Shown in pieces: positions 1 to 64,000 of a stretch of DNA of 64,000 bases. Below the pieces are notes generated by a model that was not told the DNA's origin, searched no databases, and worked only from the letters and a program-made list of their open reading frames with translations. The stretch is from Thermococcus henrietii (lineage in GTDB: Archaea; Methanobacteriota_B; Thermococci; Thermococcales; Thermococcaceae). The DNA is taken from assembly GCF_900198835.1 (NCBI RefSeq), contig NZ_LT900021.1, positions 310,001 to 374,000 of the forward strand. Direction: 5' to 3'. A program made the position numbers and the translations under genes. Numbering within the stretch: the stretch's first letter is position 1; each line of letters begins with the position of its first letter.

Positions 1-2
1 AC

Positions 3-1349
3 TCCCCAACCCCCTGGCTGTACTCACTCCCGATTGTTTCCCTGATTCCCCCGTACAGGTGGCTCGATGTCACGAACGTCCTCGTTCCCCTCATAGTAGC
101 CGACGCGCTAAGTGGGCTGGAAGTTAGGAAAGCAACGGCCGCGGGGCTAATCACCCTCGTCGTGTTGCTCGTGCCGTTCACAGGGGAGATTCCTTCTATT
201 GGTAGCATTCCCCAAGACACGCTTCAACTTGCGGGATACCTCGCGGAACAACCTGGGAGTAGTTGGCGCTTTCTTGTGAACAACCCCGGGGCGGTTTACA
301 GCTATCTGCCGGCCCTCTCAGGAAAGGACACGCTCAACGGCTGGTACCATGAGGGCAATCCAGCCGACAGGGAGATAGACAGGCTCTGGTACCTGATTGC
401 AACCAATGGTAACGCGAGCCCCTACCTGAAGGCCTACGACGTGAGGTACCTAATCAACGCTAAGGAGCCGGGCTACGTGAAGGTGGCCACGATTGGGAGG
501 TATGGGGTCTATGAAGCCAACGTCAGCTTCGTCCAGCCGGTGTCAGCCTTGATGGTTGGTCATTTCTACGACCTGCCCCTCGACTACGCTTATACGAAGA
601 GACTCCCCCTCAACATCTCGGGGGTGAACGTTATAATATACTCCGGCAACCCAGACAACGAAACGGCGAAGAGACTCCTCAAATTCCTGAAAGGAGGTGG
701 AACCCTCGTATGGGTTCCAAATAAGACCGGTGTGCTCTTTGGGGTCAACGCATCTGTGAGGACGATAAACTCCTCAGAGTTATCATCGGCAGTTTACAAC
801 GTCTCACGCTTCGCACAGTTCAGGTATGAAAACTCCCCATGGTACGGACCGGTGTTCACGAACGTCACACCGATAGTGAGGATGGGCAACTGGACGCTCA
901 TCGGCGTTAAAAGGGTTGGTAGGGGAACTCTCTACGCCCTCGGCGGCAACTTCCTCTACCACATAGCCTACACGGGCTCGAAGTACGAGCTGGAAATCCT
1001 GAGGGACTTAATCCCCCACGAAAAAATCAAGATAGCGAGACTCACCCGCGGTGAGGGTAGCTACTCCTTCGAGGTCACCACCGAAAGGCCGGCTCTCCTC
1101 CGCGTTTCGGAGGCGTACTTTCCATACTGGAGGGTCTATGTGAACGGACGTGAAGTTAAGGTCACCCGGGATGACAGAACGGGACTGACGTTAATAAACG
1201 TTGGGAAGGGAGCTTCAGAGGTAAGTGCTGTTTTTAAGGACCCTCTTGAGCGACTCCGCTACTATTCAGCACTCGCTTGGGCAATACTGGCTCTCTACGC
1301 TCTGATGAAGTTCGCGCCGATGAGGAGACTTTCGGGCCCTGAGCGATGA
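3..1349 (+). CDS. C-terminal part of a large membrane protein, PTPS_related/YfhO-like (partial)
   Basis: The frame is open from base 3, so the gene begins upstream; the first in-frame ATG at 162 is internal. About 448 residues are visible. Two hydrophobic stretches near the window start are followed by a long, largely extracellular region with many N-x-S/T sites. Near residues 370-420 a module of the kind 'PYWRVYVNGREV' occurs, then one last membrane span (around 1260-1310) and a basic tail. This layout (multi-span N-terminus, beta-rich C-terminal domain, final helix) is typical of the archaeal PTPS_related proteins, thought to be GT-C-like membrane glycosyltransferases. The family assignment rests on the C-terminal module only. 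The enzymatic role is inferred. Confidence 0.6.
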   Translation, partial: SPTPWLYSLPIVSLIPPYRWLDVTNVLVPLIVADALSGLEVRKATAAGLITLVVLLVPFTGEIPSIGSIPQDTLQLAGYLAEQPGSSWRFLVNNPGAVYSYLPALSGKDTLNGWYHEGNPADREIDRLWYLIATNGNASPYLKAYDVRYLINAKEPGYVKVATIGRYGVYEANVSFVQPVSALMVGHFYDLPLDYAYTKRLPLNISGVNVIIYSGNPDNETAKRLLKFLKGGGTLVWVPNKTGVLFGVNASVRTINSSELSSAVYNVSRFAQFRYENSPWYGPVFTNVTPIVRMGNWTLIGVKRVGRGTLYALGGNFLYHIAYTGSKYELEILRDLIPHEKIKIARLTRGEGSYSFEVTTERPALLRVSEAYFPYWRVYVNGREVKVTRDDRTGLTLINVGKGASEVSAVFKDPLERLRYYSALAWAILALYALMKFAPMRRLSGPER

Positions 1350-1477
1350 TGAGGGCCACCCTATCCGAGGCCTGACCTCCTCTCCGCTCTAGAGGGGCGA
1401 GGCTTTCAAAAGAAAAATGTAAGGGCTTGCAAACGGATTTTCTTTTTTATTTTAGCCCCTTCGGTGGTATTTCGAAT

Positions 1478-1488
1478 CGTTTATATAC
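1478..1488 (+). promoter_or_regulatory. TATA box for the DUF257 gene
   Basis: A GTTTATATACC element lies about 45 nt before the ATG at 1532. A start about 25 nt downstream would leave a short leader carrying the GGTGA Shine-Dalgarno sequence at 1522-1526. The preceding T-rich run (about 1438-1454) could end transcription of the upstream gene. Confidence 0.5.
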
Positions 1489-1531
1489 CCCACTAACATA
1501 AAATAACCCAAAGTAACCAAAGGTGACGCCC

Positions 1532-2182
1532 ATGCTGGATGACATCATCTCCGGGCTATGGGAATCCCTCAAGAGGGGAGAGGTCGTCATACTGGAACGC
1601 TCCGACGTCAAGGACCAGTACCGGGGGCTGTATCAGCTCATAACGTGGGGACTCTCCAAGGGCTACTCGATACTCGTTGTTGATGTCGTTGATTCCCTCC
1701 ACCTCCTCAAGGCCAAGGCAAAACTGGCCGGCTTTGACGGGGAGACCTTCGAGAAAGTCAGCGTCATAAAGATAGGAGGAAAAACCAAGGTTGGAAACGT
1801 CGTTGCGTGGATAAGCGACCTAAGCGAGCCCGTAATAGTGGCTGGGAAGTTTAGAGAAGCCTACGAGAAGTTCGTCGAGGAGAATGCACCGGTTCTCACG
1901 ATAGCGCTCGGAGTCGAGAAGCTGTTCGTCGCCTCGGAGGTGCTACCAAAGAACGTTCACCTCGTTCTGAGTCTCGTTTCAAGGTACGTTGGAGATGACA
2001 GGAGACTCGCTGTTCACTTCGTAAAGACGGGCCTCCTCGATGAGAGCAGGCGGTTCCTGCTGAACCTCCTGGAAGACATAGCCACGACAGTAATCAGGGT
2101 TTCCTCAAACGGCAAGATGACCGAGTTTAAAGTTGTGAAGTCAATAAAGAAGGACATGGAAGGGGTTTCCATAAGAATATAA
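1532..2182 (+). CDS. DUF257 family protein (degenerate KaiC-like)
   Basis: 216 residues. The ATG at 1532 is preferred over the GTG at 1523 because GGTGA at 1522-1526 sits at Shine-Dalgarno distance from it. The sequence has the Thermococcales DUF257 look: an N-terminal 'RGEVVILERSD' strand where a KaiC/RecA protein would carry its P-loop, then 'GYSILVVDVVDSL', then 'VSVIKIGGK' near residue 85. No GxxxxGK[TS] motif is present, so ATP binding of the usual kind is unlikely. The gene product at 60424-61062 is a paralogue sharing the VSVIK(I/V)GGK..VGNV block. Transcribed alone; function unknown. Family assignment is from recognition, the KaiC-like fold is inferred. Confidence 0.72.
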   Translation: MLDDIISGLWESLKRGEVVILERSDVKDQYRGLYQLITWGLSKGYSILVVDVVDSLHLLKAKAKLAGFDGETFEKVSVIKIGGKTKVGNVVAWISDLSEPVIVAGKFREAYEKFVEENAPVLTIALGVEKLFVASEVLPKNVHLVLSLVSRYVGDDRRLAVHFVKTGLLDESRRFLLNLLEDIATTVIRVSSNGKMTEFKVVKSIKKDMEGVSIRI

Positions 2183-2185
2183 AAC

Positions 2186-4117
2186 TCAAAGCTCCGAAAA
2201 GCGGAGTCCGAACTTCAGCTCCCCGTCGAGCGGGAACAGGAAGGTGTAGCTGACACCCTGCTGAATGAAGTCCCACCCGCTTTCGCTCTTGCTCAGCGTT
2301 TTTACCGGGAACTTCCATATTCTCGCTTTTCTATCGAGCTCAACGGTGAACCTCCCGACGGCGTATCTGTCGTTCACCTCAATCCTCAAGCCTTCCAGCT
2401 CCCCCGGCGCCTCCATCACGCTGTGGACTGCAACGTTAAGCTCGACCGCGAAGGTCCCCCTTCCCGAGACGGTGTAGTCAACAGTGAAGCCCTTCTCATC
2501 CGGCCTGAAGACCTTGACGACCGAGAAGTCCCCCTCATTCCTCCAGAGCCTCAGCCCGTTTCCATCGAGCGAATACCAGTAGGGCTTTCCAGCGAAGTCA
2601 GTTAAAGGTTCGTAGCGGTTCAGCCTGAAGTCGTCGAGGGTCGTTTCAGGCTTCAGGAACCGGTCCTGGAGGAGCGCCCTCCTGACTGAATCATAGGCGA
2701 CCTCTTTCCTAATCTCCTCCGGAACCTCGCCCGAAAGCTCGTGAATGCTCTCGACACCGTCGCCCTCTTCCTCCGGGACGGCGCTTCCGGTGGAGTGGTA
2801 GTGCTCGTAGCGCCTTGCCAGGACGTCGGCGTAGTTAACTGCCCGTTCTTTCGAGCTCAGCTCGACGAGAGAACCGCCGAGGCCGGGCTTGAAGGAGTAG
2901 TAAAAGTTCTCTCCCTCGATGAAGACCTCCTCGAGGCCGTCGAAGTCAATGTCGCGAACGAACGTTCCAGTGGAAACGTAGCTGTTCGCCCTTATGATGT
3001 TCTCCCAGATGGCCCTGCGGAGGTGCGGGAGGTAGATTCCGCCGAAGACGCCGTGCCAGTAGGCGTCGTTGCACTGGGCCTTCAGAAGGAACCGCCTCGC
3101 CTCAGGGTTGTTCCTCACGAGTTTACTGACCATCAGCATCCTCTTGTGGGTGTAGTTGCCCTCGGGGTACTTGAAGAAGAAGTTCTTCCAGATTCCGCCC
3201 CTTACGAAGACGCGGTAGCGGTCAAAAATCCCCTCGGCCTTCAGCAGGTTCACGAACTCGACGAAGAGCCTCGCCTGCTCCGCCGGTAGGGACCACTCGC
3301 TCATCTCGAAGTAGGAAGCTATCGGCAGGTAGACGAGGCCCCTCGGCCTGAATTGCCTCAGGTACTCGGAGTAGAGGAGAACCTCTATCCTCTCGTCGCT
3401 CGAAATCCTGTCAAAGAACTCCCTGAGCCAGCCCTTCTCGTGAACCCACTCGTAGGTTCCGGGCCAGACGCCGAACTTCTCGCCGTCGTCGTGGAAGACC
3501 GCTACCTTGCTCTCGTCGCCGTCGTCGAGGGAGTGGAGGTAGTCAATCGTCTTCTCCACCGGGCGGAAGGGGATGAGGTACCTGAGCTTCTCGTCAATCG
3601 GGAAGACCACCACAGTTTCACCGCCGTCCTCCGTGTAGTAGGGCCAGTAGAGGCTTTCCTTCGGCAGGCCGGCGCTCATGAAGTGGTAGTCGTCAACGAC
3701 AACGTATTCTATCCCCGCCTTCCGCAAGGTTTTCACGAGTTCGGGCTCCCAGACCCTCTCGGTCAGCCAGAGCCCCCTGGCATCGTAGCCGAGCTTTCCG
3801 GCGAATTCCTTGAGGAGGTTAATCTGCTCGACCCGGTCTTCCTCTGGAATTGATGCCAGAACCGGCTCGTAGAAGCCGGCAACGATAATCTCGACCTGAC
3901 CCCTCCTCACGAGGCTTTTAAGAAGGTCGAGGTGCTCCGGTCTGTTGCCGGCTATCCACTCCAGGAGTGGGCCGGAGTAGTGGACGGCAACCTTCATGTT
4001 TGGATACTCTTCGAGCGTCTCAAGGAACGGTTTGTAGGCCCTCTCGTAGGCGCTCTCGAAAACCCAGCCGAAGTTGCCGAGGGGCTGGTGGTTGTGGATT
4101 CCGAATATCAGCTTCAT
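2186..4117 (-). CDS. 4-alpha-glucanotransferase, GH57
   Basis: 643 residues, close to the 659 of the Thermococcus litoralis enzyme, with which it aligns along its N-terminal half. It moves 1,4-alpha-glucan segments between maltodextrins in the cytoplasm and feeds the archaeal maltodextrin pathway. Seen: N-terminal 'FGIHNHQPLGNF', the nucleophile in 'LTERVWEPE' (Glu120) and the acid/base in 'VAVFHDDGEKFG' (Asp211), followed by the beta-sandwich C-terminal domain of the family. The ATG at 4117 is chosen over the one at 4132 because GGTGGGAG (4121-4128) is its Shine-Dalgarno sequence and the family begins just before FGIHNHQ. The upstream operator matches the TrmBL1 site, so repression without maltodextrins is expected. 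The stop lies 3 nt from that of the convergent DUF257 gene. Confidence 0.93.
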   Translation of the reverse strand: MKLIFGIHNHQPLGNFGWVFESAYERAYKPFLETLEEYPNMKVAVHYSGPLLEWIAGNRPEHLDLLKSLVRRGQVEIIVAGFYEPVLASIPEEDRVEQINLLKEFAGKLGYDARGLWLTERVWEPELVKTLRKAGIEYVVVDDYHFMSAGLPKESLYWPYYTEDGGETVVVFPIDEKLRYLIPFRPVEKTIDYLHSLDDGDESKVAVFHDDGEKFGVWPGTYEWVHEKGWLREFFDRISSDERIEVLLYSEYLRQFRPRGLVYLPIASYFEMSEWSLPAEQARLFVEFVNLLKAEGIFDRYRVFVRGGIWKNFFFKYPEGNYTHKRMLMVSKLVRNNPEARRFLLKAQCNDAYWHGVFGGIYLPHLRRAIWENIIRANSYVSTGTFVRDIDFDGLEEVFIEGENFYYSFKPGLGGSLVELSSKERAVNYADVLARRYEHYHSTGSAVPEEEGDGVESIHELSGEVPEEIRKEVAYDSVRRALLQDRFLKPETTLDDFRLNRYEPLTDFAGKPYWYSLDGNGLRLWRNEGDFSVVKVFRPDEKGFTVDYTVSGRGTFAVELNVAVHSVMEAPGELEGLRIEVNDRYAVGRFTVELDRKARIWKFPVKTLSKSESGWDFIQQGVSYTFLFPLDGELKFGLRFSEL

Positions 4118-4134
4118 GCTCCCACCACACATAA

Positions 4135-4151
4135 TATCACTTTAAGTGATA
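4135..4151 (-). promoter_or_regulatory. Thermococcales glycolytic motif (TGM), TrmBL1 operator
   Basis: TATCAC-TTTAA-GTGATA is an exact match to the TATCAC-N5-GTGATA consensus of TrmBL1, within a 19-bp inverted repeat (4134-4152). Read on the minus strand it overlaps a TTATAT TATA-like element (about 4149-4155). A start near 4126 would leave a leader of about 9 nt. A TGM at or downstream of the TATA box is the repressing arrangement known for maltodextrin uptake and glycolytic genes. Confidence 0.85.
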
Positions 4152-4165
4152 TAATCCTTTCCCCG

Positions 4166-4789
4166 TCAAAGGAACGAGGCAACGTAGAGCGCGAGCGCAA
4201 CGGCGAGCTGGTTGGAGAAGTTGTCGTCCGGTGGGAGATTGTAGAACTCCGCTATCATCCCTGCGAGAGAACCCACGAAGGCCGGAACCGGACCCACGAG
4301 GGGAGTCAGTAGCACCATTCCGGTAATGAAGTAGGCGAGGCTACCCTCCAAGCTCTTGCCGTTGGAGAAGCGGTGTTTGCCAAAGGTCTTCCCGATTATC
4401 GCTGCGAGCGCGTCGCCGAGGGTGGCGAGCCCTATCGCACCTATGGCTATCCTCTTGGGGAAGAAGTAAACGACGATGAAGGAAGCCGCCGCGAAGTAGA
4501 TGTGTGCCGCGACACGGTTCCTCTCGTGGGAGCGGGTGATGTCGTCTATGTGGTTTTCAATCTGCTCTATCCTGCTCATGACCTCTGGGGGAGCATAGAC
4601 ACCGAGACGCCGCTTTATGGAGTCGCGCCACTCCTCAATTACTCGGAAGGGTTCGAGAACGACGAACGTGAGGAACGATACGCCGATGAAGGATATAGTG
4701 AAGTCCCTGCCCAGGAGGAGGTAGAAGGCCGGGATTAGAAGTCCAGTGAGGTGAAGGGCCTTACGCTTGAGCTCTCGCTTGATGCTCAC
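4166..4789 (-). CDS. Dolichol/polyprenol kinase-like membrane protein (DGK1/SEC59 type)
   Basis: 207 residues with about six hydrophobic segments. It carries the signature of CTP-dependent lipid kinases and CDP-diglyceride-type enzymes: 'LGDALAAIIGKTFGKH' followed by 'SNGKSLEGSLAYF' around residues 125-155. Such proteins phosphorylate dolichol or other isoprenoid alcohols in the membrane, so a role in the lipid carrier of protein glycosylation is likely but not shown. Start is GTG at 4789, preceded by GGTGAT. The gene overlaps the upstream HAD gene by 29 bases, so the two are co-transcribed. Substrate unknown. Confidence 0.75.
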   Translation of the reverse strand: MSIKRELKRKALHLTGLLIPAFYLLLGRDFTISFIGVSFLTFVVLEPFRVIEEWRDSIKRRLGVYAPPEVMSRIEQIENHIDDITRSHERNRVAAHIYFAAASFIVVYFFPKRIAIGAIGLATLGDALAAIIGKTFGKHRFSNGKSLEGSLAYFITGMVLLTPLVGPVPAFVGSLAGMIAEFYNLPPDDNFSNQLAVALALYVASFL

Positions 4790-5456
4790 GTTTAATCACC
4801 TCCAGGGCTTCAAGAAGGTTCCTCACAATGTAGTCGGCGTTCCTGACCCTCTTCCCGCTGAAGTAACCCCGCCTCACGAGTATACCCACCGCTCCTATGG
4901 CCCGTGCACCCGCCATATCGGTCTCGTCGCGGTCGCCAACGACGTATACCTCTTTGTCCGGAAACCTTTCTAGGGCGAGGCGGAAGTTGTGGCTCTCGAA
5001 CTTGCTGTGGCCGGTTTCACCGCTTATGATTACGTCGTCAAAGTAATCCATTATCCCCAGGACCTCAAGCTTCTTCCTCTGCCAGTTTGTTGAGGAATCG
5101 GTTATAAGGACAACCCTCGCACCGAGCTCCTTAATGCCCTCCAAGAAGGGAACGGCATCATCGTAGAGCCTTAGATGCCTGAAAAAATGATTTTCAACGA
5201 AGGTGGACAGCTCAACAAGCTCCCTCTCCGTGATTTCAGGGTATATCCTCCCAAAGAGCTCCTCAACGAGCTCGTGAAGGTCAAGGGTATGGAGTCTTTC
5301 AGAGTCCTCCAGACCCCGGTACTTAGCTACCAAGAGGTAAAGGAGGGCCCTGAACTTGCCCCGACGAACGAGAAAAGGAACCGCTCGGAGTATTGTCCTT
5401 TTTCCAGCTTCCCACGTGTTGCAAAGGGTATCGTCAAGGTCCACGAGCACGAGCAT
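4761..5456 (-). CDS. HAD-superfamily hydrolase
   Basis: 231 residues. All HAD motifs are visible: 'LVDLDDTL' at residues 4-11 (nucleophile and general acid Asp), 'VLITDSS' near 115-121, a Lys in the following helix, and 'VVGDRDETDMAGA' near 170-182. The helical cap between motifs I and II makes it a class I phosphatase-type enzyme. The substrate cannot be read from the sequence. The ATG at 5456 has no Shine-Dalgarno sequence, and a GTTTAAAG TATA-like box near 5480 suggests a leaderless transcript. First gene of a pair with the lipid kinase-like gene. Confidence 0.8.
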   Translation of the reverse strand: MLVLVDLDDTLCNTWEAGKRTILRAVPFLVRRGKFRALLYLLVAKYRGLEDSERLHTLDLHELVEELFGRIYPEITERELVELSTFVENHFFRHLRLYDDAVPFLEGIKELGARVVLITDSSTNWQRKKLEVLGIMDYFDDVIISGETGHSKFESHNFRLALERFPDKEVYVVGDRDETDMAGARAIGAVGILVRRGYFSGKRVRNADYIVRNLLEALEVIKREHQARAQA

Positions 5457-5530
5457 GTTAAAAGTTGGGTTTTGCGCTTTAAACCCTTCCGGTGGGAAAG
5501 TTTAAAAAAAGAAGGATTAACTTCACGGCG

Positions 5531-5779
5531 ATGAAGGGAGAGGTATTGATAGGGGCCGGCATCGTGCTGATACTCATAGGCTTTCTGTTGGTCTTCGTGG
5601 GAACTCTCGTCTCGGCGTTTGGGAGTGGGGGAGACGTTGAGGGAGGAGGAGTGATAATGATTGGCCCCATCCCGATAGTCTTCGGCACGAACAGAAACGC
5701 GGTAACGGTGGCCTCAATAATCGCGCTCGTTCTCATGCTCCTCTGGATAGTCGGTGTTCTCCTCGTCAGGAGGGGATGA
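5531..5779 (+). CDS. Small two-span membrane protein, TIGR00304/DUF131 family
   Basis: 82 residues. An N-terminal helix (residues 4-28), a Gly-rich turn, the segment 'IMIGPIPIVFGTN' (residues 40-53) and a C-terminal helix ending in basic residues match the small archaeal TIGR00304 family, whose function is unknown. The ATG at 5531 is about 25-30 nt after GTTTAAAA (5500-5507), so the transcript is probably leaderless; the longer frame to 5492 would start upstream of the TATA box. The antiporter gene follows one base after the stop. Confidence 0.7.
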   Translation: MKGEVLIGAGIVLILIGFLLVFVGTLVSAFGSGGDVEGGGVIMIGPIPIVFGTNRNAVTVASIIALVLMLLWIVGVLLVRRG

Positions 5780-5780
5780 A

Positions 5781-6953
5781 GTGTACCTCGGCTACCTCGC
5801 CCTTCTCCTGGTCGTTGCCAAGAGCCTCGAGTGGGCGTTTGAGAGAATTGAAATACACCCCATAATAGCCCACGTCGTCACGGGCATAGTCTTGGGTCCG
5901 TTCATCCTCGGAATCGTTCAACCGGGAGAGGAGCTCAAAGTTTTAGCGGAGTTCGGGCTCATAATGATGATGCTCTACATGGGTCTAACCAGCAACTTCT
6001 CGGCGATAGCCCAGAACACAGGGAAGGCCGTGCTCGTGGCGTCCCTCGGCGTTGCGTTTTCGTTCCTCTTCGGGTTCATGACGGTCTATTCGTTTGGAAA
6101 GGGAACTGCCGCGGCAATCTTCATAGGCGCTGTTCTTGGAAACACGGCCATAGAGGTTACAAGTGGCGTCCTTGTCAGAGAGCGGGTGAAGCGGGAAGTT
6201 TCCTCGATTCTAATGGGTGCGGCCTTCGTTGACGACATAATAGCGGTTTACCTCATAGGAATAATCACCGGAATGACCAAGGGAAGCCTCAGCGCGCCCT
6301 TCCTCGGCGTTTTAACCGTCAAGATATTCGCCTTCATAGTCTCAGCCCTGCTCGTTTCTGAACTGGTCTTTAAGAGGTCCAAGTGGTTCTACTCCATAGT
6401 CAAAAACCTCAACGTTTTTTTCACATTCACCCTCATCCTCACGTTCACTCTGGCCATAATAGCGGAATGGGTTGGCTTAAACCAGATAATCGGGGCCTAC
6501 CTGGCGGGACTCACCATAAGCAGGCTCCGCGAGAGGAAGGACCCGCTCGTCGTCACGAGGATTAAGCTCAACGAGCTTATTGAGGACCTTCAGGTCGTCC
6601 TCACTGAGTTCTTCATACCCCTGTTCTTCATCTACGTTGGCCTCGTCTTCAACCCGCCGGTAAATGCCCTCAGCCCCGCCCTCATAGGCCTCCTCTACGT
6701 CTCGGCTGTTCTCGGAAAGCTTATCGGGTGCGGTCTCGGCGCAAAGCTCTCGGGCCTCGATTGGAACGATTCCATCACCGTCGGCATAGGAATGGGCGGA
6801 AGGGGAAGCCTTGAGCTCGCGATACTCACTTTCGGCCTCAACGCGGGCATAATCGACCAAGCCCTCTTCGCAAGCGTCGTAACGGTCTCGATGCTGACGG
6901 CGCTGACGACACCAATATTCTTTAAGAAGTATATCGAAAAGGTAAAAGCTTAA
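5781..6953 (+). CDS. Cation:proton antiporter, CPA2 (KefB/NapA-type)
   Basis: 390 residues with about 12 membrane segments. The CPA2 core is visible: the unwound helix region near 'LYMGLTSNF', and the double-acid transport motif in 'AAFVDDIIAVYLIG' near residue 155, then 'IIGAYLAGLTIS' and a Gly-rich C-terminal repeat ('GIGMGGRGSLELAILTFG'). It exchanges Na+ or K+ for protons at the cell membrane. There is no cytoplasmic TrkA-N domain. The GTG at 5781 is preferred: it follows the previous stop directly and has GGGGATGA at Shine-Dalgarno distance. The protein at 57783-58928 is of the same family. Ion specificity unknown. Confidence 0.85.
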   Translation: MYLGYLALLLVVAKSLEWAFERIEIHPIIAHVVTGIVLGPFILGIVQPGEELKVLAEFGLIMMMLYMGLTSNFSAIAQNTGKAVLVASLGVAFSFLFGFMTVYSFGKGTAAAIFIGAVLGNTAIEVTSGVLVRERVKREVSSILMGAAFVDDIIAVYLIGIITGMTKGSLSAPFLGVLTVKIFAFIVSALLVSELVFKRSKWFYSIVKNLNVFFTFTLILTFTLAIIAEWVGLNQIIGAYLAGLTISRLRERKDPLVVTRIKLNELIEDLQVVLTEFFIPLFFIYVGLVFNPPVNALSPALIGLLYVSAVLGKLIGCGLGAKLSGLDWNDSITVGIGMGGRGSLELAILTFGLNAGIIDQALFASVVTVSMLTALTTPIFFKKYIEKVKA

Positions 6954-6986
6954 ATTCAACGAACCCTACCGCCCCCAGGTGAGAGC

Positions 6987-8141
6987 ATGTTTCCAGAGAG
7001 GGGAGCGGACGAGGATGAAGTGCTCGACGAGCTACGGCTGAAGACTGCCGAAGACCTGACCTTCGACTCCGGGAAGATTCTCGGCTCGATGTGCACGTAT
7101 CCACATCCCTTCGCGGTTAGAATCATCACGGAGTTCATAGACAGGAACCTCGGCGACCCCGGCCTGCACACGGGGAGCCGTAAAGTCGAGGAAGAGGCCG
7201 TCGAGATGCTCTCAAACCTACTCGGCCTCGAAAGGGGCTACGGACACATAGTTTCCGGCGGAACAGAGGCCAACATCCTGGCTGTGAGGGCCTTCCGCAA
7301 CCTAGCGGAGGTGGAAAAGCCGGAGCTGATTCTTCCGAAAAGCGCCCACTTCTCCTTCATCAAGGCCGGCGAGATGCTCGGAGTTAAACTCGTCTGGGCG
7401 GAGCTGAACGATGATTACACCGTCAACGTGAGGGACGTAGAGGAGAAGATTACGGACAACACGATTGGAATCGTCGGAATAGCGGGAACGACGGGCCTCG
7501 GGGTGGTTGACGACATACCCGCTTTGAGCGATTTGGCCCTCGACTACGGGCTTCCACTCCACGTCGATGCGGCGTTTGGCGGTTTCGTCATTCCCTTCGC
7601 GAAGGCCCTCGGCTACGATATCCCGGACTTTGACTTCCGGCTTAAAGGCGTGAAGAGCGTAACCATAGACCCCCACAAGATGGGCATGGTGCCGATTCCA
7701 GCGGGCGGGATAATCTTCCGCGAGAAGAAGTATATAGACACGATAAGCGTTTTGGCCCCTTACTTAGCAGGAGGAAGGATATGGCAGGCCACTATAACGG
7801 GAACGAGGCCCGGGGCAAACGCATTAGCGGTCTGGGCGATGATTAAGCACCTCGGCTTCGAGGGCTACAAGGAAATCGTGAGGAAGGCCATGGAGCTGAG
7901 CCGGTGGTTCGCGGGGGAGCTGAAGAAGATTCCGGGCGTTTACCTCATCCGCGAGCCGGTTCTCAACATCGTCTCCTTCGGCACTGAGAACCTTGAGTGG
8001 GTCGAGGAGGAGCTGAAGAGGAGGGGCTGGGGAATCAGCGCGCACAGGGGCTACATCAGAATTGTCCTGATGCCCCACGTGAGGCGGGAGCATCTGGAGG
8101 AGTTTTTGAGGGATTTGGGGGAGGTTGTAAGGGGTAAATGA
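6987..8141 (+). CDS. mfnA: L-aspartate/L-tyrosine decarboxylase MfnA (PLP)
   Basis: 384 residues, a fold-type I PLP decarboxylase. Seen: 'SGGTEANILAVRA' at 90-102, 'HVDAAFGGF' at 192-200 (Asp194 for the PLP nitrogen), and the PLP lysine in 'TIDPHKMG' (Lys231). The family includes tyrosine decarboxylase of methanogens and, in Thermococcus kodakarensis, an aspartate 1-decarboxylase that makes beta-alanine for coenzyme A. Since Thermococcales do not make methanofuran, the aspartate role is the more likely one here. ATG preceded by AGGTGAGAGC. A TATA-like AAGCTTAAATTC lies at the end of the antiporter gene. Confidence 0.88.
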   Translation: MFPERGADEDEVLDELRLKTAEDLTFDSGKILGSMCTYPHPFAVRIITEFIDRNLGDPGLHTGSRKVEEEAVEMLSNLLGLERGYGHIVSGGTEANILAVRAFRNLAEVEKPELILPKSAHFSFIKAGEMLGVKLVWAELNDDYTVNVRDVEEKITDNTIGIVGIAGTTGLGVVDDIPALSDLALDYGLPLHVDAAFGGFVIPFAKALGYDIPDFDFRLKGVKSVTIDPHKMGMVPIPAGGIIFREKKYIDTISVLAPYLAGGRIWQATITGTRPGANALAVWAMIKHLGFEGYKEIVRKAMELSRWFAGELKKIPGVYLIREPVLNIVSFGTENLEWVEEELKRRGWGISAHRGYIRIVLMPHVRREHLEEFLRDLGEVVRGK

Positions 8142-8151
8142 AAAAGCCACT

Positions 8152-9072
8152 TCACAGCCTCTCAGCGGAATACCGATACAGAGGGTCGGATATACGGTAC
8201 ACTCCAACCTCGTCCTTTGATACAATAAAAAGCTCGTTCATTAAGGCATCCAAAAGTCTGCTCAGGGTCTCCTTCGACATCGCTGTTTTTCTAAGCAACT
8301 CTCCCCAAGTTGCACCGTAGGAGAGCATTTTAAGGGCAGTGCGAGCTTTTGGGGTTCTGCCCGCAATGAAGTTCTCAAGCTCCCTGCGGGCGTCCTTTAT
8401 CCCCATAGAGAAGACTGAGCCGAGGGCTTCTTCATGCAAATCCCCCAAGCACCTCCTGAGTCCATAAAGGTTCAGCCAGCCGGGAAGGGTTCCGAGTTTC
8501 CAGAGAACCATTCCGAGCTCGTTATTCGTGTACCCCACCCCGCATTCCGTCAAACCCTTTCTCAGAAAGTCCAGCGCCGTAAACTCGGGCCACGGGGAAA
8601 CAGTAATCTGAATTGGAGGTCGCCCATAGGGTTCATCGCGGGGCGAGGTTTCAAAGAGCTTCCTGAGAACGCCAGCGTACGAACCCGTGAAAACCACGAG
8701 CAGGGTGTCGTTTTCATTAAAGGCCGTTGCAAGGGCACGCATAAACGGCACAACTCCCTGCACGATGTTCTGGATTCCATCGAGTATCAGGATAGTTCTA
8801 TCAAGTTCAAAGAGTGCATCTTCAAGGGCGCGGGAAGCTGAAGCGTGCTGTCTCAGTCGTATCGAGCCGGAAAGACCACCAGCTCCCAGGCTAACACCCG
8901 AGAGATACTTGGCAACCCTGTTGATAATGGATTCAGGCAGGCGAGAGAGTATCCTTTCCGTAGCCTGACGAGAGGTTGTTGAATTTCTCAAATCGACGAA
9001 CACAACGTTGTATCCGTTGTTCTTCGAAAACATGTGAGAACTCGCAATTGCGAGACTCGTTTTCCCTGCCAA
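8152..9072 (-). pseudogene. Archaeal AAA-type ATPase lacking its N-terminus
   Basis: The frame holds 306 residues of the archaeal ATPase family (AAA domain plus C-terminal winged helix) but begins exactly inside Walker A, at 'AGKTSLA'; the usual hhGxRRxGKT lead-in is replaced by basic residues. Walker B is 'RTILILDGIQN' near residue 93, sensor 1 is 'LLVVFTGSYAG', and a winged helix lies near 245-300. Upstream on the same strand, in another frame, a GTG at 9128 would encode a start resembling the family ('VKFFD') and then meets TAG. A deletion of roughly 30 codons with loss of frame is the simplest reading, so I call it a pseudogene. If expressed from the TTG at 9072 it could not bind ATP normally. 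Confidence 0.6.
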
Positions 9073-9132
9073 AGAGCGCTTTCGGGGTCTTTTCTGGGCC
9101 TCTAGTCAAAGAATTTGACTCCCCTCACCAAT

Positions 9133-9156
9133 ACCCCCCAAACCAGTTTGGGGGGT
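9133..9156. repeat. Perfect 11-bp inverted repeat with 2-nt centre
   Basis: ACCCCCCAAAC-CA-GTTTGGGGGGT. On the minus strand it lies between a TTTATTTATG TATA-like box (about 9160-9168) and the broken ATPase start (9128), i.e. over the expected transcription start. It could be an operator for that promoter or a stable hairpin ending the cation-efflux transcript. Confidence 0.7.
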
Positions 9157-9174
9157 CCATAAATAAACTTTGCG

Positions 9175-10035
9175 CTACTTCGTAACCCCCTTTATGTCAA
9201 CGTGGACAAAGACCCTCTCGACCTCGGGAATCTCCTCTATCCTCTTCTTCACCTCTTCGCTGACGTCGTGGGCTTCTTTCAGGGACAGCCCCGGCGGAAC
9301 TTCTATGTGGAGCTCAACGTGGAGCTTGTTTCCAACGTAGTGGGCCCTTAAATCGTGGATTCCAAGGACGTTGGGAACATTCAGCGCACGCCTCTTGATT
9401 TCCTCACAGATTTCGAAGGATGGAGCTCTTCCGGTCAGGTAGCCCACGTTCTCGAGGATTATCTCAAAGGACACCTTCACGAGGAAGACCGCGACGACGA
9501 GACCAGCTAAAGCGTCGCCGTACTGGAAGCCGAACTTCTGGAGGCCGAGACCTACTAAGACGGCAACACTGCTCAAAACGTCGCTCCTGTGGTGGTAGGC
9601 GTCGGCAATCAGAATTTGGCTGTTGAGCTTCCTGCCCACGTAGACGGAATAGCGGAACATCAGTTCCTTCGCGAGGATTGACACTACAGTAACTCCGAGC
9701 ATTATCGAGTTCACAGTTATGTGCTCCCCATGGAGGAGCCTCTCGACCGAGTCCCTGCCGATTTCGTAAGCCACCACTAGCAGGGCCTCACCAATTAGTA
9801 GGGCCACGAGGGGCTCAAAGCGGGAGTGACCGAAGGGGTGGTCCTTATCCGGCGGTTTTGACGCCACCTTTATGCCGAAGTAGCCGGCGACGCTCGTGAC
9901 GACGTCGCTGAGGGAGTGGACGCCGTCGGAGATGAGGGCTATGCTCGAGTAGATGAATCCCACACTGAGCTTCATGATAGCGAGGAGGACGTTGCCGATT
10001 ATGCTGACCCATATGGGCTTGTAAATCTCCTCCAT
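9175..10035 (-). CDS. Cation diffusion facilitator family transporter
   Basis: 286 residues, six membrane segments in the first 200 residues and a cytoplasmic C-terminal ferredoxin-like domain. Metal-site motifs are present: 'SDGVHSLSDVVTS' in helix II and 'ADAYHHRSDVLSS' in helix V (HD/HxxxD pattern), and a His-containing C-terminal segment 'LHVELHIEVPPG'. Such proteins export Zn2+, Fe2+ or Mn2+ against protons. ATG at 10035 is chosen because AAGGTGAT is its Shine-Dalgarno sequence; the longer frame reaches into the promoter palindrome. Metal specificity is not readable. The stop codon is 20 bases from the 9133-9156 palindrome. Confidence 0.88.
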   Translation of the reverse strand: MEEIYKPIWVSIIGNVLLAIMKLSVGFIYSSIALISDGVHSLSDVVTSVAGYFGIKVASKPPDKDHPFGHSRFEPLVALLIGEALLVVAYEIGRDSVERLLHGEHITVNSIMLGVTVVSILAKELMFRYSVYVGRKLNSQILIADAYHHRSDVLSSVAVLVGLGLQKFGFQYGDALAGLVVAVFLVKVSFEIILENVGYLTGRAPSFEICEEIKRRALNVPNVLGIHDLRAHYVGNKLHVELHIEVPPGLSLKEAHDVSEEVKKRIEEIPEVERVFVHVDIKGVTK

Positions 10036-10048
10036 CGTATCACCTTTT

Positions 10049-10062
10049 TGTGCATATGCACA
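10049..10062. promoter_or_regulatory. 14-bp palindrome in the cation-efflux promoter
   Basis: TGTGCATATGCACA is a perfect palindrome. On the minus strand it sits between a TTTAAATA box (about 10066-10073) and the Shine-Dalgarno sequence, covering the expected transcription start, which is the position of a repressor site. A metal-responsive regulator is the obvious guess, without direct evidence. Confidence 0.6.
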
Positions 10063-10146
10063 CAATATTTAAACTTTTCTAATTCCCTTCAGCTTTCTAA
10101 GATTATTAGGTTTTCGAATTCAATTAGGCTAATTTAAAAAAAGTGG

Positions 10147-10201
10147 CGGTCAGTCCGTCACTCCCTCGTCACAGCTCGGACAAGGCTGAACTCATCATCC
10201 C
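10147..10201 (-). ncRNA. C/D box guide sRNA, dual guide, predicted 16S rRNA targets
   Basis: Read on the minus strand: box C ATGATGA (10198-10192), 12-nt guide GTTCAGCCTTGT, box D' CCGA, a 4-nt linker, box C' TGACGA, 12-nt guide GGGAGTGACGGA, box D CTGA (10153-10150). The exact 12+12 spacing is the archaeal C/D sRNA rule. A CTTTTTAAGC TATA box (10230-10221) is centred 28 nt before box C, which puts the 5' end near 10200. From memory of conserved 16S rRNA, the D guide pairs over 10 bases with the CCCGUCACUCC segment and would direct 2'-O-methylation of U1406 (E. coli numbering). The D' guide pairs with GCAAGGCUGAA, pointing to about G902. RNA identity strong, targets inferred. Confidence 0.85.
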
Positions 10202-10289
10202 GAAAAAAGTTGGAACGGGCGCTTAAAAAGTTAATCAAAGGGAACAAAAACGTTATTTATTCACAATGCAAAACTCCATCGGTGAGAGA

Positions 10290-10478
10290 ATGGGAAAGAT
10301 AACCGTTGAGCTTAACGTCCCCGATGATGTTCTGAGGAGCATTGACCTCAACAGAATAAGGCGAATGGTGGAGAGGGAGATAGAGATTGAGTACGTGACG
10401 AAGAAGCTTCACGGAAAGTTCCAGAGCATGGACCTGAGAAAGCTCCTCAAAGAGGTAGAGGAAGAATGGACAGTTTAG
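10290..10478 (+). CDS. VapB-type antitoxin
   Basis: 62 residues. ATG at 10290 follows GGTGAGAGA; a TTATTTATT box near 10251 supports a start after the longer in-frame ATG. The N-terminus 'KITVELNVPDDVLRSID' reads as a beta strand and helix, followed by charged helices, as in small archaeal VapB antitoxins that wrap the PIN toxin. It overlaps the next gene by 13 bases in the usual antitoxin-toxin order. Family identity is from size, layout and the PIN neighbour; no specific subfamily is claimed. Confidence 0.7.
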   Translation: MGKITVELNVPDDVLRSIDLNRIRRMVEREIEIEYVTKKLHGKFQSMDLRKLLKEVEEEWTV

Positions 10479-10938
10479 GGGTATTCGTTGACACAAACGT
10501 GATTATAGAACATCTGGCAGGCAATATAGACCTCCTGGAAATACGAGAAAAGTTTAACATTTTATACACAAACAGCATCGTTTTCAGCGAGGCCCTCATG
10601 GTTTACCTAAGGGCACTGACGGGGAAAGGACGTACACACTCAAGCACAATCCGGAACTCATCAAAGGCCATGAATCCGAACTCAGGGAATTTTTGACGTT
10701 CTTCGGGCTTTTCAGGGAGCTTGAGATAAACAGGAGCATTGAAACGCTCGCCGTTGAATACATGGCCAAATACGGGATTCTTCCCAACGATGCGATAATA
10801 CTGGCCACCTGCAAGTTCTACGGGATTAAGTATCTAATCTCCTTCGACAGCGATTTTGAAGAGGCATACGAAGGAGAGAGGATTGAACTGTTGAAATCCC
10901 CTGAGGAAATCCCAAATGCCCTCGAAGAAGGAAAATGA
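10466..10938 (+). pseudogene. VapC-type PIN-domain toxin, frameshifted
   Basis: The first frame gives 'LGVFVDTNVIIEHLAGN' with the first catalytic Asp, and runs to about 10625. The continuation is in a different frame: from 'TYTLKHNPELIKGHE' (about 10631) onward to 'LPNDAIILATCKFYGIKYLISFDSDFEE', which holds the remaining acidic residues (NDA and SFDSDF). Together they give one complete PIN domain of about 157 residues, interrupted near 10618-10632 (GGGGAAAGG) by what amounts to a one-base loss. Either the toxin is dead or the base call is wrong. The antitoxin upstream is intact. Confidence 0.8.
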
Positions 10939-10939
10939 G

Positions 10940-10997
10940 TGCTCAGCGATCACCTTTCCTTCCTCACCCTTCGGTTCGCCCATCACTCATCATCGCG
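10940..10997 (-). ncRNA. C/D box guide sRNA, predicted 23S rRNA target
   Basis: On the minus strand: box C ATGATGA (10993-10987), 12-nt guide GTGATGGGCGAA, box D' CCGA (10974-10971), a C'-like GTGAGGA, 14-nt spacer, box D CTGA (10946-10943). A CCTTTTTAAGG TATA box (11027-11017) is centred 29 nt before box C, the same geometry as the sRNA at 10147. The D' guide can pair with UUCGCCCAUUA of archaeal 23S rRNA (helix 91 region, from memory), placing the methylation on the C after UUCG. The D guide has non-standard spacing and may be inactive. The 3' end abuts the vapC gene on the other strand. Confidence 0.72.
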
Positions 10998-11060
10998 GAG
11001 AACAATAAGAGAAGGGCCTTAAAAAGGTTTCAAAAGCAAAAAGTGAAGGAGGCAGTGGAG

Positions 11061-13406
11061 TCAGAGGCCCAGTTTGAACTCATTATCGTGCTCGACGACG
11101 ACCCTCAGGATTCCGTCCTCAAAGCTCTCGTCCACGATTCTGCCCTCAACCGCCTTGACCCGCTCAACGCCCCGCAAAGCGACCTCGCTGGAACCGCTCA
11201 AGTGGTTCCTGAAGCGGAGTGTTTTTCCGTCCCCGCCAAGGAGTGTAGCCGTCGCGTAGACCACCTCAACGTCTCCGACCCTAACGCCGAAGGGCAGGAA
11301 GAGGGCACCGCGCTTCCCCATCTCGATGCCGTCGAGGAGCTGGGGAACCTCGATTCCCCTGTACCGTACTTTTCCGAAGACCCTGTGGCCGCGCGGATTG
11401 AGCAGGACAAGGTAGTTGCCGCGCGGAATCACTATCATGTCCCTGTCCGTGACATCGAAGTCCCTCTTCACGTTCTGCATCTCCAGCAGTTTGTCAACGA
11501 ACTTCCTGTGGAGGTCATGGTAGCTGTTGTAGTACTGGAGCCTGAAGCCGAGGACGACGGCGCTCCCCTTTTCCCTCCTGACGAGCGTTCCGACGGGCCT
11601 GCCGTAGTGGAAGACGAACGGCTCACCGCCTTTAACCTCTCTGATGGTGTTCCTGACGAGCATTCTGTCAATCCCGTCGCTCTCGACGCTCGTGAACTGA
11701 ATCAGTCTCGGATTGTCCCTCGCCTCGGCCCTCTCAACCTCGACGCCGAGGAACTCGGCGAGGGCGGAGTAGGGCTTCATGTTCTCGTCGAGATATGGAA
11801 GCATCGGCAGGATTACGAGGTTTCCGCCCCTCGCAACGAACTCCACGAGCTTGTCCTGGACCTCCCGGGACATGAAGTCGAGGCTGTACACCCAGAGCTG
11901 GCCGTAGGAGAGCATCTCCTCAACGCTCGCCTCCTCAAGGTCGAGGACGTCGAAGGGAACGTTGCTCATGGCGAGAAGCGTTAAGAGACCCCTCTCGCCG
12001 AGGAGGTATTCGTTGAGGTTCACGCTCTCGGTCAGGCCCTTCCTCAGGCCGAAGGTGGCTATAGCCTCGTAGGGCTCGTAGGTTCCGAAGGCCACCTTCG
12101 GCCTCAGCTCGGCGTCGGCGAAGGCAGGGTTGTTGAGCAGGAACTCGCCGAGCCACTTTATCGGCTCAATGTGGGGCCTCTCGCTCCCGTCGAGGCCTAT
12201 CGGCGAGTAGACATCCCAGGTCACGCCGTTGTGGGACTCGTAGCCCCTCGGGTTCTCACCGCCGACGTAGAGGTAGTAGTTGATGTTGTGAAGTCCGAGC
12301 GAGGCTATGAGGGAGTAGAGGTGCTCCGCTTCATCGGGCTCAATGGTGTGGGCCAGGGAAACCTGCGTCTCTATGCTGAGCGGGGGAGTTCCGAGCCTCC
12401 TCTGGTAGAAGCGGTAGACCCCGGTCTTGTAGTAGATGTGGCCGAGCCTGTCTTCCTTCAGGTCGAAGGAGCGGTAGAAGGAGTACCAGAACTCTGTCCA
12501 GAGGTGGATGTCAAGGTTTCTCTCCTTAACGTAGCGGTAGAAGTGCCTCCAGGCCGCGAGGAGCAGGTAGGGGTCGAGGATGCTTATCGGGACGTCGATG
12601 TAGCGCCTGAGGTGGTCGTAGAGGATTTCCACGTAGCGGTTGGTCATCCATATCTTGAAGTGGTGCCAGTCGAGTATCTTTGGCAACGGCTCGTTCTCGC
12701 TCGCCGGCGCGTAGACCTCGGAGTAATCACTTATCGGCGTTCCGTAGCGCTCGCTCAGCTCGTCGAGGGAGTAGTTGGAGCGAAGCCACTCCTCCCACAG
12801 GCCGTCCGGACGAGTGATGACCTCGTTGTAGTCGGTGAGGAAGGGCTGGAAGATGGTCTCCCAGTAAGACGGCTCGTCGTCTATGGAGACGCTTATTATC
12901 GGCCCGCCGTTGGTGTAGAGGTAGTCCCTGATTATCGGGAGAACTTCATCGTACCACTCAGAGACGGCCTTGAGGTATGTAGGGTGGAGGTAGGTAATCG
13001 GGGGGTAGTAGATGTCCCTCGGCAGGGGTCCGTTGGGGCCTTTCGCAAGGATTTCCGGGTGTTCCCTTATGAGCCACTCAGGTATTCCGCCGTTCCTCCA
13101 CTCGCCGCAGATGTAGGGGCCGGGCCTTATGATGACCTTCAGGCCGACTTTATCTGCCAGCTCAAGGAAGCCTATTAAGTCTCTCTGGGGGTGCGTCTCG
13201 CCGATGAAGTCGAACTTTCCCTTCTCGGGCTCGTGCCAGTTCCAGGCAACGTAGGTATCTACCGTGTTGAGGCCGTGCCTCTTCATCCTCTCCAGCCTTT
13301 CCTTCCAGCTCTCCCTTGGGACTCTGAAGAACTGGAGCGTTCCCCCGTAGACCTGGAAGCGCTCCCCATCCAGTAGGTAAGTCTTACCATCGTGGCCAAC
13401 TTTCAT
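11061..13406 (-). CDS. glmA: Exo-beta-D-glucosaminidase GlmA (GH35)
   Basis: 781 residues, matching the family length. It splits glucosamine from the non-reducing end of chitosan oligosaccharides and of GlcN-GlcNAc in the chitin pathway of Thermococcales. Seen: 'YGGTLQFFRVPRESW' at the N-terminus, acid/base in 'VSIDDEPSY' (Glu178), nucleophile in 'LSIETQVS' (Glu346), and C-terminal beta-galactosidase-type and jelly-roll domains. No signal peptide, so it acts in the cytoplasm on imported sugar. ATG at 13406 is taken over the upstream GTG/ATG codons because the family starts with MKVG and GGTGATGGTG precedes it. The start is close behind the glmD stop: last gene of the chitobiose operon. Confidence 0.93.
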   Translation of the reverse strand: MKVGHDGKTYLLDGERFQVYGGTLQFFRVPRESWKERLERMKRHGLNTVDTYVAWNWHEPEKGKFDFIGETHPQRDLIGFLELADKVGLKVIIRPGPYICGEWRNGGIPEWLIREHPEILAKGPNGPLPRDIYYPPITYLHPTYLKAVSEWYDEVLPIIRDYLYTNGGPIISVSIDDEPSYWETIFQPFLTDYNEVITRPDGLWEEWLRSNYSLDELSERYGTPISDYSEVYAPASENEPLPKILDWHHFKIWMTNRYVEILYDHLRRYIDVPISILDPYLLLAAWRHFYRYVKERNLDIHLWTEFWYSFYRSFDLKEDRLGHIYYKTGVYRFYQRRLGTPPLSIETQVSLAHTIEPDEAEHLYSLIASLGLHNINYYLYVGGENPRGYESHNGVTWDVYSPIGLDGSERPHIEPIKWLGEFLLNNPAFADAELRPKVAFGTYEPYEAIATFGLRKGLTESVNLNEYLLGERGLLTLLAMSNVPFDVLDLEEASVEEMLSYGQLWVYSLDFMSREVQDKLVEFVARGGNLVILPMLPYLDENMKPYSALAEFLGVEVERAEARDNPRLIQFTSVESDGIDRMLVRNTIREVKGGEPFVFHYGRPVGTLVRREKGSAVVLGFRLQYYNSYHDLHRKFVDKLLEMQNVKRDFDVTDRDMIVIPRGNYLVLLNPRGHRVFGKVRYRGIEVPQLLDGIEMGKRGALFLPFGVRVGDVEVVYATATLLGGDGKTLRFRNHLSGSSEVALRGVERVKAVEGRIVDESFEDGILRVVVEHDNEFKLGL

Positions 13407-13411
13407 CACCA

Positions 13412-14392
13412 TCACCACTTGACCACCTTGCTGAGGAACCTCGGGTTGTCCGGATTCAAACCGCGCGACACGGCCTTGTAGTAGGCGAGGAACTGAATTA
13501 TCGGGAGGTAGAGGACGGGACTTGCAAGCTCGTCCAGTTCTGGGATTTCAATGAAGTAGTCCGCCCCGGTGTCGTGCCTTCCGACGGTGAGAACCCTCGC
13601 CCCCTGGCTCTGGAACTCCCCCGTCAGCTTCTCGTGCCAGTCGAAGGGCTCGTTCACGAGGAGGACGACGAGCGTTCCCTCGTCCGCTATGGACTTGAAG
13701 CCGTGCCTTACCTCGAACGTGGGATAAGCCTCGCTCCAGAAGAGGGCCATCTCCTTCATCTTGAGCATGGCCTCCAGGGCTATTGGATAGAGTATCCCAG
13801 AGCCAAGGAAGATGACGTTCCGGAAGTCGAAGCCCTCCACAATCTCCCTCACGTGGTTCTCGTTCTTGAGCACGTCATCGGTGAGGGAAGATACGTGCCC
13901 GGCGTCCAAGGTTTCCCTCCCGTACGAGTGGAGGAGCAGCTGGAGGTAGGCGAAGTAGAAGGCCGGGAAAGAGTGAGTCATTACGACGCTCTCCTCGTGG
14001 GCGGGAACGATTAGCGCATAGTCCGCTTCCCTCGAAAGGGTGCTCTCGTAGGCCGTGAGAGCGAACCTGGGGACGTCAAGGGCTTTTAGGGCTTTAATAG
14101 CTTCAGTCGTTTCCCCGGAGCGCGAGATTGCCACCAGAAACTCGGGGTTTCCTATGCTGTACCATTCGCGCGAATAAAGAAGTTCGGAGCAGGGGAGGGC
14201 CACTCCCCTGCCCCCGAGGCGGGTGGTTGCCATGGCCAGCGGCTGCGACAGGAAGTGTGAACTGCCACAGCCAGTGTAAACTATCTCTCTCGGTAACCGG
14301 AAGTCGTGATTTGTCGTGAAATCTTCAAAGGCCTTTTGGGCCTTCATTATTCCCTCCGGAGTCTTCCTAATCTCCCTAATCGTCGAGTGCAT
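13412..14392 (-). CDS. glmD: Glucosamine-6-phosphate deaminase GlmD (SIS-domain type)
   Basis: 326 residues with two SIS domains. The first has '[12 protein letters not shown]' and '[13 protein letters not shown]', the second '[15 protein letters not shown]' and '[13 protein letters not shown]'. It is related to the isomerase half of GlmS but has no glutaminase domain. In Thermococcus kodakarensis the equivalent enzyme converts glucosamine-6-phosphate to fructose-6-phosphate and ammonia, linking chitin breakdown to glycolysis. ATG at 14392 is chosen for the ACGGAGGTGAG sequence before it, which overlaps the end of the ATPase gene; the longer frame to 14440 lies inside that gene. No glucosamine kinase is in the window. 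Confidence 0.9.
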
Positions 14393-14393
14393 C

Positions 14394-15359
14394 TCACTCA
14401 CCTCCGTAAAGATGGCAGGCAACCCAGTGATTCTTCTCAACCTCGTGGAGAGCTGGGCGAACCTTGAAGCACTCCTCCTTGGCCTTGGGACATCTCGGGG
14501 CGTAGCGACAGCCCTCGATGGAGTAAACGGTCCCCTCCTCCTTTTCGGGCTCGATTCCCTTGAACTCCCACTTGACGTTCAAATCGGGGACGCTCTCAAG
14601 GAGCATCTGGGTGTAGGGGTGGAGCGGGTTGTGGAAGACCTTCTCAGTGTCCCCCATCTCCACTATCGTCCCGCGGTACATGATGATGGTCGTGTCGCTG
14701 ATGTAGTAGCCCAGAGCCAAATCGTGGGTAACGAAGAGAACCGAGGTTCCGTACTTGTCCCTGAAGTCGCCGAGTAGGTTTAGGACGTCAATCCTCGTCG
14801 AGGCGTCGAGCATCGAAACCGCCTCGTCCGCTATGAGAAGCTTCGGCTTCAGCAGTAAGGCCCTCGCTATGAGGATTCTCTGGAGCTGGCCGCCGCTGAG
14901 CTGGTGCGGGAACTTTCCGCGAATCTGGTCCGGGTTGAGGCCGACCTGGATGAGGGCCTTGTCAATCATCTCATCGCGCTCGCCCTTGCTGACGTCGGGG
15001 AGGTAGGAGTCGAATATCAGGTCGAAGGCCCTGTCAATCGGGTGGAGCGGGTTGAAGCTCGCAAAGGGGTCCTGGAAGACGGCTTGAACCTGGCGGTAGT
15101 AGTTCTTCTTGAGCTCGTTCTTGCTCATCTTGATTACGTCCTTACCCTCGAAGAGTATCTTTCCGCTGGTTGGCTGGATGAGGCGGAGGATGAGCTTTCC
15201 TGTTGTCGTCTTTCCGCTACCGCTCTCCCCAACCAAAGACACGATTTCACCGGTCCTCATGGTGAAGCTGACGTCATCAACCGCCCTAATCTCAAAGCCG
15301 CCGATGAGACCGGACGTGAATATCTTTGTGAGGTGTTCAACCCTGAGAAGTTCGCTCAT
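14394..15359 (-). CDS. ABC transporter ATP-binding protein, OppF-like
   Basis: 321 residues. Walker A 'GESGSGKTT' near residues 43-51, Q-loop '[16 protein letters not shown]', signature 'LSGGQLQR', Walker B '[14 protein letters not shown]' and H-loop 'FVTHDLAL', followed by the C-terminal oligopeptide-transporter extension with four Cys around '[14 protein letters not shown]' that in this family can bind an iron-sulfur cluster. It powers the transporter encoded with it. The start overlaps the oppD-like stop by 4 bases (ATGA) and the stop is 1 nt before glmD, so all are one transcript. Substrate is inferred from the operon to be N,N'-diacetylchitobiose. Confidence 0.9.
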
Positions 15360-16327
15360 TGGCTTTCACCCCCGAGGAGATGACAGGCCGCGTAGTGCTC
15401 TTCGCCGACCTTCACGAGCCTTGGTTCAACGTGCTGGCACTTATCGAGGGCATACGGACAGCGCGTGTAGAAGCGGCAGCCCTTCGGCGGGTTGAGTAAA
15501 CTAATTGGGTAGCCTGGAATTCCCTTGAGCTTCTGCTTCTTGTACTGCACTCCCATTCTCGGCAGGGAGTTGAGGAGAAGCTGGGTGTAGGGATGGCTCG
15601 GTTCGTTGATGACTTCCTCGGTGGGACCAATCTCGGCCACCTTGCCAGCGTACATTATCATTATCCTGTCGGCTATCTTGTCGAGCAGGGCCAAATCGTG
15701 GGTGACGAAGATGATTGACTTGACGATTCCCTCCTTCATGAAGTGGTGGAGGAGTTCGATGACGACGCGCTGGGTCGTGACGTCGAGGGCAGAGGTGACC
15801 TCGTCCGCGATGAGCAGGTCAGGGTTAAGGAGGGTAGAGACGACCATCGTCGCGCGCTGGCGCATTCCACCGCTCAGCTCGACGGGATACATGTCGGCAA
15901 CCTTGGGCGAGAGCTTTACCATCTCGAGCCTCTCACGTAGGAGTTTCTCTATCTCCTCCCTGTCGGTGTAGCCGTGCTCTCTAGCCAAGTCCCAGACGAT
16001 GTCCTTGATTTTCTTCGTTGGGTTGAGGGCGTTCATGGCGTACTGGGGAATAATCGAGAGCTCCGTGTAGCGGATTTTTCTGGATTCCTCCGGCCCCATC
16101 GTCATGAGGTCCTTGCCCTTGAAGAGAGCTTTGCCGCCCATGTGCACCATCGGAGGTTTCCTAAGGATTAAGGAGTGGACGAGCGTTGACTTCCCGCAAC
16201 CGCTCTCACCGGCCACACCGAAGACCTCGCCCTCCCTAACCTCAAAGGAAACCCCGTCAACGGCCTTTACGTGGCCGAGTGGGGTTGAGTAGTAGATTTT
16301 AAGGTTTTCAACGGTGAGCATTGCCAT
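15356..16327 (-). CDS. ABC transporter ATP-binding protein, OppD-like
   Basis: 323 residues. Walker A 'GESGCGKSTL' near 41-50, Q-loop 'SIIPQYAMNALNP', signature 'LSGGMRQRA', Walker B 'LLIADEVTSALD', H-loop '[10 protein letters not shown]' and the Cys-containing C-terminal extension ('CRFYTRCPYALDKC'). Partner ATPase of the OppF-like protein. ATG at 16327 is preceded by GGAGGGAGTGAG; a second ATG two codons later is possible. One base separates it from the permease gene upstream. Confidence 0.9.
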   Translation of the reverse strand: MAMLTVENLKIYYSTPLGHVKAVDGVSFEVREGEVFGVAGESGCGKSTLVHSLILRKPPMVHMGGKALFKGKDLMTMGPEESRKIRYTELSIIPQYAMNALNPTKKIKDIVWDLAREHGYTDREEIEKLLRERLEMVKLSPKVADMYPVELSGGMRQRATMVVSTLLNPDLLIADEVTSALDVTTQRVVIELLHHFMKEGIVKSIIFVTHDLALLDKIADRIMIMYAGKVAEIGPTEEVINEPSHPYTQLLLNSLPRMGVQYKKQKLKGIPGYPISLLNPPKGCRFYTRCPYALDKCQHVEPRLVKVGEEHYAACHLLGGESQ

Positions 16328-16328
16328 C

Positions 16329-17261
16329 TCACTCCCTCCTGAGGCGCGGGTTGAAGACTTCCTCCATGCCTATGTTGATGAAGAACAACGCCGTGATGAT
16401 GAGGGTGATAATCAGCCCTGGCGGGATGAACCACCACCACCAGCCGAACTGGAGGGCGTTGTAGGCTATCGCCCTCTGGAGGATGTTTCCAAGGGAAACC
16501 ATGGTCGTCGGTCCGAGACCGATGAAGTCGAGGGTTGCAGAGGCGAGTATTGCACCGCTGAACTGCAGGATCCCTGCCATGAAGATGTAGGAAATCATGT
16601 TGGGCATTACCTCGGTGAAGATAATCTTGAAGTCGCTCAGCCCCGCGAGCTTCGCGAGGTGGACGAACTCCCTGTTCTTGAGCGAGAGGGTCTGACTCCT
16701 CACGGCCCTCGCGACCCAAGGCCAGCCGGTGAGACCTATGATGAGCGCCTGGATTCCCGGTGTTCTGGCGGAGAGATAAGCCGCAACGAGCACCAGGAGT
16801 ACTATGGACGGAATCACCAGCATTATGTTCGTGAACATCATCAGTATCTCATCGACCCAGCCACCCTTGTATCCTGCAACGAGGCCTATGGTTATGCCCA
16901 GCGCCGTTCCGAGCAGGGCCGCAAGGAGGGCTATCCACAGGCTGGTCCTGAGACCGTAAACGAGCCTCGCGTAGAGGTCCTGACCATTGATGTTCGTTCC
17001 GAGGATGTGGAGGACCTTGACCTGTTTGCCCGTGTAGGTCGTTATGACCTCGTGGCTCATCGGGGGAAGCGTCTTCGTTCCGTAGGAGGCTATTTTAACT
17101 CCCCCGACTTTCTCGTAGTAGAGGCCGTCCCACGCGAAGGGCGTGAAGAGCGGGCCGATTAGGGCAAAGATTACAAAGAACATGAGGAGGCCGAAGCCGA
17201 ACTGGAACTTCCTGTTCTTGAAGGCGATTCTAACCATCTCGAACTTGCTTCTCCTCGCCAT
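16329..17261 (-). CDS. ABC transporter permease, OppC-like
   Basis: 310 residues. An N-terminal cytoplasmic segment and first helix (residues about 20-40), an extracellular loop, then five helices. The coupling motif is in 'REFVHLAKLAGLSDFKIIFTEVMPN' (quoted in part; EAA-type loop near 210-230). Family BPD_transp_1. ATG at 17261 follows GGAGGGTTGAAG; the TTG at 17267 would overlap the upstream stop. Forms the channel with the OppB-like protein. Confidence 0.88.
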   Translation of the reverse strand: MARRSKFEMVRIAFKNRKFQFGFGLLMFFVIFALIGPLFTPFAWDGLYYEKVGGVKIASYGTKTLPPMSHEVITTYTGKQVKVLHILGTNINGQDLYARLVYGLRTSLWIALLAALLGTALGITIGLVAGYKGGWVDEILMMFTNIMLVIPSIVLLVLVAAYLSARTPGIQALIIGLTGWPWVARAVRSQTLSLKNREFVHLAKLAGLSDFKIIFTEVMPNMISYIFMAGILQFSGAILASATLDFIGLGPTTMVSLGNILQRAIAYNALQFGWWWWFIPPGLIITLIITALFFINIGMEEVFNPRLRRE

Positions 17262-17263
17262 CT

Positions 17264-18247
17264 TCAACCCTCCGTGTAGCTCGCCCTGACGCGCGGGTCA
17301 ATGAAGGCGTAGATTATGTCAATCAGGAAGTTTGCCGCGAGAACTGAGACGACGACGATGAGGAACGCTCCCTGGAGGAGGAAGTAGTCTTGGCTGAGTG
17401 CCGCGTTCATTATGAGAACGCCTATCCCCGGGTAGTTGAAGACTATCTCCGTTGCAATGGCCCCGGCAACCATCATTCCCAGCTGCAGGGCCAGACCCGT
17501 TACCTGGGGCAGGATGGCGTTCCTGTAGGCGTGTTTGGTCATGAGCTTCTCGCTGGCTCCGAGGGCCTCAAGGTAGCGGACGTAGTCTGCCTCGAGCTCG
17601 TAGATTATCATGTTGCGCATTCCTATCGCCCAGCTACCAATCATGACTATGAACAGGCTCAGGAAAGGCAGAATCCAGTGTGAGAGGAAGCTCTTGATAA
17701 AAGCCCAAGAAAGGCTTGGGACGAGGTTCTCGGCGTAGGCCCCCGAGTATGGAAGCCACCCAAGCTTAACCCCCACAACGTAGACGAGAATCATCGCGAA
17801 CCAGAAGTAGGGCATGCTCGCGAGGAAGTAGAATACCGGCATCGTGTACTTATCATACTTCTTGTTTTTACCCGCGATTGCACCGAGCCAGTTACCAACG
17901 AGCCAGCTGAGGACTATCGCGGGGAGGAGGATGGCTATATCATACGGAAGGGCGTGCTTGATTATACTCGAAACGGGGGCGTGGTAAAGCATGCTGTAAC
18001 CGAGGTTGCCATGGAAGAGGTTAACCCAGAAGTTGAGAAACTGCTTCCACATGGGCTGGTTTAAGCCGTAGAGTTGCTCGTAGAACTTTACGAGCTGAGC
18101 GCTGGCAGCACTGCCGCTCCTCGACATCATGGCCTCTATCGGATTGCCAGGCATGAGTCTGGGCAACAGCCAGTTAAGGGTCACGGCAAATATGAACGTA
18201 ATTCCATACACGAAGATTTTGCGTGCAAGGTACTTCTTGAACCCCAT
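17264..18247 (-). CDS. ABC transporter permease, OppB-like
   Basis: 327 residues with six predicted helices. N-terminal 'FVYGITFIFAVTLNWLLPRL' is the first span, followed by the 'MPGNPIEAM' loop typical of OppB/DppB proteins, and the EAA-type loop 'DYVRYLEALGASEKLMTK' near residue 225. ATG at 18247 has GGAGGGTAGGC before it. The 56-nt gap to the binding-protein gene is the largest inside the transporter operon and contains no obvious promoter. It may allow stronger expression of the binding protein, as in many ABC operons. Confidence 0.88.
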   Translation of the reverse strand: MGFKKYLARKIFVYGITFIFAVTLNWLLPRLMPGNPIEAMMSRSGSAASAQLVKFYEQLYGLNQPMWKQFLNFWVNLFHGNLGYSMLYHAPVSSIIKHALPYDIAILLPAIVLSWLVGNWLGAIAGKNKKYDKYTMPVFYFLASMPYFWFAMILVYVVGVKLGWLPYSGAYAENLVPSLSWAFIKSFLSHWILPFLSLFIVMIGSWAIGMRNMIIYELEADYVRYLEALGASEKLMTKHAYRNAILPQVTGLALQLGMMVAGAIATEIVFNYPGIGVLIMNAALSQDYFLLQGAFLIVVVSVLAANFLIDIIYAFIDPRVRASYTEG

Positions 18248-18303
18248 TGCCTACCCTCCGCCGCTTTGGTTTTCAACAAAGTTGAGAGAAAGGAAAGGAG
18301 GCA

Positions 18304-20166
18304 TCACCTTCTACGGCGCCTCAACAACAGCGGGACAACGGCAAGGCCAACTATTGCGGCCGGACCGCAGATGCCCTTGCTGCTCTTCGAAGTAGTAGTG
18401 CTGCTCGTCGGAGCCTGAGTGCTGGTGGCAGTGTTGGTGCTGGTCTGGCTGCTGGTGTGGGTCACGGTCGCGCTACCTCCGGTCGGCTTGACACCGAGCA
18501 ACGCTAGAGCCGTTCCCCAGGTTCCGTACTTGGCCCAGAATATTGGGACGCCGTAGGGATTCTTCTCGTTGGGCCAGTTGGTCCAGTACTTGGTGTTGGC
18601 CTCGTAGAAGAGCGTTGCCATGTAAACCGGAACGGCCGGAACGTCCTTGAGCCATATCTCACTGAGCTCCTTTATGTACTGGGCCTCCTTGTTCGGGTCG
18701 GTGGTCTTGGCGAACTCGTCGAGAATCTGCTGGGCCTTCGGGTTGGTGTAGTTGCCGAAGTTGGCAACACCATCCTTGGCGAGGAGGGCGTTGTAAACCG
18801 CGTAGGCGGTCGGCTGGAAGGTTCCAGCCCAGTGGAGGCCAAGGTCGAAGTCACCGTTGTGGTACTTGCTCATCATGGTACCCCAGTTGTACTTGTCGAT
18901 GACGACCTTGATGCCAAGGGCCCTGAGCTGGTTCTGGATTATCTGAGCGGTTGAAATCCAGTCGGAACAGCCGGCACAGGTGACGAGGTGGAGGACTATC
19001 TCCTTACCGTTGTAGGTCCTCCAGCCGTTGGAGTCCTTCTTCATGCCGAGCTGGTCGAGTATCTTGTTGGCCTCGGCGATGTTGCCGTACTGCCAGCCGT
19101 ACTCCTTGATGAGACTGTCGAGGTCTATCTTGTTGGCCCACTTCTTGAGGAGACCCGTTCCAAATGGTATCTCAGAAGGCATTCCACCTATCGGCCCGTT
19201 GGTGATTATCTGCTTCGGGTTGATTGCCATCGCAATAGCGCGCCTGAACTGCGGGTTGTTCATCGGGGGCTTCTTGGTGTTGAAGTAGAGCAGAACAGGG
19301 GCAACGGGCGGGAAGTAGGGCGGCTTGTCAAGCCAGCTGACGAGGTACGGGTTCTGCTTCTTAGCCTGGACGATGTCAATGTAGTAGGTTCCAACGTCAA
19401 GGTCGCCCTTGATGAAGGCGTTGGCGGCCTGGGCGTTGTCCTTTATGTAAAGCTGGATGATGTACTTCGGGGCGGGCTTGCCGAAGACCTTGTTGCCCCA
19501 CCAGTCGTCATTCCTTATGAGAATGGCCTTCTGGCCCTGGACGACCTTGTAGAGCTTGTACGGGCCGGAGCCGACGAGGTACTTCATCTCGTCACCGAGG
19601 AAGGTCATCTTAGCGACCTTCTTGGGGTCGAGGTTCTTGAAGATGTGCTCGGGAATTATGAGGGCACCCTGTCCCCAGCCGTAGAAGAGCTGGAGCTGCC
19701 AGAGCTGGTAGTTCGGAGTTCCTGAGAATATGAAGTCCACGGTCCTGTTGTCAACGACCTTTATCTCCTTGAGACCAAGCTTGGTCCAGTTCCTGAGACC
19801 CATCTCCTGATAATACTCGTAGGAGAACTTAACGTCCTCGGCTGTCAACGGCTTGCCGTCCTGCCACTTGAGTCCGGGCCTGAGTTTAACCTCAAAAACG
19901 TTTGGTTTGACCCACTTCCAGCTCTCGGCAAGCCAGGGCTTAAGTTGGCCTGTCATGAAGTTCAGCATTGCAAGGGGTTCAAATATAAGACCGTCGAGAC
20001 CAATGATGTTGCCGCCCGAGAAGGGGTTGGCGTTGGTCGGCGGAGCGCTGTTCGCTGTGTACAGCGTTTCGTTCCTCGGGTACGTCGAAGCGGCGCTAAC
20101 CGAGGCAAAACCAAAAAGACTCCCGAGCATTATGGCCACAACGGCCACGGCCAGGTACCGTTTCAT
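18304..20166 (-). CDS. ABC transporter substrate-binding protein, OppA-like, CGP-CTERM anchored
   Basis: 620 residues. Signal peptide (residues 1-25, 'MKRYLAVAVVAIMLG' start). SBP_bac_5 fold with 'LKPWLAESWKW', 'FEVKLRPGLKWQDGKPLTAEDVKFS' (quoted in part) near 88-115. C-terminus: Ser/Thr-rich linker (about 560-592), then 'GICGPAAIVGLAVVPLLL' and five Arg, the CGP-CTERM sorting/anchor signal of Thermococcaceae. It therefore captures sugar outside the cell, attached to the membrane. Its place at the head of the glm operon implies a chitooligosaccharide ligand, although the family is named for peptides. Shine-Dalgarno GAGGTGACG precedes the ATG. Confidence 0.9.
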   Translation of the reverse strand: MKRYLAVAVVAIMLGSLFGFASVSAASTYPRNETLYTANSAPPTNANPFSGGNIIGLDGLIFEPLAMLNFMTGQLKPWLAESWKWVKPNVFEVKLRPGLKWQDGKPLTAEDVKFSYEYYQEMGLRNWTKLGLKEIKVVDNRTVDFIFSGTPNYQLWQLQLFYGWGQGALIIPEHIFKNLDPKKVAKMTFLGDEMKYLVGSGPYKLYKVVQGQKAILIRNDDWWGNKVFGKPAPKYIIQLYIKDNAQAANAFIKGDLDVGTYYIDIVQAKKQNPYLVSWLDKPPYFPPVAPVLLYFNTKKPPMNNPQFRRAIAMAINPKQIITNGPIGGMPSEIPFGTGLLKKWANKIDLDSLIKEYGWQYGNIAEANKILDQLGMKKDSNGWRTYNGKEIVLHLVTCAGCSDWISTAQIIQNQLRALGIKVVIDKYNWGTMMSKYHNGDFDLGLHWAGTFQPTAYAVYNALLAKDGVANFGNYTNPKAQQILDEFAKTTDPNKEAQYIKELSEIWLKDVPAVPVYMATLFYEANTKYWTNWPNEKNPYGVPIFWAKYGTWGTALALLGVKPTGGSATVTHTSSQTSTNTATSTQAPTSSTTTSKSSKGICGPAAIVGLAVVPLLLRRRRR

Positions 20167-20368
20167 AGTTCGTCACCTCATTATAAAGGATGTCAATTTT
20201 ATAACATTCGAGGATTCTATATAAGCTTTTTGGTGGACGCTACTGTCCCCGGATGTATAAACTGTGCGCAAATTACAAGTCTGTGCGGGGGAGCACCTCA
20301 AAAACTATAAAAACCATGAAAACCACAAATCAATACAAAGTTATAAAGCAGGGGAGCGGTGAACAGGC
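20167..20368. promoter_or_regulatory. Divergent promoter region between chitobiose operon and GH1 gene
   Basis: On the minus strand a GCTTATATAG box (20226-20217) serves the binding-protein operon, with about 30 nt of leader. On the plus strand ACTATAAAAA (about 20303-20312), or GTTATAAAG (20339-20347), serves the GH1 gene; the first fits better with the GGTGAA Shine-Dalgarno sequence. Between them CTGTGCG occurs twice (about 20265 and 20281), a possible regulator site shared by both directions. No TGM is present here. Confidence 0.5.
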
Positions 20369-21823
20369 ATGTCCAATTTCATCTGGGGAGTTGTGCAGTC
20401 CGCCTTTCAGTTCGAGATGGGTGACCCCCTCAGGCGGAACATTGACGCGAGGAGCGACTGGTGGCACTGGGTTCGCGACCCCTTCAACATCAAGAATGAC
20501 CTCGTGAGCGGGGATTTGCCAGAGGAAGGCATAAACAACTACGAGCTCTACGAGATAGACCACCGCCTGGCCAAAGACCTCGGCCTGAACGCCTACCAGC
20601 TCACCATCGAGTGGAGCAGAATCTTTCCCTGCCCGACTTGGGGCGTAGAAGTGAAGGTTGAGAGGGACTCCTACGGGCTGATAAAGCGCGTGAAGGTTCC
20701 GAAGGAAGCGCTTGAGGAACTCGACAGGCTGGCGAACAGGAGGGAGGTTCTCCACTACCTGGCAGTCCTTAAAAACCTGAAGAAGCTCGGCTTCACGACC
20801 TTTGTAACGCTGAACCACCAGACGTTGCCGGTATGGGTTCACGACCCGCTCTGGACGAGGAGCGACTTCGAGGGGAGCAGAGCGAGAGGCTGGGTTGACG
20901 AGAGGAACATAATCGAGTTCGTCAAGTTCTCAGCATACTCCGCCTGGAAGTTCGGCGAGCTGGTTGATTTCTGGGCCACCTTCGACGAGCCGATGGTTAC
21001 GGTTGAGCTCGGTTATCTGGCGCCCTACGTCGGCTGGCCCCCGGGAATCCTTAACCCGAAGGCGGCCAAGAAGGTCATCATCAACCAGATGGTGGCCCAC
21101 GCGAGGGCCTACGACGCTATAAAGGAGTACACGAAGGCCCCGGTGGGAATAATCCTCAATATAATCCCCGCCTATCCGCTCAACCCCCACGACGCGAGGG
21201 ACGTTAAGGCAGCCGAGAACTACGACTACTTCCACAACAGGCTCTTCCTTGAGGCCCTGAACAGGGGAAGGGTCGACCTGGAGCTCGACTGGAACCCTGT
21301 GAAGATTCCCCACCTTGAGAGGAACGACTGGGTCGGCAACAACTACTACACGAGGGAAGTTGTGAAGTGGACCGAGCCACGCTTCGAGGAGCTTCCAATG
21401 GTTACTTTCGTCGGCGTCGAGGGGTACGGCTACTCCGGAAACCCGAACGGCGTTTCCCCGGACAACAACCCGACGAGCGACTTCGGCTGGGAGGTCTATC
21501 CGAAAGGTTTATACGACTCCACCGCCGAGGGAGCGGAATACGGGAGGCCGGTTTACATAACCGAGAACGGCGTGGCCGATTCCAAGGACATACTCCGCCC
21601 GAGGTACATAATCGAGCACGTGGAGGAAGTGAAGAGACTGCTCGAAAACGGTGTAGACGTCAGGGGCTACTTCCACTGGGCTCTAACGGACAACTACGAG
21701 TGGGCGATGGGCTTCAAGATTCGCTTCGGCCTTTACGAGGTCGATATGATAACCAAGGAGCGCATACCGAGGAGGAACAGCGTTGAAACCTACCGTAAGG
21801 TTGTGAGGGAGGGAGTGGAATGA
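20369..21823 (+). CDS. GH1 beta-glycosidase
   Basis: 484 residues, full-length GH1 barrel, no signal peptide, so cytoplasmic. Nucleophile in 'YITENGVAD' (Glu about 395). Acid/base in 'WATFDEPMV' (Glu about 208): the usual TxNEP motif has Asp in place of the sugar-contacting Asn. Other GH1 marks are 'LGLNAYQLTIEWSRIFP' and 'YFHWALTDNYEWAMGF'. Divergent from the transporter operon and next to dac, it probably trims a disaccharide taken up with chitin breakdown products; beta-glucosidase, beta-mannosidase or glucosaminidase activity cannot be told apart from sequence. It overlaps the following antitoxin gene by 4 bases. Confidence 0.88.
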   Translation: MSNFIWGVVQSAFQFEMGDPLRRNIDARSDWWHWVRDPFNIKNDLVSGDLPEEGINNYELYEIDHRLAKDLGLNAYQLTIEWSRIFPCPTWGVEVKVERDSYGLIKRVKVPKEALEELDRLANRREVLHYLAVLKNLKKLGFTTFVTLNHQTLPVWVHDPLWTRSDFEGSRARGWVDERNIIEFVKFSAYSAWKFGELVDFWATFDEPMVTVELGYLAPYVGWPPGILNPKAAKKVIINQMVAHARAYDAIKEYTKAPVGIILNIIPAYPLNPHDARDVKAAENYDYFHNRLFLEALNRGRVDLELDWNPVKIPHLERNDWVGNNYYTREVVKWTEPRFEELPMVTFVGVEGYGYSGNPNGVSPDNNPTSDFGWEVYPKGLYDSTAEGAEYGRPVYITENGVADSKDILRPRYIIEHVEEVKRLLENGVDVRGYFHWALTDNYEWAMGFKIRFGLYEVDMITKERIPRRNSVETYRKVVREGVE

Positions 21824-22029
21824 AGACGATAGCCGTTGACGAGACCACCTGGAAGAAGATTAAGATGCTCAAGGACAAGTTAGAGGCCCGCTCCTACGAC
21901 GAAGTCCTCCAGAAGCTCATAGAGACGTGGCACCTCGTCGAGCTCGACAAGAAGGTCGACAACGTCGTCGTTGACGAGGAAGAAGCTGAAACGCTGATTA
22001 GCATACTCGAAAAGAAGAAGGGGAGTTAG
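21820..22029 (+). CDS. VapB-type antitoxin
   Basis: 69 residues. '[20 protein letters not shown]' at the start followed by '[13 protein letters not shown]' is the pattern of the small archaeal antitoxins that pair with PIN toxins. The start ATG overlaps the GH1 stop (ATGA), so it is translationally coupled to a sugar gene, an unusual place for a toxin-antitoxin pair. The toxin gene starts 2 bases after its stop. Confidence 0.75.
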
Positions 22030-22031
22030 CC

Positions 22032-22481
22032 ATGCCACTGCCACCGGACATAACCTTCGACAGCATAACGCTCCTCAAGATGCATACCGCCAAGAGGAAG
22101 AGACAGCTTGAGATAACCCTCGCCAAGTTCAACGTCTCCCTGTCAATCATCACCGTCTACCGCTACCTCTCGGCCAAGGCCTACCTCAAGAGGAGCGTCG
22201 AGAGGGAACTCGAAATCCTCAAGGACATCTACAACATAGTCCCCCTCGATGACAGGATAATAGCGAAGGGGGCCCAGATTGAGGGCCAGCTCCTCCAGAG
22301 GGGCGTCATGCTCGACCTTGAGGACGTGCTTACGGCCTCGACGGCGATAGTGACGAACAGCCTACTAATAACAGACAACCCGAAGCGCTACGAGCCGATG
22401 AGGCAGTTCGGCCTCGACACGATGCCCCTCGAGAAGTTCCTCGGCGAACTCGAAAGGATAGTGAAGAAAGAACTCAAATGA
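22032..22481 (+). CDS. VapC-type PIN-domain toxin
   Basis: 149 residues. PIN-like layout: a first acidic residue in 'ITFDSITLL', a helical middle with '[10 protein letters not shown]', and the third and fourth acidic positions in '[28 protein letters not shown]' (quoted in part). PIN proteins are Mg2+-dependent RNases, often cutting tRNA or rRNA. The N-terminus is less typical than in most VapC (no clear hhhDTsvl), so the first catalytic Asp is a guess. It overlaps the 3' end of dac by 8 bases on the opposite strand. Confidence 0.72.
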
Positions 22482-23277
22482 GCTCTGCGAAGGGAGTTAT
22501 GTGCAGGAACAGGCCGGGCATGAAGCGTAAGCCTTCCGCATACTTCGTTCCCGCTTTTTTCCCGTAGTAGAGCGCCACCGTCCTGAGGAAGGGCTCCCAC
22601 TGCTCCCAGATATCGTCGGTGAACTGGCTCTTATGAGCCCTCACGGCCTTCAGTTTGAGCTCCATGACATCGGTAATGTCAACGAAGTAGTTGGGCTTGG
22701 CGGTGTAGTAGAAGCCGAAGACCTCGACCTGATATGGTTTTATGCCGAGCTGGACGTCGCTCGGAATAACGTTTGGCAACGGGGAGAACGATACCGCCTC
22801 GAGGGCGAGCCTTCCAGCGGTCACGTGGTCGGGGTGGGCTTCATAGGGCAACCAGGGGTCCGGAGCCAGAACGGCGTCCGGTTTCTCCCGCCGGATGACC
22901 TTGATTATCTGGTTCCTCGCCTCGACGGTGTAGGGAAGCTCCGTGTCCCTGTAGCCGAGCCAAATGATTTTGTTCACGCCGAGCATTCCCGCGCTATCTT
23001 CCTCCTCGCGCTTCCGGATTAACGCCAGCTCGTGGGCGCTCACGTTCTCGTCGGTTGTTCCCATCGAGCCGTCTGTGAGGCAGAGGTAGACCACCTCCTT
23101 GCCAGCCTCGGTCAGCTTCCTTATCGTTCCGCCCATTCCTATAACGCAGTCGTCTGGATGAGGCTCGATGCAGAGGATTTTATCCACCTCATCGAAGGGG
23201 TTGCTCAGGTCGAACTCGAGAACCTCGTCGAGGAGCCTCCTGAAAGCCGTCTCAAAGTCGTTCACGTCCTCAAACAT
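22474..23277 (-). CDS. dac: N,N'-diacetylchitobiose deacetylase Dac (LmbE family)
   Basis: 267 residues. Zn site of the LmbE/PIG-L family: '[15 protein letters not shown]' near residues 36-50 (His, Asp, Asp) and '[10 protein letters not shown]' near 150-158. It removes acetyl from the non-reducing GlcNAc of chitobiose and, after GlmA action, from GlcNAc. Close to the characterised Pyrococcus and Thermococcus enzymes over its whole length. ATG at 23277 has GAGGTGGTG just before it; the ORF can be extended upstream to 23319 but only through AT-rich promoter-like sequence. Convergent with vapC. Confidence 0.92.
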
Positions 23278-23398
23278 GTACACCACCTCAATTATAATCA
23301 TCGCTGGATTTATAATCAATGGTTAGAATATAAAAAGGTTTCAGTCCAAAAAAGCAAAGGGTTTAAAGTCAACGCCCTTAAGGATAGCGGTGGTGCCG

Positions 23399-23614
23399 AT
23401 GGAGGAGTTCGTCGAGGTCAAGATTCCGAAGAGCCTCTACGACAGGATAAAGGAGCGCGTCGAGGAAGCCGGGTTCGACAGCGTGGACGAGTACGTTACC
23501 TACGTCCTCAGGGAGGTCCTGGCAAGCCTTGAGGAGGAAGAGGAGGAAGTCTTCAGCGAGGAGGAAGAAGAGAAAGTCAAGGAGCGCCTCAGGGCCCTCG
23601 GCTACCTTGACTGA
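23399..23614 (+). CDS. Small ribbon-helix-helix-like protein
   Basis: 71 residues. 'EFVEVKIPKSLYDRIKERVE' then 'GFDSVDEYVTYVLREVLASL' is a CopG/MetJ-type ribbon-helix-helix, followed by a very acidic tail (Glu run about 46-60). ATG at 23399 is preferred to the GTG codons just before it (GGTGGTG acts as Shine-Dalgarno). A GTTTAAAG box (about 23361) may drive it. It lies 37 nt before sat and might regulate it, which is only positional inference. Confidence 0.7.
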   Translation: MEEFVEVKIPKSLYDRIKERVEEAGFDSVDEYVTYVLREVLASLEEEEEEVFSEEEEEKVKERLRALGYLD

Positions 23615-23651
23615 TTCTCACCATTTTTCAACCCGCAACTGAGGTGATAAA

Positions 23652-24791
23652 ATGGTTTCAAAGCCCCACGGCGGAAAGCTCGTCAGGCGTATCGTCGCCG
23701 AGAGAACACGTGAGAGGATTTTGAGCGAGCAGAGTGAATACCCCCGCGTTCAGATTGAGCACGGCCGCGCCATAGACATCGAGAACATCGCCCACGGCGT
23801 TTACTCGCCCCTGAAGGGCTTCCTCACGAGCGACGACTTCCAGAGCGTTCTCGACAACATGCGCCTGAGCAACGATTTACCCTGGACGATTCCGATTGTC
23901 CTCGATGTTAAGAAGAGGAACTTCGACGAGGGAGATGCAATCCTTCTCTACTACGAGGACCTCCCGGTAGCGAGGATGCACGTCGAGGAAATCTACACCT
24001 ATGACAAGAAGGAGTTCTCTGTGAAGGTCTTCAAGACCGACGACCCTGCTCACCCCGGCGTTGCAAGGGTCATGAACATGGGCGATTACCTGGTCGGCGG
24101 TGAGATTGAGCTCCTCAACGAGCTACCGAATCCGTTCGCGAAGTACACCCTAAGGCCCGTTGAAACGAGGGTTCTCTTCAAGGAGCTCGGCTGGAAGACG
24201 ATAGTAGCCTTCCAGACGAGGAACGTCCCGCACCTCGGCCACGAGTACGTGCAGAAAGCGGCGTTAACCTTCGTGGACGGCCTGTTCATCAACCCGGTCC
24301 TCGGGAGGAAGAAGAAAGGTGATTACAAGGACGAGGTCATAATAAAGGCCTACGAGGCCCTGTTCAAGCACTACTATCCGAAGGACAGCGCAACCCTCGC
24401 GACCGTCCGCTACGAGATGCGCTACGCTGGGCCGAGAGAAGCTATACACCATGCCATAATGAGGAAGAACATGGGGGCAACGCACTTCATCGTCGGTCGC
24501 GACCACGCGGGCGTTGGCGACTACTACGGCCCCTATGAGGCCTGGGATATGTTCGACAACTTCCCCGACCTCGGAATAACCCCGATGTTCATCAGGGAAG
24601 CATTCTACTGCAAGAAGTGTGGCGGAATGGTCAACGCCAAGATATGCCCGCACAGCGAGGAATTCCACGTCCACATAAGCGGAACCAAGCTCAGGAAGAT
24701 GATAATGGCCGGCGAGCAACCTCCGGAGTATATGATGCGTCCGGAAGTTTACGAGGTCGTCAGGAGCTTCGAGAACCCCTTTGTGGAATGA
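23652..24791 (+). CDS. sat: Sulfate adenylyltransferase (ATP sulfurylase)
   Basis: 379 residues, the single-domain archaeal/bacterial form. It makes adenosine 5'-phosphosulfate (APS) from ATP and sulfate. Seen: 'VAFQTRNVPHLGHEYV' near 178-193 (QTRN and HxGH nucleotide site), 'GRDHAGVGDYYG' near 280-291 (GRDHAG), and a C-terminal metal-binding patch 'CKKCGGMVNAKICPHSEEFH' with three Cys and His. Shine-Dalgarno GAGGTGAT. With the APS kinase 3.5 kb downstream it would make PAPS. No APS or PAPS reductase is present in the window. Confidence 0.95.
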   Translation: MVSKPHGGKLVRRIVAERTRERILSEQSEYPRVQIEHGRAIDIENIAHGVYSPLKGFLTSDDFQSVLDNMRLSNDLPWTIPIVLDVKKRNFDEGDAILLYYEDLPVARMHVEEIYTYDKKEFSVKVFKTDDPAHPGVARVMNMGDYLVGGEIELLNELPNPFAKYTLRPVETRVLFKELGWKTIVAFQTRNVPHLGHEYVQKAALTFVDGLFINPVLGRKKKGDYKDEVIIKAYEALFKHYYPKDSATLATVRYEMRYAGPREAIHHAIMRKNMGATHFIVGRDHAGVGDYYGPYEAWDMFDNFPDLGITPMFIREAFYCKKCGGMVNAKICPHSEEFHVHISGTKLRKMIMAGEQPPEYMMRPEVYEVVRSFENPFVE

Positions 24792-24838
24792 GGTGAAACG
24801 TTATTACCCTTCTCATCCATCTTTTATCGGTGGGACTG

Positions 24839-25018
24839 ATGGAGGAAGTCGAGGTAGTTTATGAGAACGGCGTCTTCAAGCCGTTGAAGAAGGTGAACCT
24901 CAAGGAGGGAACTCACGGTAAGGTAATCGTCGAGCTTGGATTGGCGGACATCATTGAGAAATTCAGCGAGAAAGTTGAGAAAGACGCCCTCAAGGAGTTC
25001 CTGGAGGAGCGGAGATGA
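24839..25018 (+). CDS. Antitoxin, AF2212-like/DUF104 type
   Basis: 59 residues. '[23 protein letters not shown]' (quoted; a short beta sheet with YENGVFKPL) is the hallmark of the DUF104/UPF0165 antitoxins. ATG at 24839 follows GGTGGGACTG. The C-terminal helix would bind the PIN toxin encoded next, with which it overlaps by 4 bases. Confidence 0.82.
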
Positions 25019-25467
25019 TAGTGGTAGATACCTCCGTTTTCATAGACGCCATTTTCGAGTACAACAAGGAAAGAACGACCATTGCACGGGAGCTTTTCAG
25101 GAATATCCAGAACACAAAAACCCAAGTTATAGAGCCGGACATTTTCAAAATAGAACTGATAGGCCAACTGGTCAGGCGAATGGACGCTCGAAAGGCTATG
25201 AATCTGTATGAACTACTCATTGAAAGACTAGAGATTGTTGATACATCAAAATTAAAGGAAGTAGCATTTGAAATCGCGCTGAAGACCGGGTGCAGGGCAA
25301 TTGATTCGCTTTACATAAGTGTCGCCCACTCCAGAAACGCTGTTCTCATCTCGAACGATAGATTTCAGGTTGATAGCGCTCTGAAATTTGGAATCAAGGC
25401 ATTTTACCTGCTCGAGGAATGGCAAGAGTTAAATAAGCTCTTTGAAAAATCAGGGAAGGTGAGTTAG
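25015..25467 (+). CDS. VapC-type PIN-domain toxin
   Basis: 150 residues. All PIN acids are visible: '[14 protein letters not shown]' (Asp5), '[14 protein letters not shown]' (Glu near 46), '[12 protein letters not shown]' (Asp near 101) and '[12 protein letters not shown]' (Asp near 119). An Mg2+-dependent RNase toxin. Its stop is followed immediately by the GTG of the DHH gene, so the pair is embedded in the sat-cysC operon. Somewhat AT-richer than its neighbours, which suggests a later arrival. Confidence 0.87.
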
Positions 25468-26406
25468 GTGAACCTAATCGTCCACCACTGGGACACGGAC
25501 GGAATCACTTCAACGGCACTTCTCGTGAAGGCGCTGAACCTTGAGGACTTTACCAACATGACCTCGGAGATAGGCGAGTTCCGCTTCGACGAGAGAATCT
25601 GGAGAGCAATCGAGAGGGCCGAGAGGCTCTACGTTCTGGACTTCAACGTTCCGGGCGAGGTCGAGAGGGTTAAAGTCCCCACGCTCTTCATCGACCACCA
25701 CAGCCAGCCGAGAATAAAAAACCCGCTCGTTGAGCAGGTGAACCCGTCGCTCGAAGGGAGCTATTATCTCTCGTGCTCCCTCGTGGTCTCGGAGCGCTTC
25801 AACCTCTTCAACGCGTGGACCGCCCTCGGGGCAATCGGCGACATCGGCGAGAGGGCGTTCGGGCTTGAGTGGGTCGGAAGGCTCCTGGAGGGAGAAGGGC
25901 TCTCGAAAGAGGAAGCCCTCAGGCTCGTGGAGCTTATGGATTCGAACTACATAGCCATGGACAGGGAGGGCGTTGAGGAAGCCGTGAAAGTTCTCCTGAA
26001 CAATCCGCTCAAGGAACTCCTCGACTACGAGCCTTGGGTTAAAAAGGCAGAGGCGATAAGGGAGTCAATCGAGGAAGCCCTTTCCAGCGTTGAGGAGAGA
26101 AACGGTTTCGCCTTCGTCCGCTTTGAGAGTCCCTACAACATCATCTCCAAAGTCGCCAGAAGGCTCGTGTGGGAGAGGGGTTACAGGGGAGCAGTTGTCA
26201 TCAACCGGAACTTCCACGGAAAGGCCCAGCTCTACTTCCGCGTCTCGCCAGAAACGGCCGAAAAGATTGACATGAAGGCCCTGATAGAGCGGGTCAAGGA
26301 AACCGGCGCGAACGCGGGAGGAAAGCGGGAAGTTCTCGGTTGCGTCTGCGAGAGGGGAAAGGTTGATGAGGTTTTGAAGCTGATAGAGGAGCAACTGGGG
26401 TGGTGA
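25468..26406 (+). CDS. DHH-family phosphoesterase
   Basis: 312 residues. 'HHWDTDGITS' at 5-14, 'VLDFNVPG' and 'LFIDHHSQPR' (DHH) give the two-metal site of the DHH/RecJ/NrnA superfamily; the DHHA1-like C-terminal end includes 'TGANAGGKREVLGC'. Members cleave nanoRNA or 3'-phosphoadenosine 5'-phosphate (pAp). In this sat/cysC operon removal of pAp, the by-product of PAPS-dependent sulfation, is a plausible role, but this is inference. Start GTG at 25468 with AAGGTGAG before it. Confidence 0.8.
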   Translation: MNLIVHHWDTDGITSTALLVKALNLEDFTNMTSEIGEFRFDERIWRAIERAERLYVLDFNVPGEVERVKVPTLFIDHHSQPRIKNPLVEQVNPSLEGSYYLSCSLVVSERFNLFNAWTALGAIGDIGERAFGLEWVGRLLEGEGLSKEEALRLVELMDSNYIAMDREGVEEAVKVLLNNPLKELLDYEPWVKKAEAIRESIEEALSSVEERNGFAFVRFESPYNIISKVARRLVWERGYRGAVVINRNFHGKAQLYFRVSPETAEKIDMKALIERVKETGANAGGKREVLGCVCERGKVDEVLKLIEEQLGW

Positions 26407-26407
26407 G

Positions 26408-27838
26408 ATGTTCGAGGAGAAGGTTAAGGAGGGTATGGAAAAAGCTAAGAAGCTCTTCGTCATCGGTCTCGACTCGGCTCCGCCTGAGCTACTATTCGGG
26501 AAGTTCTACGACGAACTGCCGAACCTGAGGAAGCTCATAGAGCGCTCGATTCACGGGCCGATGAAGACGGGCATTCCGGCGATAACGATTCCTATGTGGA
26601 TGGTGATGGTCACCGGCAAAACGCCAGGAGAGCTAGGCCTCTACGGCTTCAGGCACAGGAAGGGCCACAGCTACACCGAGTACTGGATTGCCCACAGCAA
26701 GAAGGTAAAAGAGCCGACGCTCTGGGACTACCTCGGGGCGAGGGGAAAGAAGTCGATAATCGTCGGAGTCCCGCCAACTTACCCACCGAAGCCGATAAAC
26801 GGCCACCTCGTCAGCTGTTTCATAACCCCAGATGCGAGCGTGGACTACACCTACCCGAAGGAGCTCAAGGGCGAGATTGAGCGCCTCGTCGGCGAGTACA
26901 TCTTCGACGTCCCCTTCAGGAAGGAAGCCAAAGACGAGGTCAAGGAAGGCCTCTGGGAGATGACTGAAAAGAGGTTCGAGGTAATCCGCTATCTTTTGAG
27001 CGAGAAGGAGTGGGACTACTTCCACTTCGTCGAGATTGGCCTCGACAGGGTTCACCACGCCTTCTGGCGCTACTTCGACCCTAACCATCACCTCTATCCC
27101 GGAAAGGGCAACGAGTACGAGAACGTCATTCCCGACTACTGGAAGCTCTTGGATAAGGAAATCGGGAAGACGCTTGAGCTCATAGACCTCGACGAGACGG
27201 CCGTGATGATAGTTTCCGACCACGGCATAAAGGCGATGCACGGCAACTTCGCGGTCAACCAGTGGCTGGCAGAGGAGGGCCTCCTCAAGGTCAGAAACCC
27301 GGAGGTCCTCCACGACGGGAAAATCAAGCGCTTCGAGCAGATTAAGGTTGACTGGAAGGAAACGGTAGCGTGGGGCTGGGGAGGCTACTACTCGCGCGTT
27401 TTCCTCAACGTGAAGGGCAGGGAACTTTTCGGTAAAGTCCCGAAGAGCAGGTTCGACGAGGTCAGGGAAGAAGTGGCCGAGCTTATACGCTCCATACGCG
27501 GTCCGAACGGCGAGAAGTGGGACAACCGCGTCTACTTCCCGGAGGACATCTACCCGGTCGCGAGGGGCAACAAGCCCGACATAATGGTCTACTTCGACAA
27601 CCTCAACTGGCGCGCGGCAGGAACCGTTGGACACCCGAGCAACTACCTGCCAGAGAACGACACCGGGCCGGACGACGCGAACCACTCGGAAATCGGCGTG
27701 TTCTCGCTCTACCTTCCGGGCTTCGACGAGGCAAAGCAGACCCAGCTGACAATCTACGACGTGGCCCCAACGGTGCTTACACTCTTCGGCCTGAGGGAGG
27801 AAGCCGAGAAGCTCAGGGGAGAGAGCATTCTCCCGTGA
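26408..27838 (+). CDS. Type I phosphodiesterase/nucleotide pyrophosphatase family protein
   Basis: 476 residues, alkaline phosphatase superfamily (PF01663). 'LFVIGLDSAPPELL' provides the first metal Asp, 'IPAITIPMWMVMVTG' the Thr nucleophile region, 'VEIGLDRVHHAFWRY' and 'MIVSDHGIKAMHG' further metal ligands, with a last His in 'NHSEIGV'. Cytoplasmic, no signal peptide. Similar proteins are encoded beside sulfate-activation genes, so a nucleotide such as APS, PAPS or pAp is a possible substrate. ATG begins one base after the DHH stop. Confidence 0.82.
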   Translation: MFEEKVKEGMEKAKKLFVIGLDSAPPELLFGKFYDELPNLRKLIERSIHGPMKTGIPAITIPMWMVMVTGKTPGELGLYGFRHRKGHSYTEYWIAHSKKVKEPTLWDYLGARGKKSIIVGVPPTYPPKPINGHLVSCFITPDASVDYTYPKELKGEIERLVGEYIFDVPFRKEAKDEVKEGLWEMTEKRFEVIRYLLSEKEWDYFHFVEIGLDRVHHAFWRYFDPNHHLYPGKGNEYENVIPDYWKLLDKEIGKTLELIDLDETAVMIVSDHGIKAMHGNFAVNQWLAEEGLLKVRNPEVLHDGKIKRFEQIKVDWKETVAWGWGGYYSRVFLNVKGRELFGKVPKSRFDEVREEVAELIRSIRGPNGEKWDNRVYFPEDIYPVARGNKPDIMVYFDNLNWRAAGTVGHPSNYLPENDTGPDDANHSEIGVFSLYLPGFDEAKQTQLTIYDVAPTVLTLFGLREEAEKLRGESILP

Positions 27839-27867
27839 GTCCCTTAATTTTTTGAGAGGGTCGGTCA

Positions 27868-28116
27868 ATGGAAATCAGATTCATCCCTCATGCGCTTCAG
27901 AGACTCGAGGAGAGGGGGATTCCCAGAGAACTCGTTGAAGAGGCCGTCAAAAATTCCGACGAGGTTAGAGACGGCTACTGCGGGAGGAAGGTTGCCCAGA
28001 AGAGACTGAACGGTAGGTTGATAAGGGTCATCTTCGAGGAAGAGGAAGGAGACGTCGTCGTAATAACTGCCTACGTGACGTCCAAGGTTAGGAAATACGG
28101 GGGTGAAAGGGCTTGA
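27868..28116 (+). CDS. DUF4258-like small protein (putative toxin)
   Basis: 82 residues. 'FIPHALQRLEERGIPRELVEEAV' (quoted; begins with h.HA..R) followed by a Lys/Arg-rich beta region 'RKVAQKRLNGRLIRVIFEEE' is the DUF4258 pattern, a RelE/BrnT-like fold often found as a toxin. It overlaps the DUF2283 gene by 4 bases, a pairing common in thermophiles. No activity is proven. Confidence 0.7.
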   Translation: MEIRFIPHALQRLEERGIPRELVEEAVKNSDEVRDGYCGRKVAQKRLNGRLIRVIFEEEEGDVVVITAYVTSKVRKYGGERA

Positions 28117-28325
28117 AGATATCGTACGACCCGAAACACGACGTCATGTATATAAAGTTCTCCGACGGGCGGATAGTCGAGAGCGTTGAGGTTGAGGAGG
28201 GCGTGATTATCGACTACGGCGAGAACGGCGAGATTATAGGCATCGAGATTATCAACGCATCCGCGAGAACCCACACTCACCCTCTTAACGAGATAACCGT
28301 CAAGATAGAAAGCGCCACAACGTGA
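28113..28325 (+). CDS. DUF2283 family protein (putative antitoxin)
   Basis: 70 residues. 'KISYDPKHDVMYIKFSD' then 'EGVIIDYGENGEIIGIEI' is the DUF2283 signature. The start is a TTG at 28113 sharing bases with the upstream TGA; GGGGGTGA lies 10 nt before. The rare start codon and overlap suggest tight coupling to the DUF4258 partner. Confidence 0.78.
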   Translation: MKISYDPKHDVMYIKFSDGRIVESVEVEEGVIIDYGENGEIIGIEIINASARTHTHPLNEITVKIESATT

Positions 28326-28337
28326 GGAGGGAAGGAC

Positions 28338-28880
28338 GTGACCGTTAAGAACCTCGAGAAGGGCTTTACAATCTGGCTCACCGGACCGAGCGGTGCCGGG
28401 AAGACGACTTTAGCGGTAAAGCTCGCGAGAAAGCTCAGGGAGATGGGCTACCGCGTTGAGATACTCGATGGAGATACCATAAGGAAAACGCTCTACCCTG
28501 AGCTGGGGTTCTCGAAGGAAGCGAGGGAGATGCACAACAGGGTTGTAATCCACATGGCGAAGCTCCTCAGCAGGAACGGGGTCATTGCGATTGTCTCGCT
28601 CATCTCGCCGTACAGAGCTGTCAGGGAGTACGCGAGGAAGGAGATTGGCAATTTTATCGAGGTCTACGTCTACGCTCCCCTCGAGGTCAGGATTCAGCGC
28701 GACCCGAAGGGTCTCTACGCCAAAGCCCTGAGGGGCGAGATAAAGGGCCTCACCGGCTACGACGGCGTCTACGAGGAGCCTGAAAACCCCGAGGTGAAGG
28801 TGGACAGCTCCAAGATGACGCCGGAGGAAGAGGTGGAGGTAGTAATAGCGAAGGCCAGGGAGCTGGGCTACCTTCCGTGA
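28338..28880 (+). CDS. cysC: Adenylylsulfate (APS) kinase
   Basis: 180 residues. Walker A 'LTGPSGAGKTTLA' at 14-26, 'ILDGDTIRKTLYPELGFSKE' (DGD for APS) near 42-61, 'LISPYRAVREYARK' and 'DPKGLYAKALRGEIKGLTG' (mobile lid) are all typical of CysC. It phosphorylates APS to PAPS. The start is GTG at 28338 with GAGGAGGGAAG upstream. Functionally paired with Sat in the same operon. Confidence 0.95.
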   Translation: MTVKNLEKGFTIWLTGPSGAGKTTLAVKLARKLREMGYRVEILDGDTIRKTLYPELGFSKEAREMHNRVVIHMAKLLSRNGVIAIVSLISPYRAVREYARKEIGNFIEVYVYAPLEVRIQRDPKGLYAKALRGEIKGLTGYDGVYEEPENPEVKVDSSKMTPEEEVEVVIAKARELGYLP

Positions 28881-28889
28881 GGTGATTCC

Positions 28890-29639
28890 ATGAACCCCGC
28901 CTTCGTCGGTCTCGGCTTCGTTGTGGGATTTCTCATAGGGCTGACCGGCGTGGGTGGGGGTTCGCTCATGACACCCTCTCTGATTTTTCTCGGTGTCGAG
29001 CCTTTAACGGCAGTGGGGACCGATTTGCTCTACGCGACCGTGACGAGGGTCTTTGGAGTTCTCTTCCACGGGAAGAGGGGCCACGTGAGGAAGGACATAG
29101 CGCTCCGCCTCTTAGCTGGAAGCGTTCCAGCGGTTTTGATTGGCGGTTACGTCGTGAGGCACATCCCCAAGGACGTCCTGAACCAGTACCTGACCCTCGT
29201 CCTCGGCGTCATTCTGGTCGTTACTGCCGTTTTGAGCCTGCTCAAGGGCGAGATAAGGCTTCCCCTACGGCCGAGGTGGGCCTACGTCTACTTGCTCGGC
29301 TTCATCGTCGGGCTAACGGTCCAGTTTACCTCGGTTGGGGCGGGTGTTATTATCAGCTTCACGCTCATGAACGTCGCCCGGATTAACCCGCGCGAAGTGG
29401 TAGGAACGACGATACTCTACGGGCTGGTCCTTTCGGCGATGAGCTTCTTGAGCTACGCCGAGATGGGAAGCGTCGATTACGCGCTGGCCGGAACGCTCAT
29501 AGCCGGAACCATTCCCGGCGTTTACCTCGGGACGAGCGTGAACGCCAAGGTTGATAAGAAGAGGCTCAAGAGGGTTATCAACGTCATAATCCTGCTAATT
29601 GGCATAGTGATACTGATGAAACGTTTGGGAGCAGGGTGA
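28890..29639 (+). CDS. TauE/SafE family membrane transporter
   Basis: 249 residues, about eight helices. The repeated TauE/SafE motif appears twice: 'GFLIGLTGVGGGSLMTPSL' near residue 12-30 and 'GFIVGLTVQFTSVGAGVII' near 140-158, one per half. Family members move sulfite, sulfoacetate or other sulfur anions. In this operon sulfate uptake or export of a sulfur anion is possible. Shine-Dalgarno GAGGTGATTCC. Confidence 0.85.
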   Translation: MNPAFVGLGFVVGFLIGLTGVGGGSLMTPSLIFLGVEPLTAVGTDLLYATVTRVFGVLFHGKRGHVRKDIALRLLAGSVPAVLIGGYVVRHIPKDVLNQYLTLVLGVILVVTAVLSLLKGEIRLPLRPRWAYVYLLGFIVGLTVQFTSVGAGVIISFTLMNVARINPREVVGTTILYGLVLSAMSFLSYAEMGSVDYALAGTLIAGTIPGVYLGTSVNAKVDKKRLKRVINVIILLIGIVILMKRLGAG

Positions 29640-29644
29640 ACGGA

Positions 29645-31000
29645 ATGAACATCGAGGGAGTTGTGGCAAGGGTTGGGCCGTTGAAGAGGATGCTCTATCC
29701 GATGTACAAGCGAAGAAAGGAGAGCGACTACGAGGCTGCGTTCAAAAAACGCCTCAAAGAACTCGAGTCCCTCAACATTGAGATACGCGACCGCCTTAAC
29801 GTCCTCGTGGTGGTCGCAGACTGTCTCCGCTTCAAGAACACCAGTTTGAGCGGATACGAGAGGGACACGACCCCGTTTCTCTCATCGCTGAGAAACTCTG
29901 GAAAGGCAGCGGCCACGGCGCCCTGGACACATCCCTCGGTTGCATCCATTATGACGGGACTGTACCCTCACAACCACGGTGCGTACATTCACTCAAAAGT
30001 CAGAGACTTCAACAACCCTAGGAATATCAAGGGCATACGCCGGAAGCTTTTAACCCTTCCAGAGATAGCGGGTGCGAACGGGTACGGGGTTTACTTTGCA
30101 ACGTCCATAGACGTTGCGACGTTCCCCATGAGGGGTCGAACTCCGGTCAGGGTTTATCCCGCCGAAACAAGGGGGGATAAGATAATAAACGACTTCCTGA
30201 AATGGCTCGAGAGGCTGAGGGAAAGAAACTTCTTCGCGTACCTTCACCTAGGGGACACCCACGAGCCCCTCAATCCACCAAGGGAGTTCAGGGACTACTT
30301 TGGGAGGGTAAAGAGAATCAGAAACATTGACAGATGGTCCTTTCAGAGACCGGAGGAGCAGAAGGGAAAGAAATTCGAAGAGTTCAAACGAAACAAGCTT
30401 CTCCTGTACGACAACACGATTAGGTACGTCGACTGGCTTTTTGAAAGGCTGTACAGGGAACTCGAACGCCGCGGACTTCTTGAAAGTACGCTTTTGGTAT
30501 TCACCGCTGACCATGGGGAGGAGTTCTGGGAGCACGCAGAGCTCGAGGCCGGAAACTTCTACGACCCCCGCGGGGTATACGGGGTTGGACACGGGCACAA
30601 CGTGTTCAACGAGATACTGGAAGTCCCGCTAGCTGTTGAGGGACCTGTGAAGGGCCTGAGGATGGAGAACCGCTCCCTCGTGGATTTAGCGCCGACGATT
30701 CTCGAGGCGTGGGGAGTCGAACCACCCTACGAACTTGATGGGCGCTCCCTGAGCAGAAAACCCCGGAAATTCCTCCTCAGTGAGGCCACCGGATACGGCT
30801 ACGAAAAGAAGGCCCTAACCGTTGGCGGTGTGAAGTTACTGTACGCACCTGAGGACAGCGTTGAGTGGGTGTTCCTGCTGGAGAGGGACCCCGGCGAGAC
30901 CAAACCGATAACCGACAGGGAGCTCGTTGAAGTTATGAGGAAAAAACTCCTATCAATACTGGCCAGGGACGAGATTAAGCTGAAAAACAGCGCGCGGTGA
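29645..31000 (+). CDS. Sulfatase-family (PF00884) protein with Thr at the nucleophile position
   Basis: 451 residues. 'VLVVVADCLRFKNTSLSGY' carries the first metal Asp; 'APWTHPSVASIMTGLYPHNH' corresponds to the active site where true sulfatases have C/S-x-P-x-R. Here it is Thr-His-Pro-Ser-Val, so there is neither a formylglycine precursor nor the Arg. 'LVFTADHGEEFWEH' and 'GVGHGHNVF' complete the metal site. Thr at this place is the rule in phosphodiesterases and phosphotransferases of the superfamily. No membrane span. ATG at 29645 is preferred to GTG at 29636. It lies between the PAPS genes and the glycan genes. Confidence 0.8.
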   Translation: MNIEGVVARVGPLKRMLYPMYKRRKESDYEAAFKKRLKELESLNIEIRDRLNVLVVVADCLRFKNTSLSGYERDTTPFLSSLRNSGKAAATAPWTHPSVASIMTGLYPHNHGAYIHSKVRDFNNPRNIKGIRRKLLTLPEIAGANGYGVYFATSIDVATFPMRGRTPVRVYPAETRGDKIINDFLKWLERLRERNFFAYLHLGDTHEPLNPPREFRDYFGRVKRIRNIDRWSFQRPEEQKGKKFEEFKRNKLLLYDNTIRYVDWLFERLYRELERRGLLESTLLVFTADHGEEFWEHAELEAGNFYDPRGVYGVGHGHNVFNEILEVPLAVEGPVKGLRMENRSLVDLAPTILEAWGVEPPYELDGRSLSRKPRKFLLSEATGYGYEKKALTVGGVKLLYAPEDSVEWVFLLERDPGETKPITDRELVEVMRKKLLSILARDEIKLKNSAR

Positions 31001-31004
31001 GAGC

Positions 31005-32567
31005 ATGGCGGATGAGGTCGTGGGAGAGCTCGGACGGGCCGCGAGGGGTGGGGTAATAGCCCTGGTCGGCCTCATGGTCTCTGCTGTCTTTGGTTTTCTC
31101 GTGAGAGCCCTCGTGGGAAGGATATACGGACCAAGCCAATACGGAACGTACAACCTCGCGTTCACGGTCTTCAACATCACGCTGATCGTGGTGATGCTCG
31201 GATTTCCTATGGGCATTCAGAGGCAGATTTCATACTTTCTCACAAAGAGACCCAAGGACACCGGGATTCTCGTCTCAACAGCGCTCGCGATAATTCTGGG
31301 CACGTCCCTGACCGGGCTCATCCTCCTCGAAGCCACGAGAGGCATCATACCTAGGTACATCGGGGGCGGCCCCAGCACCGACAGGCTCCTGCTCTCCCAA
31401 CTCATAGGGATACTCGCACTCAGTCTACCCCTATCGGCTTCGTTCAACGTTCTAATCTCGGTGAGTCAAGGGTTCAAACGCGTTAGGGAGTACGTGTTCT
31501 ATGGAAAAATGCTCGTGCCGGTCCTGTACTTCATCTCAGCTGGTCTTGTAGCGGTTGTGTTTAGGGCAGGGATTTCAGAAGTGGTCACTGCGTACGTGCT
31601 GGTACAGCTCACGGGACTAATTTTAATCTCTCGTGACCTCCTGAAGGCAGGAATACTGCCCAAACAGCCCGCGTTCTCGGCAAAGATTGGGAGGATTCTA
31701 GTCACCTTTTCGGCACCCCTCGTGCTCTCAAACATCGTGTGGTTCATCATGACGTGGACCGACACCCTCATGCTCGGCCACTACTACGGGAGCACCGTGG
31801 TCGGGATATACAACGCGGCGTCCCCCCTGGCGAGGTTCATACCCGTGTTCCTTGTAGCATTTACTGTGATATACAGTCCAATAGCAACGATGTTATATGC
31901 TCAGGGAAAAAAAGATGAGATCAACAAATTATACTTATCAATAACAAAATGGGTATTTCTGCTAACATTTCCATTGTTTATTTTATTGTTCGCATATCCA
32001 GTAGCAGTATTGAGGGAATTATTTGGATTAAAATATGTAGAAGCTCAAGTTTCATTGATAATCTTGTCCGTAGGGTTTATGTTTCATTCATTACTCGGTC
32101 CAAACGGATTAACCCTCGTAGCAATAGGCTATCCAAAAAAAGAAATGATAGGAAATATAATAGGAGCATTATTAAATGTAGCTTTAAATATTATTTTAAT
32201 TCCACAATATGGTATGACAGGGGCATCTATTGCAACCGCGGTATCATATATAATCTCGAGCATGTATAAACAAGTCGTGTTATTTAACATGAATATTAAG
32301 CCATTCAACAAGGAATATTACAAAGTAATATGCATCGGTATTGGATTCACAATATTGGGGTTGCTATTCCCAACAGATGATATATTAAAAGCTATTATAT
32401 ACACAATAGGGGTCACAGTAGGATTTTATATAATGTTAATAATCTTTGGCACATTCACTGAAGAGGACATTAGATTATTAAATAGTCTAACAAAAAAAGC
32501 AGGAATAGATCTAGAAAGATTAATAGAAATTATCGAAATATTCTCAAAGAAATTAATTAACAAATAA
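31005..32567 (+). CDS. Polysaccharide flippase (MATE/Wzx-like), chimeric composition
   Basis: 520 residues, about 12-14 membrane helices. N-terminal 'GRAARGGVIALVGLMVSAVFG' and 'GRIYGPSQYGTYNLAFT' are typical of Polysacc_synt proteins that turn lipid-linked glycans across the membrane. Up to about 31860 the DNA is GC-rich like its neighbours; from there to the stop it becomes strongly AT-rich (AAA, ATA, TTA codons), with the frame intact. Residues 1-285 and 286-520 therefore seem to have different histories. Start ATG 4 nt after the sulfatase-like stop. Confidence 0.85.
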   Translation: MADEVVGELGRAARGGVIALVGLMVSAVFGFLVRALVGRIYGPSQYGTYNLAFTVFNITLIVVMLGFPMGIQRQISYFLTKRPKDTGILVSTALAIILGTSLTGLILLEATRGIIPRYIGGGPSTDRLLLSQLIGILALSLPLSASFNVLISVSQGFKRVREYVFYGKMLVPVLYFISAGLVAVVFRAGISEVVTAYVLVQLTGLILISRDLLKAGILPKQPAFSAKIGRILVTFSAPLVLSNIVWFIMTWTDTLMLGHYYGSTVVGIYNAASPLARFIPVFLVAFTVIYSPIATMLYAQGKKDEINKLYLSITKWVFLLTFPLFILLFAYPVAVLRELFGLKYVEAQVSLIILSVGFMFHSLLGPNGLTLVAIGYPKKEMIGNIIGALLNVALNIILIPQYGMTGASIATAVSYIISSMYKQVVLFNMNIKPFNKEYYKVICIGIGFTILGLLFPTDDILKAIIYTIGVTVGFYIMLIIFGTFTEEDIRLLNSLTKKAGIDLERLIEIIEIFSKKLINK

Positions 32568-32579
32568 GGGGGATGCCCA

Positions 32580-33779
32580 ATGAAAGTCATTCATTTAATG
32601 CTCAATTCGTTAACTCCTTACTTGCCTCATAAAGATCCACTCTACTATGATGGAGATTGGCACGTCAAAGTTGCAAAACAAATAAGGGCAAGGACCAAGA
32701 GATATACAATTGAATGCTGGAGAATAGATCAAAAAGAAAGAGTACCCAGAGAGACCGAAAGAGACAACATAAAATATAGGGTCTTTCCTTCGACTCGAAT
32801 TGCAATTGGTGCTACTATTGAGATATCAAGAGAACTAACCAAAGAACTCATCAAAGAAACAAGACAAAACGATATTCTACTGCATATCCATGGGTTATAC
32901 AATCCCAACGTGGACCAGTTACTAGTACAATTAAAAAAATATACGAAAAACGTCCCAATAATAATCCAAGCACATGGAAGAACATTTCCATTAGTTCAGT
33001 ATAAAGAGATAGGTAAGCCCATTGAGTATCCATACTATATATTAAATTATATAATCGAATTTTGGGATTCTTTAAAAAATATAGACAAGTTTTTTGTTCT
33101 AAGGGATACTGACAAAGAAATTCTATCAAAACTATTCGGAGAAGATAACGTTAAGATCATGCCAATGGGAATCGACATGAATCTATTCAAACCTACCAAC
33201 ATGAAAAAAGCCCGAGACGCTGTTGGATTTAATAGGTCCAACCAATACATTCTTTATGTCGGAAGGTTTGAAAAAAGAAAAGGCATACATTTATTAGTGT
33301 CCATGTTTCGTATTGTACATAAAATTCTTGGAAATGTCAAGTTAGTTCTAGTGGGGGAGGGGCCATATAAACCGATACTTCAAAATATCAGCAGACATGA
33401 AAAAGATATAATACTCCTTCCGTGGAAATCCCAAAAAGAACTACCCCTATATTACAACGCTACGGATTTGTTTACTTTCCCTAGCCTCTATGAAAACTGG
33501 CCAATCGCACCACTAGAAGCACTAGCGTGTAAAACCCCTGTACTAGCTAGCCCTGTTGGCGCCATACCCAGATGGTACTACAAAGAAAAAATTAAGGGAA
33601 TCTTCATCAAAAACCCAACAAAACCAGAAGAGTTTGCTTATAAAGCATTAGACATATTGAATGACTCGCGGAGAATAAAAAAGGAAATTCCTCGAAATCA
33701 ACTCAAAAGATATTCTTGGGAAGTTATTGCAAAAAAAACCATAGATACATATAGAGAGCTGGAAGATAAATATTATTAA
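32580..33779 (+). CDS. Glycosyltransferase, GT4 family
   Basis: 399 residues. Two Rossmann domains: the C-terminal half has 'ILYVGRFEKRKGIHLLV', 'LVLVGEGPYKPIL' and the donor-binding 'FTFPSLYENWPIAPLEALAC' (E-x7-E type), as in GT4 retaining enzymes. Whole gene AT-rich and with AAA/ATA-biased codons, unlike most of the window and like the preceding half of the flippase. Likely imported. Shine-Dalgarno AAGGGGGA. Donor and acceptor unknown. Confidence 0.87.
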   Translation: MKVIHLMLNSLTPYLPHKDPLYYDGDWHVKVAKQIRARTKRYTIECWRIDQKERVPRETERDNIKYRVFPSTRIAIGATIEISRELTKELIKETRQNDILLHIHGLYNPNVDQLLVQLKKYTKNVPIIIQAHGRTFPLVQYKEIGKPIEYPYYILNYIIEFWDSLKNIDKFFVLRDTDKEILSKLFGEDNVKIMPMGIDMNLFKPTNMKKARDAVGFNRSNQYILYVGRFEKRKGIHLLVSMFRIVHKILGNVKLVLVGEGPYKPILQNISRHEKDIILLPWKSQKELPLYYNATDLFTFPSLYENWPIAPLEALACKTPVLASPVGAIPRWYYKEKIKGIFIKNPTKPEEFAYKALDILNDSRRIKKEIPRNQLKRYSWEVIAKKTIDTYRELEDKYY

Positions 33780-33792
33780 AGGAGGAAATGTT

Positions 33793-34893
33793 ATGGTCAA
33801 ACCACGTAGAGTAACTGTGGTAATCCTCAACTGGAACAACTGGAGGGCCACAGTCGAGGCCGTTGAATCAGTTTACAGGTCCAAGTTTGATAACTATGAT
33901 GTAATCGTGGTGGACAACAACTCAACAGATGAGTCCATCGAGATGATTAAAAGGTACGCCCTGGGAGAAGTTAAGGTTAGTTCAGAGTACATCAAGGACA
34001 ACCCCCTCACTAAACCTTTGGTCATCTTCCACCTATCGGAGAGAGAAGCCCTAAGAGGGCGCTTCAACAGGCCATTGTACGAGAAGATAGACCCTGATAG
34101 AAGGCTGATTCTGATTGAGAACACGAGAAACTATGGATTTGGTGGCGGCAACAACGTTGGAATAAAATTTGCGCTCACGGTTCTGGATGCCGATTACATC
34201 CTTCTCCTTAACAATGATGCCATTGTGATGCCCGAAACTATTCCCAAACTCGTTGAGACTGCGGAAGCATTAAACTCCGGAGCCGTTGCCCCCAAAATCC
34301 TGTGGGCAAGAAACCCAGAACTCATCGATAGTGCAGGGGGGGAGTACTCAAAAAATGGATACAGTTTTGACAGGGGAAAATTTCAACCGTTCACTAAGTT
34401 CCCAAATCGAGATGAAGTCTCCACCCTCTGCGCTGCCTGTGCCCTGTATTCTTCAAGGGCACTACTTGAAGCCGGTTTATTCAACGGGGACCTGTTTTTC
34501 CTCTACTACGAAGACACTGACCTTGCGTCGAGAATTCGATGGGCAGGATTTAAGTTAATCTATGAGCCCTCGGCAAAGGCATACCACTACGGTGGAAAGA
34601 GCACTGGTGGCCTTGAGATAAGCGACCTTGCAATTTCACACTCCCTAAAAGGACACCTCGTCTGTGCAGTTCTGAACCTTCCCCTTAAGTACGCCCCACT
34701 GTATACCCTCGGAAACTTACTCTACGCAATGTACAATGTGGTTCTCAGGAGAAAAATTAAGTCAGTTGCAAAGGGATACATAATGCTACTTCGTACCCTT
34801 CCAATGGTTTTTCGAGAAAGAAGGCGGATAAAGAGACATATCACTGAAAGAGAGTTTTCACAACTCTTAACCCTAAAATGGAAAGTTTCCTAA
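33793..34893 (+). CDS. Glycosyltransferase, GT2 family (rhamnosyltransferase-like)
   Basis: 366 residues. GT-A fold: 'VTVVILNWNNWRATVEAVES' at the start, 'VIVVDNNSTDESIEM', 'YILLLNNDAIVMPETI' (DxD-like) and 'FFLYYEDTDLASRIRWAG' (acid/base ED). C-terminal helices with a basic amphipathic stretch suggest membrane contact. Composition is intermediate between the AT-rich insert and the host. It overlaps the opposite-strand GT4 gene by 53 bases at the 3' end. Confidence 0.88.
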   Translation: MVKPRRVTVVILNWNNWRATVEAVESVYRSKFDNYDVIVVDNNSTDESIEMIKRYALGEVKVSSEYIKDNPLTKPLVIFHLSEREALRGRFNRPLYEKIDPDRRLILIENTRNYGFGGGNNVGIKFALTVLDADYILLLNNDAIVMPETIPKLVETAEALNSGAVAPKILWARNPELIDSAGGEYSKNGYSFDRGKFQPFTKFPNRDEVSTLCAACALYSSRALLEAGLFNGDLFFLYYEDTDLASRIRWAGFKLIYEPSAKAYHYGGKSTGGLEISDLAISHSLKGHLVCAVLNLPLKYAPLYTLGNLLYAMYNVVLRRKIKSVAKGYIMLLRTLPMVFRERRRIKRHITEREFSQLLTLKWKVS

Positions 34894-35815
34894 GAACCTT
34901 TTTCTCAAAATAAAATCCGTTAAGGGTAGCGGGGAACCCTCTAGAGGATGCACTTACGCACCGCCCCTTAACTTCCCCGGGTATCTCGGCATCGTCAAAA
35001 ACGATAACTGGCTTCCCTCTGGCGAGGGCCTCAACAATCGGCAGGCCCCAGCCCTCGTACTTTGATGCATGAACGTAGACGTCGAGCGAGTCGTAGAACT
35101 CAACCAGCTCCTCATCGGGTATAAAACCGAGGAGCTTTATCCTCTCGTCACCTTCGGCCAGCTTTTTAACGCGCTCGAACTCCTCCCCGGTTCCAGCCAA
35201 GAGGAGCCTCGCGTTCGGGTTGTCCCACTGCTTAAACAGTTCAACGAGGAGGGCATGCCTCTTATGGTAGTCCATCCTCGAGATGTAGCCCACCATGAAC
35301 TTCCCCTTTTCCCTGAACTTTCCGGCGCGGGGCGGCTCGAGGAGGAAGCGCTCGTCTATCGGCTGGTGAACGACGGTTATCCTATCCTCCGGGATTCCCG
35401 CGAAGCGAACCAAGTCAACCTTTGTCAGGTGTGAGACTGCGTAGACCACGTCGCATTTCCTCGCCGAGAACAAGCCGAGGCGGATGAAGAGGCGCTCGAA
35501 GATGCCCTTGAACCCCCTCCTCGGGTGCTTTAAGGGGATTAAATCGTGTATCGTGACCCGCTTTTCCGCCTTTGGCTTGAAGAAAAGGAGCGTTATGGCT
35601 TCTATAATGCCAACGGCGTGGTAGGCGTCGCATTTCGAACGGACGAGCCAGAGGGGAACCTTGAAGAACTGCCAGAGGAAGTACGAAAACCTCTCGCCGG
35701 GCGACAGCTCGACCTCGTGCCCCTCACGCTCGAGGGTCCTGATTAAGTTCCTTGTGTAGACCGCTATTCCCCCAGCTTTGGTGCTCAAACGCCGGACGAT
35801 TAGGCAGACCTTCAT
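34841..35815 (-). CDS. Glycosyltransferase, GT4 family
   Basis: 324 residues. 'VRRLSTKAGGIAVYTRNLIR' is the acceptor-side Gly loop; 'GYISRMDYHKRHALL', 'RLLLAGTGEEFERVK' and 'VYVHASKYEGWGLPIVEALA' are the C-terminal GT4 motifs. 'TVVHQPIDERFLL' marks the linker. The tail (about the last 17 residues) runs over the convergent GT2 gene and lacks family features, so the stop may have been displaced. Overlaps the upstream GT4 gene by 4 bases (ATGA). Confidence 0.87.
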   Translation of the reverse strand: MKVCLIVRRLSTKAGGIAVYTRNLIRTLEREGHEVELSPGERFSYFLWQFFKVPLWLVRSKCDAYHAVGIIEAITLLFFKPKAEKRVTIHDLIPLKHPRRGFKGIFERLFIRLGLFSARKCDVVYAVSHLTKVDLVRFAGIPEDRITVVHQPIDERFLLEPPRAGKFREKGKFMVGYISRMDYHKRHALLVELFKQWDNPNARLLLAGTGEEFERVKKLAEGDERIKLLGFIPDEELVEFYDSLDVYVHASKYEGWGLPIVEALARGKPVIVFDDAEIPGEVKGRCVSASSRGFPATLNGFYFEKKVLRKLSILGLRVVKTLFQ

Positions 35816-36930
35816 TCAACCACCCCGTAGACCGTGAGAAGCTCCCTAACAATCTCGCCCCAGTCGTAGCGCTCGGCCTTTCTCCCCGCGATTCTCCCCA
35901 TCCTTGCAGAGTCCTCATGGGCGAGCATCAGCGCCCGGGCGAAGAATTCCTCGCTCAGCGGGACGACGAAGCCGGTTCTGCCGTTCTCGACGAGGTGCAT
36001 CGAGGCGTTCATCGGGTGCTCAACGGTGACGACCGGAACGCCGGAAGCCATGGCCTCGACGACGACCATGCCGAAGCCCTCCCTCCTGGATGGAAACGCG
36101 AAGACCCTCGACGCTTTCATGAGGGCGATGACATCTCTGTAATCCTTCAGAAAGCCCGTGAAGGTGACGTTATCGCCGATTCCAAGTTCCCGCGCGAGGA
36201 GCTCAAGCTTTCTCCGCTCGGGGCCGTCGCCGGCTATAATAGCTTTGAAGTCGGGGAACTCTTCCCTCAGCAGAGCAAGTGCACGGAGGAGAAAGTCAAC
36301 CCCTTTCTCGGGAATCAGCCTGCCGACGAAGAGAAAATCAAATTCCAGCGGCGATGGCTTCACCGAGCGAATAAGAGCAATATCTATGCCGTTGGGGACG
36401 AGGTAGACGGACTTTCTGAGGCCAGCGTTTAAGAGGTCAAGCCTCGTCTTCTGGGAGACGGAAACGTGCCTCTCGAAGGAGAACAGGCCCCGCTCAAGGG
36501 TTTTCCCTGCCAGACCTGCCCATCCGAGGTAGTCGAGCCAATAATCACCCCAGAACTCGTGCCAAGTTATGAAAACCTCCTCTCCCTTGAGAACCCTGAG
36601 CGAATAAGCTGGGAGGTAAGGGCTCGCCTGGCAGTCTACGACGTCGAAGCGCTCGCCCTTAAGAATGGGGACAAGCGAGATGGAATGGAGCAGAGGAGGG
36701 AGAATTGAACGCCTCCCGCCGGAGTACAGATTGCCAGTGCGAACGGTTCCGTGATAGTGAATCCCATCGCGCTCGATGTCCTTCGGCCCTCTCCAGTGTT
36801 TGTAGCCGTAGACGTGAACCTCATGTTTTCGAGCTAACCTTCTAGCCAGCTCGTAAATCCGCTTCTCGACCCCGCCTTTGACCCATGGGTAGACCACATC
36901 GTAGACGAAGGCTATCCTGAGGCTTTCCAT
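35812..36930 (-). CDS. Glycosyltransferase, GT4 family
   Basis: 372 residues. 'PWVKGGVEKRIYELARRLA' near 15-33, 'FLFVGRLIPEKGVDFLL', 'AIIAGDGPERRKLELLA' and 'VFAFPSRREGFGMVVVEAMA' are classic GT4 (mannosyl/glucosyltransferase-like) motifs. ATG at 36930 is about 25-28 nt from the TTATAA box near 36957, implying a leaderless transcript; the GTG at 36936 is less likely. First gene of a two-gene operon. Confidence 0.88.
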   Translation of the reverse strand: MESLRIAFVYDVVYPWVKGGVEKRIYELARRLARKHEVHVYGYKHWRGPKDIERDGIHYHGTVRTGNLYSGGRRSILPPLLHSISLVPILKGERFDVVDCQASPYLPAYSLRVLKGEEVFITWHEFWGDYWLDYLGWAGLAGKTLERGLFSFERHVSVSQKTRLDLLNAGLRKSVYLVPNGIDIALIRSVKPSPLEFDFLFVGRLIPEKGVDFLLRALALLREEFPDFKAIIAGDGPERRKLELLARELGIGDNVTFTGFLKDYRDVIALMKASRVFAFPSRREGFGMVVVEAMASGVPVVTVEHPMNASMHLVENGRTGFVVPLSEEFFARALMLAHEDSARMGRIAGRKAERYDWGEIVRELLTVYGVVE

Positions 36931-36949
36931 CGCCACATGGTTGTCCGCT

Positions 36950-36963
36950 AACGTTTATAAGAC
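36950..36963. promoter_or_regulatory. Shared bidirectional TATA element
   Basis: CGTTTATAAGACC carries a near-symmetric TTATAA that is correctly placed for both the leaderless glycosyltransferase gene on the minus strand (ATG 36930) and the protease gene on the plus strand (ATG 37005, with GGGTG Shine-Dalgarno). Confidence 0.45.
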
Positions 36964-37004
36964 CATCTAATGAAGTTAGCCCAGCGGAAAAAGGGTGTTG
37001 AACC

Positions 37005-38165
37005 ATGGCAAGTACTCTCGTCACGGTACTCATTGGCATCACGGCGTTCTGGCTGGTCCTCTACACCCTCTTCGGAAAGAAGGAGGTAGACCCCGAAACA
37101 GGAGAGCCCATAGAGAAGGAAGAGGGGCTGAGCGTTGACTTCCTCGTGGCAATGTGGAGAACAAAGAGACTCCTCGGGTTCATAGACCGGCTTTCCGGGG
37201 TCAACAGACGTTTTTGGAAGGTGTACAGCGATATTGGAATCGCCCTCGGCTACCTGGGAATGGCCTACGTCTTCTATGCCCTTCTAAAAACTGCCATGGA
37301 AACGCTCAGAACCAAGAGCGCTCCGAGCGGAGTCCAGCTCGTCATTCCGGGTGTGACGATTCCCCTGTGGTACGGACTCATCGGTCTCGCCGTCGTCATG
37401 ATTGTGCATGAGCTCAGTCACGGAGTGGTCGCAAGGGCTGAGGGGCTCCCCCTGAAGTCAGTCGGTCTGGTTCTCCTCGCGGTGATTCCAGGTGCTTTCG
37501 TCGAGCCCGACGAGGAGAAGCTTTCGAAGGCACCCCTCCGCTCTAGGCTCCGCGTCTACGGTGCCGGTTCGATGGCAAACGTAACCACCGCGATAATCAC
37601 CGCCCTAATCCTGAGCTATGCCGTAACCCCCCTTTTAGTTCCCAGCGGGATACAGGTTGGGGATGTCATAAAAGGAGCCCCCGCCGACGGGGTCCTCCAC
37701 AAGGGGGACGTCATAATCGCGATAAACGGGCAGAGCGTAAAGACCATGGACGAGTTCATAAAGGCTATGAACAAAACAAAGCCGGGAGAAACGATAACGC
37801 TCACCGTCCTCAGAAACGGGAAGGAGATGAACCTCAAGCTAACCCTGGGAGAGAACCCGGATAAACCCGGAAAGGGCTTTATAGGAATCCATCCCACCCA
37901 GTACGTAAAGTCCAGGGTAGGACACGAGGGACTAATCCTGCCGCTGTTCTTCTCGCTCTACTGGATTTACCTCCTCAACATAGGGATAGGCCTCATGAAC
38001 CTCTTCCCATTGGTTCCCCTCGATGGAGGAAGGATGCTCGACGACGTGATAAAGGAGTACCTGCCTGAGAGAATCGCAAGACCCATAAGGTATGCAACGA
38101 TAGGAATCGGTCTGTTCCTCCTGGCCCTAAACGTTCTGCCCGCGGTTCTCAACCTCGCTAAGTAA
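37005..38165 (+). CDS. Site-2 protease family membrane protease (M50) with PDZ domain
   Basis: 386 residues. Zn motif 'MIVHELSHGVVA' (His135, Glu136, His139) in a membrane helix; a PDZ domain at about 215-290 ('GDVIKGAPADGVLHKGDVII', 'INGQSVKTMDEF'); and the third ligand in 'LFPLVPLDGGRMLDD' near residue 338. Cuts membrane-spanning substrates, commonly anti-regulators or signal-peptide remnants. Substrate unknown. Its 3' end overlaps the convergent KaiC-like gene by 39 bases. Confidence 0.9.
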   Translation: MASTLVTVLIGITAFWLVLYTLFGKKEVDPETGEPIEKEEGLSVDFLVAMWRTKRLLGFIDRLSGVNRRFWKVYSDIGIALGYLGMAYVFYALLKTAMETLRTKSAPSGVQLVIPGVTIPLWYGLIGLAVVMIVHELSHGVVARAEGLPLKSVGLVLLAVIPGAFVEPDEEKLSKAPLRSRLRVYGAGSMANVTTAIITALILSYAVTPLLVPSGIQVGDVIKGAPADGVLHKGDVIIAINGQSVKTMDEFIKAMNKTKPGETITLTVLRNGKEMNLKLTLGENPDKPGKGFIGIHPTQYVKSRVGHEGLILPLFFSLYWIYLLNIGIGLMNLFPLVPLDGGRMLDDVIKEYLPERIARPIRYATIGIGLFLLALNVLPAVLNLAK

Positions 38166-38900
38166 ACGTATTCCCACTCTTCCTTTTTTGAATTTAAAGA
38201 TTCCAGTCGAAGGCTCGAACTCAGGAAGGAGGGACTTAAGCACAACAAGGTTTTCAACGCCGGGCCTTTCAGTTGGCCTGAACTCGACTATGTGCTCCGC
38301 GTACTGGGAAAGCCACGAGAGAAACCTCGAAGAAACCCTATCCCTGTTTATGAGGAAGACGTTGAGGACCTCATCCACATTGGAGCGGGGGTAACTTTCC
38401 TTTAGGGCTATGTTCTTCTTTAGAATCCTCATGCCCGCGTCCTCACCAAAGATTTCAACAAAACCGTCCATTGTAACGGTAAGGCCTATCCTCTTAGGTT
38501 TGCCAAGGATGAGGCGCTTGTAAAGTGTAAGGATTTTGGGAAGAAACGTGCTTCCATCAACGTAGCCGAGGGAGTAAACGTAAGGCTCCCTGGGTTGTAC
38601 CCCGTTCACGGAGCCGAAGACATCAATCACGGCAAGGCGACCTTCGGTTCCGAACGTATGAAACCCAAAGCGAACGGCAGTGGAATACTTCATGAGCAAC
38701 CTATACGGAAGCGAGTAGCTCGTGATGACACCGTACCATCCTCGTTCAATGAACTTTTTAAAAACTTCAACACCAAGGGCCCAACCATAGGAACCCGTGT
38801 TGTATACTATTAGAAGGATTCCATCCTCAATTATGCCCCCACCAAGCATCTTGTCAAGGGCATCAATACCCGTCCTAAACACCTTGTACCCCATTTTCAT
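38127..38900 (-). CDS. Degenerate KaiC/RecA-like protein
   Basis: 257 residues. The N-terminus 'FRTGIDALDKMLGGGIIEDG' is the KaiC entry motif (TGI..LD..LGGGI..G), but where Walker A should be there is 'YNTGSYGWALG', with no GKT. The rest parallels the protein at 62537-63292: 'WYGVITSYSLPYRLL', 'RLAVIDVFGSVNGVQP', 'FLPKILTLYKRLI', 'PEFEPSTGIFKFK'. Nucleotide hydrolysis is unlikely; a signalling or scaffold role is possible. ATG at 38900 is used since CTTTTAAAA near 38930 would start transcription near 38905; the GTG at 38918 would lie before it. Confidence 0.7.
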   Translation of the reverse strand: MKMGYKVFRTGIDALDKMLGGGIIEDGILLIVYNTGSYGWALGVEVFKKFIERGWYGVITSYSLPYRLLMKYSTAVRFGFHTFGTEGRLAVIDVFGSVNGVQPREPYVYSLGYVDGSTFLPKILTLYKRLILGKPKRIGLTVTMDGFVEIFGEDAGMRILKKNIALKESYPRSNVDEVLNVFLINRDRVSSRFLSWLSQYAEHIVEFRPTERPGVENLVVLKSLLPEFEPSTGIFKFKKGRVGIRLLSEVENRGQNV

Positions 38901-38953
38901 CAACAGAGAGGGTAACACCCAACCTTTTTAAAAGCCTTTTCTTAGGGCAACCC

Positions 38954-39931
38954 ATGCCCGCCACCTGCTCCAAATGTAGTCGTCCAGCGGTCTACCACGC
39001 GCGCTACACCGGTCGCTACTACTGCCACAAGCACTTCAATGAGATGGTCGAGAAGAAGTTCAAGGAGACCGTGAAGAAGTACCGCCTCATAGAGAAGGGC
39101 GAGCGAATAGCGGTAGGCGTTAGCGGAGGAAAGGACAGCGTCGTTCTCATGCACCTTCTGGCCAAGCTCCGGGAGAGGTTCCCCTTCGAGCTCGTCGCGA
39201 TAACGATTGACGAGGGCATAGCCGGTTACCGACCTCCAAGCGTTGAGATAGCGAAGAGGAACGCGAAGAAGCTCGGAATAGAGCACCGCGTTTATTCCTT
39301 CAAGGAATACATCGGCTTCACCCTCGACGAGACGGTTGAGATAATGGGGAGCTTCGAGAAGAAGGAAAGGGTAGGTGCCTGCTCCTACTGCGGCGTCTGG
39401 AGGCGCTGGCTCCTCAACTACGCTTCCAAAGACGTCGGCGCCGACAAGCTGGCCGTAGGCCACAACCTCGACGACGAGGTGCAGATGTTCATAATGAACA
39501 TTCTGAGGGGAGATATAGCCCGTTTAGGGAGAACGGGCCCCTACTACCAGGAAATCCACCCGGAGCTCGTCCCGAGGATAAAGCCCCTCCGAGAGATTCC
39601 CGAGAAGGAGATAGTCCTCTACGCGGTTCTGAACAACATTGAAGTTGACCTGAGCGAGTGCCCCTACGCGGTCGAGGCTTTCCGTGCCGAAATCCGAGAC
39701 TGGCTCAACGAGATGGAGGAGAGGCACCCGGGAACGAAGTACCAGATTCTCAGGAGCTACGACAAGCTCTTCCCTCTGATAGCGAAGACCTACACGAAGA
39801 AAACCAGCGAGCTGAACCGCTGCAAGATATGTGGCCAGCCGACGACGGGCGAGATATGCAAGGCCTGCCAGTTCCGCCTCCAGGTCGAGAGGAAGGCGAG
39901 GGAAAGGGGACTGACGTTCAGGGTTGAGTAG
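38954..39931 (+). CDS. ttuA: tRNA-5-methyluridine(54) 2-sulfurtransferase TtuA
   Basis: 325 residues. N-terminal zinc site 'CSKCSRPAVYHARYTG' and 'YCHKH', PP-loop 'GVSGGKDSVVL' at 55-65, iron-sulfur ligands in 'GACSYCGVWRRW' (Cys143, Cys146) and 'DLSECPYAVEA' (Cys236), and a second zinc ribbon at the C-terminus ('CKICGQPTTGEICKAC'). It thiolates U54 of tRNA, stabilising it at high temperature. The ATG is about 25 nt after TTTTTAAAAG (about 38924-38933), so leaderless. Promoter is divergent from the KaiC-like gene. Confidence 0.95.
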   Translation: MPATCSKCSRPAVYHARYTGRYYCHKHFNEMVEKKFKETVKKYRLIEKGERIAVGVSGGKDSVVLMHLLAKLRERFPFELVAITIDEGIAGYRPPSVEIAKRNAKKLGIEHRVYSFKEYIGFTLDETVEIMGSFEKKERVGACSYCGVWRRWLLNYASKDVGADKLAVGHNLDDEVQMFIMNILRGDIARLGRTGPYYQEIHPELVPRIKPLREIPEKEIVLYAVLNNIEVDLSECPYAVEAFRAEIRDWLNEMEERHPGTKYQILRSYDKLFPLIAKTYTKKTSELNRCKICGQPTTGEICKACQFRLQVERKARERGLTFRVE

Positions 39932-39940
39932 CAAGGGTTA

Positions 39941-39965
39941 AATACAATTGTAGTTAGTTTGTATT
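39941..39965. promoter_or_regulatory. Operator-like inverted repeat before a CopG-type gene
   Basis: AATACAA (39941-39947) and TTGTATT (39959-39965) are exact inverse copies 11 nt apart, and the left arm also belongs to the palindrome TACAATTGTA (39943-39952). It directly follows the GGTTAAATAC TATA-like box and covers the expected start of the gene at 39975. Autoregulation by the ribbon-helix-helix protein is the simple reading. Confidence 0.6.
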
Positions 39966-39974
39966 GGTGATGGC

Positions 39975-40295
39975 ATGGCCGAGAGGGTGGAGTATCCGAT
40001 TTCCGTTAGACTGCCGGGTTACGTTGTTCGGAAGATAGACGAACTCGTCGAGAAAAGGGAATTTCGGAGCCGTTCGGATTTCATAAAGTTCGCCGTCACG
40101 TTCACACTCGGCCAGATGATGCTCGAAGAGGCGAAAGAGCTGGCAAGGAGCCTCAGCGAGGAGGAAATTAGAGTGGAGGCTGAGAATGCGCGGAAGAAAC
40201 TCAGAAGGGGGGAATTCAAGGACGAGGAGGAAGAAGTGAAAGAGGTTCTTAGGGAGGTCGAGAGGGAGTACAGGAAACTAATGGGTGCCGAGTAA
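39975..40295 (+). CDS. CopG-type ribbon-helix-helix transcription regulator
   Basis: 106 residues. 'ERVEYPISVRLPGYVVRKID' (beta strand and first helix) and 'FRSRSDFIKFAVTFTLGQMM' (second helix) form the RHH DNA-binding dimer unit. The second half is a long charged, probably coiled-coil helix ('EEEIRVEAENARKKLRRGEF'). Shine-Dalgarno GGTGATGGC. No toxin gene follows (the next frame is 93 nt on and has its own promoter), so it looks like a stand-alone regulator. Confidence 0.8.
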   Translation: MAERVEYPISVRLPGYVVRKIDELVEKREFRSRSDFIKFAVTFTLGQMMLEEAKELARSLSEEEIRVEAENARKKLRRGEFKDEEEEVKEVLREVEREYRKLMGAE

Positions 40296-40337
40296 GGAAA
40301 GTTGTCAAAACGTATTAAACAACTATTTATAAAGACC

Positions 40338-40370
40338 TGTTTAGTATACTAAACAACCTTTATAAAGGTT
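40338..40370. promoter_or_regulatory. Two overlapping perfect palindromes at the DUF4143 ATPase promoter
   Basis: TGTTTAGTATACTAAACA (40338-40355) is a perfect 18-bp palindrome and AACCTTTATAAAGGTT (40355-40370) a perfect 16-bp one whose centre is the TATA box. A degenerate copy of the junction (TAAACAACTATTTATAAAG, from about 40316) lies just upstream, making an imperfect direct repeat. The ATG at 40389 is about 25 nt from the TATA centre. A repressor bound here would block TBP directly. Confidence 0.7.
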
Positions 40371-40388
40371 GAGCGAGTAAAGGCTACC

Positions 40389-41678
40389 ATGAACGAGAAC
40401 ATCGCGCGGGCCCTCGTCGAATGGCAGGAGAACTGGACGCCCGAGCTAATCGAGAGGGACTTCGACCCCTCGCTGATTCCCGAAAAGCCGAGAAAGGTCA
40501 TCACGTTTGCGGGCTGTCGGAGAACTGGCAAGACCTATCTAATGTTCCAGCTGATAAACAAACTTTCTGAGAAAATTCCACGTGACGATATTTTCTACAT
40601 CAACTTCGAGGACGAGAGGCTTGAGAAGAAAACCGAAACGCTGACGGAGCTCATACCCACCATTGAAGAGCTGTTCGGGAAGAAGGAGAGGCTCTATCTC
40701 TTCCTCGATGAAGTCCAGAACGTCCCCGGATGGGACTCGTGGGTGAGGAGAATACACGACTCAAGGGAAGACGTGAGGCTCTTTCTTAGCGGCTCCTCAT
40801 CGAAGCTGTCGAGCAGGGAGATACCGACGTCGCTGAGGGGAAGAGCCCTTACCTTCGAGGTCTTTCCCCTGAGCTTTCCCGAGTTCCTCCGCTTCAAGAA
40901 CTTTGAGGTGCCCGAGAGGGTGGAGTTCAGCGGGAGGAAAAGCGAGCTCCTGAACCTTCTGAGGGAGTACCTCATCTACGGGGGGTTTCCCGAGGTCGTT
41001 TTAGCGGAGGACAGGAGAATAAAGGGCATGATAATCAGGGACTACTTCAACACGATTGTAGCCCTGGACGTCGTTGAGCGCTATAAAGTCAGAAATCCCG
41101 AGGAGCTGAGGGCGTTCATAAGGCTACTCCTCAACTCGGAGTACTTCAGCCTGAGCAGGGCCGAGAGAACTATGAGAAGCCTCGGCCACTCGGTCAGCAA
41201 GGCGACTTTGGCCAACTACCTCCGCTACCTGAACGAGTGCTACTTTGCCTTTCCGGTCGAGGTTTTCTCGCCAAAGGTGAAGCTCAGAATCCAGCACCCG
41301 AAGAAGATATACTTCGTTGACACCGCATTTCTGACCTTCCTGAGCGTAAAGTTCAGCGAGGACATCGGCAGGCTAATGGAGAACGCGGCCTTCATCGAAC
41401 TCCTGAGGAGGGGCAAAGAGGTAAACTACGCCATCGGCGAGAACTGGGAGGTTGATTTCGTCCTGCCTGAAGAGGAAACGCTCATTCAGGTCAGCTACGA
41501 CGTTTCAAACCCGGAAACGATGGAGCGGGAGCTCAAAGCCTTGAAAAAGGCAAAGAGGACGTTTGGATGGAAGAACGCCAAGTTGATAACGTGGGACGTT
41601 GAAAAGAGAATAGACGGAATCGAGGTAGTGCCCCTGTGGAGGTTCCTCCTTGATAGTCGAGACGGCCGTTCCCTTTGA
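40389..41678 (+). CDS. AAA ATPase with DUF4143 domain
   Basis: 429 residues. Walker A 'FAGCRRTGKTYLMFQL' near 38-53, Walker B 'RLYLFLDEVQNVPGW' near 99-113, 'RLFLSGSSSKLSS' (sensor 1) and the linker 'VFPLSFPEFLRFK' are diagnostic of the large archaeal/bacterial AAA_14-DUF4143 family. The C-terminal half (from about 215) ends in 'ENWEVDFVLPEEETLIQVSYD', a PD-(D/E)xK-like nuclease fold. Function of the family is not established. Probably leaderless. Its stop lies inside the next gene. Confidence 0.85.
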   Translation: MNENIARALVEWQENWTPELIERDFDPSLIPEKPRKVITFAGCRRTGKTYLMFQLINKLSEKIPRDDIFYINFEDERLEKKTETLTELIPTIEELFGKKERLYLFLDEVQNVPGWDSWVRRIHDSREDVRLFLSGSSSKLSSREIPTSLRGRALTFEVFPLSFPEFLRFKNFEVPERVEFSGRKSELLNLLREYLIYGGFPEVVLAEDRRIKGMIIRDYFNTIVALDVVERYKVRNPEELRAFIRLLLNSEYFSLSRAERTMRSLGHSVSKATLANYLRYLNECYFAFPVEVFSPKVKLRIQHPKKIYFVDTAFLTFLSVKFSEDIGRLMENAAFIELLRRGKEVNYAIGENWEVDFVLPEEETLIQVSYDVSNPETMERELKALKKAKRTFGWKNAKLITWDVEKRIDGIEVVPLWRFLLDSRDGRSL

Positions 41679-41844
41679 TGAGCTTGAGGAGATAAGGCGA
41701 AAGAGCGGGGCGGGGGTTAGCTTAACATCCCTCGGAACCATCGAGAGGAGCGGGATAGTCCTCAATCGGGTTCTCGTGGAGGGTCCTCCCGCGGAAATCG
41801 AGCGCTTCATGGAGAAGCTCCGCCTGACGAGGGCCGGCGGTTAG
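41650..41844 (+). CDS. Small protein of unknown function
   Basis: 64 residues, starting at TTG (41650) inside the end of the ATPase gene. A strong Shine-Dalgarno sequence, GGAGGT at 41638-41643, is 6 nt before the TTG, which argues that the gene is real. The protein alternates strands and helices ('VSLTSLGTIERSGIVLN', 'PPAEIERFMEKLRL'), as in a small ferredoxin-like fold. Not recognised. Translational coupling to the ATPase is likely. Confidence 0.55.
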   Translation: MIVETAVPFDELEEIRRKSGAGVSLTSLGTIERSGIVLNRVLVEGPPAEIERFMEKLRLTRAGG

Positions 41845-41906
41845 TTTGTGCCCCAAACTTCCGGGCGGGTATTTAAGGGGTTCAGGGGACTTTTCTCGGT
41901 GGGAGC

Positions 41907-42488
41907 ATGGAGGATATAAATGAAGCGCTCAGGGCGGTGGAGCGGGAGCTGAACCTTGCAAAGAAGGCTTACAACTCGATAATCTACATCTACTGGGCGG
42001 TAGCGTTCCCGGCCATCTACATTACCTCGGTGATTCTCTCAGCGTACGCCGGGATTTCAATCGACTCCACAACGGTTCTTCTCTCGGCCCTCGCGATAGT
42101 ATTCTTCATTTTCGAAGAGCTGAAGGCATTCAAGAAGGTGCAGGAGATAGAGAAGGTTCTCGGGAGAAAAACGCCGCTCAACCCCCGGTACCTCCTCGCC
42201 CAGCTCATCGTCTGGCCTGTAATCTTCGTGACCGTGGGGTTGAATGTTAAGGGTACCTGGCTATCCCCGCTCCCTGCGATAGGCTCCGGAATGCTCGCCC
42301 TCGCGGTCGTGGATTACGTTTTCCTCAGGAGGGGCTGGGACAAGGCCGTCATCGGGGCAACGATTCTGCTCCTCAGCGTTCCGTACGGGAGGGTTTCCAT
42401 CACCAAGGGCGCGTACGCAACGCTCGTACTGTCGCTGGCGTTCGGACTCGGCGCTTACCTGGTGCTTATGAAGGCAATGAGGGAGTGA
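41907..42488 (+). CDS. Membrane protein of a paralogous membrane/winged-helix module (copy 1)
   Basis: 193 residues. A charged N-terminal helix 'EDINEALRAVERELNLAKKAY' (quoted in part) leads into about six membrane segments in three hairpins. The protein at 43439-44029 is a paralogue with the same order (E-D-x-x-E-L/A start, Lys-rich loop after span 2). GGTGGGAGC precedes the ATG, and a TATTTAAG box lies near 41870. The winged-helix gene begins 2 bases after its stop. Function unknown; co-occurrence with a regulator suggests a membrane sensor or anti-regulator. Confidence 0.7.
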   Translation: MEDINEALRAVERELNLAKKAYNSIIYIYWAVAFPAIYITSVILSAYAGISIDSTTVLLSALAIVFFIFEELKAFKKVQEIEKVLGRKTPLNPRYLLAQLIVWPVIFVTVGLNVKGTWLSPLPAIGSGMLALAVVDYVFLRRGWDKAVIGATILLLSVPYGRVSITKGAYATLVLSLAFGLGAYLVLMKAMRE

Positions 42489-42489
42489 T

Positions 42490-42786
42490 ATGCTCGAAAA
42501 GCTCGCTGGGCTCTCTAAGTCACCGCTCGGCAACCCCACGAGGCTGGCGATAGCCCTTTACCTGCTGTCGAGGGAGAGGGCAACCTTCTCGAGCCTGAGG
42601 GAGGCGCTGAACCTCACCGCTGGGAACCTTGAGTTTCACCTGAAGGCCCTGGAAGATGCCGGAATCGTGAGAACTTACTACGGGTTCGGAAGGAGGCCGA
42701 GAAAGTTCGTTGAGCTGACTGAGAAGGGAGTAGAAGAACTCGGCGAGGCCCTCAGGGTCCTGAGGGAGGCGGTTGAAAATGATTGA
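42490..42786 (+). CDS. Winged-helix transcription regulator (copy 1)
   Basis: 98 residues. 'LGNPTRLAIALYLLSRERATFSSLREALNLTAGNLEFHLKALEDAGIV' (read in parts) is an ArsR/MarR-like winged helix with the recognition helix at 'TAGNLEFHLKALEDAG', then a wing 'YGFGRRPRKFVELTEKG'. Paralogue at 44034-44330. Its stop overlaps the protease gene start by several bases. Confidence 0.83.
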   Translation: MLEKLAGLSKSPLGNPTRLAIALYLLSRERATFSSLREALNLTAGNLEFHLKALEDAGIVRTYYGFGRRPRKFVELTEKGVEELGEALRVLREAVEND

Positions 42787-43396
42787 GTTCCTCAAGGCGC
42801 TCCTCATGTGGCTCGCGGCCTTTATTCCGGCCATGGCCATCGGCTCAGCGGTCTCGAGGGGAAACCCCAAGAGAGCGGCCGTTCTGATTCAGGTTTCTAT
42901 GCTTCTGCTCTCGCTTCCACTCCTATGGGCCGTGAACGGACCGAAAAGCTCGGGACTCCTCCTCAACCTGAGCTACCTGCCGCGGGCATTCCTGGTTGGC
43001 TTCACGGTTTCCCTCACGTTGAACGCCATCGGCCCAAGCACCGAGACCGCCGACGAACCGGAGTTCCTCCCCAGGGACTGGAGAAGGTATCCCCTCATTC
43101 TCCTCCTGGCGCCGTTGAGTGAGGAACTTCTCCACAGGGGCCTTGTGGAAGGTTACTTACTCAGCTACGGCCACTTCTGGAGCGCGATACTCTTCGCGGC
43201 TCTCCTGTTCGCCCTGCCCCACTGGAGGGCCTTTGGAGGGAGCGCTTTGGACAGGATTTCGATTGTTGCCGGGGCCTTCCTCCTCGGAACGCTGGTAGGC
43301 TACTTCTTCGCCCTCGGCGGCATAGTTCCGGCCTTTGCGCTACATGCCTCGGCCAATCTAGCCGGACTCGTTGTTCTGCATTTCAGAGAGAGGTGA
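42779..43396 (+). CDS. CPBP-family intramembrane metalloprotease
   Basis: 205 residues, about seven helices. The Abi/CAAX-protease motifs are present: 'APLSEELLHRGLVEG' (EExxxR type), 'FALPHWRAFGG' (FxxxH) and 'FALHASANLAG' (HxxxN). It cleaves membrane-near peptides or prenylated proteins in other organisms. ATG at 42779 sits within the end of the winged-helix gene, with GGAGGCGG before it. It is the third member of a locus that is followed by a second membrane/winged-helix pair. Confidence 0.85.
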   Translation: MIEFLKALLMWLAAFIPAMAIGSAVSRGNPKRAAVLIQVSMLLLSLPLLWAVNGPKSSGLLLNLSYLPRAFLVGFTVSLTLNAIGPSTETADEPEFLPRDWRRYPLILLLAPLSEELLHRGLVEGYLLSYGHFWSAILFAALLFALPHWRAFGGSALDRISIVAGAFLLGTLVGYFFALGGIVPAFALHASANLAGLVVLHFRER

Positions 43397-43438
43397 CGGT
43401 ATAAATAGGGAGACGACCTAATCCCTTTGGTGGGATGA

Positions 43439-44029
43439 ATGGAGGATGTTGAGGAGCTGAAGAGCGTCCTCGAGAGGGTCGAGGGCAAGCTGATAGCGAG
43501 CAGAAAAATCTACGGGGCGTTAACCTTCTCCGCATGGTTGACGGCAATGATGGGCTACTACGTCCTCTCTGGGCTGTTCGGTAACGGCTACGTGGAATCA
43601 CTGGTTTACTGGGCCATCGGAGCAGTCATCGTGAGCTACGCAACCAAAAAGGTCTGGGACAGGTACATTGCAGTACTCGTTTCAGAGACGGGGAAGGAAA
43701 GCGGAATTGGACTTGAGATTCTGGCTTCGTGGGCCATAGGAAGTCTAATCGGCTGGGGAATAATCCCACGCCTTGGGCTCACCACGACCCCCGAGGAAAC
43801 CGTTGCGGTTGCAATACTCAGCTTTCTGGGGATTTCCCTAGCTGGACAGGCGCTTGTAACTGGAGACAGGGAGGAGATACCTTCTTTTCTCGCGCCACTC
43901 CTTGGAATACCGCTCGTTCCGGTAGCTGGAAATCAAGCGACCCTCTGGGCGGGATTTGTTGCCGCCTTCGGGTTCAGCCTCACGATAGCCCTCTACCTCC
44001 TCTCGGCGTTCAAGGCAATAGAACGGTGA
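43439..44029 (+). CDS. Membrane protein of the paralogous module (copy 2)
   Basis: 196 residues, the same plan as 41907-42488: charged helix 'EDVEELKSVLERVEGKLIAS', then about six membrane spans. It has its own promoter, TATAAATA at 43400-43407, so the second copy is transcribed separately from the first. Followed 4 bases later by the second winged-helix gene. Confidence 0.7.
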   Translation: MEDVEELKSVLERVEGKLIASRKIYGALTFSAWLTAMMGYYVLSGLFGNGYVESLVYWAIGAVIVSYATKKVWDRYIAVLVSETGKESGIGLEILASWAIGSLIGWGIIPRLGLTTTPEETVAVAILSFLGISLAGQALVTGDREEIPSFLAPLLGIPLVPVAGNQATLWAGFVAAFGFSLTIALYLLSAFKAIER

Positions 44030-44033
44030 TAGA

Positions 44034-44330
44034 ATGGAGTCGCTGAGGGAACTCACGAAGAACCACGTGCTCGGGAATCCGGTGAGGCTAGGAATCATGC
44101 TGTACCTCCTGCCGAGGGAGAAAGCCCTGTTCAAGGAGCTTCTCGAGGTCCTTGAGATAACTCCCGGAAACCTCGACTCCCACCTGAGAGCGCTTGAGAA
44201 GGCAGGCTACGTAAGGCTCTACAAGGTCTTCGCCGACAGGCCGAGAACGGCGGTGAGGATAACGGAGAGGGGAGCGGTAGAAACGGGAAGGTACTTGAGG
44301 ACCCTGAAGGAAGTTCTCAATTCCCTCTAA
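44034..44330 (+). CDS. Winged-helix transcription regulator (copy 2)
   Basis: 98 residues, identical in length to the copy at 42490 and alignable throughout: 'LGNPVRLGIMLYLLPREKA', 'LEITPGNLDSHLRALEKAGYV', 'FADRPRTAVRITERG'. GGTGATAG precedes the ATG. The 3' end overlaps the convergent DUF460 gene by 14 bases. Since recognition helices differ (TAGNLEFH against TPGNLDSH), target sites probably differ too. Confidence 0.83.
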   Translation: MESLRELTKNHVLGNPVRLGIMLYLLPREKALFKELLEVLEITPGNLDSHLRALEKAGYVRLYKVFADRPRTAVRITERGAVETGRYLRTLKEVLNSL

Positions 44331-46308
44331 GCTCTTCCTCGGCCTTTCTCTTCAGCTCCTTTATGCGCTCAATCCGGTACTCCTCGACCAGCTTGAGGAA
44401 CTTCTCCGCCTCCCTCTCCTCGTCCTCCTTCCCCCAGCGCTTCAAAAGCTCCTCGATGGCCCGCTCCAGCGTCTCCCGCTCAACGACCGCGAACTCGTCA
44501 ACGCGCTTTACGTCGAGCTCTTCACTCGTGAAGAAGGGCACGTGGGCCTCGCGGAGAACCTCCCTCACCGGCCCGGGAAGGGGCTTCTCGGTTATCAAGG
44601 CTTTAATCCCCTTCTCAACAAGCTCCTCCGCTATGGCCTTTCCGGCTCCGGCTGGATTGATTACGAAGAGAACGTCGCCCTTCCTAAGTCCGACCTCATG
44701 CTCAATCCTCTCAAGCTCCCGCCAGCTGAGGACCCTTAGCACTTTCAGCGGAACCGCGCTACCGCGGATTTCGACCACGTTCATCCTCTTGACCTTGACC
44801 AAGTCCCTGCTCAGGCGCTCTATAACTGCCTTCGCCTCCTTCAGCTGTTTCTCAAGGACCTCTATGCGCTTCACCTTCGCCTCAAGCTCCCTCTCGCGGA
44901 GGACTTTCCGCCTTACCTCCTCGTCGTAGTCCGCTATTCTGCGCTCAAGCCTCTCGATGGTTCTCCTCTGCTCGCGGATTATACCCCTGAGCTCCTCGTT
45001 CTCCCTCTCAAGGAGCGCTATCCTCCCCTCAAGCTCGCGGATTTTCCTCACGTAGGGCCTGACGTCAACGCTCGTCCCTTCCTCTCCCTCCGGTTCCTCC
45101 CTCGGCCTCTCGCGCCTCGCAACCTTCTGCATGGCCTCGCCAAGGTTGTAGCCCTGGATTACAAGGGCCTTCACCTCGTCGGCCCTCTTGCTCAATCCCG
45201 CCTCGCGGAGCTTCGCTTCGACGTGCTCGAGCTTGGGCTTGAGCCTGAGGTATGCCTTGTAGGCGGCCGTCAAGGCGTCGCGCTGGTGGTCGTCGTCGAC
45301 CTTGATGCCGAGGTTTCTCAACAGCCCGTTCTTCTCCTCGACGCGGAGGCTCTCCCGCGGGACGAAGAGCTGGGCCTTGAAGGAGCGGGCTATCTTCTCG
45401 ACGAAGCCCGGGGCCGGGGAAACGTCCGTTGCCACGACAACCGGGTGTCCTATCTCGCTTATGAACCTGAAGACCTCGCCGACCGGCATGTTCCTCTCGC
45501 TGTAGAGCGCCACCACGTTGCCGTTGAGGTCTATGACGGCTATTCCCACCGTTATGCCCGGGTCAATGCCAACTATGACGCTCCGCCTCTCCCTTACGGC
45601 CTCCTCACCTTTGAGGGGAGCAAAGCCGAGTTCTGCCCTCTCGACCGGGTAAATCCTGACCTCGACGTCGCCACCCCGCATGGGTCTCACGATTCCAGCT
45701 AACTCCTCCCTGCTCGCGTAGATTCTGAACTCACCCCTCGCCAGGCCGTAGTCCTTCTCCTCGGTCTCGAGGTCGAAGGGAATGTCAGCCCGCCTCAGCC
45801 TGTCCTCGATTTCCCTCACCTTGTCGCGGACGAGGTTGTGAACGCGCTTCCGATAGCGGTCCTGGCTCCAGCCACCTTTCCCGTGGCTCCTGCCCCTTAC
45901 AACTTTGACTATGACCTCGTCCTCAAAGGCCAGAACCTCATAGCCGACTCCCTTACTCGCGAGCAATGCGGAGAGCTTGGCCTCTTCGTAGGGGTCGAAC
46001 CTGTCGGTCGTTCTTATCCCGTGCTCCCTCGCGAGGCTCTGGAGGGAGCGTTGTTCGCCGGGCCTTCCCGTTACCTGGACGAGCTTCGTGCCCGGCGGAA
46101 GGGCGCGGAGGAACTTCCTAAGGTCCTCTCCCAACTCGGTAACGCTGTCTACCGCCACTATATCTGGCCTCTTCGCTCTGATGAATCGGATTAGCCTGTA
46201 GAGTGTGAACTCACCCTTTCGCTCGAGCTTTCCGTTGTACCAGCTCACGACCGCGAAGCGCTTCGGGTTCTCGCCGACGACGTCAAGGCCGATGATGAGA
46301 ATGAGCAC
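44317..46308 (-). CDS. DUF460 family protein (RNase H-like fold)
   Basis: About 663 residues. N-terminal and central RNase H-like halves: 'LIIGLDVVGENPKRFAVVSW', 'DIVAVDSVTELGE' and, centrally, 'SVIVGIDPGITVGIAVIDLNG' with 'DDDHQRDALTAAYKAYLRL', the pattern of RuvC/YqgF-type folds. A long charged coiled coil follows (about 415-500) and a C-terminal small domain. Conserved in archaea; a role in nucleic acid processing is guessed from the fold. The ORF runs to 46377, but GTG at 46308, with GGTGGAGG before it and CATTAAAAAG near 46340, is the better start. Confidence 0.8.
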   Translation of the reverse strand: MLILIIGLDVVGENPKRFAVVSWYNGKLERKGEFTLYRLIRFIRAKRPDIVAVDSVTELGEDLRKFLRALPPGTKLVQVTGRPGEQRSLQSLAREHGIRTTDRFDPYEEAKLSALLASKGVGYEVLAFEDEVIVKVVRGRSHGKGGWSQDRYRKRVHNLVRDKVREIEDRLRRADIPFDLETEEKDYGLARGEFRIYASREELAGIVRPMRGGDVEVRIYPVERAELGFAPLKGEEAVRERRSVIVGIDPGITVGIAVIDLNGNVVALYSERNMPVGEVFRFISEIGHPVVVATDVSPAPGFVEKIARSFKAQLFVPRESLRVEEKNGLLRNLGIKVDDDHQRDALTAAYKAYLRLKPKLEHVEAKLREAGLSKRADEVKALVIQGYNLGEAMQKVARRERPREEPEGEEGTSVDVRPYVRKIRELEGRIALLERENEELRGIIREQRRTIERLERRIADYDEEVRRKVLRERELEAKVKRIEVLEKQLKEAKAVIERLSRDLVKVKRMNVVEIRGSAVPLKVLRVLSWRELERIEHEVGLRKGDVLFVINPAGAGKAIAEELVEKGIKALITEKPLPGPVREVLREAHVPFFTSEELDVKRVDEFAVVERETLERAIEELLKRWGKEDEEREAEKFLKLVEEYRIERIKELKRKAEEELRGN

Positions 46309-46429
46309 CACCCTCCACCGGGAGTGACGCGGGGGGCTTTTTAATGGTTTGGTCAACAAGTTTTGAACCATAACCAAAACGATTATTTAACCCTTAGGTT
46401 ATATTCAACCCCGGGGTGATAGGGTGAAG

Positions 46430-46759
46430 ATGCGCCTCGTCTTTGACAAAAAGTACGACATCGTGAGCGGGGAGTACATCGTCAGGGTCAGGGAACTTGA
46501 CCTAGACGAGGAGCTGAAGGCCATAGTCGACGGCTTTGACCCCAAGGTCAGGATTAGGGGCGAGGAGCTCGGCCTCAACGAGCTGACCGAGAAGGTCTTC
46601 AAGGCAGGCACGAGAGAGGACGCGGAGAAGATAATGAGCGAAATAAGGGGAGCCCTCGTCGAGACCTTCAGCTCACTAATCGCCCGCTTCAAGGAGGCCC
46701 AGAGCTTCAACGGTTCCGTCGTCTACGAGATTGACTTCAACGAGCTGTTCAAGGAGTAA
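46430..46759 (+). CDS. Small conserved-looking protein of unknown function
   Basis: 109 residues, acidic, beta strands at both ends ('RLVFDKKYDIVSGEYIVRV' and 'FNGSVVYEIDFNELFKE') with a helical middle. Not recognised. GTG at 46424 is an alternative start; GGGGTGAT at 46413-46420 could serve either. TATA-like GATTATTTAA at 46381. Overlaps the convergent pcp gene by 11 bases. Confidence 0.65.
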   Translation: MRLVFDKKYDIVSGEYIVRVRELDLDEELKAIVDGFDPKVRIRGEELGLNELTEKVFKAGTREDAEKIMSEIRGALVETFSSLIARFKEAQSFNGSVVYEIDFNELFKE

Positions 46760-47351
46760 CGAGCATCTCCAGCGCTTTCCTTATCGCCTCGTTTATCGTT
46801 TCCTGCGCCATCGACGGCCTCGACTTCTCAAGGGCCTGGGCGTGGCTGAAAGGCACGTGGATGAAGCCCGCTTTCGTTTCCATTCCAGAGACGGCTATCG
46901 TGTGCAGGGCCGTGAACATCGCGGTGTTGCAGACGTAGGTTCCGGCAGTGTTGGAAACGCCGGCCGGGATTCCGGCCTTCCTCAGGGCCTTTACAATGGC
47001 TTTTATTGGTATCGTGGCGAAGTATGCATCTGGAGCGCCCTCGAATACCGGCTCGTCCTCCGGCTTAAAGCCGTCGTTGTCCGGCATCGTGGAGTCCATC
47101 ACGTTTATCGCGACCCTCTCGACGGTCACGTTCGGCCTTCCGCCCGCCTGACCTGTCAAGAGGACGATATCGGGCCTCTCCTTAGTGATTAGCCTCGGCA
47201 GAATCTCTCTAACCCTCTTGAACGAAACCGGTAGCTGGGCCTTAAGGAGAGTTGCTCCGTTGAGTTCCTCGGGAAGTGCCTTAACGGCCTCCCACGATGG
47301 GTTTATCTCCTCACCGCCGAAGGGCTCGAAGCCGGTAACCAGAACCTTCAT
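46749..47351 (-). CDS. pcp: Pyrrolidone-carboxylate peptidase
   Basis: 200 residues, the usual length. Removes N-terminal pyroglutamate from peptides. Catalytic triad visible: Glu79 in 'NVTVERVAIN', Cys141 in 'NTAGTYVCNTAMF' and His165 in 'AGFIHVPFSH'. N-terminal 'VLVTGFEPFGGEEINPSWEA' is the family signature. GGTGATCC before the ATG. The same AT-rich stretch (GGTTTAAAAGC near 47380) serves the divergent flavoprotein gene. Confidence 0.95.
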   Translation of the reverse strand: MKVLVTGFEPFGGEEINPSWEAVKALPEELNGATLLKAQLPVSFKRVREILPRLITKERPDIVLLTGQAGGRPNVTVERVAINVMDSTMPDNDGFKPEDEPVFEGAPDAYFATIPIKAIVKALRKAGIPAGVSNTAGTYVCNTAMFTALHTIAVSGMETKAGFIHVPFSHAQALEKSRPSMAQETINEAIRKALEMLVTP

Positions 47352-47411
47352 AGGATCACCGGAAAGGGTAGGTTTTTAGGGTTTAAAAGCTACTCCGGGC
47401 GAGGGGTGAGG

Positions 47412-48524
47412 ATGAGGTACGACGTCCTAATCATTGGTGGTGGTCCTGTTGGCAATTATCTCGCTAACCTTCTCGCGAGGGATTACAGCGTCGCCGTCGT
47501 CGAGAGGAAGAACTCCTTCGGGGGAAAGGCCTGCACCGGCATAATCGGAGCCGAGAACTACGAGAGGCTCGGACTGCCGAAAAAAGCCGTCCTGAACGAG
47601 CTCTACGGGGCAACTTTCTACTCGCGAATCCAGAGCTTTTCGATTGGGAGGAAGAGCCCTCAGGCTTACCTCGTGGACAGGAAGACGCTTGAGCGGGAGC
47701 TCGCGAAGAGGGCGATGAAGAGGGGCGCCGATTACCTGATGAGCACGACCTTTAAGGGTTTCAAGAACGGGAAAGCTATTCTTCAGCACCTCGGGGAGAC
47801 GCTTGAGGTAAAGGCGGACTTCTATGTCGGGGCCGACGGCGTGAACAGCACTGTGGCGAAGGCGATGGGAGCGAAGACGAAGGCAGAGTTCCTCAGTGGT
47901 TACGAGGTTGAGGTTCTTGGCGAGTTCGAGAGGAAGAGCGTTGAGGTCTGGGTTAACAAGGAGATAACGCCCGACTTCTTCGCGTGGGTGGCGCCGATAG
48001 ACGGCGAAACTGCCAGAGTTGGAACCTTCGGGAGCATAGAGGCCCTGAACAGGTTTCTACGGCTCAGAAGGTTAGAACCCACGAGGATTCTCGAGTTCAA
48101 GGCCGGAACCGTCGGCTTCGGCTGGAGGAAGCCCTGGGTATGGGGCAACGTGGCACTCGTTGGTGATTCCGCCATTCAGATAAAACCGACGACCGCCGGG
48201 GGGATAGTCTACGGAATGCTCTGCGCCGAGGGCCTGAGGAATGCCTTACTCGAGGGCAGGCCCGAGAACTACTGGAACTACTGCTCGTGGGTGAGGAGGC
48301 AGATAAGCTTTGGCCTCAGGTTCAGAAAGCTCTTCCTCGGCCTCGACCAGGAGGCGATAGAGAGAATCTTCGAGGTCCTGGGGAGTGAAGAGGCGAGGGA
48401 GGTAATTGAGACGCAGGCGGACTTCGACGACCACCTGAGGACGGCCAAGGCGATACTCAAGAGGCCCAAGCTCCTCGCAAAGCTCATAAAGGTCAGCCCG
48501 AGCCTGATTAGGGCGTTGCTGTGA
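47412..48524 (+). CDS. Geranylgeranyl reductase-family FAD protein
   Basis: 370 residues. 'YDVLIIGGGPVGNYLANLLA' is the FAD Rossmann motif, 'FGGKACTGIIGAENY' the following loop with the Cys common in archaeal GGR proteins, and 'NVALVGDSAIQIKPTTAGGIVYGM' (quoted in part) the GD motif. The family saturates geranylgeranyl chains of archaeal lipids; several paralogues per genome exist, so the exact substrate is open. ATG at 47412 follows GAGGGGTGAG; the GTG at 47406 is also possible. The ASCH gene follows 9 nt later. Confidence 0.83.
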   Translation: MRYDVLIIGGGPVGNYLANLLARDYSVAVVERKNSFGGKACTGIIGAENYERLGLPKKAVLNELYGATFYSRIQSFSIGRKSPQAYLVDRKTLERELAKRAMKRGADYLMSTTFKGFKNGKAILQHLGETLEVKADFYVGADGVNSTVAKAMGAKTKAEFLSGYEVEVLGEFERKSVEVWVNKEITPDFFAWVAPIDGETARVGTFGSIEALNRFLRLRRLEPTRILEFKAGTVGFGWRKPWVWGNVALVGDSAIQIKPTTAGGIVYGMLCAEGLRNALLEGRPENYWNYCSWVRRQISFGLRFRKLFLGLDQEAIERIFEVLGSEEAREVIETQADFDDHLRTAKAILKRPKLLAKLIKVSPSLIRALL

Positions 48525-48533
48525 GGTGAGAGT

Positions 48534-48881
48534 ATGAGGTGGAAGATGGGCCTTCAGGAGGAGTACTTAAAGGCGATAGCCGAGGGGAAGAAGCGGATTG
48601 AAGGCAGATTGTACGACGAGAAGAGGCAGGCCATAAAGCCGGGCGACGAGATAGTCTTCGAGAACAAGCTCGTCTGCGTCGTAAAGGACCTGAGGGTTTA
48701 TTCCTCCTTCAGAGAGATGCTGGAGAAGGAGGGCCTTGAGAACGTCCTGCCAGGAGTGAAGAGCATTGAAGAGGGCGTCAAGGTCTACAGGCGCTTTTAT
48801 TCCGAGGAGAAGGAGAGGAAGTACGGCGTGGTCGCGATAGAGGTCGAGCCTGTTGCGTGGATTGGAGAACCGTTAGAATGA
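48534..48881 (+). CDS. ASCH/PUA-like domain protein
   Basis: 115 residues. 'YLKAIAEGKKRIEGRLYDEKRQ' (quoted in part), 'IKPGDEIVFENKLVC' and 'SFREMLEKEGLENVLPG' are the ASCH fold marks (GxKxxE/R near the start, GD before a strand). Such domains bind RNA or nucleotides. Probably co-transcribed with the flavoprotein, though a functional link is not evident. The stop overlaps a small opposite-strand frame by 9 bases. Confidence 0.78.
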   Translation: MRWKMGLQEEYLKAIAEGKKRIEGRLYDEKRQAIKPGDEIVFENKLVCVVKDLRVYSSFREMLEKEGLENVLPGVKSIEEGVKVYRRFYSEEKERKYGVVAIEVEPVAWIGEPLE

Positions 48882-49007
48882 GGTAATATCCTGCCCCCAT
48901 TTCTCGAACTCTTTCTCAATGGCCCTGAGGTTTTCAATTGTCATCTGATATTCCTCCTCGTTCAGGATTCCACGGATTTTCTCAAGCACCCAAGCGTTTC
49001 CTTCCAT
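48873..49007 (-). CDS. Small hypothetical protein, 44 residues
   Basis: A short frame starting at ATG 49007 with GGTG 5-8 nt before it and a TTTATT box near 49040. The product is a charged helical peptide ('VLEKIRGILNEEEYQMTIEN'). It is divergent from a DUF433 antitoxin gene that lacks a following toxin, so it might be its partner or a remnant. The frame could be extended to 49145 only across the other promoter, which is unlikely. Weakly supported. Confidence 0.4.
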   Translation of the reverse strand: MEGNAWVLEKIRGILNEEEYQMTIENLRAIEKEFEKWGQDITSF

Positions 49008-49083
49008 AGACAACACCCTGCAGTTTGAGACTACATGAATAAACCGCAAAAAGCGTTTTAAGGTTACTGCCCAAGATACAAAC

Positions 49084-49269
49084 ATGATGATTGACGACAG
49101 AATTGAGATAAACCCCAAGAAAATGGGCGGTAAGCCCGTCATCAAGGGGACGAGGATTCCCGTTTACTTCATACTCGAACTCCTCGCAAACGGCTGGAGC
49201 TTTGAGGACATACTTGAGAGCTATCCACAGCTGACGAAGGAAGACCTAAACGCTCTTCTCGAAGGTTAA
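49084..49269 (+). CDS. DUF433 family protein (VapB-like antitoxin)
   Basis: 61 residues. 'IEINPKKMGGKPVIKGTRIPVYFILELLANG' (read in parts) and 'SFEDILESYPQLTKEDL' are the DUF433 signature, a small winged-helix-like domain usually encoded with a DUF5615 PIN-like toxin. No such toxin follows. GTTTTAAGG at 49055-49062 is about 25 nt before the ATG, so leaderless. Confidence 0.85.
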   Translation: MMIDDRIEINPKKMGGKPVIKGTRIPVYFILELLANGWSFEDILESYPQLTKEDLNALLEG

Positions 49270-49369
49270 AGGAGTAAATAACACAATAAAGTTTTCTGGA
49301 AAAAGTAAACAGAAAAGTTTAAATAAAAGTAAGACACAACTTGTTATAAAGCACTGGAGGTGACGCAAA

Positions 49370-49552
49370 ATGAAGATACATCCAAAAATACTCTCAGATG
49401 CTGTTACAGGAAATGTAAAGTCCCTAGAACCATATCGGGTTCCAAAAATGAGTTACCACAACATGGATGAACTAAAAAAAGATGCTGAAAAAACGACAGA
49501 AGAACCGATGAAAAATCACAGATACCTCTCCTTCACCCACCTGATGAAGTAG
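49370..49552 (+). CDS. Small AT-rich gene running into the carboxypeptidase gene
   Basis: 60 residues. Well-formed signals: GTTTAAATAAAAG box (about 49317-49328) and GGAGGTGACG just before the ATG. Residues 1-48 are encoded by AT-rich DNA; the last 12 are read from the opposite strand of the carboxypeptidase 3' end. The original gene may therefore have been longer and cut by the junction at about 49515. No family recognised; mostly charged helices. Confidence 0.5.
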   Translation: MKIHPKILSDAVTGNVKSLEPYRVPKMSYHNMDELKKDAEKTTEEPMKNHRYLSFTHLMK

Positions 49553-51015
49553 TCCGGGTTCAGCTCCTCGCCGATGGCCTTTCTGAGGAGCTCCTTCGGC
49601 GGGTAGATGCTTCCCCAGCGGTGTATCTTCTCCCTCAGCCAGGCCTTGATGGGCTCGAACTCCGCTTTAGCTACCTTGTCCTCGAAGTCCGGGATGTCCT
49701 TCTTCATGTGGTAGTAGAGCTGGCTCGCGAGGAGCGTTCCGATGCTGTAGGTCGGGAAGTAGCCTATCGTTCCGTGCGCCCAGTGGATGTCCTGGAGGAT
49801 TCCCTCCGCGTAGGTCTTAGGCCTTATGCCGAGGAGCTTCTCCATCTCCTCGTTCCAGAGCTCCGGTAAATCCCTGGCCTTAACGCCCTCGTTGAGCATC
49901 ATCCTCTCGAGCTTGAAGCGTAGGAGTATGTGGAAGTTGTAGGTGACGACGTCGGCTTCAGTCCTGATGAAGTCCGGGCGAACGATGTTGAAGTAGAGAT
50001 AAACGTCCTCCGGCGTGTACTTGGACATGAAGGGCAGGTTCTCCTTCAGGACGGGGTAGATTAGCCCCGCGAACTCCCTTGAGCGTCCGATGATGTTCTC
50101 CCAGAACCTGCTCTGGCTCTCGTGGATTCCAAGGGAGACGCCACCGGCTATGGGGCTGAACATGAAGCGCTCGTCCTGCTGGAGCTCGTAGAGGGCATGT
50201 CCGAACTCGTGGACGGTGCTGAGAACGGTTCTCCTGAAGTCGTAGCCCTCGTATCTGGTGGTTATTCTCACGTCCCTGATTCCGAACTCGGTCGTGAACG
50301 GGTGGGCGGAGACGTCCAAGCGGGAGCGGACGCCGAGCGGGAAGCCGAACTTCTCGAGAATCCAAAGGTTCACCCTCTCCATCTGCTCCCTCTCATACTT
50401 CTCCTTCTCGAGCGGGTGCTCCCTCGGGACCTTGCCTTCCTCCATTATCTTCTCAAGGAGGGGCTTAAGCTCCTTCTCGAGCTTGTCGAACATCCTCGTA
50501 ACGTCCTTTGTCGTGGTGCCCTCCTCGAACATGTCCAGCAGAGCGTCATAGGGCTCGTCCTCGTAGCCAAGATAGTCAGCGGCACGCTTGGCGAGGTCTA
50601 TTATCCTGTCGAGCCAGGGCTCGAACTTGGAGTAGTCGTTACTTCTCTTCGCCTCTTCCCAGGCCTTCGTTGCCTGGCTCGTGACTTCGCTCATCTCCCT
50701 GAGGAACTCCGGCGGGAAGGCCTTGCTTATCCTTATCGAGCGGTCGAGAACCCGAACGACACCGCGTTCGTACTCGTTAAGGTCCTCCAAACCTTTCGCC
50801 TTCTCAACGAGCTCGACAAAGTCCGGCTTGAGGAGGAACTCCTGGCTGAGAACCGAAAGCTCGCCCTGGGCTACGCTCCTCTCAAGGATTCCCTCCCTGG
50901 GCATGTTGACCTCCATGTCCCAGCCAAGGACGCTCTGGGCGTGACCTATCGCCCATATCCTCCTGTACTTGGCCAGAATCTCCTTAATCGTCTCGTTCTG
51001 GAAGACGCTCTCCAT
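49516..51015 (-). CDS. Thermostable carboxypeptidase 1 (metallocarboxypeptidase M32)
   Basis: 499 residues, aligning end to end with the Pyrococcus furiosus enzyme. Zn-binding 'STVHEFGHALYELQ' (His269, Glu270, His273) and 'GIHESQSRFWENIIGRS' (third ligand Glu near 299). Cytoplasmic; removes C-terminal residues with broad specificity. ATG at 51015 is chosen over 51021 and 51024 because the family starts with ME.VFQNETI and GGTGAT is placed for it. GGTTAAAAAG box near 51048. Confidence 0.95.
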   Translation of the reverse strand: MESVFQNETIKEILAKYRRIWAIGHAQSVLGWDMEVNMPREGILERSVAQGELSVLSQEFLLKPDFVELVEKAKGLEDLNEYERGVVRVLDRSIRISKAFPPEFLREMSEVTSQATKAWEEAKRSNDYSKFEPWLDRIIDLAKRAADYLGYEDEPYDALLDMFEEGTTTKDVTRMFDKLEKELKPLLEKIMEEGKVPREHPLEKEKYEREQMERVNLWILEKFGFPLGVRSRLDVSAHPFTTEFGIRDVRITTRYEGYDFRRTVLSTVHEFGHALYELQQDERFMFSPIAGGVSLGIHESQSRFWENIIGRSREFAGLIYPVLKENLPFMSKYTPEDVYLYFNIVRPDFIRTEADVVTYNFHILLRFKLERMMLNEGVKARDLPELWNEEMEKLLGIRPKTYAEGILQDIHWAHGTIGYFPTYSIGTLLASQLYYHMKKDIPDFEDKVAKAEFEPIKAWLREKIHRWGSIYPPKELLRKAIGEELNPDYFIRWVKERYL

Positions 51016-51092
51016 AAACATCACCGGAGAATTTTGGAAGCCGAACTTTTTAACCTTTTTCGATGGACATCTAAACGAAGGTTGGAAGGGAC

Positions 51093-52585
51093 TTACTCAC
51101 CCCATTTCTGCAGTCGTTTGAGGACAGTCGCGGTAACGGCGAGGATGATGACGAGGCCCGGCCCGCAGATGGTTTTTGTCGTCGTTTCTCCCGAAGCTGT
51201 GCTCGTCGCAGTAGTAAAGTTCAAGCAAATCCTCAGCGGAACCGGCTGGGGAGTCACCTTAGCAGGTTTGAACAGGGGGTAGAACTTTCCGTTCACTCCT
51301 ACGGCAAAGGGAACGTAGGGGAGAACCTTTGAAATTCTCCCGTTTTGAATCTCCAAAGTGCAGTTACAGCCCCAGGAGTAACCCAGGAATCCAGTCGGAT
51401 AGCGCACCATAATGTTTCCTATCTTCACGGAAGTCCAGATTAATGGATACGTTCGGCACTTCAACGGGACTTACGTTCGGCTTATTAAGAGACGCGGGGT
51501 TAAAGGTCGCGTTCTCAACGCTACCGTTCCAGAGGTGGAGCTTAAACCTCCAGAAGCCATCTTCGAACTTCACCACTGGCTCTTCGGGATAGTCACCGAG
51601 GAAGTAAGGGCCGTCCTTAGAGACGTAGAAGAGGTAGTAAGAAACCAAGTTCGGGACGAGGGTGTTGTTAAGGGGCTTCCACGGGCGCGTTTTCGGACTG
51701 AGAACTTCGTAGTTAACAACGAGGATAACACCCCGCCGTCCCCGGTAAACACCGTCCACACGAAGCGCCGTGATGGGAAATTCAACGTTGGCGCTTCTGC
51801 AGACCGTCACGTTTGCAATTTCAACGTTCTTTGGGAACCAGAAGCTCTCTGCGGGACCTGTAAAGTTGTTCCTTGTGATATTCATGTTCAGGTACACCAG
51901 GGTTACGTTCCAGACCTGCTTTCCCTTTTTCAGAATGAAGTAAATCGGGAAGAGGCTCGAATTGACGACCTCAGTCGGGCCTGGGGACCACCTAAGTACA
52001 GTCTTACTCATAGTTACCCAGAGATCACTGACGTTGGCGTAATCCCAGTTTTCAAAGCTCTTTGATTGAAGCACTATCCTCCAGCCGTCTATCTCGTCCT
52101 TGATTTCCCCCGTGGAAAGTTGGAACCAGCTGATGTTTGCCGGCTCGATGCAGAATTTGCTCGGGTTGAAGCGGTAAACACCCGAAACCTCTGCCATTGG
52201 CGGATAAAACGTGATGTTGAGGTACCAGCTTCCGTTTATGAAGCGTGCACCGTGAAGGTGAAGGTCCAGAAGTGATGTGTAGTTTGGGTAGAGTGTTGTG
52301 AAAGCAGGCGTGAAGTTGAGGAGGTAAAAGTTTGGAGCCGTTGAAATAAAGGAGGTAGCTGCTGCCACCAAGGACTTCTCCCGTCGTGGCATTGTCGCAA
52401 TCTATTCCCGAGAGGGATGGGCAGTATGGCACGTACGTTAAAATCTCAAGGGGAATAAGCGCGTCGCTTCCGTTGGACATTACGGCGTACTTAACCTCGA
52501 AGACTTCTCCCTGGGCGGAGACTAGTGGAAAGAACAGGATAAGTGAAAGCATGGGAAGAAAAAGATATCTCACCAGTTTGGACAT
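51093..52585 (-). pseudogene. CGP-CTERM surface protein, broken by two frameshifts
   Basis: Three frames in series give one protein of about 490 residues. Frame 1 from ATG 52585 has a signal peptide ('LPMLSLILFFPLVSAQG') up to about 52330-52350; frame 2 ('NFYLLNFTPAFTTLYPNYTS' onward) runs to about 51430; frame 3 ('GNIMVRYPTGFLGYSWGC' onward) ends in 'TICGPGLVIILAVTATVL', the CGP-CTERM anchor. All three parts keep N-x-S/T sites and normal composition, so the breaks are recent or are sequencing errors. It follows the intact gene at 52593 by 7 bases. Function unknown. Confidence 0.8.
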
Positions 52586-52592
52586 TTTTCTC

Positions 52593-54449
52593 TCACCTCT
52601 TCAATGTTTTTCCCACGAGGAGAGCAGTTATCGCGAGTAAAATCATGAAAGCAGGGCCGCAGATGGTCTTTTTGTTCTTTGTTTGGATTGGCGTATTGGT
52701 TTTCCTGATCGTTGTTGACTGGTTGAGATGCTTTGTTTCAGCACTGCACAACCCAAAAGTCACGCTCGAATTGAAGTATGGGTTAGGTAAAGCCTTGAAA
52801 CTGGGAAGGGTCCTAATGTAATCCCCTTGTGGACTCATAAGCCTGAGCAGGTCAAAAGCCAGCTTTAAATTCCCGTTCACGTAATGAAGGGCGTAAACGC
52901 CGGAAGAATTGTCAACCGGCAGGAGGTAGTTTCCCGGGCCGAGAATTATTCCAAAACTGGGCCCACAGGCGTAGTAATAGTTCCCGTAGTCAAATCCTGC
53001 GGTTGGGATTATTAGGTAGCCGTTCCCGTCTTTCGCCGCGGCTAACTGCCACCCCCAAACCTTTGGCGGGTAATACTTTGCTAATTCTCTGAGTGGAATC
53101 CTTAGAGTGGTCCTATTAAACCGGAAAACCATATAGTTTCCTTCAACGGTTCCGTTGGCGACGAAGCCGGGGGAGTTGTGGAAGTTGTTAATTAACTTCC
53201 AGCATGTTCCGTTGAGAACGTAAGCAATGGAAGAGTTCAGCACCGGAGGAGACTCCTCCCAGAGGAGCTCGTAGTGACCCCTCCAAACGCCGAACATGAA
53301 CTTATATCCACCGAGAGTCCATTGTTCTTTTGGGTTCGTCCACGTTGGGGAAAGGTTGAAGAACTTTGGAACACCGTTCACGACAAGATAAGGATAATAA
53401 TAGGGAATCCACCCGGGCTCTTTCATTGTGGCAATTAAAACCGTTGAGGTTCCATTTGAGACGAGGGAGTAATGGAGCGAGATGTAACGTGAATACCCAC
53501 CGCCAAAAAACTTGAAGAAAAACTTATGGGCCGGTAGGGGTGTTATCCACCTTTGGGGCGTCATCGTGATTACAGGGTTTTCCAGGTTTCTCAGTGGGTC
53601 TCCCTGGGGAGTAATCAGCCTCAAAACGTCCACGAGGGGTTTTAGCTTTCCCTTCGAGTAGAGGAGGATTGGGATTGACTGGTTGGCCCATAACTCGACG
53701 CCCCTCGAAAAGTTAACGCCTGCGTAAACTTTTCCGCTGGCTTTCCAGTAGCTCAAACGCAAGGGATAAATTAGGAAGGCTTTTCTGTGAATTACCATGT
53801 ATGAGGCCGTTGTTGAGTTCCAGATGTAAACCACATCCCTGTAAATGACTCCCCCAAGGTCCTTTAAGAACTGCTCCGGGTAGTATTTTAAGAGTTCCTC
53901 CGCTGGAATCTTGAGGGTTGTGTTTGAGCCGTTGAAAACCACGTAGTTCCTCTCTAAGTGTCCAACCATCTGGGAATTCTTGGTGTAGTGAGTGACGACC
54001 ACGGGTACTGCATAATTACAGGTTAGATAATCGTAGGTTGTGCCGTTTTCCGCCTGCCAGTGAATGATTGGAGCGCCGTCGTAAGAGAAGAGGGTAAAGT
54101 TGTTCGTTGGCCATGGGAGCGTTACGTTTCCGAGCCTGTGAGTTACTCCGGGGAGGTTCGTGAGGTTGACGTACTGGAAGGTCCAGTTGGTAATGTTATT
54201 GAACGATGGGTACGCGGTGTAAAGAAGGCGGTACTCGCCGGGGGAAGAGCCGTTCACCTGCCAGTAGGGTTTCACCATGATAATGAAGTATGGCAAAATT
54301 CCAATACTGTTAAGTTCCTCGACGGTGATTTGATACGCCTGGAAGGTTTGAGTTGTTGAGGCGGAGACCCCATGAGAGGAGATAATGGGAATTAGAAGTA
54401 AGAGGGTAAGGAGGGTAAGAAAAAGACGGAGACTAAACATATGGCTCAT
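52593..54449 (-). CDS. CGP-CTERM surface protein with an internal duplication
   Basis: 618 residues. Signal peptide (1-31), large extracellular part rich in aromatic residues and glycosylation sites, and C-terminal 'KKTICGPAFMILLAITALL' anchor. Two halves resemble each other: 'NYVVFNGSNTTLKIPAEELLKYYP' and 'NYMVFRFNRTTLRIPLRELAKYYP' (quoted in part), then 'VLRLITPQGDPLR' and 'LLRLMSPQGDYIR'. No enzyme motif recognised. ATG 54449 has GGAGGG before it and overlaps the preceding gene by 17 bases. DNA is AT-richer than the core genes. Confidence 0.78.
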   Translation of the reverse strand: MSHMFSLRLFLTLLTLLLLIPIISSHGVSASTTQTFQAYQITVEELNSIGILPYFIIMVKPYWQVNGSSPGEYRLLYTAYPSFNNITNWTFQYVNLTNLPGVTHRLGNVTLPWPTNNFTLFSYDGAPIIHWQAENGTTYDYLTCNYAVPVVVTHYTKNSQMVGHLERNYVVFNGSNTTLKIPAEELLKYYPEQFLKDLGGVIYRDVVYIWNSTTASYMVIHRKAFLIYPLRLSYWKASGKVYAGVNFSRGVELWANQSIPILLYSKGKLKPLVDVLRLITPQGDPLRNLENPVITMTPQRWITPLPAHKFFFKFFGGGYSRYISLHYSLVSNGTSTVLIATMKEPGWIPYYYPYLVVNGVPKFFNLSPTWTNPKEQWTLGGYKFMFGVWRGHYELLWEESPPVLNSSIAYVLNGTCWKLINNFHNSPGFVANGTVEGNYMVFRFNRTTLRIPLRELAKYYPPKVWGWQLAAAKDGNGYLIIPTAGFDYGNYYYACGPSFGIILGPGNYLLPVDNSSGVYALHYVNGNLKLAFDLLRLMSPQGDYIRTLPSFKALPNPYFNSSVTFGLCSAETKHLNQSTTIRKTNTPIQTKNKKTICGPAFMILLAITALLVGKTLKR

Positions 54450-55461
54450 TAAGTTCCCTCCAGCACTGCTCTTGAAGGGTGTCTATTACTTTGAAATCTG
54501 TACTGAAGTAGTATGCCAAGTCCGATGGCTTCCAGTCTATATCCTTTAGTGCTCTAACATAATCTAAGGCGTAGTTGATTGCCTTTTGGGGATGGTAATC
54601 TCTGCAGTGTTCATAACAAGTATGAATATTAGAATCACAGTTCATACCTTCTGGACAGTCCCTTGGACTGGTACAGTGAATTCCCAGTACGGTCCTGTCG
54701 GCTTCCATTTCTATTGAGACTGTTGTATTCGGGTTGTTAATTTTCTTGGGAAGCTCCTCGCAAATCCAGCGGATTTTCTCCACGAGCTTCTCGTAGGTAT
54801 AGGGTAAGTGGGGATTCCCTTCTTCATCGACCTTTGAGTACTCGTAGTAGTTTGGCTGGACGAAAACGTAGTCAAAGTAGCCCCCAATCTTAGGAATCCC
54901 ATCGTAATCCGGGTCATTCAAATAGGACACCCCTCTAGCAGAAGTTCCGCTTCCTGTTGCGGGAATCCAGATGAATTCTTGGCCATGATTGTGGATGTAC
55001 CTCGACATTTCCCGAATAAACTCCTCAGTAACGTTGGCTTCATCATGGGGAGTTGCTTGGAGACAGCTCTCGTAACTCCAGTAGAAGCCGAGCCTGTTAC
55101 TGTCAAAGACACTAAGAACGCCATCAATCCAGTCCTTCCAGTAGGAGTTGGCGAAACCCTCGGATGGGTCATCTCTCAGCTTTTTACTCCCGTACCGGGA
55201 GAACGGTATCGTGACGTAGTACTTTATTGAGCTGATATGGGACATAATCCAGAGAGCCAGATAGCGACCATCCTCGTACCCATTGCCTGTGTAGCCAATG
55301 TTCTCTCCTTGGTTACCAATGAACACGACCCTGTCAAAACCCCTACTCTTAAACCAATGGGCAACCTCATCATAGGAGGTCGGTACCCTGCCTCCAAGAG
55401 TCATTCGTGATATGTACACACCATTATCCCACCTAACCCACCACAGACCAAACTTCGACAT
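54433..55461 (-). CDS. DUF4855-like putative TIM-barrel protein
   Basis: 342 residues, no signal peptide. Segments 'FDRVVFIGNQGENIGYTG', 'GFYWSYESCLQATPHDEANV' and 'YFDYVFVQPNYYEYSKVDE' recall DUF4855, a glycoside hydrolase-like barrel; acidic residues at strand ends (WSYE, EMEAD) could be catalytic. A Cys-rich insert 'CTSPRDCPEGMNCDSNIHTC' near residue 270 is odd for a cytoplasmic archaeal protein and looks like a small disulfide knot. First gene of the operon with the two CGP-CTERM proteins. GC content is low, suggesting transfer. Confidence 0.5.
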   Translation of the reverse strand: MSKFGLWWVRWDNGVYISRMTLGGRVPTSYDEVAHWFKSRGFDRVVFIGNQGENIGYTGNGYEDGRYLALWIMSHISSIKYYVTIPFSRYGSKKLRDDPSEGFANSYWKDWIDGVLSVFDSNRLGFYWSYESCLQATPHDEANVTEEFIREMSRYIHNHGQEFIWIPATGSGTSARGVSYLNDPDYDGIPKIGGYFDYVFVQPNYYEYSKVDEEGNPHLPYTYEKLVEKIRWICEELPKKINNPNTTVSIEMEADRTVLGIHCTSPRDCPEGMNCDSNIHTCYEHCRDYHPQKAINYALDYVRALKDIDWKPSDLAYYFSTDFKVIDTLQEQCWRELNEPYV

Positions 55462-55475
55462 AATAAATCGCCAAC

Positions 55476-55583
55476 TGTAAGTGGTTAACTAGCCATATAA
55501 AAACCTTCCTGTTAAATAAACACGCTTAAACAGAATAAAAAGTTCCAAGACAAATCAAATTCAAACAGTAGTAACCACTTACA
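55476..55583. repeat. Widely spaced 12-bp inverted repeat around a promoter
   Basis: TGTAAGTGGTTA (55476-55487) and its exact inverse TAACCACTTACA (55572-55583) are 84 bases apart in an AT-rich gap. The first copy lies between a TTTTTATATGG box (about 55494-55504, minus strand) and the start of the DUF4855-like gene, an operator position. Two operators with looping, or the ends of a small non-coding element, are both possible. Confidence 0.6.
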
Positions 55584-55611
55584 ATCCCCCTGTTCATGAA
55601 CTCGGTTTCAC

Positions 55612-57075
55612 CTACTCAAGCGCCTCAATTCTCGCCTTCCAGTTGCCCGGTTTTCTGAAGTCCTTCTCCGTGTAGAGGCCCTCCTTCTTGAGTATCCCGC
55701 GAGCGGCGAGCAAGCCGGTAGCGGCCGCGTTGACGATGTCCCTGCTCAAACCGGCTCCGTCGCCAGCGGCGAAGATTCCCTCGATGCTCGTTTCAAGGTT
55801 CTCGTCCACCTCGACCTTCATGGCGTAGTACTTGATTTCCGGCGCGTAGAGGAGCGTGTGGTCGCTGGCAACGCCGGGCAGGACCTTATCGAGCTTCTCA
55901 AGGCCTTCTATGATGTTGGTAACAACACGGTGCGGTAAGGCCATCGCTATGTCGCCGGGCGTTACGTTCTTCAGCGTCGGCTCGACGTCGCTCCTCTTTA
56001 TCCTCGCCCACGTGCTCCTCCTTCCCCTCCTCAGGTCGCCGAGGCGCTGAATGAGGGGCTTTCCACCGCCTATCGTTGTCGCCAGCTGAGCTATGCTCTT
56101 GCCGTAGGCCGTCGTGTCCTCGACCGGCTCGGTGAGCTCTATCCTGCTCAGGAAGGCGAAGTTGGTGTTGTTGCTCTTTTTCTCGTGCATCGAATGGCCG
56201 TTTACGCCGACGTAGCCGTCGTAGCGCTCCTCGACGACGAAGCCGTTCGGGTTGGTGCAGAAGGTCCTCACGAAGTCGTCGTAGGTGTCGGTGTAGATGT
56301 GGAACTTGGGGTCGTGGTTTATGCTCGTTATTGGCTCCATGACTATCGCGGGAACCTCGACGCGGACGCCAACGTCAATCGGGCCGTGACGGGCCTTGAG
56401 GCCTATCCTCTTCGCGACCTCGTGGAACCAGTCCGCCCCGCCCCTGCCGGGGGCGACGATTATGTACTTCGCCTTAATCTCGAAGACGTCCTTTCCTCTC
56501 CTCACCTTCACCCAGCCCTTTCCGAACTCGAGGGCCTTCGTCCAGAGGAGGAACTTCACACCTTTGCCCTCGAGGTGCCTCTTGATGTCGTCTATGACGT
56601 CGGGCGTCCGGTCAGAGCCTATGTGCCTCTGGATTATCGGGATGAACTTGACGCCGGCCTGCGCCGCCCTCTGCTCCCAGTACCTCACCTGCTCCGGGTC
56701 GCCCTTGTAGAGGTTCCTCGGTGCCTTGTGCCTCAGGAAAATCTGGTCGACCTCCCAGACGAGCTGCCAGGCGTAGTTCTCGTCGTTCGTCAGCTCCCTC
56801 AGGTCGCCCCCGATGTCCGGGCGGAGGTTTATCGTGCCGTCGCTCAGGCCGCCGGCGCCGCCGACGCCGCTCATTATGTGGCAGGGCTTGCACTCTATGC
56901 AGTAGCCGAGCTCGAACATGGGGCAGACTCTCTGCTTGACGTCGCCGCCTTCGTCGATGACGAGAACGCTCAGGTTGCTCTTTTCAGCCAGCTCGTAGGC
57001 CGCGAAAAGCCCGGCCGGGCCGGCTCCGATAATAACAACGTCGTAGAACCTTCCGCTTCCGTTTTCGGATACCAT
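55612..57075 (-). CDS. FAD-dependent oxidoreductase (COG2509 type)
   Basis: 487 residues. 'YDVVIIGAGPAGLFAAYELA' FAD motif at 11-30, a Cys cluster 'RVCPMFELGYCIECKPCHIM' near 48-67 that could hold a metal or iron-sulfur centre or disulfide, 'VGGAGGLSDGTINL', 'KYIIVAPGRGGADWF' and the C-terminal 'IFAAGDGAGLSRDIVNAAATG'. The family is broadly conserved and of unknown reaction. Single gene, ATG 57075, likely leaderless or short leader. High GC, core-like. Confidence 0.85.
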   Translation of the reverse strand: MVSENGSGRFYDVVIIGAGPAGLFAAYELAEKSNLSVLVIDEGGDVKQRVCPMFELGYCIECKPCHIMSGVGGAGGLSDGTINLRPDIGGDLRELTNDENYAWQLVWEVDQIFLRHKAPRNLYKGDPEQVRYWEQRAAQAGVKFIPIIQRHIGSDRTPDVIDDIKRHLEGKGVKFLLWTKALEFGKGWVKVRRGKDVFEIKAKYIIVAPGRGGADWFHEVAKRIGLKARHGPIDVGVRVEVPAIVMEPITSINHDPKFHIYTDTYDDFVRTFCTNPNGFVVEERYDGYVGVNGHSMHEKKSNNTNFAFLSRIELTEPVEDTTAYGKSIAQLATTIGGGKPLIQRLGDLRRGRRSTWARIKRSDVEPTLKNVTPGDIAMALPHRVVTNIIEGLEKLDKVLPGVASDHTLLYAPEIKYYAMKVEVDENLETSIEGIFAAGDGAGLSRDIVNAAATGLLAARGILKKEGLYTEKDFRKPGNWKARIEALE

Positions 57076-57233
57076 ATTTCCCTTACCGAGTTCTATGGCT
57101 TGTCCCTTAAAAATCTTTTGGCAAGTTTTTGGTTAATTTTTGGATTATTTTGCCATGATTTTAACATATTCAAGTCCAACCCAGAACCGAAGCGTTTAAT
57201 ACCTCTGGGGAGAACTAACCGGGATGTGGTACC

Positions 57234-57773
57234 ATGGAGCGCCCCCTGCGAGTTAAGGCCAAGAAGGCGAGGGTTCTCCACACGAAGAAGAGGCTCCTAA
57301 AGCTCAAGCGCAAGGAGGAGCTGAGCCACAACGTTCGCTACATCGGGAAGGTCCCCGTCGAGATAGTGATGGACCGCGATTTTATCCGGGTCAGGCAGAC
57401 GGATTCCCTCGCGACCCTCATCTCTCTCCTCCGGGACGATGAAAGCTCCGCCGTCGTCGTGGACGAATCCGGAAAGCTCGTCGGCTTCGTGACGATGAAG
57501 GACATACTCCACCTCTTCGCCCCGCCGAGGCATCACTCCGTCGTCGGCCTCTCGCTCCTCAAGCGCTACGCGAGGAACCGCGCCACGCTCGTCGAGGACG
57601 TGATGGTGACGAGGCCGATAACGGTCAGGGCAAGCGACACGCTCGGCCACGCGATAGGCGTAATGCTCGAGAGCGGAAAGCACCATCTCCCGGTCGTTGA
57701 CAATGAGAACCGCGTCGTCGGATTACTTGAGGTCAAGGACATCATACGGCTCATAAGGCTCGTCTCCCTGTGA
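57234..57773 (+). CDS. CBS-domain protein
   Basis: 179 residues. A basic N-terminus (Arg/Lys-rich, residues 1-28) and two CBS domains: 'VEIVMDRDFIRVRQTDSLAT' with 'LVGFVTMKDILHLF', and 'VEDVMVTRPITVRASDTLGH' with 'VVGLLEVKDIIRLI'. CBS pairs bind adenine nucleotides and act as energy or ionic-strength sensors. The antiporter gene follows 9 nt later, so regulation of the antiporter is a reasonable inference. GTTTAATAC box near 57194. Confidence 0.85.
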   Translation: MERPLRVKAKKARVLHTKKRLLKLKRKEELSHNVRYIGKVPVEIVMDRDFIRVRQTDSLATLISLLRDDESSAVVVDESGKLVGFVTMKDILHLFAPPRHHSVVGLSLLKRYARNRATLVEDVMVTRPITVRASDTLGHAIGVMLESGKHHLPVVDNENRVVGLLEVKDIIRLIRLVSL

Positions 57774-57782
57774 GGTGTTCGG

Positions 57783-58928
57783 ATGGACCCGTTCCTTGAA
57801 CTGGCCGTGATACTGATAACTGCCAAGCTCTCCGGTTACTTGAGTTCAAAGGTCGGCCTTCCGGCGGCGATGGGTCAGATACTCGGCGGAATACTGATAG
57901 GTGTCAGCTTTCTCGACATCGTGGCCTACGACGAGGGCGTCCGGCTGATATCTGACATCGGCGTCGTGATGTTGCTGTTCCTGGCCGGCCTTGAAACGGA
58001 CATCGATGAGTTCAAGCGCGTTGGGCTTCCCTCCTTCGTGATAGCGAGCCTCGGCGTTGCCCTGCCCTTTGTTTTCGGCTACGTTCTCGCCCTGAGGTGG
58101 GGCTACCCCAACATGGAGGCCCTGTTCCTCGGCGGTGTGATGACGGCCACGAGCGTTAGCTTAACCGCCAACGTGCTCCTTGAGATGAAGCGCCTCCGCT
58201 CAAAGGTCGGCTCGACGATTTTGGCGGCCGCCGTCGTCGACGACGTCCTCGGCATAATAATCCTGACGATTCTCGTTGCCATGAGCACGAAGGGAAGCGT
58301 TTCTCCCTTTGACGTTGGAGTAATCCTCGCGGAGGTCTCGGCGTTCTTCCTCCTCAGCTACCTCCTCGGCAGGGGCGTTATAAAGCGGGTCCTACGCTCA
58401 TCCCACAGGATAAACCTCCCCGAGACGGTGACGAGCGTCGCGCTCGTCATAATGCTCCTCTTCGCCTACCTCGCGGAGCGCTTTGAGATAGCGGCCATAA
58501 CCGGGGCTTACCTGGCCGGCGTTCTCGTCGCCGGGAGCGAGGACGCGAAGAAGATAACCGACAAGATTGTGACCCTCGGCTACTCCCTCTTCATACCCGT
58601 GTTCCTCGTTGGAGTCGGGGCCGAGACTGACGTCAGAGTTCTCCTCGTGGCGGGTTCCTTCACGCTCATCTACTCCCTCCTCGCGGTGGTTGGTAAGGTT
58701 CTCGGCTGTGGAGCCGGCGCGCTCCTGACCGGCTTCAGGAAGCTTGAGGCACTTCAGATAGGCGTTGGAATGATTCCGAGAATGGAGGTAGGCTTAATAA
58801 TGGCCAACATAGGCCTCGCCGAGGGAGTTCTGACCCCCGAGAGCTTCTCAATAGCGATAGCGATGGTTCTCGTGACGACCCTTGTGACGCCGCCACTGCT
58901 TAAGGTGGTTTTCTCGGCAGGCCGCTGA
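57783..58928 (+). CDS. Cation:proton antiporter, CPA2 family
   Basis: 381 residues, about 12-13 spans. Transport acids in 'AAAVVDDVLGIIILTILVA' near residue 155, plus 'GLPAAMGQILGGILIG' and 'ITGAYLAGVLVAGS'. Second CPA2 antiporter of the window (the other starts at 5781), but preceded by a CBS protein rather than a small membrane protein. Shine-Dalgarno GAGGTGTT. Ion specificity unknown. Confidence 0.87.
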   Translation: MDPFLELAVILITAKLSGYLSSKVGLPAAMGQILGGILIGVSFLDIVAYDEGVRLISDIGVVMLLFLAGLETDIDEFKRVGLPSFVIASLGVALPFVFGYVLALRWGYPNMEALFLGGVMTATSVSLTANVLLEMKRLRSKVGSTILAAAVVDDVLGIIILTILVAMSTKGSVSPFDVGVILAEVSAFFLLSYLLGRGVIKRVLRSSHRINLPETVTSVALVIMLLFAYLAERFEIAAITGAYLAGVLVAGSEDAKKITDKIVTLGYSLFIPVFLVGVGAETDVRVLLVAGSFTLIYSLLAVVGKVLGCGAGALLTGFRKLEALQIGVGMIPRMEVGLIMANIGLAEGVLTPESFSIAIAMVLVTTLVTPPLLKVVFSAGR

Positions 58929-59011
58929 TTCTTTCTATGACATTGGTCATTTATGTTACGTTTTGACCGTTGAAGCTCCGTGTTGGTTACAAACCTTTAT
59001 AAATTCTTGTT

Positions 59012-59028
59012 CGATAACTCAGTTATCG
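59012..59028. promoter_or_regulatory. 17-bp inverted repeat at a transcription start
   Basis: CGATAACT-C-AGTTATCG is a perfect 8-bp inverted repeat with one central base, about 25 nt after the CCTTTATAAATTC box (about 58995-59003) and just before GGGGTGGTGGT. This is a typical repressor site over the start of the zinc-ribbon gene at 59040. Confidence 0.65.
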
Positions 59029-59039
59029 GGGGTGGTGGT

Positions 59040-59466
59040 ATGGAGGCGAGACTCGTTGGTGAGCTGTCTCTCGTCATGAGTACTTCAGAGAGGGAGATAC
59101 TTGAGGCAATCAGAAGGGTGCGGCTTCGGCCTCGCGTGTCCGGTCTGCGGTTCGAGGGAAGTGGTTAGGATAGGCTACGTTGGCAGGGGAAGCTTTAGAG
59201 TCCAGCGCTTCCAGTGCAGGCGCTGTGGCAGGACGTTCACTGAACTTGAGGGTACCCCCTTCAAGGGCGTCCACGACCCGAAAGCCCTCGTGGCAGTTGC
59301 TTACCTGCGCCTCAGGGCAGGTCTCAGCGAGTTCAGTATAGCCAGGCTCCTTGGGATTCCGTATCCAACCGTGAGGAGACTGTCAAAGCGAGTGATGGAG
59401 TACAGAGACTTTATGGAGAGACTGCTGAGGGTGTTACTCAAGGTTCGAGAGGGAAAAACTCCGTAA
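59040..59466 (+). pseudogene. Zinc-ribbon/HTH DNA-binding protein, frameshifted
   Basis: From ATG 59040 one frame gives 'MEARLVGELSLVMSTSEREI' up to about 59128; the rest is in the +1 frame: 'ACPVCGSREVVRIGYVGRG', 'QCRRCGRTFTELEGTP' (four Cys, a zinc ribbon as in IS1 InsA-type proteins) and a helix-turn-helix 'IARLLGIPYPTVRRLSKRV'. One base too many near 59125-59135 explains it. Joined, it is about 141 residues and matches the intact paralogue at 59724. Either a recent pseudogene or a base error. Confidence 0.75.
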
Positions 59467-59723
59467 AAATTCTGTTTACCGTTTTCGTTTTTTCTGTTTT
59501 TCTTCGCTTTTGCCCGTTGCGGGTTTTTGATGCGTTTAATGGATATCGCCATGGTTCTCTTTACAGTTTGAACGTTGAAACTCCAACATTTTTTGGAGTG
59601 TCGGTTTTGTGGTGTAATTTCAAGATTAAAATGGAATTTTTGTTCTAATTTTATTTAATTTCATGTCTAAAAATGACAATAAAAGCTAAAAAATGTTAAC
59701 TTAAGTCCGGGAGGGTGAGAACC

Positions 59724-60158
59724 TTGAGGGAGGGTGGAGTCCTGAGGGTGCTTAGGAGGCTTCTCTCGACGCCTGAGGAGATTATAGTTGCGAGGGCTCT
59801 GGAGATTTCCCCGCCGAGGTGCCCCGAGTGCGGCTCCGCGTCGCTCGTGAGAATCGGTGGCATCGTGAAGGCGTGCGGTCTCAGAATCCAGAGGTTCAGG
59901 TGCAAGGTCTGTGGGAGAACCTTTACCGAGCTCGAAGGAACTCCACTGAAAGGTCTTCATGACATTAAATTCGCCGTCGTTGTGGCGTACTTGGTTCTTT
60001 GCCTTGGGATGGAGCCTAAAACGATAGCGAGGGTTACCGGGCGTCCGTACTCAACCGTGATGCGGCTCTCGAGAAAGGCCAGAGAAAATGAAGCTTTCTT
60101 CAGGAAACTTTTCAGGGCCCTGGGTGTTACATCTGTAACGAGGTATCCAAATCAATAA
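59724..60158 (+). CDS. Zinc-ribbon/HTH DNA-binding protein
   Basis: 144 residues from TTG 59724 (GGAGGGTG at 59710-59717 is 6 nt upstream); GTG 59715 is a longer option. 'RCPECGSASLVRIGG' and 'RFRCKVCGRTFTELEGTPLKG' form a four-Cys zinc ribbon, 'IARVTGRPYSTVMRLSRKA' a helix-turn-helix. The domain pair resembles the DNA-binding part of IS1-type transposase accessory proteins, but no transposase or terminal repeats are here, so a domesticated regulator is likely. Paralogue of 59040-59466. The 257 nt before it are AT-rich with no gene; the 265 nt after it hold only the next promoter. Confidence 0.7.
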   Translation: MREGGVLRVLRRLLSTPEEIIVARALEISPPRCPECGSASLVRIGGIVKACGLRIQRFRCKVCGRTFTELEGTPLKGLHDIKFAVVVAYLVLCLGMEPKTIARVTGRPYSTVMRLSRKARENEAFFRKLFRALGVTSVTRYPNQ

Positions 60159-60423
60159 CGAATTCTGTTGACTGTCCGCCTTGAATTATTCCTACGGATG
60201 GTGAGTGTTTGTGGTGTTTAGGGAAACGTTACGATTCCAGAGCTTTTAGGGTCCTTTGTCGAACCCTTACACACCTTTTGATGCCACCTGCTATTTGTAC
60301 TGTTTTAGAAATTTTTTATTCAATTACGCGGATAATTGGATGTTTTCTATAACAAATATACGCAAAAATATTTAAAAACGTTACCTAATATCCAACAATA
60401 TCAAAGATGGAGGGTGATGTGAA

Positions 60424-61062
60424 GTGGGAATCGCGGAGATAGTGATGAGCCGAAGGACGAGCGCTCTCGTTGAGCACACCTCGGAGGATATAGTGGGTTA
60501 CGCCCTCGTGAGGTTCCTCCGAGATGTTGCAGAGCGTTACAACGGCTCGATGGACATAATCATAACTGACTTCGTCGATGCCCTTCCTGTGTACCTCTAC
60601 CAGGCCGAGCTCCTGGGATTGGACACGGAGTTCTTCAGCGATGTCTCAGTCATCAAGGTCGGGGGCAAGATAAACGTCGGAAACGTCCTCTACAAGGTGC
60701 CGATATCGCCCTATCCTGTTTACAAGACCCGCTACGAGGATGCGCTCTCAAAGATAGTCGAGAGCAGGGCCGGCAGGGTTCAGCTCAACGTACAGCTCGG
60801 CATCGAGATGGTCATGAACCTCTTCGACAGGAAAGAGCTAATCGAGCAGATACACGACATCGGCAGGCAGATAATCCAGAACAAGGACGTAATCAACGTG
60901 GTCTTCGTCAACGTCGAGGCCGTTGAGCGGGCCTCCTCCGAGGCCCTGCCCCTCCTGAGGGTCATGTTTCCGATGGTGGTTCAGCTCAGGGGAGGCGGTG
61001 AGACGTTTACGGTGAGAAAGAGTGTTTTTCCGAGACTTAGGGGAATAAGCGGGGAGGTGTGA
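60424..61062 (+). CDS. DUF257 family protein (degenerate KaiC-like), chemoreceptor operon
   Basis: 212 residues. 'SMDIIITDFVDALPVYLYQ', 'VSVIKVGGKINVGNVLYKV' and 'LQLNVQ'-like strands follow the DUF257 pattern of the gene at 1532; there is no P-loop. C-terminal 'SSEALPLLRVMFPMVVQLRG' completes the fold. The GTG at 60424 with GGAGGGTGATG before it is preferred. An AATATTTAAAAAC box at about 60366 opens the operon. The chemoreceptor gene starts 4 nt after its stop, so the product is a candidate partner of that receptor. Confidence 0.7.
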   Translation: MGIAEIVMSRRTSALVEHTSEDIVGYALVRFLRDVAERYNGSMDIIITDFVDALPVYLYQAELLGLDTEFFSDVSVIKVGGKINVGNVLYKVPISPYPVYKTRYEDALSKIVESRAGRVQLNVQLGIEMVMNLFDRKELIEQIHDIGRQIIQNKDVINVVFVNVEAVERASSEALPLLRVMFPMVVQLRGGGETFTVRKSVFPRLRGISGEV

Positions 61063-61065
61063 CCT

Positions 61066-62532
61066 ATGAACTTCCGGCGGAAGCTCCTCCTCTCCATTGC
61101 CTTTCCCCTCGTCCTCGTGCTCCTGAGTGCAATCCTCACCCAGCAGTTCGCCATGAGGGAGCTCACGAAGTCCCTGGCTTCATCGGGGGCCTCTGTGCAG
61201 TCCGCCCTCAGCTCTCACGAGCACGTTCTCTGGATGAGTGTGGGGATAATGGCTCTCACGGCCCTCGTCTCGGGAGGGATAGCCTACAGACTCATGAGTT
61301 CTGCCCTCGAACCGGTCGTCGAGGTGACGCGCGTCGCCGGTGCAATCTCGGAGGGCCGGCTCAAAGAGGCTGAGAGGATGATAGAGAGAATCCGCTACCA
61401 CGAGAGGGACGAGATAGGCAGGCTCCTCGATGCCTTCAGAGTTATCTCGAGTGACGTCCTTGAGACTCTTGAGCTCATTGCTGAGAGGATGGAAAAGCTA
61501 GCGGAGGGTGACGTCTCGGAGGAGCTGACCGCCCATGCCAAGGGAGATTTCGAGGAAATTCTCAACTCGATGCGCTCTGCCATAGGAAACCTGAAGAACT
61601 TGATGTTGACGGTAAAGGAGCTGGCAACGACGTTAGAAAAGCGTGCCGACGAGCTCACGAGGATTACGTCCGAGATAAGCGAGGCTGTAAACCAGGTCGC
61701 CGAGGCGATAGGGCAGGTCAGCATTGAAGCCCAGAGACAGCAGGAGAGCATCACGATGGTTATGGACAGTGTAAACCTAACGGCCGACTTAACAAGGAAG
61801 ACCATGGACGCCGTTGAGGAGTTCAGCGGTGTCGTCAGCGAGGTTCTCAGCATAGCGAGGGAAGGGGAGGAGAAGGGTGACAGGGCGATATCCCAGATTG
61901 AGCAGATTCAGAGTTCGATGCGCTCCATAAGCGAGGCCGTTTCGGAGGTCGCCGACAGGAGCAGGCGGATTGACGAGATAATAAATGCAATCAGCGCAAT
62001 AGCTGAGCAAACCAACCTCCTGGCGCTCAACGCGGCGGTGGAAGCGGCCCGGGCAGGAGAGCTCGGAAAGGGATTTGCGGTCGTTGCAGATGAGATTAGG
62101 AAGCTCGCCGAGGAGAGCAAGCAGGCAGCGGAGAGGATAAAGAGCATCGTCAACGAGATTCAGGACAAGGTGGAGAACGCGGTCGTCGAGACCAGAAACG
62201 GCTCCAGGGTTATAGACGAGTCGGTGGACTTCCTGAGGGAGACGGTCGGATACCTCGTTAATATCGGCGAGCTCCTGAGGGACGTTGAGGAGCGCTTCTC
62301 CGAGCTCAAGTCTGAGATAGAGCGGACGAGCGAGGAGGTTGACGAGGCCAAGAAGGCCCTTGAGAACCTCGCCGCGAGCGCCGAAGAAACCACCGCCAGC
62401 GCCCAGCAGGTCAGCGCGAGCGCCCAGGAGCAGGCCTCCGCCCTTGAGGAGGTCAGGAGGAACATCCTCGACCTGAGGAAGATAGTCGGTGAGCTCAGGG
62501 GTGCCGTGGACTTCATAAAGGTGGAGGCCTGA
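61066..62532 (+). CDS. Methyl-accepting chemotaxis protein with a minimal extracellular loop
   Basis: 488 residues. Membrane spans at about 7-25 and 54-75, a HAMP domain ('[20 protein letters not shown]' on) and a long coiled coil with the conserved tip '[20 protein letters not shown]' and '[15 protein letters not shown]' that contacts CheA and CheW. Only about 30 residues lie outside the membrane, far less than a ligand domain, so it must sense within the membrane or cytoplasm, or through a partner. No CheR-tether pentapeptide at the C-terminus (ends FIKVEA). Preceded and followed closely by degenerate KaiC-like genes; no che or archaellum genes in view. Confidence 0.93.
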
Positions 62533-62536
62533 GAGC

Positions 62537-63292
62537 ATGGAGCACGTTGTCGGTGTGGACGTGATAAACGAGCTCCTCAGGGGGAGCGTGGAAAACGGCT
62601 CCGTGATGTCCATACTCTACGACGCCTATTCCCTAGGCTGGGTACTCGGCTTTGAGGTTTTCAGGGCCCTCCTCGATGAGGGCTTCTTTGGTGTTATCCA
62701 TAATTATTCCCTTCCCGTCCCAAGGCTCGTCTCCAGGGCTTCCTTTGTGGGTTTAAACATCCCAGAGCTCGCCAAAAAGGATTCTCTGAGAATCGTTGAT
62801 ATCTTTGGTTCCAGGTACGGCATTCCCCCCGCTGACTCGTACGTTATCAAGGTGGACAACCCTAGCGAGGACACGCTGACGCCCAAGATAGAGAAGGTCT
62901 ACCGGGACGTTGTGTACCCCGTCTCGGGGGGCAGGGGTATAATCAAGCTAATCTACACCCTCGACGGAGCGGTTATAATGTTTGGTGAGCGGCCGACGCT
63001 CAGACTCCTTAACTCGGAGGTGGCCTTCCTTGCAAGGGAGTCCCTCAGTCGGCGGATTTCAACTGTGCTCCTCCTCAACACGGACGTCGTCTCCGAGCGT
63101 CTCGTAGCATGGGTGTCGAGCATTTCGGACACGATGGTCGCCTTCAGGTCCAGCATAAGGGAAGACACGCTCGTTGAGAGAATGCTCATACTCAAAACAC
63201 CGAGCCCGAGCTTCGAGCCGACGACCTACGAGTTCCGGCTCTCAACAAGGAACGGCAAGGTTCACCTGCTCCACTTCGAGAGGCTCAACTAG
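62537..63292 (+). CDS. Degenerate KaiC/RecA-like protein, chemoreceptor operon
   Basis: 251 residues. Begins 'VVGVDVINELLRGSVENGSV', matching the KaiC entry (GID..L.GG...G), with 'YDAYSLGWVLGFEV' where Walker A would be. Shares 'FFGVIHNYSLPVPRL', 'RIVDIFGSRYGIPP', 'LTPKIEKVYRDVV' and 'PSFEPTTYEFRLS' with the protein at 38127-38900. Starts 4 nt after the chemoreceptor stop, with GAGAGC before ATG. Probable receptor-associated protein; function inferred only from the operon. Confidence 0.7.
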   Translation: MEHVVGVDVINELLRGSVENGSVMSILYDAYSLGWVLGFEVFRALLDEGFFGVIHNYSLPVPRLVSRASFVGLNIPELAKKDSLRIVDIFGSRYGIPPADSYVIKVDNPSEDTLTPKIEKVYRDVVYPVSGGRGIIKLIYTLDGAVIMFGERPTLRLLNSEVAFLARESLSRRISTVLLLNTDVVSERLVAWVSSISDTMVAFRSSIREDTLVERMLILKTPSPSFEPTTYEFRLSTRNGKVHLLHFERLN

Positions 63293-63347
63293 CTCAGCCA
63301 ACCGAGTGTTCATCACGACTCAGCCAGTGCCGGTCTCGTCATTGCCA
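63292..63347 (-). ncRNA. C/D box guide sRNA, canonical architecture
   Basis: On the minus strand: box C ATGACGA (63342-63336), 12-nt guide GACCGGCACTGG, box D' CTGA, 3-nt linker, box C' GTGATGA (63316-63310), 12-nt guide ACACTCGGTTGG, box D CTGA (63297-63294). Both guides are exactly 12 nt, and GGC/GCT flanks can form a short closing stem. A TTTAAAAA box (about 63365-63373) is centred 27 nt before box C; the same AT stretch, read the other way, serves the MarC gene. I could not assign the rRNA or tRNA targets from memory. The 3' end touches the stop of the KaiC-like gene. Confidence 0.85.
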
Positions 63348-63393
63348 TCCAGAGTTGGCATAGCTTTTTAAATCGCTTTCCCCAGCTTTCGGT

Positions 63394-64000
63394 ATGAGCG
63401 AGCTGTCAACGATACTGAGTTCAGCGTTGCTGATGCTCATCATGATTGACCCGAGCGACAAGATACTCCTCGTCAGCTTCCTGCGCGAGGACTTTCAGAT
63501 TGACGACATAAAGGCCCTAATCGTGAGGGCCAACCTGATAGGCTTCCTGCTTCTGGCGAGCTTCGCGATAGCGGGCCAGATAATCCTCCAGGAGATTTTC
63601 CACATCAACATAAACGCCCTGAAGGTTGCCGGGGGCTTCGTTCTCTTTAAAATCGGCCTTGAGGCCCTTGAAGGCGGTGGAATGTTCACCCTCAAGAGGG
63701 AGCGCGACATACTCGCTTTAGCGGCCGTCCCGGTCGCGATGCCCCTCATAGCCGGCCCCGCCGCTATAACCGCGGTAATAACCCTCACGGCAGAATACGG
63801 CTACCTTGTCTCACTTTCAGCGACGGCCATAGCGATAGCAATCGTTGCGCTCTCGATGTTCGTGGCGCTCTACATGATGAAATCCGTGAACAAGACCCTT
63901 CTGAGCGTCACAATCCGGATAATCGGTCTCTTCATAATGGCTATCGGTGCCCAGATGATGGTCGAGGGCGTCGTCGGGATATACCTCCTCATGACCTCGG
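63394..64000 (+). CDS. MarC family (UPF0056) membrane protein, partial
   Basis: 202 residues are visible and the frame is still open at the window end, close to the usual family length of about 200. About six helices; '[20 protein letters not shown]' and '[20 protein letters not shown]' are the MarC-type repeats with the P-L-x-A-G-P motif. Function of the family is uncertain despite its name. CTTTTTAAATCG (63364-63375) is about 25 nt before the ATG, so the transcript is leaderless, divergent from the C/D sRNA. Confidence 0.85.

Follow-up and report, generated by a model that had tools for sequence, protein, structure and literature searches.

The window analysed here is a stretch of 64,000 nucleotides from Thermococcus henrietii (contig NZ_LT900021.1, positions 310,001 to 374,000). 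On its minus strand, at 10147-10202, lies a small RNA gene that belongs to the Rfam family sR60 (RF01309): cmscan matches it over 10148-10202 with 80.3 bits and E = 2.8e-18, where the gathering score of the family is 50 bits. Directly downstream sits a conserved neighbour, the gene of a cation efflux (CDF) transporter (9175..10035, minus strand; Pfam PF01545 and PF16916). On the other side, reading frames on the plus strand form a vapBC-like toxin-antitoxin pair (10266..10938), beyond which follows a second C/D box sRNA gene, sR1 (RF01152; 10941..10997, minus strand), normally found immediately upstream of sR60. We interpret the element at 10147-10202 as the gene of a double-guide archaeal C/D box sRNA, sR60, which guides rRNA methylation and is one half of an ancestral sR1-sR60 tandem, and we put the probability of this reading at roughly 0.9.

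Read along the minus strand, the RNA begins with the 5' half of a terminal stem, CGG (10202-10200), a bulged G and box C, AUGAUGA (10192..10198). The 12-nt D' guide GUUCAGCCUUGU (10180..10191) leads to box D', here the variant CCGA (10176..10179), and a GCUG spacer separates it from box C', the variant UGACGA (10166..10171). The D guide GGGAGUGACGGA, likewise of 12 nt (10154..10165), box D, CUGA (10150..10153), and CCG (10149-10147), the 3' half of the 3-bp stem, complete the gene. The boxes are ordered C, D', C', D and follow the k-turn consensus of archaeal C/D box sRNAs, with D' one base off CUGA and C' one base off UGAUGA. An earlier note, made from the letters of the DNA, had described a dual-guide C/D box sRNA at this place; coordinates, strand and box spacing were right when we re-read the boxes, and the identity is borne out by the family match, by perfect 10-bp pairing of both guides to the own 16S rRNA, by conservation over 81 genomes and by the presence of the methylation machinery genes.

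As a single strand, sR60 folds no better than shuffled sequences (z = 0.38), which is to be expected because a C/D sRNA folds on protein. A chance origin is excluded by the Rfam score together with the occurrence of the RNA in all 81 Thermococcaceae genomes searched, covering 6 of 6 genera. In other families of the phylum no sR60 scored above the cut-off, and a dual-guide DNA pattern run against a species-level genome collection matched only records of Thermococcales/Thermococci.

This distribution allows the parts of the RNA to be compared. The 68 copies that could be parsed share one architecture, with guides of 12 nt each in every copy and a spacer of 4 or 6 nt. Counted over 62 distinct sequences, positions 2-10 of the D guide and 2-9 of the D' guide are 100% invariant; the spacer varies in length and sequence, and the flanks drift too. 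The terminal stem is maintained by compensatory changes, its pairs 1 and 2 being formed in 62 of 62 sequences through GC, CG and AU alternatives (mean of shuffles 42.8, maximum 52). Boxes D' and C' vary jointly: 45 of the 68 genomes combine CUGA with UGAUGA, 21 combine CCGA with UGACGA and 2 are mixed, counts that exceed the number of independent changes, since much of the pattern is shared ancestry. At the k-turn position adjoining the tandem G.A pairs, the joint change amounts to a replacement of U.U by C.C. The two mixed forms look like intermediates. Compared with its Rfam family, the window copy is alike in its full-length match, its boxes and its guides, and differs only in the CCGA/UGACGA pair and in an insertion that splits the locus from sR1. 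sR60 is an already catalogued family and an ordinary kind of RNA, not a discovery.

What do the two guides recognize? Targets were searched in the genome's own 16S and 23S rRNA, and the 2.16-Mb genome has a single detected 16S gene (C1:80869-82356). The D guide pairs with CCGUCACUCC and the D' guide with CAAGGCUGAA, each through exactly 10 consecutive Watson-Crick pairs; the N+5 nucleotide is U1357 of the own 16S for D and G851 for D', which an alignment with E. coli rrsB equates with U1406 and G902. Pairing involves the guide nucleotides at +2 to +11 from the box in either duplex, which is the 10-bp geometry of C/D RNP crystal structures. The duplex energies are -21.2 and -17.5 kcal/mol, and composition-shuffled guides reach a 10-bp run including N+5 in 0.2% of cases for D' and 0.4% for D. 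Nothing as good was found in the own 23S region, where the best run is 7 bp. A published rule asks for at least nine consecutive Watson-Crick pairs to the own rRNA, N+5 among them (PMC4644070); both guides of sR60 form 10. The target sequences that the earlier note had given are truly present in the 16S gene of this genome, its 10 bp per guide are recovered as Watson-Crick pairs with N+5 among them, and the N+5 rule leads to its U1406 and, where it had said near G902, to G902 itself.

All 38 Thermococcaceae 16S genes compared carry the two target segments without any difference. In the established secondary structure of 16S rRNA, G902 lies in h27 and U1406 in the decoding-site helix h44. The sequence puts G902 in the closing pair of the h27 GCAA tetraloop (own 16S 845-852, CCGCAAGG), and its pairing partner is E. 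coli C897, the equivalent of ac4C868 of P. abyssi. The duplexes strongly predict that the D guide would target U1406, in the decoding-site helix, for 2'-O-methylation, and the D' guide G902, in the pair closing the tetraloop.

The two sites need not be equally firm throughout the family. In Pyrococcus, positions +1 to +3 of the D' guide have drifted (GTTCAGCCTAGG), and G902 is a weaker target call there, because only 8 contiguous pairs remain around N+5. Given that a guide with a mismatch opposite the nucleotide to be methylated is regarded as non-productive (PMC4644070), one may picture sR60 as a genuine C/D box sRNA of which only the D guide, at U1406, is catalytic, the D' duplex anchoring the RNP without methylating G902. 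We regard this as rather unlikely: the D' Watson-Crick pair at N+5 and its neighbours from +4 to +11 are invariant in 62 of 62 distinct sequences, and the Thermococcus duplex has the full 10 bp.

Experimental information is available from a 3.2 Å structure of the P. abyssi 30S subunit, where the ribose methylations given are Am373 and Cm1376, along with ac4Cm250 (PMC7005279). The equivalents of U1406 (1380) and G902 (873) are not among them; the numbering used there is offset by 12 from that of locus L112, probably P. abyssi itself, and we cross-checked the offset at Cm1376 = C1402. The list of 2'-O-methyl groups in this structure is probably incomplete. In the accessible literature we found no published 2'-O-methylation at U1406 or G902, nor any text that names sR60 together with Pyrococcus. 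A RiboMeth-seq data set for P. furiosus is reported to be available from GEO (PMC7758197).

A double guide on two distant parts of 16S rRNA also invites a structural reading, in which sR60 would mainly be a chaperone, forming a bridge from the 900 region to the decoding site while 16S rRNA folds, with methylation secondary. Its targets are 506 nt apart in the own 16S (851 and 1357) and hence long-range in the sense of Dennis 2015, and for other archaea a chaperone function of such double guides has been suggested (PMC4644070 Table 3; PMC7994747). N. equitans sR17 (A915/U1370) and P. calidifontis sR56 (U894/G1358) resemble sR60 in that their two guides address distant 16S parts, one of them in the 900 region (PMC4644070, a study that did not include the Thermococcales). 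The nucleotides of sR60 differ, however, and the published candidates bind opposite strands of one helix, whereas h27 and h44 do not adjoin in this way in the secondary structure. The analogy is therefore only partial. The strict conservation around N+5 fits methylation equally well, and we give a mainly chaperoning role a low, albeit appreciable, probability.

Several features of the locus bear on the expression of sR60 as a methylation guide. A TATA-like element, TTTTTAAG (10222..10229, minus strand), precedes the gene. The earlier note had placed a TATA box 28 nt before box C; the element is there and the distance is close, since the motif starts 30 nt upstream of the bulged G in front of box C. 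Nearly all relatives outside Pyrococcus (Thermococcus and related genomes) have such a motif 28-34 nt before the bulged base. Promoters of T. kodakarensis have a TATA box some 23 bp upstream of the start site (PMC4247193), so that transcription of sR60 would start a few nucleotides before box C. In T. henrietii a TATA promoter belonging to sR60 itself would then drive its transcription from the minus strand. Genes for fibrillarin, Nop5 (Nop) and L7Ae are all present in the genome; these proteins would bind at the C/D and C'/D' k-turns, and the resulting RNP would pair with 16S rRNA. Work on T. kodakarensis has verified 69 small RNAs of this broad class (PMC4247193). The sR60 of that species, which has the same guides (1626305-1626359), is missing from the circular-RNA table in the main text of PMC9014305, which is not evidence of absence; the same work reports a 16S circle at 2022801-2024382, within which the 16S gene lies (2022864-2024352).

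The conserved CDF gene downstream raises the question of whether sR60 could be a cis-regulatory k-turn leader of this gene, instead of or besides a trans-acting guide. Where the gene was detected in relatives, it starts 9-131 nt after box D. In some genera (loci L041, L044-L050 and L071) box D ends only 9-22 nt before the start codon, which places sR60 inside the 5' leader of that mRNA, and work on T. kodakarensis has proposed k-turn leaders bound by L7Ae as cis-elements (PMC4247193). The distance between sR60 and the gene is not conserved, however, and in the window the CDF gene starts about 114 nt downstream with a TATA-like sequence of its own. The guide cores are, moreover, the most conserved part of sR60 and match 16S rRNA, all of which leaves a leader function improbable.

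Upstream, the window departs from the usual arrangement. sR1 and sR60 are 743 nt apart here, compared with 36 nt in near relatives, because the vapBC-like pair, encoded on the opposite strand, lies in between. Three further genomes (G037, G061 and G065) show a gap of about 750 nt, making four with the window, and related antitoxin and PIN reading frames are present in the two whose frames were listed, G037 and G061. The PIN-domain (vapC) gene is split over two frames in the window and intact in another Thermococcus (G037, L017). Could the insertion have left sR60 a degenerate or unexpressed relic, cut off from sR1? The gene has kept an intact sequence with a score like those of related copies, and the TATA motif is retained at the same spacing (CTTTTTAAG compared with CCTTTTAAG). 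We consider such a decay highly improbable.

Two more C/D sRNAs occur elsewhere in the window. sR47 (RF01131; 1316-1370, plus strand) has a D' guide that pairs over 10 bp with 23S rRNA, and its boxes C (AUGAGGA) and D (CCGA) give a G:C at the variable k-turn position. snoPyro_CD (RF00095; 63291-63346, minus strand) pairs over 11 bp with 23S rRNA through its D' guide; a search for a target of its D guide yielded no good one.

The tandem with sR1 is the older context of the gene. In 53 of the 68 parsed loci sR1 ends 11-43 nt upstream of sR60, and among 14 relatives examined with Rfam, 10 were confirmed to have the two genes side by side. Pyrococcus-like genomes have gaps of 11-38 nt, and several of their copies are without an own TATA motif between the genes; on account of these two features the RNAs are probably co-transcribed there.

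sR1 brings a further pair of guides to the same rRNA. Its D' guide, GUGAUGGGCGAA, is almost invariant among relatives and pairs with positions 1351-1360 of the own 16S, one U.G pair included, with N+5 on C1353, the equivalent of E. coli C1402. Its D guide forms 9 bp with the 3' end of 16S rRNA, next to the anti-Shine-Dalgarno sequence, and has its N+5 on C1533. Judged by these pairings, sR1 would guide methylation at C1402, which shares its decoding-site strand with U1406, and possibly also at C1533 (E. coli numbering) at the 16S 3' end. Cm at the equivalent of C1402 (Cm1376) has been observed in the P. abyssi 30S structure (PMC7005279), an independent experimental result that agrees with the predicted target of the sR1 D' guide. 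A genome-wide search for a perfect guide to C1402 (GACGGGCGGTNTGA, at most 1 mismatch) hit nothing besides the 16S gene except two stretches that lack C/D boxes and were discarded; the real candidate is sR1 D'.

Guides to C1402 are also encountered beyond the Thermococcaceae. Other, more distant Thermococci families (L104-L111) have C/D sRNAs with a D guide GAGAUGGGCGGU whose N+5 falls on C1402. Weak RF01309 matches in two other Thermococci families were rejected as sR60 orthologues: they are without a guide to U1406 or G902, and their D guide has its N+5 on C1402. Both sR1 D' and GAGAUGGGCGGU carry a U opposite G1405, a wobble conserved in two different guide RNAs.

The two neighbours thus defined by Rfam as sR1 and sR60 are both C/D sRNAs with a guide on one strand of the decoding site, and they differ in that sR1 has its N+5 on C1402 rather than U1406 and uses its second guide on the 16S 3' end. 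Because the sR1 site (1400-1409) shares nucleotides with the site of the sR60 D guide (1403-1412), simultaneous binding of the two RNPs is precluded; they would occupy the 1400-1412 segment in succession. This shared decoding-site target of the tandem is the more interesting point, and it is what the analysis adds beyond the known sR60 family. One may go further and imagine a conserved module of the Thermococcaceae, made of two RNAs and four guides at the decoding centre, in which mutually exclusive binding of 1400-1412 (for C1402 or U1406), while the remaining two guides hold on to the 16S 3' end and h27, would set the order of late 30S assembly besides methylating. This is speculative, and we think it unlikely.

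Taken together, sR60 yields two predicted ribose methylations, verified against the genome, in the core of the archaeal small subunit near the decoding centre, and the D' guide of sR1 emerges as a candidate guide for Cm1402, a modification common to archaea and eukaryotes. T. kodakarensis is genetically tractable, and loss of one or both sRNAs in this organism could separate methylation from chaperoning.
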